The translations under genes and the position numbers were made by a program. A stretch of DNA of 47,330 bases from NCBI GenBank assembly GCA_024400505.1, contig JAKSMP010000015.1, positions 1 to 47,330 of the forward strand, in the 5' to 3' direction. Below are positions 1 through 47,330 of this stretch, piece after piece; positions within the stretch are counted from its first letter, which is position 1, and each line of letters starts with the position of its first letter. The notes beneath the pieces are model-generated. The model was given only the letters and a program-made list of their open reading frames with translations, searched no databases and had not been told where the DNA came from. This DNA is from Bacteroidales bacterium. GTDB lineage: Bacteria > Bacteroidota > Bacteroidia > Bacteroidales > P3.

Positions 1-60
1 GCTCAGAAGCTCCCCATCTCGACCAAGTTTGTTGTTAAAAGAGATTATATCGAAGAATAA
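1..60 (+). CDS. rplP: 50S ribosomal protein L16, C-terminal end (partial)
   Basis: The window opens inside a reading frame whose last 19 residues, ending KFVVKRDYIEE, match the L16 C-terminus. L16 binds 23S rRNA near the A site of the large subunit. The next gene is rpmC, as in the canonical S10 operon, which supports the call. Most of the gene lies outside the window. Confidence 0.9.
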   Translation, partial: AQKLPISTKFVVKRDYIEE

Positions 61-76
61 ATAAGAAGATACAGTC

Positions 77-286
77 ATGAAAAACGAATTAGTTTTAAAA
101 GAGCTTTCGACTGCTGAGATCAAAGAAAGATTGGACAATGAGCGCACCATGTATCAGAAAATGCTTCTGACCCATGCCGTTTCTCCTCTTGAGAACCCCA
201 ATAAGATAAAAGAAAGTAGAAAAACCATTGCTCGCTGTCTCACCGAGCTCCGCGCACGTGAAATCGCTGAACAGAAGCAGAACTAA
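77..286 (+). CDS. rpmC: 50S ribosomal protein L29
   Basis: A 69-residue protein of the usual L29 length, rich in charged residues and predicted to fold as a helical hairpin. L29 sits at the polypeptide exit tunnel next to L23, where signal recognition particle and trigger factor dock. It starts 16 bp after rplP and 11 bp before rpsQ, so it is co-transcribed in the S10 operon. Identity rests on length, composition and the invariant gene order L16-L29-S17. Confidence 0.95.
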   Translation: MKNELVLKELSTAEIKERLDNERTMYQKMLLTHAVSPLENPNKIKESRKTIARCLTELRAREIAEQKQN

Positions 287-297
287 CTAAGTAGATA

Positions 298-552
298 ATG
301 GAAAGAAATTTAAGAAAAGAAAGAGTCGGTGTTGTGGTGAGCAACAAGATGGACAAATCCATCGTCATCATGGTCGAGCGCAAAGTTAAGCACCCCATGT
401 ACGGCAAGTTCGTGAAGAAGTCCACCAAATTCATGGCTCATGATGAGAAGAACGAGGCCAATATCGGTGATACCGTTCGTATCATGGAAACTCGTCCTTT
501 GAGCAAGAACAAATGCTGGCGTCTCGTTGAAATTATCGAGAAAGCTAAGTAA
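298..552 (+). CDS. rpsQ: 30S ribosomal protein S17
   Basis: An 84-residue OB-fold protein that binds 16S rRNA early in 30S assembly. The family motifs [14 protein letters not shown] (about residues 11-24) and the segment around [14 protein letters not shown] are plain. It begins 11 bp after rpmC. Usual bacterial length is 80-90 residues, so the gene is complete. Confidence 0.97.
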
Positions 553-586
553 TTAGTCCTAACAACCAAGAGAAAAAGATTTTAAA

Positions 587-955
587 ATGATACAACAAGA
601 ATCCAGAATGACCGTTGCCGATAACAGTGGCGCTAAAAGTGCTCTCTGTATCCGCGTTCTTGGTGGCACCAAAAAGCGTTATGCCTCTATTGGCGACACT
701 ATCATGGTGGCCATTAAAGACGCTATCCCTTCTGGCAGCGTTAAAAAGGGAACTGTTTCTAAAGCAGTTGTGGTCCGTACCAAAAAAGAGATTCGCCGCA
801 ATGATGGTAGTTACATCCGCTTCGACGATAATGCATGCGTCCTCCTCACCGCTAATGATGAGCTTCGTGGCACCCGTATCTTTGGACCCGTCGCCCGTGA
901 ACTCCGTGACAAGCAATTCATGAAGATTGTTTCACTGGCTCCCGAAGTATTGTAA
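587..955 (+). CDS. rplN: 50S ribosomal protein L14
   Basis: A 122-residue protein starting [17 protein letters not shown], the near-universal L14 N-terminus. L14 forms an intersubunit bridge with 16S rRNA and binds L19. First gene of the spc-type section; the start is fixed by the conserved N-terminus. A longer frame starting in the middle of this gene (927) belongs to the downstream rplX frame and is not a real start. Confidence 0.98.
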
Positions 956-977
956 ACAACAAAAAAGAAGAAAAGAA

Positions 978-1301
978 ATGAAATTGCACGTAAAAAAAGG
1001 GGATACCGTTATGGTTATCGCTGGTAGCGATAAAGGTAAGTCCGGTAAGGTCCTTAAAGTGTATCCCGAAAAGAATCGCGCCATTGTGGAAGGTCGTAAC
1101 CTTGTGAAGAAACATACCAAACCCAATGCTAAAAACACCCAGGGAGGTATTGTTGAGCAGGAAGCTCCTATCCATCTGTCCAATCTTATGGTTATTGATG
1201 CTGATGGTAACCCCACTCGTATCGGCCGTAGAATTGACGAAAAAACCGGTAAATTAGTACGTTATTCTAAAAAGTCCGCAGACAAAAAGGAGATTAAATA
1301 A
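978..1301 (+). CDS. rplX: 50S ribosomal protein L24
   Basis: A 107-residue protein with a KOW motif ([20 protein letters not shown], about residues 4-23). L24 is an assembly-initiator protein for the 50S subunit. The frame is open upstream to 927, but that would overlap rplN; ATG 978 after an A-rich AAGAAAAGAA stretch gives the family N-terminus MKLHVKKGD. Its stop overlaps the rplE start (TAATG, 1 base shared), suggesting translational coupling. Confidence 0.96.
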
Positions 1302-1861
1302 TGGCATATATTCCTACTTTAAAGACCAAATATAACGAGGAAATTCTCCCCGCTCTCATGAAAGAGTATGGGTATAAGACCGTTATGCAGGCTCCTCGTC
1401 TGAAAAAAATTACTTTAAATCAGGGCCTCGGTAAGGCCGCTATCGCTGATAAGAAAGTTATTGATAAGGGTATCGAAGAGATGACCATGATCGCTGGCCA
1501 GAAAGCTGTTGCTACCAAGAGCCGCAAGGATATCTCTAACTTCAAACTGCGTCGCGGTATGCCCATTGGCGTTCGCGTTACTCTCCGTGGCGAGCGTATG
1601 TATGAGTTCCTTGAGCGTCTCATCACTGCCTCTATCCCCCGTATCCGTGACTTCCGTGGTATCAATGATAAGGGTTTTGATGGTCAGGGTAACTATACTT
1701 TCGGTATCTCTGAGCAGATTATCTTCCCCGAAATCGACATCGACAAGATTGATCGCATCCAGGGTATGGATATCACCTTCGTGACCTCTGCTAACACCGA
1801 TAAGGAAGCTATGTCTCTCCTCAAACTGTTTGGCATTCCTTTCAAGAATCAACAAAAATAA
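1301..1861 (+). CDS. rplE: 50S ribosomal protein L5
   Basis: A 186-residue protein, close to the usual 179-185. L5 binds 5S rRNA and helps place it in the central protuberance of the large subunit, contacting the P-site tRNA. Motifs such as [26 protein letters not shown] and [14 protein letters not shown] are recognisable. Start overlaps the rplX stop by one base. Confidence 0.98.
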
Positions 1862-1867
1862 AAGATA

Positions 1868-2167
1868 ATGGCAAAAGAATCAATTAAGGCTAGAGAGCGC
1901 AAAAGAGCTAAAATGGTTGCTCGTTACGCTGCAAAACGTGCCGCTTTAAAGGAAATTGTCCGCACCGGCGAACCTGAGGATGTTGAGAAGGCTGTTATTG
2001 CTCTTCAGAAGCTTCCTAAGAATTCCAACCCTATCCGCATGCACAACCGTTGCCAGCTTACTGGCCGTCCCAAGGGTTATATGCGTCAGTTCGGTATTTC
2101 CCGTATCAACTTCCGTGAGATGGCTCTCAGTGGTCTTATCCCCGGTGTTAAAAAGTCCAGTTGGTAA
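1868..2167 (+). CDS. rpsN: 30S ribosomal protein S14 (zinc-free form)
   Basis: A 99-residue S14, the long form lacking the CxxC zinc ligands of the short (61-residue) form; the C-terminal part with [19 protein letters not shown] and the end KKSSW is classic. It binds 16S rRNA in the 30S head. Six bases separate it from rplE. Confidence 0.97.
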
Positions 2168-2242
2168 CAGATAATTAATTCACATTGGTAGCTTTGCAAG
2201 TTGGCAAGCCCAATACTACAAAACTTAAAATCAAGTAATAAA

Positions 2243-2644
2243 ATGGTAACAGATCCTATTGCAGATTATTTGACCCGTATGCGTAATGCTATCGCATCTA
2301 AGCACAGAGTCGTTGAAATTCCTGCATCCAAATTGAAGAAAGAGATCACCAAGATCTTGTTCGAAAAAGGTTATATTCTCAACTACAAATTCGAGAATGA
2401 GGGTGCTCACAATCAAACTATCAAAATCGCTTTGAAGTACCACCCCGTAACCAAAATCTCCGCTATCTCCGAGCTGAAGCGTGTTAGCTCCCCCGGTTTG
2501 CGCCGTTATGTTAGCGTTGAAGATATGCCTCGCGTGCTCAATGGTCTTGGTATCGCTATCATCTCTACTTCTAAAGGTCTCATGACTGACAAGGAAGCTC
2601 GCACTTTGAATGTCGGTGGCGAAGTTATTTGTTACATCAGCTAA
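2243..2644 (+). CDS. rpsH: 30S ribosomal protein S8
   Basis: A 133-residue protein starting [16 protein letters not shown], the conserved S8 N-terminus, which sets the start at ATG 2243 rather than the in-frame TTG at 2201. S8 organises the central domain of 16S rRNA and in E. coli also represses the spc operon by binding its mRNA near rplE; whether that holds here cannot be seen. The C-terminal end GGEVICYIS is typical. Confidence 0.97.
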
Positions 2645-2665
2645 TTAAGAGAGGAGATTTAAGAA

Positions 2666-3220
2666 ATGTCAAGAATTGGTAATATGCCCATCCACCTCCC
2701 TGCAGGTGTTGAAGTAAAGGTATCTCCTGAGAATGTCATTACCGTTAAGGGTCCTAAAGGTGAACTCAACCAAGAAGTTAATCCTGCTATCACTATAAAG
2801 AACGAAGATGGTATTCTTACTTTTGTACGTCCTTCCGATTCCCGTGAACACAAGGCTATGCATGGTCTCTATCGTGCTCTTGTTGCCAACATGGTAAAAG
2901 GTGTTTCCGAAGGTTTCACCTGCGTTCAGGAAGTTATTGGTGTAGGTTACAAAGTTCAGGCTACTGGTAATGTTATGGAAATGGATCTCGGTTATAGCCA
3001 CAAGATTTTCTTCGAGTTGGCTCCCGAAATTCATGTTGAGACCGTTACTGAGAAGGGTAAGAACCCCATTATCACTATGACCTGCTGCGATAAGCAAATC
3101 CTGGGTCAGGCTGCTGCTAAGATTCGCTCTCTGCGTAAACCCGAACCTTACAAGGGTAAAGGTATTCGCTTCAAGGGTGAAGAGGTCCGCAAAAAGGCTG
3201 GTAAAGCTGCTGCTAAATAA
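2666..3220 (+). CDS. rplF: 50S ribosomal protein L6
   Basis: A 184-residue two-domain protein located near the GTPase-factor binding site of the 50S subunit. It begins MSRIGNMPIHLPAGVEV and ends with the rRNA-binding motif PEPYKGKGIRFKGEEVRKKA (about 158-177), both diagnostic. A GAGAGGAG stretch 8-15 bases upstream is one of the few Shine-Dalgarno-like sites in this operon. Confidence 0.98.
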   Translation: MSRIGNMPIHLPAGVEVKVSPENVITVKGPKGELNQEVNPAITIKNEDGILTFVRPSDSREHKAMHGLYRALVANMVKGVSEGFTCVQEVIGVGYKVQATGNVMEMDLGYSHKIFFELAPEIHVETVTEKGKNPIITMTCCDKQILGQAAAKIRSLRKPEPYKGKGIRFKGEEVRKKAGKAAAK

Positions 3221-3250
3221 TCATTAATTGAACGCCTAAGAATTTTTATT

Positions 3251-3604
3251 ATGGCTACTAAAAAAGATATAAGAAGAACTAAGATTAAATTCCGCATCCG
3301 TCATAAGATCAGCGGTACTGCTGAAATGCCGCGTCTTTCTGTGTTCAGAAGCAATAAGGAAATTTATGCACAGGTAATTGACGATGTTAAAGGTGTGACA
3401 CTGACCGCAGCTTCCTCTTTGGAGAAAGGTGTTGAAAAGAGTGGCACAAAAAGCGATGTCGCTGCTAAGGTAGGTAAAATGCTTGCTGAGCGCGCTATTG
3501 CTGCTGGTATCAATACCGTGGTGTTTGACCGTAACGGTTATCTCTACCATGGTCGTGTTAAATCCTTGGCAGATGGTGCCAGAGAAGGTGGTTTAAAATT
3601 CTAA
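3251..3604 (+). CDS. rplR: 50S ribosomal protein L18
   Basis: A 117-residue 5S rRNA-binding protein of the central protuberance. The signature [18 protein letters not shown] (about 29-46) and the C-terminal [19 protein letters not shown] pattern identify it. It lies between rplF and rpsE, with 6 bases to rpsE. Confidence 0.97.
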
Positions 3605-3610
3605 TAAGTC

Positions 3611-4129
3611 ATGGCTGAAGTAAACGTTAAAAGAGTTAAGTCTAGCGAAATCGAGTTCAAAGATCGTCTCGTTGCTATTAATCGCGTAACCAAGGTTACC
3701 AAGGGTGGTAGAACTTTCACCTTTGCTGCCATTGTCGTTATTGGAAATGAAAACGGTGTCGTAGGTTACGGTCTTGGCAAAGCCAAGGAAGTACAGGCTG
3801 CCATCCAAAAGGGTGTTGACGATGCTAAGAAAAACCTTATTAAGGTTCCCGTGCTTAAAGGTACTATTCCTCATGAGCAGTGTGGTAAGTATAGCGGTGC
3901 TCGCGTTTTCTTGAAACCCGCAGCTCCTGGTACCGGTGTTATCGCTGGTGGTGCTATGCGTGCTGTTTTGGAGAGCGTAGGTGTGAAGGACGTGCTTGCT
4001 AAGTGCAAGGGTTCTTCTAATCCCCACAGTGTTGTGAAAGCTACCATCAATGCTCTTCTCCAAATGAAGGATCCTTGCATGGTTGCTGAACTTCGCGGTA
4101 TCACTCTCGATAAAGTGTTTAATGGTTAA
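3611..4129 (+). CDS. rpsE: 30S ribosomal protein S5
   Basis: A 172-residue protein with the N-terminal double-stranded-RNA-binding fold ([20 protein letters not shown] at about 27-46) and the C-terminal domain with [21 protein letters not shown]5 contributes to decoding accuracy and mRNA unwinding at the entry channel. Confidence 0.98.
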
Positions 4130-4147
4130 TCATAGGAGACTTGAAAC

Positions 4148-4333
4148 ATGGCAGAAAAGACTTTGAAAATCAAACAGGTTAGAAGTATTATTGGTCGTCC
4201 TGCTCGTCAGAAAAGAACCATGGAAGCTCTTGGCCTTCGCAAAATCAACCATGAGCGTACCGTTGTTGCAACTCCTCAGGTTCTCGGTATGATTGAAAAG
4301 GTGAAACATTTAATCACTGTTGAGGAAAATTAA
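4148..4333 (+). CDS. rpmD: 50S ribosomal protein L30
   Basis: A 61-residue single-domain L30 of normal bacterial length (IKQVRSIIGRPARQKRTMEA, LGLRKINHERTV). It follows rpsE by 18 bp, preceded by AGGAGAC. The 48-bp gap to rplO holds a small 6-bp hairpin (TCTCTA/TAGAGA) of unknown meaning. Confidence 0.96.
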   Translation: MAEKTLKIKQVRSIIGRPARQKRTMEALGLRKINHERTVVATPQVLGMIEKVKHLITVEEN

Positions 4334-4381
4334 TTGTTAGACGCTCTCTAGTTTTTTAGAGATTTAAAAGAGTATATTATT

Positions 4382-4831
4382 ATGAGTTTAAATAATCTCA
4401 AACCCGCAGAAGGTTCCATTAAGCATTCCAAACGTATCGGCCGTGGCGCTGGTTCTGGTAAAGGCGGTACTTCCACTCGTGGTAATAAGGGTGCTAAAGC
4501 TCGTTCGGGTTATCACCAGAAAATCGGTTTTGAAGGTGGCCAGATGCCTATCTATCGCCGTCTTCCTAAGTTTGGTTTCACTAACATCAACCGTGTTGAG
4601 TATGTAGGTATCAACATCGATACTCTCAATGCCCTCGCTGAAGCTAAAAACATCGTAGATTTCAATGTTGAGGTTTTCAAGCAGAATGGTCTGATCTCCG
4701 GTAAGGATCGTATAAAGATTCTTGGTCGTGGTGAGCTCAACAAGACTGTCAACGTTACTGCTCACGCTTTCAGTGCTACTGCTAAGCAGGCTATTGAAGC
4801 TAAAGGTGGCGTTGCTACTGTAATTGAATAA
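4382..4831 (+). CDS. rplO: 50S ribosomal protein L15
   Basis: A 149-residue late-assembly protein of the 50S subunit. The Gly/Lys-rich N-terminus (KRIGRGAGSGKGGTSTRGNK, about 17-36) and the motif GFEGGQMPIYRRLPKFGF are diagnostic. It is separated from secY by a 98-bp spacer filled with an unusual inverted repeat (see separate entry). Confidence 0.98.
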   Translation: MSLNNLKPAEGSIKHSKRIGRGAGSGKGGTSTRGNKGAKARSGYHQKIGFEGGQMPIYRRLPKFGFTNINRVEYVGINIDTLNALAEAKNIVDFNVEVFKQNGLISGKDRIKILGRGELNKTVNVTAHAFSATAKQAIEAKGGVATVIE

Positions 4832-4909
4832 AGTTAATGAAGTTGATGGAGTTTGCAAGGCTTTATGCTTTTCAAGCTTCATAAACTTCATTTACTCCAT
4901 CAACTTCAA
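4831..4909 (+). repeat. 9-nt-period inverted repeat between rplO and secY
   Basis: The left arm is AAGTTAATG, AAGTTGATG, GAGTTTGCA in tandem from 4831; the right arm, from 4874, is AAGCTTCAT, AAACTTCAT, TTACTCCAT, CAACTTCAA. The arms are mutually complementary: 4839-4852 pairs perfectly over 14 bp with 4894-4907, loop 41 nt. No U-tract follows, so it does not look like a simple terminator. It may form an mRNA hairpin inside the spc transcript that sets secY expression or stability; role unknown. Confidence 0.8.
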
Positions 4910-4929
4910 AAACTATTAAATTTAACTAT

Positions 4930-6288
4930 ATGAAGAGATTAATACAGACACTCAAAAACATCTGGTCTATTGAAGACTTGCGTAAGAGAATCCTTTACAC
5001 TTTAGGTTTGATTTTAGTGTACCGCATTGGTTGTTATATCGTTCTCCCTGGTGTTGATCCTTCTCAACTGCAAAACCTTCAGAGCCAAGGTGCTGATGGT
5101 TTGATGGGTCTGTTGAACATGTTCTCCGGTGGCGCATTCTCCAATGCTTCTATTTTTGCTTTGGGTATCATGCCTTATATTACTGCTTCCATCGTGATCC
5201 AGTTGTTTGTCATGGTTATCCCTTATTTCCAGAAAATGCAGCATGATGGTGAGAATGGTCGTAGGAAGATGAACCAAATCACACGTCTTCTTACTGTCGC
5301 CATCACTTGCTTCCAAGCTCCCGCTTATATCACCAATATGATGTATCAGCTTGGCGCATCTTCTACCGCTATTTACCCCTTTGACGGTTCTGCTCCCACT
5401 TGGACTTTTTGGGCTTCTAGCATCATTATCCTGACTGCTGGTACTCTTTTTGTTATGTGGCTTGGTGAGCGTATTACTGAAAAGGGCGTAGGTAATGGTA
5501 TTTCTTTGTTGATTATGATTGGTATTATCGCTCGTCTGCCCTTCGCTTTATTTGGAGAATTTGTATCTCGTTTGGCTGAAGCTGGCGGTGGTATGGTGAT
5601 GTTCCTTATTGAAATTGTTGTCCTGCTCGCTGTAATTCTCCTAGTTATTTTGCTGGTACAGGGTACCCGTCGTATTCCTGTTCAGTATGCAAAGCGTATT
5701 ATGGGTAATAGACAATATGGTGGACAGCGCAATTGGATTCCTATTAAGGTCAATGCAGCTGGTGTTATGCCTATCATTTTCGCTCAGGCAATTATGTTTA
5801 TCCCCATTACTTTGATGAGTTTTACTGGAAACTCTGATAGTAAGTTTATGATGGCTTTCGCAGATTATAATGGTTTTTGGTATAACCTGGTTTTCTTTAT
5901 CCTGGTTGTTCTGTTTACTTATTTCTACACTGCTATTGCCATCAATCCTAATCAGATGGCTGAAGATATGAAAAAGAATGGTGGCTTTATTCCTGGTGTT
6001 AAGCCTGGTAAAAAGACTGCTGAGTATCTTGATGATATCCTTTCTCGTGTTACTCTTCCTGGTTCATTCTTTTTGGCTATCGTTGCTATTTTGCCTGCAA
6101 TTATTAGATTGGCAAATGTTAATTCCCAGTTTGCTCAATTTTATGGTGGTACTTCTCTTCTCATCTTGGTTGGTGTCATTCTTGATACCTTGCAGCAAAT
6201 TGAGAGCCATCTTTTGATGCGTCATTACGACGGTCTTACTAAATCTGGTCGAATCAAAGGTCGTACTTCAATGTCTATTCAGGCATAA
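4930..6288 (+). CDS. secY: Preprotein translocase subunit SecY
   Basis: A 452-residue polytopic inner-membrane protein with about ten hydrophobic segments, the pore of the SecYEG translocon. Family motifs include YRIGCYIVLPGVDP (about 31-44), the plug-region and TM2 segment with FALGIMPYITASIVIQL (about 76-92), GGQRNWIPIKVNAAGVMPIIFA and IRLANVNSQFAQFYGGTSLLI. Length is normal. Eleven bases separate it from map, as in other Bacteroidota. Confidence 0.98.
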   Translation: MKRLIQTLKNIWSIEDLRKRILYTLGLILVYRIGCYIVLPGVDPSQLQNLQSQGADGLMGLLNMFSGGAFSNASIFALGIMPYITASIVIQLFVMVIPYFQKMQHDGENGRRKMNQITRLLTVAITCFQAPAYITNMMYQLGASSTAIYPFDGSAPTWTFWASSIIILTAGTLFVMWLGERITEKGVGNGISLLIMIGIIARLPFALFGEFVSRLAEAGGGMVMFLIEIVVLLAVILLVILLVQGTRRIPVQYAKRIMGNRQYGGQRNWIPIKVNAAGVMPIIFAQAIMFIPITLMSFTGNSDSKFMMAFADYNGFWYNLVFFILVVLFTYFYTAIAINPNQMAEDMKKNGGFIPGVKPGKKTAEYLDDILSRVTLPGSFFLAIVAILPAIIRLANVNSQFAQFYGGTSLLILVGVILDTLQQIESHLLMRHYDGLTKSGRIKGRTSMSIQA

Positions 6289-6299
6289 TTTTTTGGAAC

Positions 6300-7070
6300 A
6301 TGATCCTCTTAAAGACTCAAGAAGAAATCGAACTGATACGTGACGCTGCCCGCCTCGTCGGCAAATCTCTCGCCGAGGTGGGCCGTCATATCCGTCCAGG
6401 TGTCACGACTGCTTATCTTGATAAAATTGGAGAGCAGTTTATACGCGACAATGGTGGTATCCCTTTGTGTAAAGGTTATGAAGGTTTCCCTTCTGCTTTT
6501 TGCATTTCTGTGAATGATGTCGTTGTTCATGGTATTCCTAGTAATGATGTTTTTATTAAGGACGGGGACAACGTTTCTCTTGATGTGGTTGTTGAGTTGA
6601 ACGGTTACTGCGGTGACTCTGCTTATACTTTCACCTGCGGAGAATCTACCTCTGAAATGCAGCGTCTTCTTAAGACTACCAAAGAGGCTCTATATATTGG
6701 CCTTGACAAGTGTAAGGCAGGTAATCGTATTGGCGACATTGGAAGTGCCATTCAGATGCATTGCGAGAAAAATGGATATTCCATTGTTCGTGAGCTCTGT
6801 GGTCACGGTGTTGGCATTAAGATGCATGAAAGCCCTAATGTTCCAAACTACGGCGTTAAAGGTACCGGTCCTCTGCTGAAAGAAGGCATGGTTATTGCCG
6901 TTGAACCGATGGTTTGCATGGGCTCCAAAAATGTTAAGTTCTCGAAAGAGGACGGTTGGACTTGCCGTACTAGAGACGGTAAACCTGCAGCGCACTTTGA
7001 GCATACTGTTGCTATAACTAGTAATGGTCCAGACATCCTATCCACATTCGATTTTATTGAAAACCTCTAA
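6300..7070 (+). CDS. map: Methionine aminopeptidase, type I
   Basis: A 256-residue cytoplasmic metalloprotease that removes the initiator methionine from nascent proteins. The expected metal ligands are visible: Asp in SLDVVVELNGYCGDSAYTF (two Asp), His in GHGVGIKMHE, Glu in VIAVEPMV and Glu in AHFEHTVAIT. There is no N-terminal SH3-like extension and no insertion, which makes it type I. Located between secY and infA, a conserved placing that couples N-terminal processing to ribosome synthesis. Confidence 0.97.
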   Translation: MILLKTQEEIELIRDAARLVGKSLAEVGRHIRPGVTTAYLDKIGEQFIRDNGGIPLCKGYEGFPSAFCISVNDVVVHGIPSNDVFIKDGDNVSLDVVVELNGYCGDSAYTFTCGESTSEMQRLLKTTKEALYIGLDKCKAGNRIGDIGSAIQMHCEKNGYSIVRELCGHGVGIKMHESPNVPNYGVKGTGPLLKEGMVIAVEPMVCMGSKNVKFSKEDGWTCRTRDGKPAAHFEHTVAITSNGPDILSTFDFIENL

Positions 7071-7080
7071 TTAGAATTTT

Positions 7081-7299
7081 ATGGCTAAGCAATCTTCAAT
7101 ACAACTGGACGGTACCGTAACTGAATCTTTGGGTAATGCAATGTTTCGTGTAGAGTTAGAAAATGGTCATCAGATTATTGCTCATATTTCTGGCAAGATG
7201 CGTATGCATTATATTAAGATTCTTCCTGGTGATAAGGTTTCAATTGAAATGTCACCTTATGATTTAACCAAGGGGCGTATCACTTATCGCCATAAATAA
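7081..7299 (+). CDS. infA: Translation initiation factor IF-1
   Basis: A 72-residue OB-fold protein that occupies the A site of the 30S subunit during initiation. The N-terminal [13 protein letters not shown] and the motifs [20 protein letters not shown] and [20 protein letters not shown] are unmistakable. It starts 10 bp after map and is followed by rpmJ. Confidence 0.98.
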
Positions 7300-7357
7300 G
7301 TCGTTTGTGGCTGTTAATATCGTGTTGAAAAGAATTTATTTGAAAAAATACTAAAAA

Positions 7358-7474
7358 ATGAAAGTAAGAGTTTCTGTAAAGAAAAGATCCCCCGAGTGCA
7401 AGGTGGTTCGTCGCCACGGGGTTGTCTATGTAATTAACAAGAAGAATCCAAAGTTTAAACAAAGACAAGGATAA
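7358..7474 (+). CDS. rpmJ: 50S ribosomal protein L36 (zinc-ligand-poor form)
   Basis: A 38-residue protein starting [15 protein letters not shown] and ending NPKFKQRQG, the smallest protein of the 50S subunit. Canonical L36 binds zinc through three Cys and one His; here only Cys14 remains, and the other ligand positions are Ser11, Asn27 and Phe33. This ligand-poor form is usual in Bacteroidota. Place between infA and rpsM is canonical. Confidence 0.95.
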
Positions 7475-7505
7475 TTAATTAACAAAAAAGAAGAAAAAGA
7501 AATTT

Positions 7506-7883
7506 ATGGCAAGAATCGCGGGTATTGACTTACCCAAAAACAAAAGAGGCGTTATAGGTCTGACCTATATCTATGGTATCGGAAGAAGTCTTGCTTCTGA
7601 GATTCTGGCTAAGGCTGGCATCGATGAAAACAAGAAAGTTCAAGACTGGTCTGATGATGAGCAGAACACCCTTCGTAACATCATTAATGATGAGTACAAA
7701 GTTGAAGGTGCTCTTCGTTCTGAAGTTCAGATGAACATTAAGCGCCTGATGGATATTGGCTGCTATCGTGGTATCCGTCATCGTCTCGGTCTTCCTCTCC
7801 GTGGTCAGAGCACTAAGAATAACGCTCGTACACGTAAGGGTAAGAAGAAAACTATCGCTAACAAGAAGAAAGCTACTAAGTAA
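7506..7883 (+). CDS. rpsM: 30S ribosomal protein S13
   Basis: A 125-residue protein of the 30S head that contacts the P-site tRNA and the 50S subunit. It starts [15 protein letters not shown] and carries the C-terminal signature [20 protein letters not shown] (about 79-98) followed by a Lys-rich tail. First gene of the alpha-operon section. Confidence 0.98.
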
Positions 7884-7971
7884 CTATTTATGTAGCGCCT
7901 AAATGCGGATTATATTTGAATTTGGAGCATTGGGTAAACAAAAGTAAAATCAAGCACAACTAAAGAAAATT

Positions 7972-8361
7972 ATGGCAAAAACTTCTAAACCGACTAAAAA
8001 AAGAGTCGTTAAAGTTGAACCTCTCGGAAGAGCATGTATTTTTGCTTCTTTCAACAACGTTATTATTTCGTTGACTAATAATGCCGGTCAAGTGATTTCT
8101 TGGTCGTCTGCAGGAAAAATGGGCTTCCGCGGATCGAAGAAAAACACTCCGTACGCCGCTCAGATGGCTGCGGAAGATTGCGGTAAAGTTGCTTATGATT
8201 TGGGCCTAAGAAAAGTTAAGGTCTTTGTTAAGGGACCTGGTCAAGGACGTGAATCTGCAATCCGTGCAATCAATGGCTGTGGTATTGAAGTGACTGAAAT
8301 CGTTGATATCACTCCTCTTCCTCACAATGGTTGCCGTCCCCCAAAACGTCGCCGCGTGTAA
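7972..8361 (+). CDS. rpsK: 30S ribosomal protein S11
   Basis: A 129-residue protein of the 30S platform. Motifs: [20 protein letters not shown] (about 25-44), [34 protein letters not shown] and the C-terminus [12 protein letters not shown]. It lies 88 bp after rpsM; the gap shows no clear promoter. Confidence 0.98.
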
Positions 8362-8392
8362 TTATTAACTTACGTAAAATTGATATTTTAAA

Positions 8393-8998
8393 ATGGCAAG
8401 ATATACAGGTCCTAAAACCAAAATCGCTAGAAAGTTCCACGAACCTATTTTTGGTCCCGATAAGAACTACGAAAAGAAACCTTACGCTCCCGGTATGCAC
8501 GGCCAGAACCGCCGCCGTGGCAAAACCTCGGAATACGGCATTCAGCTTCAAGAGAAGCAGAAAGCTAAATACACTTATGGCATTCTCGAACGTCAGTTCC
8601 GTAAACTTTATGCTGAAGCCTCCCGTCGTGGTGGTATCACTGGTGAAGAGCTTATGAAACTCATTGAGAGCCGTCTTGACAATGTTGTTTATCGTTTAGG
8701 TATTGGTTGCAGCCGTGCTCAGGCTCGTCAATTGGTATCTCATTGCCACATTGCTGTTAATGGTAATGTTGTGAATATTCCTTCTTATGAGCTTAAAATT
8801 GGTGATGTTGTTAGCGTTCGCGAGAGATCACGCTCTTTAGAGATTATCGTTGATAATCTTGCTTCTCGCGCTAATAACTACGCTTGGCTTGAATGGGATG
8901 GTTCTTCTATGTCCGGTAAATTTGTTAGCTACCCAGAGCGTGCTGACATTCCCGAGACCATCAATGAGCAGCTCATCGTTGAACTCTATTCTAAGTAA
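8393..8998 (+). CDS. rpsD: 30S ribosomal protein S4
   Basis: A 201-residue primary 16S rRNA-binding protein. It has the long N-terminal domain ([20 protein letters not shown]) and the S4 RNA-binding domain from about residue 90 ([20 protein letters not shown]). The N-terminal zinc ligands are absent. In E. coli S4 is the repressor of the alpha operon; no matching mRNA structure was identified here. Confidence 0.98.
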
Positions 8999-9011
8999 TA
9001 GGGTTTAGTTA

Positions 9012-9060
9012 CTGGTTTCAGGATGACGTTTCCATCTTAAGAAACCAGATTCCAGAAACC
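9012..9060 (+). repeat. Small inverted repeat in the rpsD-rpoA spacer
   Basis: CTGGTTTC (9012-9019) pairs with GAAACCAG (9041-9048), and a second CCAGAAACC follows at 9052-9060, so two alternative pairings are possible. There is no T-run after either, so this is not an obvious terminator. It could be an attenuator or processing site between the ribosomal genes and rpoA, but this is a guess. Confidence 0.5.
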
Positions 9061-9085
9061 ACAATAACAATTAGAAAGGAATTTT

Positions 9086-10078
9086 ATGGCAATTTTATCT
9101 TTCCAGAAACCCGACAAGGTGGTTATGCTTGAAGCCAACGACTTCCGCGGAACCTTTGAGTTCCGTCCTTTGGAGCCTGGTTATGGCATCACCATCGGTA
9201 ATGCATTGCGTCGAGTTCTCTTATCTTCTTTGGAGGGCTTCGCAATCACTTCTGTTCGTATTGACGGCGTTGCTCACGAATTCTCTTCTCTTCCTGGTGT
9301 CGTTGAAGATATGACGGACATCATTCTCAAGTTGAAGCAAATTCGTTTCCGTCGTCAGATTGAAGATTATGATTCTGAAAAGGTGGCTTTCACTATCCTC
9401 GGCCAAAGTGAATTTAAGGCTGGTGATTTGAATAATTACCTTAATGGTTTCCAAGTCCTCAATCCCGAACTGGAGATTTGTCATATGGAGACTACTACCG
9501 AACTTAAGATTGAACTCACTATCGAAAAGGGACGTGGTTATGTTCCTGCCGACGAGAACAAAAAGCCGGGTGATGCTATCGGTGTCATTTCTATCGATTC
9601 TATTCATACTCCTATTAAGAATGTTAAATACGAAGTTGCAGACTGTCGTGTTGAGCAGCGTACCGACTATGAAAAATTGATTTTTGATATCCAGACCGAT
9701 GGCTCTATCCATCCGAAAGAGGCCTTGAAAGAGGCTGCCACCATTCTCATCCAGCATTTCATGCTCTTTAGTGATGAGCGCATTACTCTTGAAGCCGAAC
9801 CTAAGCCTGTTCAGGAAGAATTTGACGAAAGTACTATGCATCTTCGTCAGATGTTGAAGACTAAATTGGTTGATATGGATCTTAGCGTCCGTGCGCTCAA
9901 TTGTTTAAAAGCTGCAGAGGTGGAAACTCTGGGTGACCTGGTTGCCTTCAATAAAGCTGATTTGTTGAAGTTCCGCAACTTCGGTAAGAAATCCTTAACC
10001 GAGTTAGAAAACTTGGTAGCTTCCAAGAATCTTGAATTCGGTATGAACATTACAAAGTATAAATTAGATAAAGAATAA
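9086..10078 (+). CDS. rpoA: DNA-directed RNA polymerase subunit alpha
   Basis: A 330-residue protein. The N-terminal assembly domain shows [20 protein letters not shown] (about 33-52); the C-terminal domain, which contacts promoter DNA and activators, has the helix-hairpin-helix pattern [20 protein letters not shown] and [15 protein letters not shown]. It dimerises to nucleate core RNA polymerase. Position between rpsD and rplQ is the standard alpha operon. Confidence 0.98.
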
Positions 10079-10084
10079 TAAGAA

Positions 10085-10555
10085 ATGAGACACGGTTGTA
10101 AAGTAAATCATTTGTCAAGAACCCACGCACATCGCGTCGCTATGCTTTCCAATATGGCTACTTCTCTCATTATGGAGAAGCGTATTGAAACCACTTTGGC
10201 CAAAGCTAAAGCGCTTAGAGTATATGTCGAGCCCATTATCAATCGCTCGAAAGAAGATAGCACTCACAATCGTCGTGTTGTCTTCAGCTACCTCCATAGT
10301 AAAGAAGCTGTTAACGAATTGTTCCGCGAAGTTTCTCAGATGGTTGCCAACCGCCCCGGTGGTTATACACGTATCCTGAAAACTGGTATCCGTCATGGTG
10401 ACAATTCTGAGATGGCAATTATCGAACTCGTTGATTACAACGAGAACATGCTGAAAGCTGGTACCGAAAAGAAAGCTAAGACCACTCGTCGTAGTCGCTC
10501 CAAGAAAGCTGATGCTCCCGCAGTTGCTACCGAAGAGGCTCCCAAGGCAGAATAA
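10085..10555 (+). CDS. rplQ: 50S ribosomal protein L17 with C-terminal extension
   Basis: A 156-residue protein beginning [17 protein letters not shown], the L17 signature. L17 sits at the base of the 50S subunit near the tunnel exit. The core ends near residue 125; a Lys/Arg-rich then Ala/Glu-rich tail of about 30 residues is added, as in other Bacteroidota. Last gene of the ribosomal cluster, followed by a hairpin terminator. Confidence 0.97.
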
Positions 10556-10574
10556 TACTTTGAGGTAAATCTAT

Positions 10575-10615
10575 AAAAGGAATGCGGGAACGAAATACTT
10601 CTCAGCATTCCTTTT
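10575..10615 (+). terminator. Terminator hairpin after rplQ
   Basis: AAAAGGAATGC (10575-10585) pairs perfectly with GCATTCCTTTT (10605-10615) across a 19-nt loop, 20 bases after the rplQ stop. The T-run is the end of the stem itself. The position at the end of the alpha operon supports a Rho-independent terminator. Confidence 0.7.
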
Positions 10616-10652
10616 ACTATGTCACTAAATTTTCAAATCCAAATTTAAATAA

Positions 10653-11954
<1,302 letters not shown>

Positions 11955-11972
11955 CCTATTTTGCGATAATGC

Positions 11973-12004
11973 AAAGGGTGGTACCATAGGTATCACCCTT
12001 TTTT
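11973..12004 (+). terminator. Rho-independent terminator of eno
   Basis: AAAGGGTGGTACC pairs with GGTATCACCCTTT (one G-U pair) over a 3-4 nt loop, followed by a T-run, 19 bases after the eno stop. Confidence 0.9.
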
Positions 12005-12107
12005 GTTTCCTGGCAATCGTTTAGAAGTGTTGGAATGAATATTCCAGAATACCTAAATACAGTGCTGTTGGGTGTTGTATTGATTCAGCTCATTGGGTTA
12101 TTAGTGT

Positions 12108-12140
12108 AAAAAAGCCTTCTTATTCGGATAATAAGAAGGC
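12108..12140 (-). terminator. Terminator of the lepA / membrane-protein transcript
   Basis: On the minus strand GCCTTCTTAT pairs with ATAAGAAGGC over a 7-nt loop and is followed by TTTTTT (A-run 12108-12113 on plus). It lies 25 bases beyond the stop of the minus-strand gene ending at 12165. Confidence 0.88.
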
Positions 12141-12164
12141 ATATATATTGGGAGGGGGGTCTTG

Positions 12165-12692
12165 TTATAATTCCCTCATTTCTTTTTTCAAGTACTCTAG
12201 GGCATCGGAGGTTGGATGCTGGATAGCAGAAGTGGAGAATATCGCTGTTGCAAGTCTTGTGGGGTCTGCATTAGTGGGGATTGTTATGGCGGCAGAGTTA
12301 ATTACACCAATCATCTCATCTTTGGCATCTCGAATTCGTTTCCAAGCTTCACTTGACACATATACTTGCTGACTAAGGTTATGCTCCCATTCATCACGAA
12401 TGGATTTTGTCATGGCGCCTTGGAGCATTTTTGCATCCATTCCAGGTTGGTAAGCACGCAAGACAAGGCTGTCAGGGCTGATTCGCTCAAGAAAGAGTGC
12501 CATACGTTCGTAGGCTTGCAAACGAATGGGCGTTATCAGTTTGATAGCTTCGCGATGTTCGTCTATACGCATTTGTAGCATTTGTATCTTCTGCTGGTTG
12601 TCAAAGAAGCGCTTGGCCAAAAGATAAAATATGAATCCAGTTAAGGCGATAGAAGCCAAAACTGCTATTGCGATTAATAATAAGTAGTACAT
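12165..12692 (-). CDS. Membrane-anchored conserved protein of unknown function
   Basis: A 175-residue protein with one N-terminal hydrophobic segment (about residues 2-24, MYYLLLIAIAVLASIALTGF) and a charged, mostly helical remainder; residues 30-60 could form a short coiled coil. The motif APYERM-like IRLQAYERMALFLERISPDSL resembles a widespread Bacteroidota protein of unknown function that follows translation genes. It starts 21 bp after lepA on the same strand and shares its terminator, so they are probably one transcript. No catalytic motif is visible; the topology suggests a single-pass inner-membrane protein facing the cytoplasm. Confidence 0.85.
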   Translation of the reverse strand: MYYLLLIAIAVLASIALTGFIFYLLAKRFFDNQQKIQMLQMRIDEHREAIKLITPIRLQAYERMALFLERISPDSLVLRAYQPGMDAKMLQGAMTKSIRDEWEHNLSQQVYVSSEAWKRIRDAKDEMIGVINSAAITIPTNADPTRLATAIFSTSAIQHPTSDALEYLKKEMREL

Positions 12693-12713
12693 TGTGCTAT
12701 TGAGTTTGTGTTG

Positions 12714-14522
12714 TTAATCTAATTTTAGTACTGCAAGGAAAGCGCTCTGAGGAACTTCAACGTTGCCTACTTGTCGCATGCGTTTTTTGCCCTCTTTTTG
12801 CTTTTCTAGCAGTTTGCGTTTGCGGGTAATGTCGCCACCGTAACACTTGGCTGTTACATCTTTACGTACTTGACGTACGGTCTCTCGGGCAATGATCTTG
12901 CTACCAATTGCAGCTTGAATAGCCACATCGAATTGTTGGCGTGGAATGAGGTCCTTCAGTTTCTCACACATACGACGTCCAATAGGATATGCATTATCGA
13001 CATAGGTGAGAGTTGAAAGGGCATCAACAGGATCTCCGTTGAGGAGGATCTCAAGCTTGACTAGTTTAGAAGGTTGGAATCCATTTACGTAGTAGTCAAA
13101 AGAAGCATATCCTTTGGAAATGGATTTTAGCTTATCGTAGAAGTCAAATACTACTTCTCCCAAAGGTAGATCGAAAGTGATTTCGATGCGGTCGGTGGTA
13201 AGGTATGTTTGGTTTTTCAAGATTCCACGCTTGTCCATACATAATTTAATGACAGGACCAATGAAATCGGCCTTTGTGATAATTTGGGCATGTATGTAGG
13301 GCTCGAATACTTCAGCGATGTTATTTGGTTCGGGCATGCCAGAAGGGTTGTACACGTCTTTCTCCTCGCCGTTGGTGAGCCGCACTTTATACTGTACATT
13401 AGGAACGGTGGTGATGACATCCATGTTGAACTCTCTTTCAAGCCTTTCTTGGACAATTTCCATGTGCAGTAGCCCCAAGAATCCGCATCGGAAGCCAAAT
13501 CCAAGTGCTAGAGAACTCTCGGGCTCAAAGGTGAGAGATGCGTCGTTGAGTTGGAGTTTTTCGAGAGAGGCTCGTAGCTCTTCGTAATCATCTGTGTCAA
13601 CGGGATAAACACCAGCGAAGACCATGGGTTTAACGGCTTCAAATCCATCTATTGCTTTTTCACAGGGTGTTTGTACATGAGTGATGGTGTCACCAACGCG
13701 CACTTCTTTAGATGTCTTGATGCCTGAAATAATATATCCAACATCTCCTGCAGAGAGACTTTTTCGTGGCTCCATGTTGAGTTTAAGCACGCCAATTTCA
13801 TCAGCGTGATAATCTTTCTCTGTACTTACAAATTTCACCCAGTCATTTGTTTTGATAGAACCATTCATGATTCTGAAATAACTGATGATTCCACGGAAGG
13901 GATTGAATACAGAGTCAAATACAAGCGCTTGAAGCGGTTTCTCAGGATCTCCTTCTGGGGCAGGTACACGGTCGACAATGGCTTGGAGGATTTCAGGAAC
14001 ACCCACACCAGTTTTAGCAGAACAAGATAGAATATCCTCGCGGGCGCAACCTAGTAGATCTATGATTTCGTCTGCAACTTCTTCGGGCATGGCGCTATCA
14101 AGATCGATTTTGTTCATCACAGGTATGATTTCTAAGTCGTTCTCAAGGGCGAGGTAGAGGTTTGATATGGTCTGTGCCTGAATTCCTTGGGTGGCGTCAA
14201 CCACAAGAAGTGCACCTTCGCATGCTGCAATGGAGCGGGATACTTCATAGCTGAAATCGACATGGCCTGGGGTGTCAATGAGATTTAGAATAAAATCTTT
14301 TCCTTGGTTTTCACCAGCACCTTCATATTTATATTGCATCTGGATGGCGTGGCTCTTGATGGTGATGCCACGTTCTTTTTCTAAGTCCATATCATCAAGG
14401 AGCTGATCCTGCATCTCGCGTTGAGTGACAGTGTGGGTATATTCCAATAAACGGTCGGCCAAAGTGCTTTTCCCATGGTCGATATGCGCAATAATGCAGA
14501 AGTTCCTAATCTTATTCATCAT
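12714..14522 (-). CDS. lepA: Elongation factor 4 (LepA), ribosomal back-translocase-type GTPase
   Basis: A 602-residue translational GTPase. G1 motif AHIDHGKST (about 12-20), G3 DTPGH, G4 NKID, and the LepA-specific C-terminal domain with [20 protein letters not shown] and [15 protein letters not shown]. It acts on stalled or mistranslocated ribosomes and in 30S biogenesis. Two adjacent Met codons open the gene; either gives the same protein to one residue. The promoter is probably the palindromic box at 14558-14573. Confidence 0.98.
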
Positions 14523-14557
14523 AGTGGTGGGCAGATATATTATATAGATACAATAAT

Positions 14558-14573
14558 TAACTTTGCAAAGTTA
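14558..14573. promoter_or_regulatory. Palindromic -7 box, TAACTTTGCAAAGTTA, between lepA and the kinase gene
   Basis: This 16-bp perfect palindrome contains the Bacteroidota -7 element TAnnTTTG on both strands. On the minus strand it lies about 40 bases upstream of lepA and is the best candidate for its promoter. On the plus strand a second box (14626-14633) lies nearer the kinase gene, so bidirectional use is only possible. Confidence 0.6.
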
Positions 14574-14625
14574 CGACTTTTTTATTGATTATTCGGTTTT
14601 TTCTATTTATTTTGATTATTATTTG

Positions 14626-14633
14626 TATTTTTG
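14626..14633 (+). promoter_or_regulatory. -7 promoter box TATTTTTG of the kinase gene
   Basis: TATTTTTG fits TAnnTTTG and ends 8 bases before ATG 14642, so the mRNA would have a leader of only about five bases. No -33 TTTG at standard spacing was found. Confidence 0.5.
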
Positions 14634-14641
14634 CACTCGCA

Positions 14642-15553
14642 ATGAAGCATGTATTTATAGAAAATCCTAAATCGGGGATGCGGAATGCTGCAGCTGCTAT
14701 TTCAGAACAAGTGGCCTGCTATGCGTCTTCACACTCGGGGTTGGAATATGAAGAATACGTCACCCAGTCGGTGGGTGATGCTACGAGATATGTGCGAAAT
14801 TGGTGTGAACGTCATCCCTTTGAGGAGGTCCGTTTTTATGCTTGTGGAGGTGATGGCACATTGAATGAGGTGGTTTCCGGCATGGTGGGAAGGCCATTGT
14901 CTCAGGTGGCTGCTGTTGCAGTTGGGTCGGGGAATGATTATGTGAAGTATCATGGTTCGGTAGAGGATTTTAGGGATGTGGCTCGTTTGATTGAAGGGAG
15001 TCCGACAAAGGTGGATTTGATGAAGATAGGTGATAGGTATAGTATCAATGTGTGTAATTTTGGGTTTGATGCAGAGGTCTGTCGGAATAGTGCTTTGGTG
15101 AGAAATTGGCCTTTATTAGGCGGGAGAAATGCCTATACCACTGCCATCCTGAAAAGTCTGTCGCTCAGGCATCATTATATTCAGATGAAAGTGGATGGAG
15201 CGGACTTCTATGATGATTATCTACTCCTTTGCACCCTTTCTAACGGAAAATATGTTGGCGGAAAGTATCTTTGTGCGCCATTGTCGCAATGTGATGATGG
15301 CAAGATGGAAGTGGGATTATTTCGTTGTATGCCACTTTTGAGATTGATTCCGTTAATTCCATATTATATGAATGGCACTCATTTGCAAAACAAGAGAATC
15401 CAGGGATTGATAAAGTATTGCCGGGCGTCTAAAGTTGTTGTCTCGTCCACCAATCCGTTTTGGCTCTGCATTGATGGAGAAATGGTGTATGGAGACTATT
15501 TTGAGATTGAGAATTTGCAGAGAGCGATAAATTTTGTTCTTCCAAAAAAATGA
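14642..15553 (+). CDS. Diacylglycerol/lipid kinase family protein
   Basis: A 303-residue cytoplasmic or peripheral-membrane kinase of the DAGK catalytic-domain superfamily (YegS/DgkB type). It shows FIENPKSGMRN at the N-terminus, the nucleotide-binding GGDGTLNEVVSGM (about 76-88) and VGSGNDYVKYHG. The family phosphorylates diacylglycerol or sphingoid lipids with ATP; substrate here is unknown. The frame is open to 14585, but that would add a hydrophobic stretch from promoter DNA, so ATG 14642 is preferred. Divergent from lepA and monocistronic. Confidence 0.9.
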   Translation: MKHVFIENPKSGMRNAAAAISEQVACYASSHSGLEYEEYVTQSVGDATRYVRNWCERHPFEEVRFYACGGDGTLNEVVSGMVGRPLSQVAAVAVGSGNDYVKYHGSVEDFRDVARLIEGSPTKVDLMKIGDRYSINVCNFGFDAEVCRNSALVRNWPLLGGRNAYTTAILKSLSLRHHYIQMKVDGADFYDDYLLLCTLSNGKYVGGKYLCAPLSQCDDGKMEVGLFRCMPLLRLIPLIPYYMNGTHLQNKRIQGLIKYCRASKVVVSSTNPFWLCIDGEMVYGDYFEIENLQRAINFVLPKK

Positions 15554-15664
15554 AAAATATTATACGTTGCATAAATTGCCTAAAATGTCAGTATTTATTG
15601 ACGTTTTTATGCTTACGTATTGTGATTCAATGAGGAAAAATAATATTAAAAAAATCAAAAAGTG

Positions 15665-15694
15665 TTTGTGATTGAAAAAAAAGTTGTATTTTTG
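15665..15694 (+). promoter_or_regulatory. Promoter of the small Gly-rich peptide gene
   Basis: -33 TTTG at 15665-15668 and -7 TATTTTTG at 15687-15694, spaced by 18 bases, close to the Bacteroidota consensus. It predicts a 5' leader of about 100 bases before ATG 15798. Confidence 0.75.
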
Positions 15695-15797
15695 CCAAAT
15701 CAAAAGTGATTGGAAGAAGAATGGAATGATTTGTATTCGAATCACTTAGAATTAAATATAGTAATTACTAAACATTTAAAACACACAAAAAAAAGAA

Positions 15798-15995
15798 ATG
15801 AAACAGATGAAAAAACAGGTTTATCAGATGCCTATGGTTGAGGTTATGAACGCTCGCGTTGAGAAGGGTTTTGCTGGTTCCAATGGTGGCACCACCGGTG
15901 GTAACACTGGTTGGGGTGGCAATTGGGTTCGCCCTCAAAGTGCAGAACTTCATACAGAAGTTGCTGACCTCGCTATCGAAGATTGCATTGACTAA
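15798..15995 (+). CDS. Small Gly-rich protein of unknown function
   Basis: A 65-residue frame (or 62 if it starts at ATG 15807) with three parts: a basic N-terminus with KKQVYQMPMVEVMNARVEKG, a Gly/Asn/Thr/Trp-rich middle (about 27-43), and an acidic C-terminus ending in EDCID. The N-terminal pattern Y-x-x-P-x-x-x-V resembles a class of short Bacteroidales proteins of unknown function. There is no hydrophobic signal peptide. A good promoter, a 100-base leader, A-rich sequence before the start, and a strong terminator right after it support real expression as a single-gene transcript. A peptide precursor or surface-related peptide is conceivable but unproven. Confidence 0.75.
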   Translation: MKQMKKQVYQMPMVEVMNARVEKGFAGSNGGTTGGNTGWGGNWVRPQSAELHTEVADLAIEDCID

Positions 15996-16030
15996 TTTCA
16001 TTGCACTTTAGGATTTATCCTGAAAACCGG

Positions 16031-16072
16031 CAACAGATTGTTGGGTAATGGCCAACAATCTGTTGTTTTTTT
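16031..16072 (+). terminator. Rho-independent terminator after the Gly-rich peptide gene
   Basis: CAACAGATTGTTGG (16031-16044) pairs perfectly over 14 bp with CCAACAATCTGTTG (16052-16065), followed by seven T. It ends the transcript about 36 bases after the stop codon. Confidence 0.92.
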
Positions 16073-16447
16073 GTATTTATTATAAACCAGGGGTGCGTGA
16101 TAATGGTTTCCGCCTTGCATGGGAGGATATGTTTACGTCCGTAGATGAATATGCTTGATGGGAACATGCGTAGGCTCTGCTTTCGATAAAAATGATGGTA
16201 GGGCAACGATAAAATTCATCGTAAGTATCGTTGAGGCTCTGCCATTAGTAATAACTAATGGTATGCATACGCTCAACTTAGGCACAGATGCTGTATTGGC
16301 GTTTATTATGCGCCTTGCAAGCGTTGAGATATCCCAGGTTGTATCTTGCTATATGGTTGCGTGCTTCTATAATAGTTCTATAGCAGCAGTATAGTGCCTG
16401 TATGGTTTGCTTGATAAAATAGGATAGCATGAGCGAATAAAAAATAT
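16073..16447. other. 375-bp gap with several small hairpins and no convincing gene
   Basis: No reading frame here has family features; a 79-codon plus frame (16155-16394) looks like chance. The stretch holds paired segments CAACGATA/TATCGTTG (16204-16211 and 16226-16233) and CCATTAGT/ACTAATGG (16242-16249 and 16254-16261), plus a repeated AGGCTCTGC (near 16170 and 16234). It may hold an RNA element or a decayed gene; I see no decisive sign of either. Confidence 0.4.
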
Positions 16448-16478
16448 TTTGATAGTCATTACATTTTTCGTATCTTTG
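16448..16478 (+). promoter_or_regulatory. Promoter of the aminopeptidase operon
   Basis: -33 TTTG (16448-16451) and -7 TATCTTTG (16471-16478) with 19-base spacing, a near-perfect Bacteroidota promoter. The predicted start of transcription is near 16482, about 50 bases before the preferred ATG. Confidence 0.85.
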
Positions 16479-16531
16479 CATCGCAATTTCGCATGCCGAG
16501 GTTGATTAGTTTGCTTTTTATACAAGATATT

Positions 16532-18895
16532 ATGAAATATTTATTGCATCTTTCTTTAGCTGTGCTCTTATGCTGTGTGGCGAATGGCGTGGACGCTCAA
16601 AATGCCGAACTTGACTCTTTGGATGTGACCCATTATGACCTTACGCTTGATATGGGTCGCACCGTCAATAAGCAATTGCGTGGTACGGCAACTATATCTT
16701 TCCGTCTTACGCAAGCGTGTGATGCTGTGTCGTTCGACTTGATTTGCGATTCAATAGGCTCCATATTGTTGCAGCATATCTCTGGTGGTGCAGCTATCAC
16801 TACTGGACATTCTTATAACCGTGAGGATGCTAAACTCCAGGTTGCTCTTCCGTCTGGCAGCAGTGTGGGCGATACTTTTGTAGTGTCGGTGCCCTATGTG
16901 ACTAATGGTTTCCTGGAAAGCTATGGTTGGGGCGGACTGCACATGGACGATAATATTTACTACAATCTTGGTGTCGCATTCCAAGCCTACCCTCATGTTT
17001 ATGGCCGCAGTTGGTTCCCTTGCAGAGACAATTTCTACGATAAGGCCACCTACACAATTCGTGCAGTTTCTAAACCTGGCTGGCGCTGTATTTGTGGTGG
17101 CATGCTTCAGGATGAAGTGGTGCAAGAGGATGGAAGTTTGTTGAGTACATGGACAATCGATAGTGAAACTCCCACTTACCTGGTCTCAGTGTCTGCTGCC
17201 AATTGGAATGTGATAGAGCGTACCTACCAAGGACTCACAGAGGAATATCCTGCCATCATTGGTTATACCTCTTTCTCGCGGGATGCTGTAAATGATGCCT
17301 TCAATATTTTGGAAGATGTGCTTCCTGCGTATGAACAGCGTTTTGGCCCATATCGTTGGGGCAGAATAGGCTACATATCTACCCCTCTGGGATCGATGGA
17401 ACATGTGAGCAACATCGGATTTGTGTCTGCTTGCATGGCTGTCACAAGTGTGCCTTGCCAAATGACGCTTTGCCATGAATTTGCACATTCTTGGTTTGGC
17501 AATTTGCTCACCTGTGCTTCGGCTGAAGATATGTTTATCAACGAGGGTGGGGCATCTTTCTGCGAAGAGATTGCCAACGAGGCTGCTTACGGCAAAGAAT
17601 CATCCATCAGTTACTACCAAAAGATGCTTTCCACCGTTATTCGCACAGCCCATGTTGACGATGGCGGATATCGTTCTCTCTCGGGTATGCCTGAGAGTGT
17701 CACTTATGGCACCACCACTTATAAACAGGGTGCTATGATGTGGCATTCACTCAGAGGGTATTTGGGCGACTCCCTCTTCTATGATTGCATGAAGCGACTC
17801 TTTGCTGCTCATGCATTTGGCAATATCGATGCTGCAACACTTCGCGACACGCTCAGTCATTATGCTGGCATAGACCTGACTGGTTTCTTTGATTTCCATG
17901 TGTTTAATCCGGGTTTTGTTGATTATGCTATCGATGATTTTTCGGCAGAAGGCAATCGGGTGTCAATCACCTTGAAGCAAATCCTTCTAGCTGCCCCCAA
18001 GTATGCCTCGGCTAACAGAGTGCCAGTCACATTCTTCGGCATTAATGGGCAGCGAAGCGAACAACTCTTGGTGTTTGACGACAGTGTTTATACCCAAGTT
18101 TTTGATCTCCCATTCCCTGCTGCTTTTGCCGTGGTTGATTATCACCATGCACTATCTGATGCATGCACCGATGATACCGCCAATCTATCCGTAAAAGGTC
18201 TTGTAGATATGCCCAATAGTTATTGCAAAATCAATGTCGGAGCTACTACTAATCAATCTGATGCGTGGGTCCATGTGGGACATCATTACGTTCACCCCTC
18301 TGGTGATACCCTCAATGGCATAGTGCGTATGGCTAATAGGTATTGGCAAGTGGCTGGCATAGTTCCATGGGAAGGTAATGTGGTGGGCCGATTCCTCTAC
18401 AACCAAGGTTCAAATGGATCCTCAGATGCCAGTTTCTTGGACTTCGGTTTCTTCGATAAGCGTTCCACCCTCGACTCACTTGCACTACTATATCGCAGCA
18501 ACCCACATCAGCCTTGGCAAGTGGTGTCGCGTACCCGCACAGCTAGCAGCACAGTATCTACAGGGTACTTTACTGCACGTCTCTTCCCAGGCGAATATAC
18601 GCTAGCTGTGATTGACAGTAATCTGCTTTCCATTCCTGACATGGGAGAAAATGTTCACCAGCCCGAACTCAAAATCTATCCCAATCCCTCGGCCGATAAC
18701 CAATTCAAGGTGGATTTGGGCCAATACGACCATCCATTTTCGCTTACAATTTTCGATGTTACTGGCAAGCAGGTGCTCAACATGAATCAGCTTCACAGCG
18801 GATGCTCCGTTCGCCATCAACTCCCTTCTGGAAGATATATTGTACTAATCCAAAATAATTTCTTATCTTTGCAATCTCAAATTGTAGTAAAATGA
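16532..18895 (+). CDS. Secreted M1-family zinc aminopeptidase with T9SS sorting domain
   Basis: A 787-residue protein from ATG 16532; the earlier in-frame ATG 16493 would put 13 residues ahead of a good signal peptide (MKYLLHLSLAVLLCCVANGVDA). The M1 N-terminal beta domain is followed by GSMEH (GxMEN-like, substrate N-terminus recognition), then the zinc site HEFAH (His315, Glu316, His319) with the third ligand Glu338 in INEGGASF, the exact HExxH-18-E spacing. The last 80 residues (PELKIYPNPSADNQ, then VTGKQV, and ending QSQIVVK) form a type A T9SS C-terminal sorting domain, so the enzyme is exported across the outer membrane and likely surface-anchored or released. It overlaps the next gene by 4 bp (ATGA). 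Confidence 0.95.
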   Translation: MKYLLHLSLAVLLCCVANGVDAQNAELDSLDVTHYDLTLDMGRTVNKQLRGTATISFRLTQACDAVSFDLICDSIGSILLQHISGGAAITTGHSYNREDAKLQVALPSGSSVGDTFVVSVPYVTNGFLESYGWGGLHMDDNIYYNLGVAFQAYPHVYGRSWFPCRDNFYDKATYTIRAVSKPGWRCICGGMLQDEVVQEDGSLLSTWTIDSETPTYLVSVSAANWNVIERTYQGLTEEYPAIIGYTSFSRDAVNDAFNILEDVLPAYEQRFGPYRWGRIGYISTPLGSMEHVSNIGFVSACMAVTSVPCQMTLCHEFAHSWFGNLLTCASAEDMFINEGGASFCEEIANEAAYGKESSISYYQKMLSTVIRTAHVDDGGYRSLSGMPESVTYGTTTYKQGAMMWHSLRGYLGDSLFYDCMKRLFAAHAFGNIDAATLRDTLSHYAGIDLTGFFDFHVFNPGFVDYAIDDFSAEGNRVSITLKQILLAAPKYASANRVPVTFFGINGQRSEQLLVFDDSVYTQVFDLPFPAAFAVVDYHHALSDACTDDTANLSVKGLVDMPNSYCKINVGATTNQSDAWVHVGHHYVHPSGDTLNGIVRMANRYWQVAGIVPWEGNVVGRFLYNQGSNGSSDASFLDFGFFDKRSTLDSLALLYRSNPHQPWQVVSRTRTASSTVSTGYFTARLFPGEYTLAVIDSNLLSIPDMGENVHQPELKIYPNPSADNQFKVDLGQYDHPFSLTIFDVTGKQVLNMNQLHSGCSVRHQLPSGRYIVLIQNNFLSLQSQIVVK

Positions 18896-19509
18896 AAAAT
18901 ATTAAATCTGTATTACTGATAGTTATGCTTTTAGCTGCCACTTCGGTGTCTGCTCAGTTTACCCAGGATCGTCCCAATGTTGAATATATGCTCAAGATAG
19001 AAGCCGGATATTTGCACAATGTGGGCAACTATGGCAAAGCCTCTTCCAATTCCAATGGAAGCACCAATGTGGGCGATGCAAATAGCTATTATCTGCGTGA
19101 TCATGAGGAAGCTTTTGGTTTGAATATCATCAATGGTGTCAACATCTCTCAGGATTTCTTCCTTGGTGGTGGTTTGGGCTATAGCTATTGCATGCCTTTG
19201 TATCAAGGCAATGAGGGCCTTGCCTCCAGCCATTTGGCACAGGTGTTTGTGGATATGGATTATCGTCCCATTGAGGCCGATTGGGCTCCTATGGTAGGTG
19301 CTCGCCTTGGTGGCAGTTTCTTGATGAATGCCAATAACTATGGTACAACCATGAGCCCTTATGTTGAAGTCTATACTGGTGTCAACTGGTTCTATGATCA
19401 CGCCCTGCAGCAGATGGATCGAAACTATCACAGTTGGTTCTTGGAAGCTGGTATTGTTCTTCAGCAGCAGACCATCTTCATCCCAGTCCGTTTCGGTTGG
19501 CGTTGGTAG
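18892..19509 (+). CDS. Probable outer-membrane beta-barrel protein
   Basis: A 205-residue protein with signal peptide MKNIKSVLLIVMLLAATSVSAQ. The mature part alternates hydrophobic and polar residues, with repeated short strands such as YMLKIEAGYLHNVG, FFLGGGLGYSY and VGARLGGSF, and ends in aromatic RFGWRW, typical of small OMP barrels with a C-terminal aromatic residue. The start overlaps the aminopeptidase stop (ATGA), so the two are translationally coupled and probably work at the same envelope site. Specific role unknown. Confidence 0.85.
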   Translation: MKNIKSVLLIVMLLAATSVSAQFTQDRPNVEYMLKIEAGYLHNVGNYGKASSNSNGSTNVGDANSYYLRDHEEAFGLNIINGVNISQDFFLGGGLGYSYCMPLYQGNEGLASSHLAQVFVDMDYRPIEADWAPMVGARLGGSFLMNANNYGTTMSPYVEVYTGVNWFYDHALQQMDRNYHSWFLEAGIVLQQQTIFIPVRFGWRW

Positions 19510-19544
19510 TTAATTGCATTTGTTCAATATTAAGCATTATTGAT

Positions 19545-19922
19545 TTGGAAAGTACTCGTCAGCAAAAAATATCTAGGCTTATTCAGCAAGACTTGGGTGA
19601 TATCTTTCTGCGTGAGATGAAACCAGTTTTGGGCAATTCGCTTATCACTGTCACTGGTGTGCGCATCTCGCCAGACCTGTCTATTGCGCGTGTGCATGTG
19701 AGCATTATGCCCATTGGTCAAATACCTGCTTACGCAGATCGGCCGGCTGAACCTGCAACAAAGCAGGGCATCATTGACGCCATACTTACTTTTGCTCCCG
19801 ATATTCGTCGCCGCTTGGGCCTTCGCGAAGGGAAACAGCTTCGTATCATCCCTCAGCTCGATTACTACCTTGATGATTCGCTTGACTATGTAGAGAACAT
19901 CGAGCGTTTGCTTAAACAGTGA
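19545..19922 (+). CDS. rbfA: 30S ribosome-binding factor A, TTG start
   Basis: A 125-residue KH-fold protein that binds the 30S subunit during 16S rRNA 5'-end maturation and cold adaptation. The core RISPDLSIARVHVSIMP (about 42-58) and the end of the domain RLGLREGKQLRIIPQLDYYLDDSLDY are typical. The family N-terminus (M)ESTRQQKISRLIQQDL begins at TTG 19545; the upstream in-frame ATG 19434 lies inside the previous gene and would add 37 unrelated residues. Followed 17 bp later by the permease gene, a common Bacteroidales pairing. Confidence 0.92.
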   Translation: MESTRQQKISRLIQQDLGDIFLREMKPVLGNSLITVTGVRISPDLSIARVHVSIMPIGQIPAYADRPAEPATKQGIIDAILTFAPDIRRRLGLREGKQLRIIPQLDYYLDDSLDYVENIERLLKQ

Positions 19923-19939
19923 TTTGCTGAGGTATTTTC

Positions 19940-21184
19940 ATGCAGCTCCCGTTTTTCATCGCATGCCGTTATTTCTTCTCGCGCAAGCAGAAGACGGTTA
20001 TCAACATCATCTCATGGATTTCCTTGGTGGGCATAGCTGTATGCACCACAGCACTTGTGGTAGTGCTGAGTGTGTATAATGGTATCGGCAAACTTACTCA
20101 AGGGCTCTTCAACTCTTTCGACCCACCTTTGCTGGTTCAGCCTGCGCAGGGCAAAACTTTTCACACTTCCACTATTGACATTGCTTCGCTTCATAAGGTG
20201 AAAGGCGTCACAGCTGTGTCGTGTATTGTAGAGGAGAATGCATGGGTTACCTATCATCATAATCAGGCCATTGTGTCTCTACGTGGTGTGGATGAGCAGT
20301 ACACTCAGGTTACAGGATTAGATACTTTGTTGTACGAAGGTCAATATCTGCTTCGCCACAAAGTGCCTCAAACAGGTGCGACTGACGATAGCGTTCAACC
20401 CTCACTTACGCTTAATTATATCCTCATTGGAGCTGAAGTTTATTACAATCTTGGCATTAGAGATGTGTCCAATACACCTGTGGCTGTGCATATCCCCAAA
20501 CGTGGAACAGCGATGGGCATGACAATGGAGCAAGCTTTGAATACTGCTTATGCAATGCCTGCTGGCAATTTCTATATCCAACAAGATATAGACAATCGTT
20601 ATGTTGTGGCTGATGCTGATTTCGTTCGGTCGCTGATGGACTATTCCCCAGATGAATGCACAGCATTAGCCATAGCGCTTGACCCTCATTGCTCCCCCCA
20701 GAAAGCCAAAGCAGCTGTTTCCTCCATTTTGGGTAGTGATTTCACTGTTAAAGATAGATTTGAACAGCAGCCTATCTACTATAAGGTTTTTCGCAGTGAG
20801 CGATTGGGTATTTATCTTATCTTGGGTCTTATCGTGTTAATATCCACTCTCAATCTTGTGGCGTCCCTATCTTTGCTTGTGCTTGATAAACGTAGAGATA
20901 TAGCCACACTGCGTAGTTTGGGTATGGAGCGACATATCATTCGTAGGATATTTCGTATAGAAGGAGTTATGATATCTACATTTGGTACAGTTGTAGGTCT
21001 CATAATAGGGTTTGTCATCTGTTTCTTGCAGCAACATTTCGAAATTGTAAAGATGGGCGATAATTTTGTAGTATCGGCATTCCCTGTGGCCATGCGTGGC
21101 ATCGATTTTCTCCTCACATTTATCATGGTGCTGTCCATCAGCACACTTTCGGTTTTTCTGGCAGTTAGGCGCAAAGGCATTTAG
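19940..21184 (+). CDS. FtsX-family permease, LolC/LolE type
   Basis: A 414-residue inner-membrane protein with one N-terminal transmembrane segment (about 21-45), a large periplasmic MacB-like domain, and three C-terminal segments (about 285-405) containing the FtsX pattern LLVLDKRRDIATLRSLGMER. Such proteins form the membrane part of lipoprotein-release (LolCDE-type) or related mechanotransmitting ABC systems. No ATPase gene is adjacent, so the partner must be elsewhere. Likely co-transcribed with rbfA. Confidence 0.88.
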   Translation: MQLPFFIACRYFFSRKQKTVINIISWISLVGIAVCTTALVVVLSVYNGIGKLTQGLFNSFDPPLLVQPAQGKTFHTSTIDIASLHKVKGVTAVSCIVEENAWVTYHHNQAIVSLRGVDEQYTQVTGLDTLLYEGQYLLRHKVPQTGATDDSVQPSLTLNYILIGAEVYYNLGIRDVSNTPVAVHIPKRGTAMGMTMEQALNTAYAMPAGNFYIQQDIDNRYVVADADFVRSLMDYSPDECTALAIALDPHCSPQKAKAAVSSILGSDFTVKDRFEQQPIYYKVFRSERLGIYLILGLIVLISTLNLVASLSLLVLDKRRDIATLRSLGMERHIIRRIFRIEGVMISTFGTVVGLIIGFVICFLQQHFEIVKMGDNFVVSAFPVAMRGIDFLLTFIMVLSISTLSVFLAVRRKGI

Positions 21185-21214
21185 CCGAACCGCAACTAAT
21201 GAAAAGGAAAAAAC

Positions 21215-21245
21215 TTGTACCAATCAAGAAAAAAGTGTAATTTTG
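21215..21245 (+). promoter_or_regulatory. Promoter of thiL
   Basis: -33 TTG at 21215-21217 and -7 TAATTTTG at 21238-21245 with 20-base spacing. About 25 bases of leader precede ATG 21273. No thiamine-pyrophosphate riboswitch is visible in this short leader. Confidence 0.7.
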
Positions 21246-21272
21246 CATAGTCAAATATATAAGAACTGAATC

Positions 21273-22325
21273 ATGGAACAACTGGAATATCAGGAAGGCA
21301 GAACCGAACTTGGCGAGTTTGGAGAATTTGCGCTCATCAATCGTTTGACTGATGGATTTGAAATTGTGAATAAAAGTACAGTCAAAGGTGTGGGAGACGA
21401 TGCTGCCGTTATTGGCTTAGGAAAGAAAAAAACAGTCGTCACTACCGATATGTTGGTAGAAGGTATTCATTTCGATATGACTTATACTCCGCTCAAGCAT
21501 CTCGGATATAAAGCTGTAGCCATCAATATTAGTGATCTTTGCGCCATGAATGCTACCCCCAAGCAGATATTGGTGAGCGTGGCTGTGAGCAATCGATTTT
21601 CTGTAGAAGCATTAGAGGAATTATATGCAGGTATTCGTTTCTGCTGTGATAGGTATGATGTTGATCTTGTGGGAGGCGATACTTCTAGTAGCCGTATTGG
21701 CATGGTTATCTCGGTGACAGCAATAGGTGAAGTTGATGAGGATAAAATTACTTATCGCAATGGAGCCAAACTCCATGATCTTATCTGCGTGAGTGGTGAT
21801 TTGGGCAGCGCTTATAGTGGTCTGTTGGTGCTTGAACGCGAAAAGGTCACTTATCAGGCCGACCCCAATTTTAAACCCGATTTGGATAGCTATGACTATG
21901 TTTTGGAGCGTTATTTGAAGCCCGAACCACGAGTCGATATCGTCAAATACTTGGCAGAGAAAGAAATTGTGCCTACCTCCATGATAGATGTTAGTGATGG
22001 ACTCGCAAGCGAGTTGCTGCATATCTGCAAACAGAGCAACTGTGGATGTGATGTGTATGAGGAGCGTCTGCCTATCGATTATCAAACCACGAGAGTTTGC
22101 TCTGAGATGAGCCAAAATATGCTCCCTGTCAGCAATGCACTCAATGGTGGCGAGGATTATGAACTTCTTTTCACTATCGACCAAAAGGACTATGAGAAAA
22201 TTAAGGACAGCAAAGAAATCCACATCATAGGTCATATTACAGAAGAAGGCTCTCCTGCCGTGATGGTAACTCCTCAAAATACCACCATTCAGCTTCGTGC
22301 GCAAGGATGGAAAGATGAAAACTAA
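21273..22325 (+). CDS. thiL: Thiamine-monophosphate kinase
   Basis: A 350-residue cytoplasmic enzyme of the AIR-synthase/PurM-like superfamily that makes thiamine diphosphate from thiamine monophosphate and ATP. Motifs: GVGDDAAVIG (about 41-50), TTDMLVEGIHFD, NISDLCAMNATP, LVGGDTSSS, DVSDGLASELLH and GGEDYELLFT. Normal length with an N-terminal extension of about 10 residues. Followed immediately by the methyltransferase gene. Confidence 0.96.
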   Translation: MEQLEYQEGRTELGEFGEFALINRLTDGFEIVNKSTVKGVGDDAAVIGLGKKKTVVTTDMLVEGIHFDMTYTPLKHLGYKAVAINISDLCAMNATPKQILVSVAVSNRFSVEALEELYAGIRFCCDRYDVDLVGGDTSSSRIGMVISVTAIGEVDEDKITYRNGAKLHDLICVSGDLGSAYSGLLVLEREKVTYQADPNFKPDLDSYDYVLERYLKPEPRVDIVKYLAEKEIVPTSMIDVSDGLASELLHICKQSNCGCDVYEERLPIDYQTTRVCSEMSQNMLPVSNALNGGEDYELLFTIDQKDYEKIKDSKEIHIIGHITEEGSPAVMVTPQNTTIQLRAQGWKDEN

Positions 22326-22343
22326 TTGTCTAATCTTGCTCAA

Positions 22344-23033
22344 ATGATGCTATTCCCTGACACTTTAAAATATCAAAACTGGCGTCGCTCCATGGTGAAA
22401 AACCTCCAAGAGCGCGGTATTACCGACAAGCGCATCTTGGCTGCTATGGAGAAATTGCCACGGCATTGGTTTGTCCCAGAGACTCTGCTGGACAGGGTCC
22501 TTTATGATATTGACTATGCAGTAGGTATCGATTGTGGGCAGACTATATCAAAGCCTTATACCGTGGCCTGGCAGACTCAGTTGCTTGATGCCAAGCGCCA
22601 ACAAAGTGTATTAGAGGTGGGCACGGGTAGCGGTTATCAGACGGCTGTGCTGTGTGAATTAGGTCTAAGGGTGTTCACTGTTGAGCGTCAGCGTATGCTA
22701 TTGGACAAGGCAAAGGAACTCTTGTCGCAGCTTGGCTATCTTTCTGTCAGATATTATTTCGGCGATTGTTTTGATGGTGTTCGTGAATTAAAAGATTTCA
22801 TGTTTGATCGCATATTGGTCACCTGTGGGGCCGAGGAGATTCCTGAAGGGTTGATGCGTTGTCTGCGTGTGGGTGGTATCATGGTGGTGCCAGTGGGCGA
22901 TATTGATGGGCAAAGAATGCTCAAGATTATCAAAAATGGCGATACGCCAGACCAGTGGCAGGTGGAAGATGTGGGCGATGCTTGGTTTGTGCCAATGCTG
23001 CAGGGCAAGGTGGGCAGTTTGCCAGTCAGGTAG
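22344..23033 (+). CDS. pcm: Protein-L-isoaspartate O-methyltransferase
   Basis: About 229 residues from ATG 22344; a TTG at 22326, directly after the thiL stop, is an alternative that adds six residues. The protein repairs isoaspartyl damage by S-adenosylmethionine-dependent methylation. It shows the family N-terminal block (KLPRHWFVPE), the substrate loop DCGQTISKPYTVAWQTQLL, and the SAM motif I VLEVGTGSGYQTAVL. Its 3' end overlaps the convergent gene by 8 bp. Confidence 0.93.
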   Translation: MMLFPDTLKYQNWRRSMVKNLQERGITDKRILAAMEKLPRHWFVPETLLDRVLYDIDYAVGIDCGQTISKPYTVAWQTQLLDAKRQQSVLEVGTGSGYQTAVLCELGLRVFTVERQRMLLDKAKELLSQLGYLSVRYYFGDCFDGVRELKDFMFDRILVTCGAEEIPEGLMRCLRVGGIMVVPVGDIDGQRMLKIIKNGDTPDQWQVEDVGDAWFVPMLQGKVGSLPVR

Positions 23034-23625
23034 TATTGCCCTCCATCAAATGATATTGGAGGTTGTCATATAATTTTCCTACGAATTTTTCTACACCCTT
23101 CATGTATCTCTGCATAGCAGGCTTCAATGTTTCTATTGGTCCTGGGTGGGATGAAATGCTCTTCCCTCGGATGCTACTGAAAGAGATTTTCTCTATCCCG
23201 AAGATTTCTTCTTTGAATTGTTTCAAGTTTTGATATCGCTCAAGGTCAAGGTATTCACCATCGGCAGGCTTTTGCAGATATTCGTAGAAGTCATCGTAAA
23301 TGGTTTGTTGCTCTCTCCAGCTGTCTGGCCCGCTTATCAAGAGTATCTTCTCTCCCAAAAGGAAAATAGGATGATCAGGGTCGTTCAATGGTCGTTCAAT
23401 CATCACCCACATCAATTCCTTCAGCGTGTCGTAAAAACTATAGCAGCAATATCTGTAGTTATCAATTTCCACATCTTCCACTCTCACCAGATTGAGGTTA
23501 TATAACTTGTTGAAGAGTATGATAAAGTGGTAATTGATATAGTTTGTGTTCAGTTGCAAAATAGCCGTCTCTTCATTCGAGAACTCCGGATTGTATGCAA
23601 ATGGTTTTTTCTTTCTTACTGCCAT
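23026..23625 (-). CDS. Conserved protein of unknown function
   Basis: A 199-residue soluble protein, acidic-aromatic in composition, with no signal peptide, membrane segment or recognised catalytic motif. It starts MAVRKKKPFAYNPEF and includes a Tyr-rich stretch near residues 55-70. It is preceded 18 bp upstream by the radical SAM gene on the same strand, so they are likely co-transcribed. I do not recognise the family. Confidence 0.75.
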   Translation of the reverse strand: MAVRKKKPFAYNPEFSNEETAILQLNTNYINYHFIILFNKLYNLNLVRVEDVEIDNYRYCCYSFYDTLKELMWVMIERPLNDPDHPIFLLGEKILLISGPDSWREQQTIYDDFYEYLQKPADGEYLDLERYQNLKQFKEEIFGIEKISFSSIRGKSISSHPGPIETLKPAMQRYMKGVEKFVGKLYDNLQYHLMEGNTT

Positions 23626-23643
23626 ATCCTTTTTTTGTGATTT

Positions 23644-24540
23644 TTAGTGCTCAAAAGCTTGAGAAACGGAGAAATCAGGCCTATAGTTGGCCTCTGCATT
23701 GAGTTCTTGTACCCATCCTCGATGCAGCCCAATGCCATAAAAGTGATCCACCACTTGTTCATATTCCTCAGCTGTGAGGGTTCTTGATAGTTCGTCGGGC
23801 AGACCTTCCTTTGGTGGGTAGTATTGGGCCATCAGTGCCACATGCAGATTGGTGGATATGTCGGCAATTGCATCTAGCACCTCCATGCTGTTGGCCACCA
23901 GCCCTGGCAGCACCAAGTGACGAATGATAATGCCCCTGTAGGCAAGGTCTCTTTCGTCAGTGGGTAGGGATGAACCTTTTTGGTTATACATCTCTCGGAT
24001 AGCGGCCAATGCCACTTGGGGATAGTCTGCTGCATGAGAATATCGCATTGCCAAATCGGAGTTGATGTATTTAAGGTCGGGCAGATAGATGTCAATGTAA
24101 GGCGCTAGCATTTGCAATGTTTCTACGCTGTCGTATCCTCCGGTGTTGTACACGGTGGTGGGATAATAGCCCCTGCTGTGCAACCCCTCCATAATGGCTG
24201 GTATATGATTGGCATAGTGTGAGGCAGTCACAAATCCCACAATATTTTCTGATACTTGTAATACGTCAATAATGCCCTCCACAATCTCGTCCACATTGTT
24301 GAATCTGATTTCGGTCTGCTGCTCAAGGCTGCTTATCTGATGATTTTGACAAAAGATGCACTGTAGATTGCAATGGGCAAAGAACACGTTGCATATTCCT
24401 TTCTCTCCGCAGATGGGTGGTTCTTCTCCCTTATGCAGGCAAATTGTTGCCACTTCGGGCTTGCTGCTAGCTTGGCAGAATCCGAAGGTCGAAGTGCGAT
24501 CCACTTGACAAAGTCGTGGGCAGAGGGTGCATGATTCCAT
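23644..24540 (-). CDS. Radical SAM protein, PflX-like
   Basis: A 298-residue protein with the radical SAM cluster motif CNLQCIFCQN (Cx3Cx2C, about residues 57-66) and an N-terminal Cys-rich stretch (CTLCPRLCQVDR and GFCQ) that may bind an additional cluster. It resembles the COG1313 group related to pyruvate formate-lyase activating enzymes; the natural substrate of that group is not settled. No formate-lyase gene is nearby. It is followed by the unknown 199-residue gene. Confidence 0.88.
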   Translation of the reverse strand: MESCTLCPRLCQVDRTSTFGFCQASSKPEVATICLHKGEEPPICGEKGICNVFFAHCNLQCIFCQNHQISSLEQQTEIRFNNVDEIVEGIIDVLQVSENIVGFVTASHYANHIPAIMEGLHSRGYYPTTVYNTGGYDSVETLQMLAPYIDIYLPDLKYINSDLAMRYSHAADYPQVALAAIREMYNQKGSSLPTDERDLAYRGIIIRHLVLPGLVANSMEVLDAIADISTNLHVALMAQYYPPKEGLPDELSRTLTAEEYEQVVDHFYGIGLHRGWVQELNAEANYRPDFSVSQAFEH

Positions 24541-24557
24541 GGTGTGAACAATGTTTA

Positions 24558-25199
24558 TTATGATTGGATGATTTCAACTTCGGCAGAGCCTCTCACAAGG
24601 TATTCCTTGCCGTCAACAAGGTTTTTGCATTTCCATCTGGTCCGCCTTTTTTCGTTAGCCACAAACCGCATCTGGCTTTGCCCTGCAATGCAGAATTCCA
24701 TGCCAGGCATCAAATCGTCCAAGGTCAGCCTTTCCTCTTCTTGGCTGTATCCAGGATTGTAGCGCCGTAGAGAACTCTCTATCAGAGTTAGTAGAGGATG
24801 GTGCAAAGGTATGCTGCGGCAATATTGTTTTATTATAGCAGTAGTTTCAGTGGGGAAGCAGTTGACGTAGGCAAGTATTAGTTGTCGGTATTCCTCCTGC
24901 CATTCATGGCCGTGGGGTTTTGCCTGATTATTGTATCTGATGTGGCAGTTGAGGTGGGCCATTTCGTGCAGCAGCACCCAAAGGAATAAATATCTATTCA
25001 AGTCCCCGTTGATGCTTATCTCATGGTAGGGGTGTCTAGGCTGAGGCCAACGATAATCGCCCAATTTAGATTTCCGCTGTTTGGTGATGTGTAATTGCAC
25101 ACGATGATGCTCCATAAAGTTGAAAACGGAATCTACAGCTTCATGAGGCAAGTACCTGCCTAGGGTTTGCTTGTATGCATCAATTTCAGATTGATTCAT
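24558..25199 (-). CDS. SprT-like zinc metalloprotease-domain protein
   Basis: A 213-residue protein with HEMAH (His78, Glu79, His82) and the downstream HGHEW (His98), the SprT-like zinc site. Eukaryotic SprT proteins cleave DNA-protein crosslinks; bacterial roles are poorly known. A second, C-terminal part from about 150 has strands consistent with an RNA-binding-like or zinc-lacking ribbon. The start overlaps the small lipoprotein gene by 14 bp. Confidence 0.85.
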   Translation of the reverse strand: MNQSEIDAYKQTLGRYLPHEAVDSVFNFMEHHRVQLHITKQRKSKLGDYRWPQPRHPYHEISINGDLNRYLFLWVLLHEMAHLNCHIRYNNQAKPHGHEWQEEYRQLILAYVNCFPTETTAIIKQYCRSIPLHHPLLTLIESSLRRYNPGYSQEEERLTLDDLMPGMEFCIAGQSQMRFVANEKRRTRWKCKNLVDGKEYLVRGSAEVEIIQS

Positions 25200-25377
25200 A
25201 GCGGGCTATGCTGGCATTGGATGGCGAGGATATGTTCTCGGTAAAAGTGGGGCAGTTGCAATGGCGGCGTTTGCGATGCTTGGGCATGTGTATGCCTTTG
25301 TTGCTGCATCCTGCTGCGGCTACGGCCAACAGCGAAGCCAGGAATAATAGTACTATGTTGCGTCTGGAATGTTTCAT
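25186..25377 (-). CDS. Small probable lipoprotein
   Basis: A 63-residue protein with a basic N-terminus, a hydrophobic stretch and a lipobox-like AAAGC at about 20-24, giving a predicted lipidated Cys24 followed by SNKG, then a His/Arg/Cys-rich segment (MPKHRKRRHCNCPTF). The motif PKHRKRRHCNCP resembles small Bacteroidales lipoproteins of unknown role. It ends inside the SprT-like gene. An alternative start at 25423 in another frame overlaps and is disregarded. Confidence 0.65.
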   Translation of the reverse strand: MKHSRRNIVLLFLASLLAVAAAGCSNKGIHMPKHRKRRHCNCPTFTENISSPSNASIARYESI

Positions 25378-25511
25378 TGCTGTAGTAACGCAAGAATCGC
25401 GATGTTAGTCTGCTTTTGTGCAATTTTTCTTCATACTTTCGCTCCGATATTTCTCAAGGAATGGTATGAGCAAGGTGTCTCAAGTATGATTGCCAAGTAG
25501 GAATGATAATA

Positions 25512-25541
25512 ACAAGGAGTGCCATGGTGGGCACTCCTTGT
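25512..25541 (-). terminator. Terminator of the SPFH-ABC-CPBP operon
   Basis: ACAAGGAGTGCC (25512-25523) pairs perfectly over 12 bp with GGCACTCCTTGT (25530-25541), loop of 6, 17 bases past the CPBP gene stop on the minus strand. The following minus-strand sequence TATTATCATT is only partly T-rich, so strength is uncertain. Confidence 0.65.
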
Positions 25542-25557
25542 GGTGAGAAGTGGATGT

Positions 25558-26442
25558 TTATAGTTGGCTGGTGAAAATTTGCTCCTTGGTCACATATTTA
25601 TCAAAGCAGTATAACCCCAAATCAATCAGCACTATGGTGATTATTCCAGCTGCGCCCGTAGATCCGCAGAGGAGGTCGTTAAAATTGTCGATGAGCATAA
25701 TGCTGAGGCCTGCCACTGCGTTGAAGGTGCCGTGCATGATGGCCGCCACGATGACTGAGCCGCTCTTGACTCTGAAGTACTGGATGAGCGGGGCGAAGGC
25801 CATGCAGAATAGCACCATCACGAACACGCCTGTTACGGGATGCTCAGGGTAGTTGTGTCCCAGGAGGATGAGGGGCGAGTGCCACACGCCCCAGATGGCG
25901 CCGATGATGAGGGCTGACTTGGTGAAGTGCTGGCCCTTGAACTGGCGGAGCAGGTATCCGCGCCAGCCCGACTCCTCGCCGAAGGCAAAGAGTGCGTTGA
26001 TGGTGGCACCGGCAAAGAGTGCGCTGAGGAGGGTGATGCCGATGAGCAGCATGGGGGTGATGGCGATGCCGCCTTGGCCTTGGGCCATTTCGTTCATTGC
26101 ATAGACCTGCGCCTGGATGAGCTCGGTGTTGGTGGTAAGTTCGGCACCGGGCATCAGTGCGCTCACGCCTGTGACAATCAAGGCAATGACGGGCATCAGC
26201 AGCCAGCCGATGAACCACCAGCGGTTGACCTTCCAGCTGATGCCGATGTTGCGCAAAGGCTTCTCGTGCGCTATGAGTTGCAGGATGATGGTGACGATGA
26301 GCGGGAAGAGCATGCAGATGGCTGCCAACCCGGTGCCTAGTGGGCTGTGGTAGTCGATTCTAGTGCCGGCCAAGCCCATGATGATCATAGGGGCGAAGGC
26401 CAGGAGGGAGAAGCGGATAATGTTTTTTGTTTGCTTGTTCAT
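25558..26442 (-). CDS. CPBP-family intramembrane metalloprotease
   Basis: A 294-residue polytopic membrane protein of the CAAX/Rce1-like (CPBP) family. The catalytic motifs are clear: EESGWRGYLL (EExxxR), GAIWGVWHSPL (His) and MHGTFN (His/Asn). Members act as membrane proteases, some linked to bacteriocin self-immunity or to processing of prenylated or peptide signals. It is the last gene of the SPFH operon, 73 bp after the ABC permease, separated by a small inverted repeat. Confidence 0.9.
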   Translation of the reverse strand: MNKQTKNIIRFSLLAFAPMIIMGLAGTRIDYHSPLGTGLAAICMLFPLIVTIILQLIAHEKPLRNIGISWKVNRWWFIGWLLMPVIALIVTGVSALMPGAELTTNTELIQAQVYAMNEMAQGQGGIAITPMLLIGITLLSALFAGATINALFAFGEESGWRGYLLRQFKGQHFTKSALIIGAIWGVWHSPLILLGHNYPEHPVTGVFVMVLFCMAFAPLIQYFRVKSGSVIVAAIMHGTFNAVAGLSIMLIDNFNDLLCGSTGAAGIITIVLIDLGLYCFDKYVTKEQIFTSQL

Positions 26443-26460
26443 GATTTTGGGTTTAGTTCA

Positions 26461-26516
26461 GTGAATTGTGAGTAGTGAATTGAGGCTGCAGCACTATTCC
26501 ACAATTCACAATTCAC
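26461..26516 (-). repeat. Inverted repeat of GTGAATTG units between the permease and CPBP genes
   Basis: GTGAATTGTG (26461-26470) pairs with CACAATTCAC (26500-26509), and shorter GTGAATTG / CAATTCAC copies flank them (26475-26482; 26509-26516), so a stem with a roughly 29-nt loop is possible. It may reduce read-through into the CPBP gene or be a small mobile repeat; unknown. Confidence 0.6.
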
Positions 26517-27472
26517 TATTTAGAGAACATGATCTTCTCGCTGTTGAACATCTTGGCGAGGGCTACGACGGCACCCATGGTGTAGAGTATGTTGGATGCG
26601 ATGGTGATGATCAGGGGTAGCATTTCCACCTTGAAGGAGAAGACTGAAGCCATGCACTGCGCACTGTTATATACAGGAATGAGGTAGAGCAGGGGGGAGG
26701 AGGGCGAGCCGATCATGGGGGTGAGGGCTGCCATCATGATGAAGAGCATGAGGGGAGTGATCATGGTGCCGGCCGACTTCACATCCTTGGCCCAAGCCGA
26801 GAAGATGCTGATGGCGGAGATGATGATAAGCACGGTGCTGATGATGAGCAAGAGAATTAGTGCGAAGTCGGAAGTCTGGTAGGGCAGGGCCATGTTGAGT
26901 TGGTCGGCTTCTTCTGCGCCCATCTGCAGCATCTTGGGCAGCGAGAGGATGATGCCCAGGAAGCTAGAAAGGCCGCTGAGCAGCGCGAAGCACGAGAGGC
27001 TGATGATCTTGCCCAAGGCCAGTTCGCTGCGTTTCATGGGGGTGACAAGGAGCGTGGCAATGGTGCCGCGCTCTTTCTCGCCGGCAATGGCTGTGGGCGC
27101 CACTGCCATGCTGCCCGAGAAGAGGAGCATGATGATGAGCATGGGGATGAGGTTGCCCAGAATGTCGCCGAGTTCGTCTTGGTCGGTCTCGCCAATGCTG
27201 GCTTCGTATTCGTAGTAAGCGGTGTTGCGTGCTGCTTGGAGTGAGTCTAGCAGGCGTTCCTCGTCATCGGTCAGTGGGGAGATAAAAGCGGTTTGCTTTT
27301 CTTCATCTTTGGCTATTTCTTCTTGCATTTTGTTGCCCATGAAAGACCCCATGAGGCTGTAGATGACATAGATGAGCAGACCGGGCATGATGACCGAGGT
27401 GAACACCAGCGAGCGGTCGCCGAAGAAGCGGGCGAACTCTTTGCGGATGATAGTGCCTACATTGTTTTTCAT
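26516..27472 (-). CDS. ABC-2 type transporter permease, NatB-like
   Basis: A 318-residue membrane protein with an N-terminal transmembrane segment, a periplasmic domain of about 70 residues, and five further hydrophobic segments, following the ABC-2 pattern. The motif AGEKERGTIATLLVTPMKRS (about 127-146) is diagnostic of the NatB/DrrB group. Its start overlaps the ATPase gene by 4 bp (ATGA). Substrate not deducible; sodium or peptide/drug export are known for relatives. Confidence 0.9.
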   Translation of the reverse strand: MKNNVGTIIRKEFARFFGDRSLVFTSVIMPGLLIYVIYSLMGSFMGNKMQEEIAKDEEKQTAFISPLTDDEERLLDSLQAARNTAYYEYEASIGETDQDELGDILGNLIPMLIIMLLFSGSMAVAPTAIAGEKERGTIATLLVTPMKRSELALGKIISLSCFALLSGLSSFLGIILSLPKMLQMGAEEADQLNMALPYQTSDFALILLLIISTVLIIISAISIFSAWAKDVKSAGTMITPLMLFIMMAALTPMIGSPSSPLLYLIPVYNSAQCMASVFSFKVEMLPLIITIASNILYTMGAVVALAKMFNSEKIMFSK

Positions 27473-28245
27473 TCTTCGTCTCCTTTCATTTCTTTATAGA
27501 TTTCAAAAAAGCGGTCTTCAAGGTTTTTGCCCTGGCATATTGCCTCTAGGGTGTCGCAATGGGTGAGCTTGCCATCAATGATGATGCCTACTCGGTCGCA
27601 CAATCGTTCCACGAGGCTGAAGATGTGGGTGGAGAGGATGATGGTCTTACCCTCGGCTTTGAGTTCCTGAAGGAAGTCGGTAACGGTGCGTGCCGTGAGC
27701 ACGTCAAGACCATTTGTGGGCTCATCGAAGATGATGATGTCGGGGTTGTGGACCAGCGAGATGACGATGCTCACCTTCTGCTTCATGCCGGTAGATAGGT
27801 TGGCCACCTTTACCTCGGCAAACTTGTCGATTCCGAAACGTTCAAACATGGCCTTTTTGCGCTTGGCTGCGGTGGCAGGATCAACGCCGTGGAGGTCGCT
27901 GAAGAAATTGAAGAGATAGTTGGGGGTGAAGAAGTCCTCCAACTTCAGTTCGCTGGTGAGGAATCCGATCTTTGATCGCACCTGCTCGGGCTGGCTGACG
28001 ATGCTGCAACCATCCACCCAGGCGTCGCCCTGGTTGGGGCGGATGAGGGTGGCCAGCATGCGCAGAGTGGTGGTCTTGCCGGCGCCATTAGGGCCGAGGA
28101 GGCCGAAGATTTCGCCACGGTAGGCTGTGAGCGAGAGGTTGCCCACGGCCACCTTGCGGGTGGCGTGGGTACGCTCGATTTTTTGTTGTTTCTTGGAGAG
28201 GGTGAAGGTCTTGCTTACCCCTTCCATGCGTAATATTTCGTCCAT
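27469..28245 (-). CDS. ABC transporter ATP-binding protein, NatA-like
   Basis: A 258-residue ATPase with Walker A GLLGPNGAGKTT (about 47-58), signature LSTGMKQKV, Walker B IIIFDEPTNGLD and a switch His in STHIFSLVE. It pairs with the overlapping NatB-like permease. It lies 12 bp after the membrane-protein gene and sits within a six-gene minus-strand run. Confidence 0.95.
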   Translation of the reverse strand: MDEILRMEGVSKTFTLSKKQQKIERTHATRKVAVGNLSLTAYRGEIFGLLGPNGAGKTTTLRMLATLIRPNQGDAWVDGCSIVSQPEQVRSKIGFLTSELKLEDFFTPNYLFNFFSDLHGVDPATAAKRKKAMFERFGIDKFAEVKVANLSTGMKQKVSIVISLVHNPDIIIFDEPTNGLDVLTARTVTDFLQELKAEGKTIILSTHIFSLVERLCDRVGIIIDGKLTHCDTLEAICQGKNLEDRFFEIYKEMKGDEE

Positions 28246-28257
28246 TGTTTTTGTTAT

Positions 28258-28713
28258 TTATTCATTTGTGAATCCGCCAGTTTTGTACATTTTGCACGTT
28301 GCCCAAATTATCACGGCAAAGGTAATGGCGCCCAGGCAGAGGGAAATGAAGGTCATTTTGCCCCAGAAATCGCTGTCGCGCAGGTCAAGCATAGTGCCGC
28401 ATGCGAATATCAGCGACAGCCAAAGTGCAACTGTGCCATTGGTAACATATTGATAATTGCCAACATCGCGCAGGTGCTTTTTCTTTTTCCAATTGAATTT
28501 TTTTTCTTTGAAATTGAAAACCATCTGCTTGCCGATGAGCGAAGGTTTGATGCTGATGACGGCGATGGCGGCTTGCGCAACAACCAGTCCGACAAAGTTC
28601 CACCATTCGTCGAAGCCTGCTTTGGAGGAGGTTAGCAGCACAACAAAGAGGGTAATGGTGATGAGGACGGATAGCGCCATCAGATAGAGTCCTATGATCT
28701 TGCGTATCTGCAT
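28258..28713 (-). CDS. Four-segment membrane protein of unknown function
   Basis: A 151-residue protein with hydrophobic segments near residues 7-27, 38-54, 93-107 and 118-140, joined by a Lys-rich cytoplasmic loop (KEKKFNWKKKKHLRD). No known domain. One base separates its start from the preceding ribbon-helix-helix gene, so they are tightly linked; it probably modulates or accompanies the ABC transporter. Confidence 0.8.
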   Translation of the reverse strand: MQIRKIIGLYLMALSVLITITLFVVLLTSSKAGFDEWWNFVGLVVAQAAIAVISIKPSLIGKQMVFNFKEKKFNWKKKKHLRDVGNYQYVTNGTVALWLSLIFACGTMLDLRDSDFWGKMTFISLCLGAITFAVIIWATCKMYKTGGFTNE

Positions 28714-28714
28714 A

Positions 28715-28876
28715 CTATTCTTCTTTCTTTTTGGGTGTGCGTTTCGCCTTCTTGAGTGCCTCGGAGAGTATCCACTCTATCTGGCCATTGGTGCTGCGGA
28801 ACTCGTCGGCAGCCCATTTCTCAATGGCGGCGTACACCTCTTCATCAACGCGTAAAGCGAAACTTTTTTTTGCCAT
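28715..28876 (-). CDS. Arc/MetJ-type ribbon-helix-helix protein
   Basis: A 53-residue basic protein: MAKKSFALRVDEEVYAAIEK, then WAADEFRSTNGQIEWILSEA, ending KKKEE. The beta strand (SFALRV), helix, turn and second helix (GQIEWILSEALK) fit the Arc fold, in which dimers place a strand in the DNA major groove. It lies in the SPFH-ABC operon directly downstream of a 9-bp-period CTAG repeat that could be its operator. Likely autoregulator of the downstream genes; this is inference. Confidence 0.85.
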   Translation of the reverse strand: MAKKSFALRVDEEVYAAIEKWAADEFRSTNGQIEWILSEALKKAKRTPKKKEE

Positions 28877-28886
28877 TGTGGTAATG

Positions 28887-28921
28887 CTAGATAATCTAGA
28901 GGTTCTAGAAATTCTAGGGGG
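28887..28921 (-). repeat. Four CTAG-cored tandem repeats, 9-bp period, upstream of the RHH gene
   Basis: CTAG occurs at 28887, 28896, 28905 and 28914, exactly every 9 bp, in units of consensus CTAGANNTT (CTAGATAAT, CTAGAGGTT, CTAGAAATT, CTAGGGGGT). The array fills the gap between the SPFH stop and the RHH start. Ribbon-helix-helix dimers commonly bind tandem half-sites 8-10 bp apart, so this is a candidate operator. Confidence 0.6.
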
Positions 28922-29902
28922 TTAATACAGTGAGCCGGTGTTGATCACAGGGCTGGCGCTCTCGTCGGCGCAGAGGACCACGAGGAGGTTGCTCACCATG
29001 GCGGCTTTGCGCTCTTCGTCAAGCTCTACTATTTGGTCCTGGGAGAGTTTCTTGAGGGCGAGGTCCACCATGCTTACGGCACCTTCCACAATCTTCTCGC
29101 GGGCTGCAATAATGGCGTCGGCCTGCTGGCGGCGCAGCATCACTTGAGCAATCTCGGCAGCGTAGGCCAGGTAGTTGATGCGGGCTTCCACAATCTCAAT
29201 GCCAGCAATACTCAGGCGGCTGGCCAGTTCTTCTTCCAACTGATTGTTGATTTCTTCGCCACCGCTGCGCAACGTCACCTCGGGAGCGTGGTTGTCCATA
29301 TTGTCGTAGGCATAGAGGCCTGCCACTTTGCGCAATGCGGCATCGCTCTGCACACTCACAAAGCTATCGTAGCCCTTCAAATCCTGCTTGTTGGCCTGCT
29401 CGCCAGCTGCCTTGGGGGCGGCAAGAGTGTCCACATCAATGTCAAAGCAAGCCTTGTAGCAGTCCTTGATTTTCCACACCAGCACCAGGCCGATCATGAT
29501 GGGGTTGCCGTTCTTGTCGTTCACCTTGATGGGGGGCACATCCATGTTGCGGGCACGCAGAGAGAGCTTTTTCTTGGTGTAGAAAGGATTCACAAAGAAG
29601 AAGCCGGTCTCGCTCACGGTGCCGCTATATTTGCCGAAGAAGGTCAGCACGCAGGCTTGGTTGGGCTGCAGGATGATGAAGCCGACGCAGTGCATAATAT
29701 ATATAAAACAGAACACTATGCCCAGCACGATGGGCAGAGCAATCCAGCCGGTGGGCTCGCCTGTGGCATCCACCATGCAGGGTTGGCTGCCGATGATTAT
29801 TTCCACTAGGATGAATGCTGCCAGCATCACTAGGTTGATAGCCAGATGTAAGAAGCCGTTGTTGGCTCCGGTCATTTTTCTTGCAAATTCTTTTGTTTCC
29901 AT
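28922..29902 (-). CDS. SPFH/Band 7 family membrane protein
   Basis: A 326-residue protein with two N-terminal membrane segments (about 18-40 and 52-76) and an SPFH domain (ILQPNQACVLTFFGKYSGTV, GFFFVNPFYTKKKLSLRARN, about 78-125) followed by an alpha-helical region. Stomatin/prohibitin-like proteins build oligomeric membrane scaffolds, and several bacterial ones partner with proteases. A CPBP protease lies at the far end of this operon. The -7 box is at 29961-29968 on the minus strand. Confidence 0.93.
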   Translation of the reverse strand: METKEFARKMTGANNGFLHLAINLVMLAAFILVEIIIGSQPCMVDATGEPTGWIALPIVLGIVFCFIYIMHCVGFIILQPNQACVLTFFGKYSGTVSETGFFFVNPFYTKKKLSLRARNMDVPPIKVNDKNGNPIMIGLVLVWKIKDCYKACFDIDVDTLAAPKAAGEQANKQDLKGYDSFVSVQSDAALRKVAGLYAYDNMDNHAPEVTLRSGGEEINNQLEEELASRLSIAGIEIVEARINYLAYAAEIAQVMLRRQQADAIIAAREKIVEGAVSMVDLALKKLSQDQIVELDEERKAAMVSNLLVVLCADESASPVINTGSLY

Positions 29903-30183
29903 TCGTCAGTAAAATTTAATGTTTGTTGTTTTGGATTGATATTATTTTGATATCACTTTGCAAAGATACGACCTTTTTTCCATATTCTGCAGAAAAAAAT
30001 TATTCAGCAACGATAAGTCGTTGATGTTGCGATTGTATAAATGATTGAGATATAGATTTGTCGTGCCGTTCTGGCATGTGATAAAAAATAATAGCTCAAT
30101 GGCGATTTAGTGCTTCCCTCTTGCGGAAAAACTTTTGATTAAACTACAAAAAAATGAAAAAATGCTGATATCTGAATTGTACA
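29903..30183. other. AT-rich divergent intergenic region
   Basis: No open frame of note. The minus-strand -7 box TATCTTTG for the SPFH operon lies at 29961-29968, about 58 bases from its ATG. The rest (30000-30183) shows no gene, repeat or RNA structure I can support, beyond the terminator at 30184. Confidence 0.6.
29961..29968 (-). promoter_or_regulatory. -7 promoter box of the SPFH operon
   Basis: TATCTTTG on the minus strand, consensus -7 box. No -33 TTTG at usual spacing, so a weaker or regulated promoter is possible. Confidence 0.7.
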
Positions 30184-30217
30184 ACAAAAAAAGGTTGCAA
30201 CTTTCATTGCAACCTTT
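30184..30217 (-). terminator. Terminator of tRNA-His
   Basis: On the minus strand AAAGGTTGCAA pairs perfectly with TTGCAACCTTT (6-nt loop) and is followed by a T-run. It sits four bases past the tRNA end. Confidence 0.9.
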
Positions 30218-30220
30218 CTG

Positions 30221-30295
30221 GGTGGGAGGTGGGATTCGAACCCACGACCTTCGGAACCACAATCCGGCACTCTAACCAGCTGAGCTACGCCCACC
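30221..30295 (-). tRNA. tRNA-His (anticodon GTG)
   Basis: Read on the minus strand it starts GGTGGGCGTAGCTCAG (G-1 at 30295), the anticodon stem-loop is CCGGATTGTGGTTCCGG-like with GTG at its centre, and the T-loop is GGGTTCGAATCCC. The extra 5' G pairs with discriminator C73, the histidine identity element. CCA is not encoded. A C-U mismatch appears at acceptor pair 6-67. It has its own promoter and terminator. Confidence 0.95.
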
Positions 30296-30313
30296 ATGTC
30301 TTGTTTTCGGGTG

Positions 30314-30345
30314 CAAAAATACTAACTTTTTTTGATATAGCCAAA
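30314..30345 (-). promoter_or_regulatory. Promoter of tRNA-His
   Basis: On the minus strand -33 TTTG (30342-30345) and -7 TATTTTTG (30314-30321) with 20-base spacing, about 19 bases upstream of the tRNA. Confidence 0.75.
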
Positions 30346-30364
30346 TTATTTTGAAAAAAAATTG

Positions 30365-30372
30365 TATCTTTG
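30365..30372 (+). promoter_or_regulatory. -7 promoter box of the SpoU methyltransferase gene
   Basis: TATCTTTG ends only 4 bases before ATG 30377, so if used the mRNA is nearly leaderless. No -33 TTTG at usual spacing. Confidence 0.6.
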
Positions 30373-30376
30373 CTAA

Positions 30377-31129
30377 ATGATTTCAAAGAACAAATTAAAG
30401 GAACTATCTGTATATAAGCAACAAAAACGCTGCGATGAGGATTCTGTTTTTGTTGTCGAGGGGGTGAAGATGTGTGATGAAATATTGGCTTCAAATCTGC
30501 CTGTGCATACTATTTGTGCCACAAATTCATGGCTCTCAAGCCATTCAGTTTTGCCCAGTAGTGCTGAAGTGTTTGAAATTGATGATGTTATGCTAGAACG
30601 CATAAGTGGGCTCAAAACACCCAATGAGGTTTGGATGTTGTTGGATCGCAACATATTATATTCTTCTAATATCACCAATCCGTCGGGTCTCACCATTGCG
30701 CTTGATCATCTCCAAGACCCTGGCAACTTGGGCACCATCATACGCACCGCTGATTGGTTTGGCATTCGACATATCGTGTGCAGTCAAGGCTCTGTGTCTT
30801 GCTTCAATCCCAAAGTAATTCAGTCCACTATGGGCGGCATCTTTCGCACAAAGATTGAGTATGCCGACCTCCCAGCCTATCTTGCCCAATGCAATAAGCC
30901 AGTCTTTGGCGCACTGCTCAACGGCGAAGATATTTGGCAAGGACAAGGATTGCATATTCCACCCGAAGGTGCCGTTCTTGTCATCGGCAATGAGTCCAAA
31001 GGTATCACCCCCGAGGTGCAAAACTACGTCACCCATCGGGTGCTCATTCCCAACCTTGGTGGCACTGCCGAATCACTCAATGCCTCTGTGGCTTGCGCCA
31101 TATTGATGGCCGAAATGCTTCGGAAATGA
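30377..31129 (+). CDS. TrmH/SpoU-family RNA 2'-O-methyltransferase
   Basis: A 250-residue SPOUT-fold enzyme with an N-terminal substrate-binding domain (FVVEGVKMCDEIL) and the three SpoU motifs: LDHLQDPGNLGTIIRTADW (motif 1), VLVIGNESKGI (motif 2) and IPNLGGTAESLNASVACAI (motif 3). It methylates ribose in rRNA or tRNA; the exact target is not evident. The start is set by the -7 box just upstream, which makes the mRNA almost leaderless. Its stop overlaps the GH97 gene (ATGA). Confidence 0.93.
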   Translation: MISKNKLKELSVYKQQKRCDEDSVFVVEGVKMCDEILASNLPVHTICATNSWLSSHSVLPSSAEVFEIDDVMLERISGLKTPNEVWMLLDRNILYSSNITNPSGLTIALDHLQDPGNLGTIIRTADWFGIRHIVCSQGSVSCFNPKVIQSTMGGIFRTKIEYADLPAYLAQCNKPVFGALLNGEDIWQGQGLHIPPEGAVLVIGNESKGITPEVQNYVTHRVLIPNLGGTAESLNASVACAILMAEMLRK

Positions 31130-33201
31130 AGCACTGCATAGTTTTTATTATAGCGCTTCTTGCGCTGTCTTGCAGTTGCGTGAATCGGCTGACCGAAGGC
31201 AGCTTGGTTAGTGCTCAATCGCCCGATTGCAAAGTGGGTGCAGGACTGTATCTGGACAGTTGCGGTGCTCCTTATCTAAAAGTTTTTGTAGATAAAAATG
31301 AGTTTGTGACCGTCCGCAACATTGGACTTACCACCAACGACAGCCTCAACCTCACCTCAGGCTTTCATCTCTGCTCATCCCACAGTTGCAATACCCCTTA
31401 CCACACCGACAGCCTCCTTTGGGGAGAGAATAAGGTGGTGAAAATCCAAAATAATGGTTGCTGCGTGGCATTGGTCAACAATGATTCCGTCCGCATGGAA
31501 CTGGAATTCTTGGTAGCCAACGATGGATTTGCTTTCCGCTATAGTTATTCGGGCATCGACAGCACATTGCTCACAGGCGAAAGTACCACCTACCATTTTC
31601 CCTCCGATGGCAGCAGCTGGAGCATACCCGCCAATTTCGAAAGCTACGAGTTTGCTTATCGCCAACAACCCATCTCCCAAACCATCGATGCCAACACCCC
31701 ATTCACCTTTGTCACCTCCGACAGCCTTTGGGGCTCCCTCCACGAGTCCAATCTTAGGAATATGCCCGAGATGACCTTGGTGCGCGACAGCGTTGATTCG
31801 CTCTGTTTCCACACTTGGCTCTGCCCCGATAATACAGGCTCTGGCACTGTGGCCCATTATGGCCCAAACCAACACACCTCATGGCGCACAATCACCATCG
31901 GTCGCCAAGCCGTTGACCTCATCAACAGCACTTTCAACCTTACGCTCAACACCTGTCACCGCCAGTATGGTGTCCCCGACAATGAGTTCCTCCAATCTCG
32001 TCCTATAAAATATATTGGTGTTTGGTGGGGTATGCACCTGGGCATCCACAGCTGGACACCCGACTTGCGCCATGGCGCCACCACCGAGCGTGCCAAACGC
32101 TATATCGACTTCGCCGCTCAGAATAATATCGATGCGGTACTATTCGAAGGCTGGAATCTAGGCTGGGAGCAATGGGGTGGCACGCAGGTGTTCGATTTTG
32201 TGAAATCGGCGCCCGATTTTGATGTAGAGCAGGTCATCGACTATGCCCAAAGCAAGGGCGTGCAGATGATCATGCACCACGAAACGGGTGGCAACATCCC
32301 TCACTACGAGGAGGAAATGGAACGTGCCTTTCAGTGGTGCGAAGACCACAATATTCATTATGTGAAGACCGGCTATGCGGGCGGTTTCCCCAATCGCCAT
32401 CTGCATCATTCGCAATACGGTGTCAACCATTATCAACGGGTGGTGGAATGTGCCCGGCGTCACAAAATATCGCTCATCGTCCACGAGCCTATCAAGCCCA
32501 CTGGTCTGCGTTTCTCTTATCCCAATCTGATGTCGGCCGAAGGGGCACGAGGCATGGAATGGAATGCCTGGAGCGATGGCAACAGCCCTGCCCATGAGAC
32601 TATTCTACCCTTCACTCGCCTTCTTGCCGGGCCTATGGACTACACCCCTGGCATCTTCGATATCACCTACAGGCGCATCCAGCATGACCCCAACTGCCAA
32701 AAGTGGAATATGAAAGACGCTCGCGAATGTCGCGTGAACACCACATTGGCCAAGCAAGTGGCCTTGTGGGTGGTGCTCTATTCGCCCGTAGTGATGGCAT
32801 CGGACCTCATTGAGAATTATCAGATAGAGCAGCCAGATGGAACTATGGTCATACATCCGATGTTCCAATTCTTCCGCCACTACAACCCCGACTGCGACTG
32901 GTCCAGCGCTTTGCAGGGCGAGCCGGGTCAATATGTGGCCATTGCTCGGCGTGCGGGCAATACTTATTATCTGGGAGCTGTCACCAACGAAAATCCGCGC
33001 GCACTCTCCATTGCGCTAGACTTCCTCCCCAAGAGAAAGCACTTCTGTGCCACCATCTATGCCGATGCTGCCGATGCCCATTATCTCACCAACCCCACTT
33101 CCTACAAGATCACTCGCCAGATGGTTTCTTCGCGTGATGTGTTAGCGTTGTCGCTTGCGGCAGGTGGCGGTTGTGCTGTGGTGCTGACCGAGGAAGATTA
33201 G
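31126..33201 (+). CDS. GH97 glycoside hydrolase, inverting (alpha-glucosidase-like) type, lipoprotein
   Basis: A 691-residue protein from ATG 31126; the longer frame from 31093 runs inside the previous gene. Signal with lipobox-like LLALSCSC suggests a lipid-anchored envelope protein. The GH97 order is present: N-terminal super-sandwich, then the (beta/alpha)8 barrel with VWWGMHLG, MHHETGG (Glu386), VHEPIKPTG (Glu454) and SAEGARGMEW (Glu472), which match the base and acid glutamates of the inverting SusB group. The Asp nucleophile of the retaining group is absent (YVKTGYAG instead). Substrate class is inferred as alpha-glucan or related; not measured. Odd pairing with an RNA methyltransferase. 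Confidence 0.9.
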   Translation: MKHCIVFIIALLALSCSCVNRLTEGSLVSAQSPDCKVGAGLYLDSCGAPYLKVFVDKNEFVTVRNIGLTTNDSLNLTSGFHLCSSHSCNTPYHTDSLLWGENKVVKIQNNGCCVALVNNDSVRMELEFLVANDGFAFRYSYSGIDSTLLTGESTTYHFPSDGSSWSIPANFESYEFAYRQQPISQTIDANTPFTFVTSDSLWGSLHESNLRNMPEMTLVRDSVDSLCFHTWLCPDNTGSGTVAHYGPNQHTSWRTITIGRQAVDLINSTFNLTLNTCHRQYGVPDNEFLQSRPIKYIGVWWGMHLGIHSWTPDLRHGATTERAKRYIDFAAQNNIDAVLFEGWNLGWEQWGGTQVFDFVKSAPDFDVEQVIDYAQSKGVQMIMHHETGGNIPHYEEEMERAFQWCEDHNIHYVKTGYAGGFPNRHLHHSQYGVNHYQRVVECARRHKISLIVHEPIKPTGLRFSYPNLMSAEGARGMEWNAWSDGNSPAHETILPFTRLLAGPMDYTPGIFDITYRRIQHDPNCQKWNMKDARECRVNTTLAKQVALWVVLYSPVVMASDLIENYQIEQPDGTMVIHPMFQFFRHYNPDCDWSSALQGEPGQYVAIARRAGNTYYLGAVTNENPRALSIALDFLPKRKHFCATIYADAADAHYLTNPTSYKITRQMVSSRDVLALSLAAGGGCAVVLTEED

Positions 33202-33207
33202 CCGTGC

Positions 33208-34848
33208 TTATTGTGTTACAACCAGTCTTGTGGTGAGTGTGCCATTTTGCCCGATGGCGCGTAGGTAATATATGCCAGCGGGGAGCGACGGCAGTGCCAC
33301 GTTGTCGGTAGGTTCGTTCAAGTTTATCATGGTCATCATGCGTCCCATAAGGTCGCATACATGCAGCTGCGTGATGGGCATAGGCGATTGGAGCTGGATA
33401 TTGCTCCCCGCCATAGCAGGATTGGGGTAAATTACAAGTTGCTGTAGGGTAGGGGAGAGCACGTTGTTGGCAGGCGTGTCGTCGAGTAGCGCGCGGCCAA
33501 AGTCTGGTATTCCATATCCGGTATAGATGCTTGGCGCATTTGCCATATCTCCCCATGCTCGCAAGCTGTCGCATATTTGAGTGGCGGTCAGGTGTGGCAA
33601 ACGTTGCCATAGGCAGGCCACCATGCCGGCCAATATCGGTGTGGCAAGCGAGGTGCCGTTAGTGGTTGTGATAAATCCTTCGCTGTTGACGCATTTCACA
33701 GCCGATCCCAATGCCACCACATCGGGCTTTATGCGCAAGTCGTAGGTGGGGCCATGTGAGCTGAAAGGAGCCCAATCGTCCTCCTTGGTGCAAGCTCCCA
33801 CAGTGAGCACCCATGGTGCGTCGGCGGGAGTGCCCAGATGTTGTGGATCGGCTTGGCCGTCATTGCCTGCTGCGTTGATCACCACCATCCCTCGCGAGGC
33901 AGCAATGTTGGCTGCTTTGGCCATTGGGGTGGTGTTTCCGTCCAGGTCTTCCAGTGTGTGGTTGTGGTTGGCATCGTCAAAATAGAAGTAACCCAACGAG
34001 GTGGTGATGATATCAGCACCCATGCTGTCCAGATATTCGGCAGCTGCTATCCAGTTGTATTCTTCTAGGAGCGATTCCACCGTAGTATTCTCGGTGCGGC
34101 AGAGGATGTAGGAAGCCTTTGGGGCTGTGCCCACATACAAGCCTGGGTCGTAGGCGGCCATGGTTGATAGCACCACAGTGCCGTGGTCGTGTACGTTGAA
34201 TACGTTGTCGCCGTCCCACACAAAGTCACGCGTGGCCAGCAGTCGTCCTTCAGCGCGCAGGTGTTCGTATTTGCCGACGGTGTCAATGCCGGGGAAACCT
34301 CCGTCGCAAACGCCAATAGTGATACCTTGCCCCTCATAGCCGGCCTTGTGCAGTTTTATGCCGTTCAGCTGTTTGATTTGGGTATAGGCATAGTTGTAGT
34401 AATTGCGGCTGTAGGGCATATAGTTTTGCCGCTCGATGTTGCCCCATGTGGGGACTCCGGTTGGTATGTCGGGTCTTGCGGAGTCTAGCTGTTCCACCCA
34501 TTCATAGCTGAGCACAAAGTCAAACTCGTCAAGGATGCTGGGGTCCGAGCCTTGGGGCATAAACACCGTCACGCCGTTGAGCCATTTCGACCTATTCTGC
34601 ACCCTGATGCCAGCCTCTTGTAGTGCGGCAATATACTGCGGGCAGATGGGCAGGTCCAGGCTGTCAATCTGTATGCGTTGCCGTTGGCGTCGCTCCAATG
34701 CTTTGGGGCTCAGGTAGGCCGAAGGGTTGTCCATCGTGTAGGGCGAAGGGGCAGATTTGTCGCGGAATTGCACCCAGTATTTGTCCAGCTCTTGAGCATA
34801 AGCCCAAGTCGAAGCCAAGAGGAATGCCAGTATGATGATGCGTTTCAT
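33208..34848 (-). CDS. Secreted subtilisin-like (S8) serine protease with T9SS sorting domain
   Basis: A 546-residue protein from ATG 34848, giving signal peptide MKRIIILAFLLASTWAYAQ; the longer frame to 34995 is upstream coding sequence of the sialidase. Catalytic residues: Asp182 (GVCDGGFPG), His222 (HDHGTVV), oxyanion Asn329 (NAAGND) and Ser400 (TTNGTSLATP). The C-terminal part (VIYPNP, LMGRMM, LPAGIYYLRAI, LVVTQ) is a type A T9SS sorting domain. It overlaps the sialidase gene by one base, so it shares its operon. It may degrade glycoprotein backbones after deglycosylation. Confidence 0.95.
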   Translation of the reverse strand: MKRIIILAFLLASTWAYAQELDKYWVQFRDKSAPSPYTMDNPSAYLSPKALERRQRQRIQIDSLDLPICPQYIAALQEAGIRVQNRSKWLNGVTVFMPQGSDPSILDEFDFVLSYEWVEQLDSARPDIPTGVPTWGNIERQNYMPYSRNYYNYAYTQIKQLNGIKLHKAGYEGQGITIGVCDGGFPGIDTVGKYEHLRAEGRLLATRDFVWDGDNVFNVHDHGTVVLSTMAAYDPGLYVGTAPKASYILCRTENTTVESLLEEYNWIAAAEYLDSMGADIITTSLGYFYFDDANHNHTLEDLDGNTTPMAKAANIAASRGMVVINAAGNDGQADPQHLGTPADAPWVLTVGACTKEDDWAPFSSHGPTYDLRIKPDVVALGSAVKCVNSEGFITTTNGTSLATPILAGMVACLWQRLPHLTATQICDSLRAWGDMANAPSIYTGYGIPDFGRALLDDTPANNVLSPTLQQLVIYPNPAMAGSNIQLQSPMPITQLHVCDLMGRMMTMINLNEPTDNVALPSLPAGIYYLRAIGQNGTLTTRLVVTQ

Positions 34849-36041
34849 TACTTTTGCAGTTGTGAGAGCAGCCATTTGTAGGTGAAGTTTTGATACCATA
34901 GTTCGCATCCGCGGTCGGTGTTCTTTTCCACATAGCAGCCTATGGTTCCGTCGCGCTGCAAGGTGAGCGACGAATATACCGATAGGCCGGGGCACAGCAG
35001 CACAGGGTCTTGCCAGGTGCGGCCTTCGTCGTAGCTGATAAACACGCTCACCTTCTCGCGGTTCATGGAGTTGGGTATGGAGTGGAGCAGTATGTTGGGC
35101 TGGTTGCCATCATCTGAGGCCGACAGGCGCAGCATATCGCCATTGCAGGCGTTGGTGGTCATCTCGGGCCAGGTGCCTTGGGTGCCCCAGGTCTGTCCTC
35201 CGTCGGAGGAATAGTTGTAGCCTCTGGCTCCATTTTGGCGGATGGACATGAGTATGCGGCCATCCGTGAGTTCCATCACCTTGGCCTCGTCGCCAGCCAA
35301 GTATGCGCAGTCCGACACCTGCCACGTGTGGCCGTTGTCGTCGGAATAGACCACATAGTTGTCGGGCACATTCTCGCTCTTGCGGCACAGCGCTGCCACA
35401 AACAGTATTCTCCCCTTGTGCTCGCCGCGGCGCAACACAAGTCCGTTGCCCGAAGCAATGAAAGCTCCCTTGTATTTGCGGCATTGGGTGTTGGCAGCCT
35501 GCGAACCCCACACCGTGCGGGTGATGTCCGCTGGGGTCTCCCAGCTGATGCCGCCGTCCTTGCTGCGCGAGATATAGATACATTCAGGGTCGGCCTCTGT
35601 CGATTGCCAGAAACCGTTCAGGCCGCAGAAAGCACACAGCACATCGCCGTTGGGGCACACCACCAGCGCGGGGTCGCCATAGCCTTTTTTGTATCCTTGG
35701 CCTTGGATGATGAATTGCGGCTCGCTCCATGTGCGGCCGTTGTCGGTGCTGCGGCGGCAAACGATGTCAATATCCTGTGGCAAGTCGCCTTCGTTGTATT
35801 TGCGGCGGTCGTTCACAGCCAGCAGTGTGCCATCGGGCAGGGTGCAGATGGCTGGGATGCGGTAGTTCTTCGAGCCATAATCGCCCGGGGCATAAAGCCG
35901 CTGCTCATAGAAAAATATGCTGTCGTTCAGTGGTATTTCGGGTGTGGGTAGGGTGTCTTCGGGTTTCTCGGGCACCACCTCCTTGTTGCAGGCCGATGCC
36001 ATTATGGGCATCAAAAGCAAGAGCCATAGAATATGTTTCAT
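34848..36041 (-). CDS. Exo-alpha-sialidase (neuraminidase), lipoprotein
   Basis: About 397 residues from the second Met (36041); the first Met is at 36047. A signal with lipobox MASAC makes it a lipoprotein. The FRIP-like YRIPAI and five Asp-box repeats (STDNGRTW, SKDGGISW, SDDNGHTW, SSDGGQTW, SYDEGRTW) define the six-bladed GH33-type propeller; the Asp in NDRRKYNEGDLPQDID and the late Glu/Tyr (IGCYVEKN, LWYQNF) fit its catalytic set. It releases terminal sialic acid from host glycans. Neighbours are the alpha-galactosidase-like GH97 and the S8 protease. The symbol is left open because nanH naming varies. Confidence 0.92.
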   Translation of the reverse strand: MKHILWLLLLMPIMASACNKEVVPEKPEDTLPTPEIPLNDSIFFYEQRLYAPGDYGSKNYRIPAICTLPDGTLLAVNDRRKYNEGDLPQDIDIVCRRSTDNGRTWSEPQFIIQGQGYKKGYGDPALVVCPNGDVLCAFCGLNGFWQSTEADPECIYISRSKDGGISWETPADITRTVWGSQAANTQCRKYKGAFIASGNGLVLRRGEHKGRILFVAALCRKSENVPDNYVVYSDDNGHTWQVSDCAYLAGDEAKVMELTDGRILMSIRQNGARGYNYSSDGGQTWGTQGTWPEMTTNACNGDMLRLSASDDGNQPNILLHSIPNSMNREKVSVFISYDEGRTWQDPVLLCPGLSVYSSLTLQRDGTIGCYVEKNTDRGCELWYQNFTYKWLLSQLQK

Positions 36042-36077
36042 TGTCATCCTTTATTAATTGTTCAATCAAATAAAAAC

Positions 36078-38060
36078 TTATTTACTCACCTTTATCAAGA
36101 ATCCGCCGCCGGGTGCCATCTTGATGTTGAGCGAGGTGGCGGGCGATATAAGGTTTTGGTGCTGATAGTCGCATCCCTTGCGGTGGGCGTTCACCCCGTC
36201 GTGATAGATGTCGATGATCGCATTGCCCGAAATCAGTTTGGCCAGATCCACCTTCACCTCTCTCTCGGTCCAGTTGGTGATGCCGCCTATATACCATGTG
36301 TTGCCTTTGCGGCGGGCGGTGACAATGTATTGCCCCACCTCGCCTGCCATCACCCTGGTCTCGTCCCACACCGTGGGAATCTCAGCCACCAGTCGGGTAT
36401 ATTCCGGCTCTTTCTCATAGTTGGTGGGCGAGTCGCACAGCATGTTCAGCGGCGATTCCAGCACCACATACAAAGCCAGCTGGTGGCATCGAGTGCCCTG
36501 GCTCATGGGCTCGCTCCACGAGGGGTGGTAGCTGCCCTTGGCTCCGTTCACCATGGCTCCTTGGGTATAGTCCATCGGGCCTGCAGCCTGGCGTATGAAA
36601 GGTATTTCGGTGTCGTATTGCACTTGGTCGTAGCTTGCGGGCGCCCATTTCAGCTGCTCTAGGCCAGCCACCCCTTCAAAGTTCAGCACATTGGGGTAGG
36701 TTCTGTTCAATCCTGCGGGCTTGAAAGCTCCGTGGAAATCCACCAGCAAGTGATATTGGGCGCACTTGTTTGCGGCTCGTTCAAAGAAATCGGTCATCAC
36801 CTGGTCGTCTCTGTCCATAAAGTCAATCTTGAACCCCTTTACACCCATCTCGCTGTAGTGCTGGCACACCCGCTCCATGTCGCGGTCAAAAGCCCAGTAG
36901 CCGGCCCACAGTATAATGCCCACGCCTCGCTCTGCGGCATATTTCACCAGCATCGGCAGGTCGATCTCTGGCACCACCTGCATCAAGTCGGCCTGCTTGT
37001 TCACAGCCCATCCCTCGTCCAGTATCACATATTCAATGCCATATCTGGCAGCAAAATCAATGTAATATTTATACGTGTCATTGTTGATGCCTGTTTTGAA
37101 ATTTACTTTCTCCAAGTTCCAGTTGTTCCACCATTCCCAAGCCACCTTGCCGGGCTTTATCCAGCTCAGGTCCTGCACCCTGCAGGGCTCGCCCAGCAGA
37201 TAGCTCATGTTGTTCATAGCCAGCTCGGCGCTGCTGCGGTTCACCATCATTATTCGCCATGGCATCACACTCGCCTTGTTCACCTCGGCAATATATTCTT
37301 CGCGTTCCTTCACCCTCATCTGCAGGTTGTTGTGGCCGCCCTGCTCCATAGTCTTGGGGTAGCGGGCGTGCACGCCCTCCAGCCTGCCCTTGTGCCCTTT
37401 CAGATATAGGCCGGGGTAGTCTATCAAGGTCGATTCAGTCAGGCACAGTTTCACCCCGTTGGCTGCGTGCACCAGCAGCGGCAGAAAACACAGCCTCTCC
37501 TCCTTCATCTGCGAGAGGGGGGCGGTGGTGTATTGGTTCTCAAACGATGACTGGAACTGCACATCGGGGTCATTCTCGTCGTATCGGGCCACATAAGGCA
37601 CCGTGGCCTCATAGTCGGCGGCAAAGTTGTATTCCACCTTCTCATACCTCACCGTGCAGGGCTGCCCCACCTGGTATCTGTAGGCTATGCCCTCGTCGTA
37701 GGCTCTGAACACCACGCACATGTCGTTCTTCACCTTCAGCGTCAGTTCGTTGCAGTGGTTGTGCATCTGCGCTTGGCGGGTGAAAGGCGAAGCCACCATC
37801 TCGTCAATCGTGCGGGTCGAGGCCTTGCTCACCCCCATGCTGCCCGTCACCGTCTTGCCGTAGGCTCGGTTCAGCCCCAGGTGCGACGGCATCAACACCG
37901 TCACCCCGTTATACACCACGTCGTAAGTCAGCTCCTCCTGCTCGGTGCACACAATGTGGGCCACCAATTTTCCGTCGGGCGACTTCAGCACCCACTGGCT
38001 TTCCTTGGCCATCGCCTGGCCAACCCACGCCATCAATATCAGTACCAATAATCGTTTCAT
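36078..38060 (-). CDS. GH97 glycoside hydrolase, retaining (alpha-galactosidase-like) type
   Basis: 660 residues from the second Met (38060; first in-frame Met 38066) with signal peptide MKRLLVLILMAWVGQAMA. The barrel shows YVILDEGW, KGFKIDFMDRDDQ with Asp413 as the likely nucleophile, VDFHGAFKPAG, and NFEGVAGLEQLKW with Glu462 as probable acid/base. The glutamate of the inverting group (MHHETGG) is replaced by ILWAGYW. This is the retaining group described for the Bacteroides alpha-galactosidase. It lies 26 bp after galK, which fits galactose release followed by phosphorylation. Compare the inverting GH97 at 31126. Confidence 0.93.
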   Translation of the reverse strand: MKRLLVLILMAWVGQAMAKESQWVLKSPDGKLVAHIVCTEQEELTYDVVYNGVTVLMPSHLGLNRAYGKTVTGSMGVSKASTRTIDEMVASPFTRQAQMHNHCNELTLKVKNDMCVVFRAYDEGIAYRYQVGQPCTVRYEKVEYNFAADYEATVPYVARYDENDPDVQFQSSFENQYTTAPLSQMKEERLCFLPLLVHAANGVKLCLTESTLIDYPGLYLKGHKGRLEGVHARYPKTMEQGGHNNLQMRVKEREEYIAEVNKASVMPWRIMMVNRSSAELAMNNMSYLLGEPCRVQDLSWIKPGKVAWEWWNNWNLEKVNFKTGINNDTYKYYIDFAARYGIEYVILDEGWAVNKQADLMQVVPEIDLPMLVKYAAERGVGIILWAGYWAFDRDMERVCQHYSEMGVKGFKIDFMDRDDQVMTDFFERAANKCAQYHLLVDFHGAFKPAGLNRTYPNVLNFEGVAGLEQLKWAPASYDQVQYDTEIPFIRQAAGPMDYTQGAMVNGAKGSYHPSWSEPMSQGTRCHQLALYVVLESPLNMLCDSPTNYEKEPEYTRLVAEIPTVWDETRVMAGEVGQYIVTARRKGNTWYIGGITNWTEREVKVDLAKLISGNAIIDIYHDGVNAHRKGCDYQHQNLISPATSLNIKMAPGGGFLIKVSK

Positions 38061-38086
38061 AAACAAACCGCTCTAAGTTCTACATT

Positions 38087-39220
38087 CTACAATCTTCTTG
38101 CTCCCTCGCCAATCACCACGGGTATCACCTTGCAGTCCACGCCAAACTTGGCCTTGTAAGTCTGCTGCACCTCGGTGGTGAAAGTCTCGTAGCGGTCGTT
38201 GCGCACCAGGTTGATGGTGCAGCCGCCAAAGCCGCCGCCCATGATGCGTGCGCCCGTCACCCCCAATCGGCGAGCCTCGTCCACCAAGAAATCAATCTCC
38301 TCGCAGCTCACCTCATAGTCCTTGCTCAGTCCCTCGTGGGTCAGGTACATCTGCTGCCCCACAGTCTCGTAGTCGTCTCTTTGCAGCGCGTCGCACACCG
38401 CCATCACGCGGTCCACCTCGCCCAGCACATACTTGGCGCGCATATAGTCCTCTGCCGATATTTGGTCTTTCACCTTGTCCAGCATCTCCCAGGTGGCGTC
38501 TCTCAGCGTCTCCAAGCCCAGCAGCTTGGCCACCCGCTCGCAGCTGTTGCGGCGGTCGTTGTAGGGCGATCCCACCAGCTCGTGCTTCACGCAGCTGTTC
38601 ACCAGCACCAGCCTATACTCCTTCGGGTGCCAGGGAAAATATTCATATTCGCCGCTGCGGCAGTCCAGGCGCACCAGGCTGCCCGCCTTGCCGTGCATGG
38701 ATATAAACTGATCCATGATGCCGCAGTTGACGCCCACATACTTGTGCTCCGTGGCTTGCCCCACCAGCGCCAGCTCCATGCGGCCCAGGCTGCCGCCAAA
38801 CAAGTCGTTGATGGCAGTGGCAAAACAACTCTCAAGGGCGGCCGAAGAGCTCATGCCTGCCCCCAGGGGCACATCGCCGGCATACACGGCGTCAAAACCC
38901 TCCACCTTCACGCCTCGGGCCATCATCTCGCGCACCACGCCATAGATATACCTGAAGTGCACAGTCTTGGGTCCTTCCTCGTCGTCAATATCAAATTCGC
39001 AGTAGCTCTGCAGGTCGGCGGCATAGGCTCTCACCCATCGGCGGCCGTTGGGTTTCACCATGGCCATAATGCCCTGGGCCACAGCCCCGGGGAATACAAA
39101 TCCGCCGTTATAGTCGGTATGTTCGCCAATCAGGTTGATGCGGCCGGGAGCTGCAAAGAGGATGCCGTCGGCGCAGCCGAAACGGTCTTGGAAATGCTGC
39201 TGCAAGATATTTTGTTCCAT
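38087..39220 (-). CDS. galK: Galactokinase
   Basis: A 377-residue GHMP-family kinase that phosphorylates galactose to galactose-1-phosphate in the Leloir pathway. The galactokinase signature GRINLIGEHTDYNGG (26-40), the ATP-binding PLGAGMSSSAA (118-128) and the C-terminal GARIMGGGFGGC are all present. First gene of the operon with the retaining GH97; a -7 box is at 39247-39254 on the minus strand. Codon use is notably GC-rich. Confidence 0.97.
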   Translation of the reverse strand: MEQNILQQHFQDRFGCADGILFAAPGRINLIGEHTDYNGGFVFPGAVAQGIMAMVKPNGRRWVRAYAADLQSYCEFDIDDEEGPKTVHFRYIYGVVREMMARGVKVEGFDAVYAGDVPLGAGMSSSAALESCFATAINDLFGGSLGRMELALVGQATEHKYVGVNCGIMDQFISMHGKAGSLVRLDCRSGEYEYFPWHPKEYRLVLVNSCVKHELVGSPYNDRRNSCERVAKLLGLETLRDATWEMLDKVKDQISAEDYMRAKYVLGEVDRVMAVCDALQRDDYETVGQQMYLTHEGLSKDYEVSCEEIDFLVDEARRLGVTGARIMGGGFGGCTINLVRNDRYETFTTEVQQTYKAKFGVDCKVIPVVIGEGARRL

Positions 39221-39246
39221 AGTAGTATGATGTATTATTTGAGTTG

Positions 39247-39254
39247 CAAAGATA
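39247..39254 (-). promoter_or_regulatory. -7 promoter box of the galK operon
   Basis: Minus-strand TATCTTTG, about 27 bases upstream of the galK ATG. No consensus -33 element; a regulated promoter is possible. Confidence 0.7.
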
Positions 39255-39409
39255 CAACTTTTTTTCCAATCCTAATAAAAAGTTGGATTCAAAAGAATAC
39301 CGCCTCCCATCCGTCCAGCCTATGGCGCACCCCAAAGCCATTCCTCTCTTAACCATTAGGTGGCTTCAAAGAATTTTCATCTTTCCTTCGCCATTTCGCT
39401 CGTTTTTCG
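39255..39409. other. 155-bp gap between divergent galK and hsdM promoters
   Basis: No gene, repeat or RNA structure is visible. Only the -7 boxes at either end are recognised. Confidence 0.5.
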
Positions 39410-39417
39410 TATCTTTG
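39410..39417 (+). promoter_or_regulatory. -7 promoter box upstream of hsdM
   Basis: TATCTTTG, 250 bases before the hsdM ATG, with no clear -33 element. It predicts a transcript start near 39420 and a leader that crosses the G9 tract and the hairpin at 39522-39565. Confidence 0.7.
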
Positions 39418-39438
39418 CAAAATAGAAAATATATATCA

Positions 39439-39657
39439 ATGATACCTATTTTTAGACTCAGAACCTTTGTAACTGGGGGGGGGCTCAATGAGTTAGCCGA
39501 TTCCTGCCCTCGGTTTCGTCATGCCATTGTTGCACCATTGGGTGCGGCAATGGCATTTTTGTTTTGCCTAGTTTTGTCATCATGCGGCAAAGAAAGTCTT
39601 CTTTCTTTCGGCGTGCCTTGCTCGCAGGTGTTTTTATCTGTGCAATCAACTTTTTAA
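39439..39657 (+). CDS. Possible 72-codon leader reading frame containing a G9 tract
   Basis: Starts at ATG 39439, about 20 bases after the predicted transcript start, and ends just before hsdM. It reads MIPIFRLRTFVTGGG, then an internal lipobox-like FLFCLVLSSCGKE. Nine consecutive G (39475-39483) lie inside it. It spans the terminator-like hairpin, so translation could affect that hairpin. It has no family identity, and no codon-use evidence was assessed; it may be a chance frame. Confidence 0.3.
   Translation: MIPIFRLRTFVTGGGLNELADSCPRFRHAIVAPLGAAMAFLFCLVLSSCGKESLLSFGVPCSQVFLSVQSTF
39475..39483 (+). repeat. Homopolymer tract of nine G
   Basis: G9 in the hsdM leader. Such tracts can slip during replication and produce phase variation. 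Whether this one varies needs read data; it could also be an assembly artefact. Confidence 0.6.
39522..39565 (+). terminator. Terminator-like hairpin in the hsdM leader (possible attenuator)
   Basis: TGCCATTGTTGCACC (39522-39536) pairs with GGTGCGGCAATGGCA (39541-39555) over 15 bp (two G-U pairs), loop ATTG, followed by TTTTTGTTTT. It lies between the promoter and hsdM with no other gene end nearby. A second hairpin AAAGAAAG/CTTTCTTT follows at 39589-39608. Confidence 0.75.
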
Positions 39658-39666
39658 CTAGCCATC

Positions 39667-41124
39667 ATGCAATACGAAGCAACATTCAATGCCATTGACA
39701 AGATTCTGCGCCAAGAGGCGGGATGCAGCAATGAGCTGGACTATATCGAGCAGACCACCTGGATCCTTTTCCTCAAATACCTCGACGACCTGGAGTCCGA
39801 CCTCGAGGTGGCAGCCCAGTTCGAGGGCAAGGAATACCGCCGTGTGGTCACAGGCTTCAACCGCTGGAGTGCCTGGGCAGCCCCCAAAACCGCCACTGGC
39901 GAGCTCGACGTGGTCAACGCCATGACGGGCGACGACCTCGTGCAGTTTGTCAACCAAACGCTCTTCCCCTCCCTCGCCAAGTTCAAGTCCCAGGCCGCCA
40001 ACTCCCGCACCTTGGAGTACAAGATAGGCGAAATCTTCTCGGAGCTGCGCAACAAGATACAGAGCGGCTACAACCTGCGCGAGGTCATCAACAAGATCGA
40101 CTCGCTCCACTTCCAGTCGGCCGACGACAAGCACGAGATGACCGTCCTCTACGAAAGCCGCATCCAGCGCATGGGCAATGCTGGCCGCAACGGCGGCGAG
40201 TACTACACCCCGCGCCCCCTGATTCAAGCCATCGTGCAGGTGGTCAACCCCCGCATCGGCGAATCGGTCTATGACCCCGCCTGCGGCTCGGCCGGCTTCC
40301 TCTGCGAGGCCTACAACTACATGCAGGCCCAAGTCAGTAGCACCAACGACAGCCAAACCCTTCAAGAGAAAACCTTCTTGGGCAAAGAGAAAAAGCCCCT
40401 GCCCTACATCATCGCCACCATGAACATGATCTTTCACGGCGTGGCAGCCCCCAACATCATCCGTGGCAACACCCTCGCCGAGAACCTCAACGGCGTGATG
40501 GAGAAAGACCGCCACCATGTGATCCTCGCCAATCCTCCCTTTGGTGGCAGCGAGCGTGCCGAGGTGCAGCAGAACTTCGATATCCGATCCTCCGAGACGG
40601 CCTACATGTTCATGCAGCACTTCGTCAAGATGCTCAAAGTGGGTGGCCGTGCCGGCATCGTCATCAAGAACACCTTCCTCTCCAACGGCGATGCGTTGGC
40701 CTTAAGGAAGATGCTGCTCGAAGAGTGCAACCTCCACACCATCCTCGACCTGCCCAGCGGCGTGTTCACCGGTGCGGGAGTCAAGACCGTGGTGCTCTTC
40801 TTCGACAAAGGCACGCCCACCGAGCAGATATGGTACTACCAGCTCAACCCCGGCCGCAACCTCGGCAAGACCAACGCCCTCAACCCCCAGGACATGGAAG
40901 AGTTCCTGCGCCTGCAGAAGACCCGAGCCGAAGGCCCCAACAGCTGGCTCCTCGATGTCAAGACCCTCGACGAAACCTACGACCTCTCCGTCAAGAACCC
41001 CAACAAGGTGGAGGTGAAGGATGAGAGAACGGCAAAGGAGATTGCCGAAGGTCTGGTAGAGTTGAATGCGGAGAATGCAAACGTACTTGATGAATTATTG
41101 AGCCAACTGAATACGCTTGATTAA
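39667..41124 (+). CDS. hsdM: Type I restriction-modification system, methyltransferase subunit
   Basis: A 485-residue N6-adenine methyltransferase. HsdM N-terminal domain (about 1-130), then GEYYTPRPL (177-185), SAM motif I DPACGSAGF (203-211), catalytic motif IV NPPF (289-292). With HsdS it forms the modification enzyme that methylates an adenine in each half of a bipartite site. Strong GC-rich third positions separate it from the ribosomal genes. The GxxExxY gene and a repeat spacer lie between it and hsdS, an unusual interruption. Confidence 0.97.
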   Translation: MQYEATFNAIDKILRQEAGCSNELDYIEQTTWILFLKYLDDLESDLEVAAQFEGKEYRRVVTGFNRWSAWAAPKTATGELDVVNAMTGDDLVQFVNQTLFPSLAKFKSQAANSRTLEYKIGEIFSELRNKIQSGYNLREVINKIDSLHFQSADDKHEMTVLYESRIQRMGNAGRNGGEYYTPRPLIQAIVQVVNPRIGESVYDPACGSAGFLCEAYNYMQAQVSSTNDSQTLQEKTFLGKEKKPLPYIIATMNMIFHGVAAPNIIRGNTLAENLNGVMEKDRHHVILANPPFGGSERAEVQQNFDIRSSETAYMFMQHFVKMLKVGGRAGIVIKNTFLSNGDALALRKMLLEECNLHTILDLPSGVFTGAGVKTVVLFFDKGTPTEQIWYYQLNPGRNLGKTNALNPQDMEEFLRLQKTRAEGPNSWLLDVKTLDETYDLSVKNPNKVEVKDERTAKEIAEGLVELNAENANVLDELLSQLNTLD

Positions 41125-41142
41125 TAATTGCACCACACAGCC

Positions 41143-41550
41143 ATGAAAGACATATCAAAAGATGTAATAGGAGCTGCCATTGAAGTCCATAAGGAGTTAG
41201 GACCCGGTCTGCTGGAACGTATATACGAAAGGGCGCTAGTCCACGAATTGCAGCTGCGAGGACACTCCGTCACTCAGCAAGGCAGAGTGCCCATTATGTA
41301 CAAAGGTGTTGACTTGGCTAGTGACGACACAGCCGAGAATGCGCTCCGCTACGACCTAGTGGTGGACGACTGCTTGGTTGTAGAGCTAAAGTCGGTAGAG
41401 CAGCTGAAGCCTGTCCACTTCAAACAAGTAAAGACCTATTTGAAGTTGTTGAATATCCCAATAGGGTTGTTGTTCAACTTCAATGTTTCAAGAATTATGC
41501 CTGATGGCTTTGGCCGTGTGGTGTTAGGATTTGAAGAAAAAGACAATTAA
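41143..41550 (+). CDS. GxxExxY family protein (PD-(D/E)XK-like nuclease fold)
   Basis: A 135-residue protein from ATG 41143; a TTG at 41128 would add five residues. The defining motif GLLERIY (GxxExxY) is near residues 22-28, and a PDDEXK-like core DLVVDDCLVVELKS follows at about 76-89, with Asp and the E-L-K triad. The family is widespread in Bacteroidota and cyanobacteria and predicted to be a nuclease; biochemical function is unknown. It sits inside the hsd operon, 18 bp after hsdM. Its codon use is less GC-rich than hsdM, which suggests insertion. Confidence 0.9.
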   Translation: MKDISKDVIGAAIEVHKELGPGLLERIYERALVHELQLRGHSVTQQGRVPIMYKGVDLASDDTAENALRYDLVVDDCLVVELKSVEQLKPVHFKQVKTYLKLLNIPIGLLFNFNVSRIMPDGFGRVVLGFEEKDN

Positions 41551-41553
41551 AAG

Positions 41554-41787
41554 CCTCCCGCGAAGGATAAGAGAGTAAAAGGCTTGCGCAGCATGAAGAG
41601 TGTGGCACAACTGTGCCACAAGAGCGCAAAGGCTGCCGCCCGCAAGCGCACCAAAAGGGTTGCGTAGCACTTCACCCCTTGTGGCAGTCCTGCCACCACC
41701 TTCGCGAGAAAAAAACGACAAATAAACCTCCCGCGAAGGATAAAAGAGTAAAATGGCTGCCGCCAAACTTTTAACCTTTTACTCTTT
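41554..41787 (+). repeat. Palindrome-rich spacer between the GxxExxY gene and hsdS
   Basis: Contains a direct repeat of CCTCCCGCGAAGGAT (41554 and 41727, continuing AAGAGAGTAAAA and AAAAGAGTAAAA), a perfect palindrome TGTGGCACA-AC-TGTGCCACA (41601-41620), GTGGCAG-TC-CTGCCAC (41681-41696), and an inverted repeat AAAGAGTAAAA/TTTTACTCTTT (41743-41753 and 41777-41787). No transposase is present. It resembles a REP-like or mini-element of unknown origin. Confidence 0.8.
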
Positions 41788-41808
41788 GCGGGGAATAAAT
41801 AAAGTAGA

Positions 41809-42831
41809 ATGAATATAAAGGACATCTGCGCCAAAGGCTCATCTTCCCTCAAACAGAAAGATGTTGAGGGGAAAAGTGGTCAATACCCTGTTTTTGGGGC
41901 TAGTGGCTTAATTGGCCATATTGGTACTTATCACCAAGACAAAGAGTATATTGCCATTGTTAAAGATGGGTCTGGTATTGGCCGAACAGCTTTCTATCCT
42001 GCCAAGTCCTCTGTCATTGGCACAATGCAGTATATTCTACCGAAAGAAGGCTTTAATATTAGATATGTAGGTTACTGCTTGCAGAGTTTGGATTTAGCCA
42101 AGTATAAGCAAGGTGCTGCTATCCCTCACATCTACTTCAAAGATTATGGCGAAAGAGAAGTTAATGTTACTACCGATGAACATGAGCAGCAAAAAATAGT
42201 AGATTATCTCGACAATGCCTTTGCGAAGATAGACCAGTTGAAGGCCAATGCTGAGAAACAATTGGAGGATGCCCAGTCCCTCTTCTCCGCCGCCCTCGAA
42301 GAAGCTATGTCTCCTAAAGAGGGGTGGATCATTGGAAAATTGGGGGATTTTATAAATTTCCGTAGAGGCCATGATTTGACCCATAATCAAATGAAGTGTG
42401 GCAAATTTCCAGTTGCTGGATCAAGCGGCATAATTGGATATCACAATGAAGAGACTCCTATACATCCATGTATAACGATAGGTCGAAGTGGAAGCGTAGG
42501 AAAAATATTTATTTATGATAGATGTTGGGCTCACAATACAACACTATATGTTGATGACTATAAAGGGAATAATCCTTATTTCTTGAAATATCTAATTGAA
42601 AATTTGCATTTAGGTGAATTCCATGGAGGTTCTGCTGTACCCACCCTTAATCGAAACAATCTTCATCCGATACAAACAGCAGTACCTTGCTCCCTCCCCG
42701 AGCAGCAATCCATCGTCTCCCACCTCGACGCCCTTTCCGCCAAGGTGAACCAACTGAAAGAAAATTATAAAACCATCCTCTCCGAGTGCGACGCCCTCAA
42801 GCAAGCCCTCCTGAGAGAAGTGTTTGAATAA
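41809..42831 (+). CDS. hsdS: Type I restriction-modification system, specificity subunit
   Basis: A 340-residue protein with two target-recognition domains. TRD1 (about 1-120, GYPVFGASG-like QYPVFGASGLIG, IAIVKDGSGIGR) is followed by a central helical repeat (EHEQQKIVDYLDNAFAKIDQL), then TRD2 (about 168-295, GGSAVPTLNRNNL) and a second helical arm (LPEQQSIVSHLDALSAKVNQL). The helical arms are GC-rich and the TRDs AT-rich. HsdS reads the DNA site and holds HsdM and HsdR together. The start is near the start of TRD1, with little N-terminal leader. Confidence 0.95.
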   Translation: MNIKDICAKGSSSLKQKDVEGKSGQYPVFGASGLIGHIGTYHQDKEYIAIVKDGSGIGRTAFYPAKSSVIGTMQYILPKEGFNIRYVGYCLQSLDLAKYKQGAAIPHIYFKDYGEREVNVTTDEHEQQKIVDYLDNAFAKIDQLKANAEKQLEDAQSLFSAALEEAMSPKEGWIIGKLGDFINFRRGHDLTHNQMKCGKFPVAGSSGIIGYHNEETPIHPCITIGRSGSVGKIFIYDRCWAHNTTLYVDDYKGNNPYFLKYLIENLHLGEFHGGSAVPTLNRNNLHPIQTAVPCSLPEQQSIVSHLDALSAKVNQLKENYKTILSECDALKQALLREVFE

Positions 42832-42851
42832 CCCAAAAACCCGTATCTACT

Positions 42852-43067
42852 ATGAGCAATGTTATCTATTGCAAACTAAGTCATAACAATGGCCAATGCA
42901 CTGTCAAAACCAGTCAGCACGGTTTAGATATGCTCCCATTTCGTGACACCACCGAACTCCGCTGGAACGACACAGACCTTCTCACCGCGATGAACCGCCT
43001 AGGCGAATACGACTGGCATTTGGTGCTGAAGGATGGCGACGACTATATCTTTAGTACCAGCTACTAG
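42852..43067 (+). CDS. 71-residue protein of unknown function in the hsd island
   Basis: Starts MSNVIYCKLSHNNGQCTV and ends DDYIFSTSY; Trp-, Tyr- and Asp-rich, soluble, no signal or membrane segment. No recognised domain. It lies 20 bp after hsdS and about 40 bp before the promoter of the ATPase gene, so it belongs to the hsd transcript rather than to the ATPase pair. It could be an HsdS accessory or an anti-toxin; no direct evidence. Confidence 0.6.
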   Translation: MSNVIYCKLSHNNGQCTVKTSQHGLDMLPFRDTTELRWNDTDLLTAMNRLGEYDWHLVLKDGDDYIFSTSY

Positions 43068-43107
43068 CCCTTCTCCAACTTTTTCCTCGCAATCTCAAAA
43101 AAAATCG

Positions 43108-43115
43108 TATCTTTG
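43108..43115 (+). promoter_or_regulatory. -7 promoter box of the ATPase/PIN pair
   Basis: TATCTTTG, 22 bases before ATG 43138; no -33 TTTG at usual spacing. It lets the pair be expressed separately from hsdMS. Confidence 0.7.
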
Positions 43116-43137
43116 CAAAAAATTAATTTGTAGCAAA

Positions 43138-44319
43138 ATGATTGAAGAAATCACACTTACCAATTGGAAAAGTTTCGGGCAATCAAAACTGTATATCGAA
43201 CCACTGACATTTGTAATCGGATACAACGCCAGTGGCAAATCTAATATACTGGATGCTATGGACTATCTGTCACAAGTTTCCAATGGCTCGTCCCTGTCTG
43301 ATGCCGCAAAAGCAATCAGAGGCGGTGACGGTTGGGTGGTCAAGGAAGGCGAAAACCAGGCAGCCCTAGGTGTCAAAGCTTACGACGAGGATAACAAAAT
43401 CTACTATGATTATTGCATTTCTTTCGACGCCCAATTTCAGATTGTTGACGAATACCTAACACGCACACTTTCTCAGAACAACAGAGAATACACAAAGGAC
43501 CTTTTCAAGTTAGGTAAGACTCCTTCCGAAACCGACGCTTCGTTTTCCGTTTCCCTGCCAGGCAGAAAACCTGTCGATCTCGACCGGCGCAAGTCTGCCT
43601 TATTCCAGTTGGGCATGACTAAGCTACAAAAAGATGTGGAAGAGGGTATCGGCTTTGTTCTGGGCCTTCTCCGCAAAATATTCATCCTAGACCCCATCCC
43701 CGGGAAGATGCGCGATTACTCTACTTTTGAGCAGAATTTGTCAAAAGACGCTTCGAATATCGCAGGTGTGATTGCCGGCAAAGAAGCAGAAGAAAAATTC
43801 TTGCTCGAGAAACGCATTGCCGAGATAGTCCGCCCCCTGCCCGAAAGAGATATCATGGCTGTATGGGCCGAAACTGTTGGAACCTTCAAAAAGGACGCTA
43901 TACTATGCTGCAAGGAACAGTGGACCGAAGGAGCTGAGGGAATGTTGCTCGATGCCCGTGGCATGTCGGACGGCACGTTGCGTTTCATCGCCATCGTGAC
44001 AGCCTTGCTGACCCTGCCTGCCGGCACCTTGCTACTGGTTGAAGAAGTGGACAACGGCCTCCATCCATCCCGCTCCAACGAGCTGGTGCGCGCATTAAGG
44101 AGCCTCGGCAAAGAACGCGGCATTGATGTGGTTTGCACCACCCACAACCCTTACCTCATCGACACGTTGGGCCCTGATATGATATCGCGCATAAGCTATG
44201 TGCGCCGTAACCATCAAAATGGGTCAAGCGAAATAATTCCGCTCGACGAGCATGAAAACCTACTAAAACTGATGGCCAATGGCAGCATAGGCACCTCTAT
44301 GGCAGAAGGGAGGATATGA
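43138..44319 (+). CDS. RecF/SMC-like ABC-type ATPase of the restriction island
   Basis: A 393-residue protein from ATG 43138; upstream codons to 43033 overlap the promoter and the 71-residue gene. The AAA_21/RecF-type nucleotide-binding head is split: Walker A GYNASGKS (28-35), ABC signature-like SDGTLRF (277-283), Walker B LLLVEEVD (298-305, Glu302/Glu303) and H-loop His336 in CTTHNPYLID. A helical middle segment (about 120-260) lacks a long coiled coil. It is coupled to the PIN-like gene by an ATGA overlap. Similar ATPases sense phage or DNA signals in two-gene defence systems with a nuclease partner. Confidence 0.9.
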   Translation: MIEEITLTNWKSFGQSKLYIEPLTFVIGYNASGKSNILDAMDYLSQVSNGSSLSDAAKAIRGGDGWVVKEGENQAALGVKAYDEDNKIYYDYCISFDAQFQIVDEYLTRTLSQNNREYTKDLFKLGKTPSETDASFSVSLPGRKPVDLDRRKSALFQLGMTKLQKDVEEGIGFVLGLLRKIFILDPIPGKMRDYSTFEQNLSKDASNIAGVIAGKEAEEKFLLEKRIAEIVRPLPERDIMAVWAETVGTFKKDAILCCKEQWTEGAEGMLLDARGMSDGTLRFIAIVTALLTLPAGTLLLVEEVDNGLHPSRSNELVRALRSLGKERGIDVVCTTHNPYLIDTLGPDMISRISYVRRNHQNGSSEIIPLDEHENLLKLMANGSIGTSMAEGRI

Positions 44320-44840
44320 TTATGATGCAGAAGAAAAAAGTGATTATCCTCGACACCTCGGTACTCTGCGTATGGATTCAGGTGCCTGGAAAAGAGGTGG
44401 CAGGGAAAGAGGGGTTTATCAACAAAGAGTACGTCGATAAACACATTAAGGAAGAGATAGAAAAGGGTGCTCAATTGGTATTGCCGCTGACCACCCTGAT
44501 AGAAACGGGCAATTTCATAGCCCACACCAAGACTGGCAACCGCCAGCCATCCATCGGCCAAATGGTGGATATCATAAACCGTGTGGCCGATGGCACCACT
44601 CCCTGGCTTACGCTTGATAGCCAAAGCCATTTGCTAAAAGGCGAGGCCTTGAAAAGTCTGGCTGCCGATTGGAGCAATACCGTCATCAACGAAGACCAAT
44701 CCATAGGCGATGCTGCCATTGTGAAAGTGGCCGAATATATGGCTCTTAATTTCGAAGTGGAAATTTTCACAGGCGATGGCGGATTAAAGAACTATGAATA
44801 CAAAATAGCAGGACAGCAGTTGCGTAGAAACAGAAAGTAA
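44316..44840 (+). CDS. PIN-like nuclease-domain protein
   Basis: A 174-residue protein beginning MIMMQKKKVIILDTSV. Four acidic residues fit the PIN active site: Asp13 (ILDTSV), Glu63 (LIETGNF), Asp132 (SIGDAAI) and Asp154 (FTGDGGL). PIN domains are metal-dependent RNases, as in VapC toxins, or structure-specific nucleases. No antitoxin-like gene is adjacent; instead the ATPase precedes it with a 4-bp overlap, so the ATPase probably controls its activity. ATGs at 44322 and 44325 are alternative starts. Confidence 0.88.
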   Translation: MIMMQKKKVIILDTSVLCVWIQVPGKEVAGKEGFINKEYVDKHIKEEIEKGAQLVLPLTTLIETGNFIAHTKTGNRQPSIGQMVDIINRVADGTTPWLTLDSQSHLLKGEALKSLAADWSNTVINEDQSIGDAAIVKVAEYMALNFEVEIFTGDGGLKNYEYKIAGQQLRRNRK

Positions 44841-44852
44841 CCATCCCCCCTT

Positions 44853-47282
44853 ATGAACGAAGCGCAGACAAGACACAGCAAGATTGATCCCAAGCTGTAC
44901 GCTGTGGGGTGGGACAGTGTGCCGAGCAGCAAGCTGCTTATGGAGCAGAGCGCCTATCAGATAGCCCCCGGCCGCGTGAGCCGCCTGGGCGGCAAGCCCA
45001 AGAAGGCCGACTATGTGCTCAGCTACCGTGGCCGCAAGCTGGCCATCGTCGAGGCCAAGAGCGACGAGCACGATGTGTCCGAGGGCGTGGCACAGGCCAA
45101 GCTCTACGCCCAGATGATGCAGATACGCTTCACCTTTGCCACCAACGGCGACGAGATATACAAGATTGACATGGGTGTGCAGGATGCCGACGGCAATTAC
45201 ATCTTCCCCAGCACCGAGGGGTTGGTGGATAAATTCCCCTCGCCCCAAGAACTGTGGCTGTGGACCTACCCCGACGAGCATGTGTGGCGCGACAAGTTTC
45301 TGCTGGAGCCTTTCAACACCGACGGCGGCCGCCAGCCACGCTACTACCAGGAGAACGCCGTGAACAACGTGCTCAACGCCATTGCCAACCAGCAGCGCCG
45401 CATACTCCTCACCATGGCCACTGGCACCGGCAAGACCTACACCGCTTTCCAGATATGCTGGAAACTGATGCGCACCAAGTGGAACAAGGACCTTGCCGAC
45501 AACCGCTCGCCCAAGATCCTCTTCATCACCGACCGCAACACCCTGGCCGACCAAGCCAAGAACGATTTTTCCAACTTTGCCGACGATGCCATGGTGCGCA
45601 TCACCCCCAAGGAACTGCACGGCAGCTGGGACAACCGTGTGCCCACCGCCCGCAGCTTGTACTTTGGCATCTTCCAAACCTTTATGAGCCGCGACAATAC
45701 GGGCATGGCATTTTATATGCAGTACCCCAAGAACTTCTTCGACTTTATCATCATCGACGAGTGCCACCGCGGCGGCGCCAACGACGAGAGCCAATGGCGC
45801 GAGCTGATGGACTACTTTGCCGATGCCTACCAGCTGGGCATGACCGCCACCCCCCGCAAGGTGGAGAACGCCAACACCTACAAGTATTTCGGCCGCCCGG
45901 TATATACCTATTCGCTCAAGCAGGGCATTGCTGACGGCTATCTGGTGCCTTTCCGAGTAAAAATATCGGAGAGCAACATCGACACCTACCGCTATCGCGA
46001 CGGCGACCAATACACCGGCGATATGGACATGGAGAAGGAATACACCGAGCAAGACTTCTACAACGGCAACATCCAAATCAAGGAGCGCGACGAGCACCGT
46101 GTGGTGGAATTCCTCAACCAGATGGACCCCAACGAGAAGACCATTGTCTTTTGCGCCACCCAGCAACATGCCGCCATCATACGCGACATGATCAACCAGC
46201 ACAAGCGCAGCCCCCACCCCGACTACTGCAAGCGCGTGACTGCCGACGACAACGCCGAAGGCGAACACCAGCTGCGCCTGTTCCAAAACAACGACAAGCA
46301 GATACCCACCATACTCACCACCAGCCAGAAACTGAGCACCGGCGTGGATGCCCGCAATGTGCGCAACATAGTGCTGATGCGGCCCATCAACTCCATCGTG
46401 GAGTTCAAGCAGATCATAGGCCGCGGCACCCGCATCTTCGACGAGAAGTATTACTTTACCATCTACGACTTTGTGGGAGCCAACGCCCGCTTTGAGGATG
46501 CCGAGTGGGACGGCGACCCCATCTGCCCCCAGTGCGGCAACTGGCCCTGCACCTGCCACAAGGTGGTGGAATACCCACCCATCGACCAAGGCGGCGGCCA
46601 TGTGAGCGAGCCCGAACCCTGCCCGGTGTGTGGCAACCTGCCCTGCACCTGCCTCACTCCCCCGCATAGGCGAAAGGTGGTGGTGAAACTGTCGGAAGAG
46701 CGTGCCCTGCATCTCCACACCGACTGGAGCGAGAAGATAGAATACGGCGACCGCATGCTGACGGTGGATGAATTTATCCAAGAGGTGTTTGGCAAGATGC
46801 CCCGGCTGTTTTCGGGCAAGGACGATTTGCGCAAGCGGTGGTCCAACCCCCAGTCGCGCAATGAATTGCTGGAGATGCTCAAGAGCGAGGGGTTCGGCCT
46901 GCCGATATTGGAGATGGTGTCGAAGATATTGCAGATGGAGAAAGCCGACTTGCTGGATGTGCTGGAATACATAGCCTACAACACCCCCGCCATGGAGCGT
47001 GCCGAGCGTGCGCAGCAGGTGCGCGACACCTGGCTGAAGACCCTGCCGCTGCGCCAGCAGGAGTTTTTCGACTTTATCTTGCAGTACTACACCAACAACG
47101 GCTACACCGAATTGGGCGACGACCGGCTGGGCGTTTTTGTAAACATCAAGTACGGCAATTCGCCTACCGACGCGTTGCGGTTGATGGGGCTGACCGTTGC
47201 CGAACTGCGTGACAAATACTTGCTGATGCAGGTGAACCTCTACGACAGTCTGCACGTGCATGGCAATTATATCGAAAATTAG
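44853..47282 (+). CDS. hsdR: Type I restriction-modification system, restriction subunit
   Basis: An 809-residue protein of the EcoAI/EcoEI (type IB) size class. N-terminal PD-(D/E)XK nuclease: Asp53, Glu67-x-Lys69 and QxxxY (Gln81-Tyr85). Translocase motifs: Walker A ATGTGKT (189-195), DECH (302-305), TATP (331-334) and QIIGRGTRI (520-528). Two copies of CPxCGNxPCTC (Cys558-568 and Cys590-600) lie between the motor and the C-terminal domain, a possible zinc ribbon not expected in E. coli relatives. It lies 12 bp after the PIN-like gene. Confidence 0.96.
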   Translation: MNEAQTRHSKIDPKLYAVGWDSVPSSKLLMEQSAYQIAPGRVSRLGGKPKKADYVLSYRGRKLAIVEAKSDEHDVSEGVAQAKLYAQMMQIRFTFATNGDEIYKIDMGVQDADGNYIFPSTEGLVDKFPSPQELWLWTYPDEHVWRDKFLLEPFNTDGGRQPRYYQENAVNNVLNAIANQQRRILLTMATGTGKTYTAFQICWKLMRTKWNKDLADNRSPKILFITDRNTLADQAKNDFSNFADDAMVRITPKELHGSWDNRVPTARSLYFGIFQTFMSRDNTGMAFYMQYPKNFFDFIIIDECHRGGANDESQWRELMDYFADAYQLGMTATPRKVENANTYKYFGRPVYTYSLKQGIADGYLVPFRVKISESNIDTYRYRDGDQYTGDMDMEKEYTEQDFYNGNIQIKERDEHRVVEFLNQMDPNEKTIVFCATQQHAAIIRDMINQHKRSPHPDYCKRVTADDNAEGEHQLRLFQNNDKQIPTILTTSQKLSTGVDARNVRNIVLMRPINSIVEFKQIIGRGTRIFDEKYYFTIYDFVGANARFEDAEWDGDPICPQCGNWPCTCHKVVEYPPIDQGGGHVSEPEPCPVCGNLPCTCLTPPHRRKVVVKLSEERALHLHTDWSEKIEYGDRMLTVDEFIQEVFGKMPRLFSGKDDLRKRWSNPQSRNELLEMLKSEGFGLPILEMVSKILQMEKADLLDVLEYIAYNTPAMERAERAQQVRDTWLKTLPLRQQEFFDFILQYYTNNGYTELGDDRLGVFVNIKYGNSPTDALRLMGLTVAELRDKYLLMQVNLYDSLHVHGNYIEN

Positions 47283-47330
47283 TACTGATGCGATAAAATC
47301 GCACTGTTATTAAAATTCATCAAATAAAGT
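47283..47330. other. Short tail after hsdR
   Basis: 48 bases follow the hsdR stop. A small hairpin GCGAT/ATCGC (about 47288-47300) is present but no T-run follows, so it is not a convincing terminator. Confidence 0.3.

Follow-up and report, generated by a model that had tools for sequence, protein, structure and literature searches.

PrrC and RloC are anticodon nucleases in which an ATPase part and an RNase are joined in one fused protein. According to the available parts of the papers cited here, the nuclease of PrrC is of the HEPN type (PMC12409363) and prrC can be found inside a type I locus (PMC12707154). In PARIS, the ABC ATPase AriA sequesters AriB, and Ocr or other phage proteins cause the release of AriB, whereupon tRNA is cut (PMC12409363). 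Septu (PtuA and PtuB) and WonAB are likewise dyads of an ABC ATPase and a nuclease, and in WonAB an OLD-like ATPase is combined with a protein of restriction-enzyme fold (PMC12137116). In a 2026 survey, OLD-ABC ATPases paired with HNH, PD-(D/E)XK or PIN nucleases were described for 594 taxa that have BREX or related loci, and were termed a backup layer against phage counter-defence (PMC12839542). VapC-like PIN ribonucleases act on tRNA (PMC12409363). Ocr, a DNA mimic, is an inhibitor of restriction and of BREX alike (PMC7261183; PMC12839542). Lastly, PADLOC-DB 2.0 contains a phage defence candidate with genes A and B, PDC-M07.

The locus described here lies in a 47,330-nucleotide stretch of DNA from a Bacteroidales bacterium, which was analysed as a whole and is referred to as the window. 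An initial annotation, made from the sequence of the window, had proposed that an ATPase gene and a gene for a PIN-like nuclease in a type I restriction locus form a defence module. The open reading frames, their coordinates, the ATGA overlap of the two genes and their place between hsdS and hsdR are as it had claimed (Table 1).

Table 1. Features of the type I locus in the window, with the evidence for each assignment.
Feature	Position	Strand	Evidence
hsdM, type I methyltransferase (host locus)	39667..41124	+	PADLOC MTase_I 2.5e-149; Pfam N6_Mtase 3e-58
PDDEXK_3 family nuclease-like gene, hsdM-hsdS gap	41128..41550	+	Pfam PF13366 9e-37
hsdS, type I specificity subunit, 340 aa	41809..42831	+	PADLOC Specificity_I 1.2e-60; Pfam Methylase_S 1.6e-25
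71-aa ORF, first ORF in the near-identical block of about 2 kb	42852..43067	+	100% identical protein in L002/L026
TATCTTTG, possible Bacteroidota -7 promoter box	43108..43115	+	weak: motif common in window
ABC-type ATPase (AAA_21, OLD-like), PDC-M07A, 393 aa	43138..44319	+	PADLOC 6e-127; Pfam AAA_21 2.7e-30; invariant motifs
PIN-like nuclease, PDC-M07B, 174 aa; Asp13, Glu63, Asp132, Asp154	44316..44840	+	PADLOC 2.2e-39; conserved acids; PIN profile match
Patch with all 12 differences from the L002 PIN gene (97.7% identical), residues 23-49	44384..44460	+	DNA comparison
hsdR, type I restriction subunit	44853..47282	+	PADLOC REase_I 1.1e-126; Pfam ResIII, EcoEI_R_C

The ATPase motifs named in the initial annotation were all recovered, namely Walker A (GYNASGKSN), the signature SDGTLRF, Walker B (LLLVEEVDNG) and the H-loop (TTHNP), and their key residues (G28, N30, G33, K34, S277, D278, G279, T280, E303, D305 and H336) are invariant in 20 aligned ATPases. 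The PADLOC profile PDC-M07A matches residues 1-393 on profile positions 1-401 of 412, and the next other PADLOC family for this protein is HEC-01A (1.7e-33). At E-values up to 1, Pfam detected just AAA/SMC-type P-loop domains. A profile of the 20 ATPase homologues reached, among solved structures, PtuA (1.9e-10), SMC, an OLD-family nuclease, RecF and Rad50. The AbiLi model also matched (5e-29), as did the AriA model PDLC02980 (1e-29). The latter score was discarded as evidence for PARIS, because PDLC02980 is a model of 304 positions that resembles Pfam AAA_21 and other families score similarly.

For the small protein, the profile PDC-M07B aligns residues 5-162 with profile positions 2-150 of 154, and all six PDC-M07B models are matched by 21 of 21 aligned homologues. 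Glu63, Asp132 and Asp154 are kept in every one of these homologues and Asp13 in 20 of them. The four residues, which the initial annotation had pointed out, align with D, E, D and D/N in the VapC-type PIN profile. The single exception at Asp13 is the PIN of an Anabaena plasmid (L043, 8355-8834), which has Tyr at this position; its close relatives retain Asp. With Tyr substituting for the first catalytic Asp, this protein has a naturally changed active site. The window protein itself has no Pfam match at E-values up to 1, and at the same threshold PIN_12 was found in 7 of the 21 homologues (best 2.1e-4) and PIN in 6 (best 1.5e-3). When the 21 homologues were compared with 31 other PIN proteins by hhalign, a probability of 86 with an E-value of 5e-6 was obtained; the PF01850 (VapC-type) set alone gave 57 and 1e-4, and the PF16289 set alone gave 10 and 3e-3. 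These 31 proteins came from Pfam-guided searches and are the ones over the cut-off among 30 fetched loci for PF01850 (24 used) and 14 for PF16289 (7 used). The probability did not exceed 1.2% in any of 23 hhalign controls (20 column shuffles, two reversed alignments and the ATPase alignment), which were built from the single PIN sets and not from the combined 31-protein set. A search of the PIN profile against solved structures gave nothing credible, and no PIN was among the results. Judged by its profile matches and conserved acids, the small protein is a PIN-like nuclease, and this identity holds.

The PIN alignment has 21 rows and leaves aside L026 (the same contig as L002), L031 and L033 (near copies of L030 and L032), L037 (cut), L034 and L038 (broken), L039 and L046. 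The ATPase alignment has 20 rows and omits the same loci plus L036 (broken). Loci L049-L058 are absent from both.

By profile comparison the window pair is a member of PDC-M07: both proteins match nearly over their full length, they are encoded side by side, and no difference was found. Several other assignments were rejected. The 174-aa protein has no match at E-values up to 1 to AriB of PARIS or to the HNH protein PtuB of Septu, and AbiLi matches the ATPase of the window, yet its partner has no AbiLii match at the same threshold, which argues against AbiL/RloAB. Membership in PrrC was also discarded, given that the 393-aa ATPase has P-loop domains only (Pfam) and that the nuclease is a separate PIN-like protein. 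With PARIS, the window pair shares an ABC ATPase as presumed sensor, a separate small nuclease and possibly the kind of target (tRNA), but the effector of PARIS is a TOPRIM protein whereas that of the window is PIN-like. The effectors of Septu and WonAB likewise differ from PIN. PrrC and RloC resemble the window pair in combining an ATPase part with an RNase, and prrC shares with it the setting of a type I locus, but they are fused HEPN proteins while the window pair is split and of the PIN type. The OLD-ABC and PIN-endoRNase pairs of BREX loci have, as far as they can be compared by their description in the available parts of PMC12839542, the same pairing and a proposed backup role; they differ from the window copy in that it resides in a type I hsd locus, although two of its homologues do reside in BREX loci. 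The initial annotation had stated that no named system with such a pairing was known. This statement can no longer be maintained, as PADLOC names the pair PDC-M07 and OLD-ABC plus PIN pairs appear in the available parts of PMC12839542. The pair is already catalogued and the pairing is already in print; it is real but not new. In the literature that was covered, which leaves out preprints and most subscription papers, no functional test of PDC-M07 was found and the term itself is absent, nor was any phage challenge, toxicity or nuclease assay of the pair found in print.

The two genes were almost always found together. Among 72,556 plasmid records, 11 contain the ATPase (window query, E 1e-10), and the PIN was found in 2 with the window PIN as query (E 1e-3) and in 10 with the Photobacterium PIN (E 1e-4). 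All 10 PIN records are among the 11 ATPase records, with the genes side by side in each of the 10. On the eleventh ATPase plasmid, from Brasilonema, the downstream protein has no PIN motif and is not placed by Pfam. Searches in genomes gave 21 PIN places in total. Such places were seen in 5 of the 190 genomes searched for the window's family and, at the level of the phylum, in 14 of 395 (the window's own genome being included in both), in 4 of 195 relatives of one match, and in 9 of 65 genomes of one genus. An ATPase gene or a remnant of it adjoins the PIN gene in 20 of these 21 places, the exception being L021, a match of 7.7e-4. Broken or cut copies are L016/L034, L018/L036, L019/L037, L020/L038 and L055-L056/L058. 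In the viral collection the pair is present in three loci (L049 overlapping L050; L051; L052); a search of viral_contigs with a single ATPase query found no relatives, a search of phage records with the Photobacterium PIN gave no match, and no plasmid record matched the DNA of the cassette. The plasmids with the pair include a 9.1 kb Acinetobacter plasmid and a Segatella plasmid. The distance matrices of ATPase and PIN were correlated over 20 pairs with an r of 0.94, a value not reached in any of 5000 permutations. Thus, the ATPase and the PIN protein travel together as a closely paired mobile unit. The initial annotation had named three findings that would count against its proposal. Two of them, a lack of conservation of the acidic residues and a lack of recurrence of the pair, are contradicted by the homologue alignments and the pairing counts, whereas the third, an already named system, is what the PADLOC search returned with PDC-M07. 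One genome, G066, which is listed as 9% contaminated, has two copies of the pair, L026 inside an hsd locus and L024 elsewhere; the L024 proteins are 36% (ATPase) and 40% (PIN) identical to those of the window.

The genomic surroundings were compared for 29 distinct copies, that is, the window, 17 genome loci (L022-L038, with L002 on the same contig as L026), 8 plasmid loci (L040-L045, L047 and L048) and the 3 loci of the viral collection (L049 with L050, L051 and L052). Not counted among the 29 are L039 (without ATPase), L046 (other partner), L053 (a fourth locus of the viral collection, with a weak ATPase match), L057 and L058 (pair present, outside the hsd probe), and the plasmid records NC_016983.1 and CP070234.1. 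Four of the 29 copies occupy the hsdS-hsdR gap; they are those of the window, of the same-genus contig L002/L026, of Photobacterium pAQU1 and of Vibrio pIFL1_3. A second pAQU1-type record has the same placement, as judged from its search row. The recurrence of this position across genomes, which the initial annotation had suggested looking for, therefore extends to plasmids of distant bacteria. Two further copies have an hsd-like gene nearby. In L033, the downstream side has an N-terminal fragment of hsdM and a DUF1016 gene, beginning at a distance of about 1.2 kb, and an HsdR-like gene at 5.6 kb; on a Lactococcus plasmid, hsdS is located about 5 kb upstream of the pair. No hsd gene was detected in the fetched flanks of the remaining 23 of 29 copies by tblastn with two Hsd sets. 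This should be read as 'not detected', because several contigs, such as L034 (3.4 kb) and L023 (6 kb), are short and because tblastn with these sets can miss genes, the hsdM fragment of L033 having been found by Pfam alone. In a tree of 27 ATPases, which takes in L049, L051, L052, L057, L058, L031 and L033, the hsd copies of Bacteroidales and Vibrionales are separate and two changes are needed; a single clade of the hsd copies was rejected with a p-AU of 6.5e-5 in this set, which includes some long branches. The tree separation and the rejection of a single clade therefore indicate that the placement between hsdS and hsdR arose at least twice independently.

At least two copies are located in BREX loci. 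In L030, the pair has pglX (PADLOC E 0) on one side and, on the other, a GmrSD gene (Pfam 2.5e-36; PADLOC Orf5 2e-75 and HEC-06 2e-67), pglZ (3e-299) and brxL (2e-278), and by this gene content L030 is a BREX locus. L031 has pglX (79% over 1014 aa), a piece of pglZ (91% over 202 aa) and matches to NsnB, NsnC and a PtuA-like protein. A copy of the pglX codons 1121 to 1161-1166 (of 1173) follows the PIN gene in L030, L031 and L034. In L030 and L031, which also contain pglX itself, this is seen as DNA repeats of 115-125 bp with 85-93% identity (L030 9357-9470 versus 11308-11422; L031 3848-3972 versus 9246-9370), while the 3.4 kb contig of L034 has the pglX fragment only (1471-1608). This duplication of the pglX 3' end on the 3' side of the pair looks as if cargo inserts with a copy of the end of its target gene. 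The gap between hsdS and hsdR holds different genes in the loci of the two hsdR relatives nearest to that of the host (52-53% identity). In L061, a DUF1016/YhcG nuclease occupies the gap (4462-5619) and hsdS is seen as a 135-aa piece only; in L060, the gap encodes a 225-aa protein (6787-7461) with weak hints of a cysteine peptidase (best 0.02). The six remaining hsdR loci that were fetched (36-39%) have another arrangement and are not informative on this gap. In view of these other genes, the hsdS-hsdR gap looks like a general cargo slot. Near many copies of the pair no other defence gene was identified, most of their neighbours being outside the defence-library scan.

The window cassette is very similar to that of L002, with DNA identities of 99.1% for the ATPase gene, 97.7% for the PIN gene, 99.5% for the 71-aa ORF and 91.4% for the 70 bases between this ORF and the ATPase gene. 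The flanks are less similar, with 86.2% in the initial 1.7 kb of hsdR and 75.4% in the final 232 bases of hsdS. Therefore, either the block from about 42.8 to 44.88 kb has undergone exchange later than its flanks, or these have been replaced. The 12 differences in the PIN gene all fall within 77 bp, which was not seen in any of 20,000 random draws in a test that was chosen after seeing the cluster; this patch may possibly be a specificity patch or a small gene conversion. The GC content of hsdS and the front of the cassette (41.7-43.8 kb) is 0.40-0.47; it is about 0.5 in the remainder of the pair and for the most part 0.55-0.60 in hsdM and hsdR. Composition therefore does not single out the cassette. 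No convincing insertion-marking repeats were found around it. In L002, hsdM is split over two overlapping frames (140-1676), as if by a frameshift.

The PDDEXK_3 gene in the hsdM-hsdS gap is a second gene embedded in the same type I locus, and the L002 DNA does not align with this region (47-54% identity). A direct repeat of about 52 bp (87%) extends over 41533-41584, from the end of the PDDEXK_3 gene, and 41708-41758, before hsdS; the interval 41551-41808 has no further copy elsewhere in the window's 73%-complete assembly. The 71-aa ORF has no Pfam family at E-values up to 5 and, among 190 genomes of the family, no convincing relative beyond L002/L026, with two matches at 0.004-0.007. No RNA families were found in 41000-47330, and sigma-70-like promoters and terminators near the pair are no more frequent than in shuffled sequence. 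The initial annotation had also assigned the ATPase gene a -7 box of its own. The motif is indeed present: TATCTTTG, which we take to be a possible Bacteroidota -7 promoter box, starts 30 nt 5' of the ATPase gene. However, TANNTTTG is found 34 times on the plus strand of the window where about 16 occurrences are expected from base composition, and a -7-type box was present within 200 nt upstream in just 4 of 15 homologous loci, two of which represent the same cassette (window and L002). For these reasons a promoter belonging to the ATPase-PIN pair itself is plausible but finds no support across homologues.

We consider it rather probable that the pair is an autonomous, mobile abortive-infection module of an ATPase sensor and a PIN RNase, which settles in DNA-modification defence loci and is PARIS-like without being PARIS. 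PARIS is the best model for how the pair probably works, and we infer the defence role, the autonomy, the control of PIN by the ATPase, the RNA target and the trigger. The ATPase would be sensor and switch, and the PIN protein the effector. In a resting cell, the ATPase, probably as a dimer or a larger ring, would bind the PIN protein and hold it idle. A phage-derived signal would then alter the ATPase and so switch on the PIN protein, which would cut cellular RNA, with tRNA or rRNA as the most likely substrate, and would stop translation and infection. The hsd and BREX loci would be seats for the module, where it might serve as a second line when phages block the DNA-modification defences; a guard role in these loci is possible. 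Since the majority of copies have no detected hsd genes, the restriction enzyme is probably dispensable for the module. The initial annotation had offered an independent abortive-infection pair as its alternative, which agrees with the reading that we favour here and is, like it, conditional.

A somewhat unlikely proposal is that the pair acts as a general alarm for blocked DNA-modification immunity, the ATPase sensing phage DNA-mimic or other anti-restriction proteins that hit both type I enzymes and BREX, and releasing a PIN tRNase. Less probable still is a guard in the manner of PrrC, in which the ATPase would watch the type I complex, or a phage anti-restriction protein on it, and would unleash the PIN RNase once restriction is blocked. 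In its favour, there were at least two independent entries into the hsdS-hsdR gap (AU test of a single clade, p 6.5e-5), 3 of the 10 pair-bearing plasmid records have the pair in this gap (two of them fetched, one judged from its row), and the pair is also found in BREX loci, where the inhibition of both restriction and BREX by Ocr (PMC7261183; PMC12839542) would fit. Nevertheless, the absence of a detected hsd gene from the fetched flanks of 23 of 29 copies speaks against it, as do the quite different, cargo-like genes in the same gap of the two nearest hsdR relatives. An obligate guard of the type I enzyme was therefore rejected as the general role of the pair. The same counts, together with the copies in BREX loci and the at least two origins of the hsd placement, speak against the first proposal of the initial annotation, a split guard of the type I system.

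It is quite improbable that the pair serves toxin-antitoxin-like stabilisation of plasmids or islands instead of defence against phages, with PIN as toxin and the ATPase as antitoxin. The pair does occur on small plasmids, for example the one of 9.1 kb from Acinetobacter, and the profile match to VapC-type PINs would suit a toxin, but the placement inside hsd and BREX operons does not, and PIN is partnered by an OLD/PARIS/Septu-like ATPase and not by a small VapB-type protein. A DNA-cutting PIN in a DNA-targeting pair like WonAB appears very doubtful: the ATPase profile does reach PtuA, SMC, RecF and Rad50 and WonAB does pair an OLD-like ATPase with a restriction-enzyme fold (PMC12137116), but the PIN profile match is to the VapC type and PIN ribonucleases such as VapC act on tRNA (PMC12409363).

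PDC-M07 is a listed system, apparently untested in the literature that was covered, and it is closely paired, mobile and endowed with conserved PIN active-site residues. Its compact natural copies, on the Segatella and Acinetobacter plasmids and in two hsd-embedded lineages, suit a direct test of autonomy versus guarding. On the basis of few loci, the gaps between hsdS and hsdR and between pglX and pglZ may be regarded as exchangeable cargo slots, which would be useful for finding further defence genes. If the pair were indeed a general alarm for blocked DNA-modification immunity, it would represent a PIN-based, split counterpart of PrrC and PARIS, which hsd and BREX operons have captured repeatedly.
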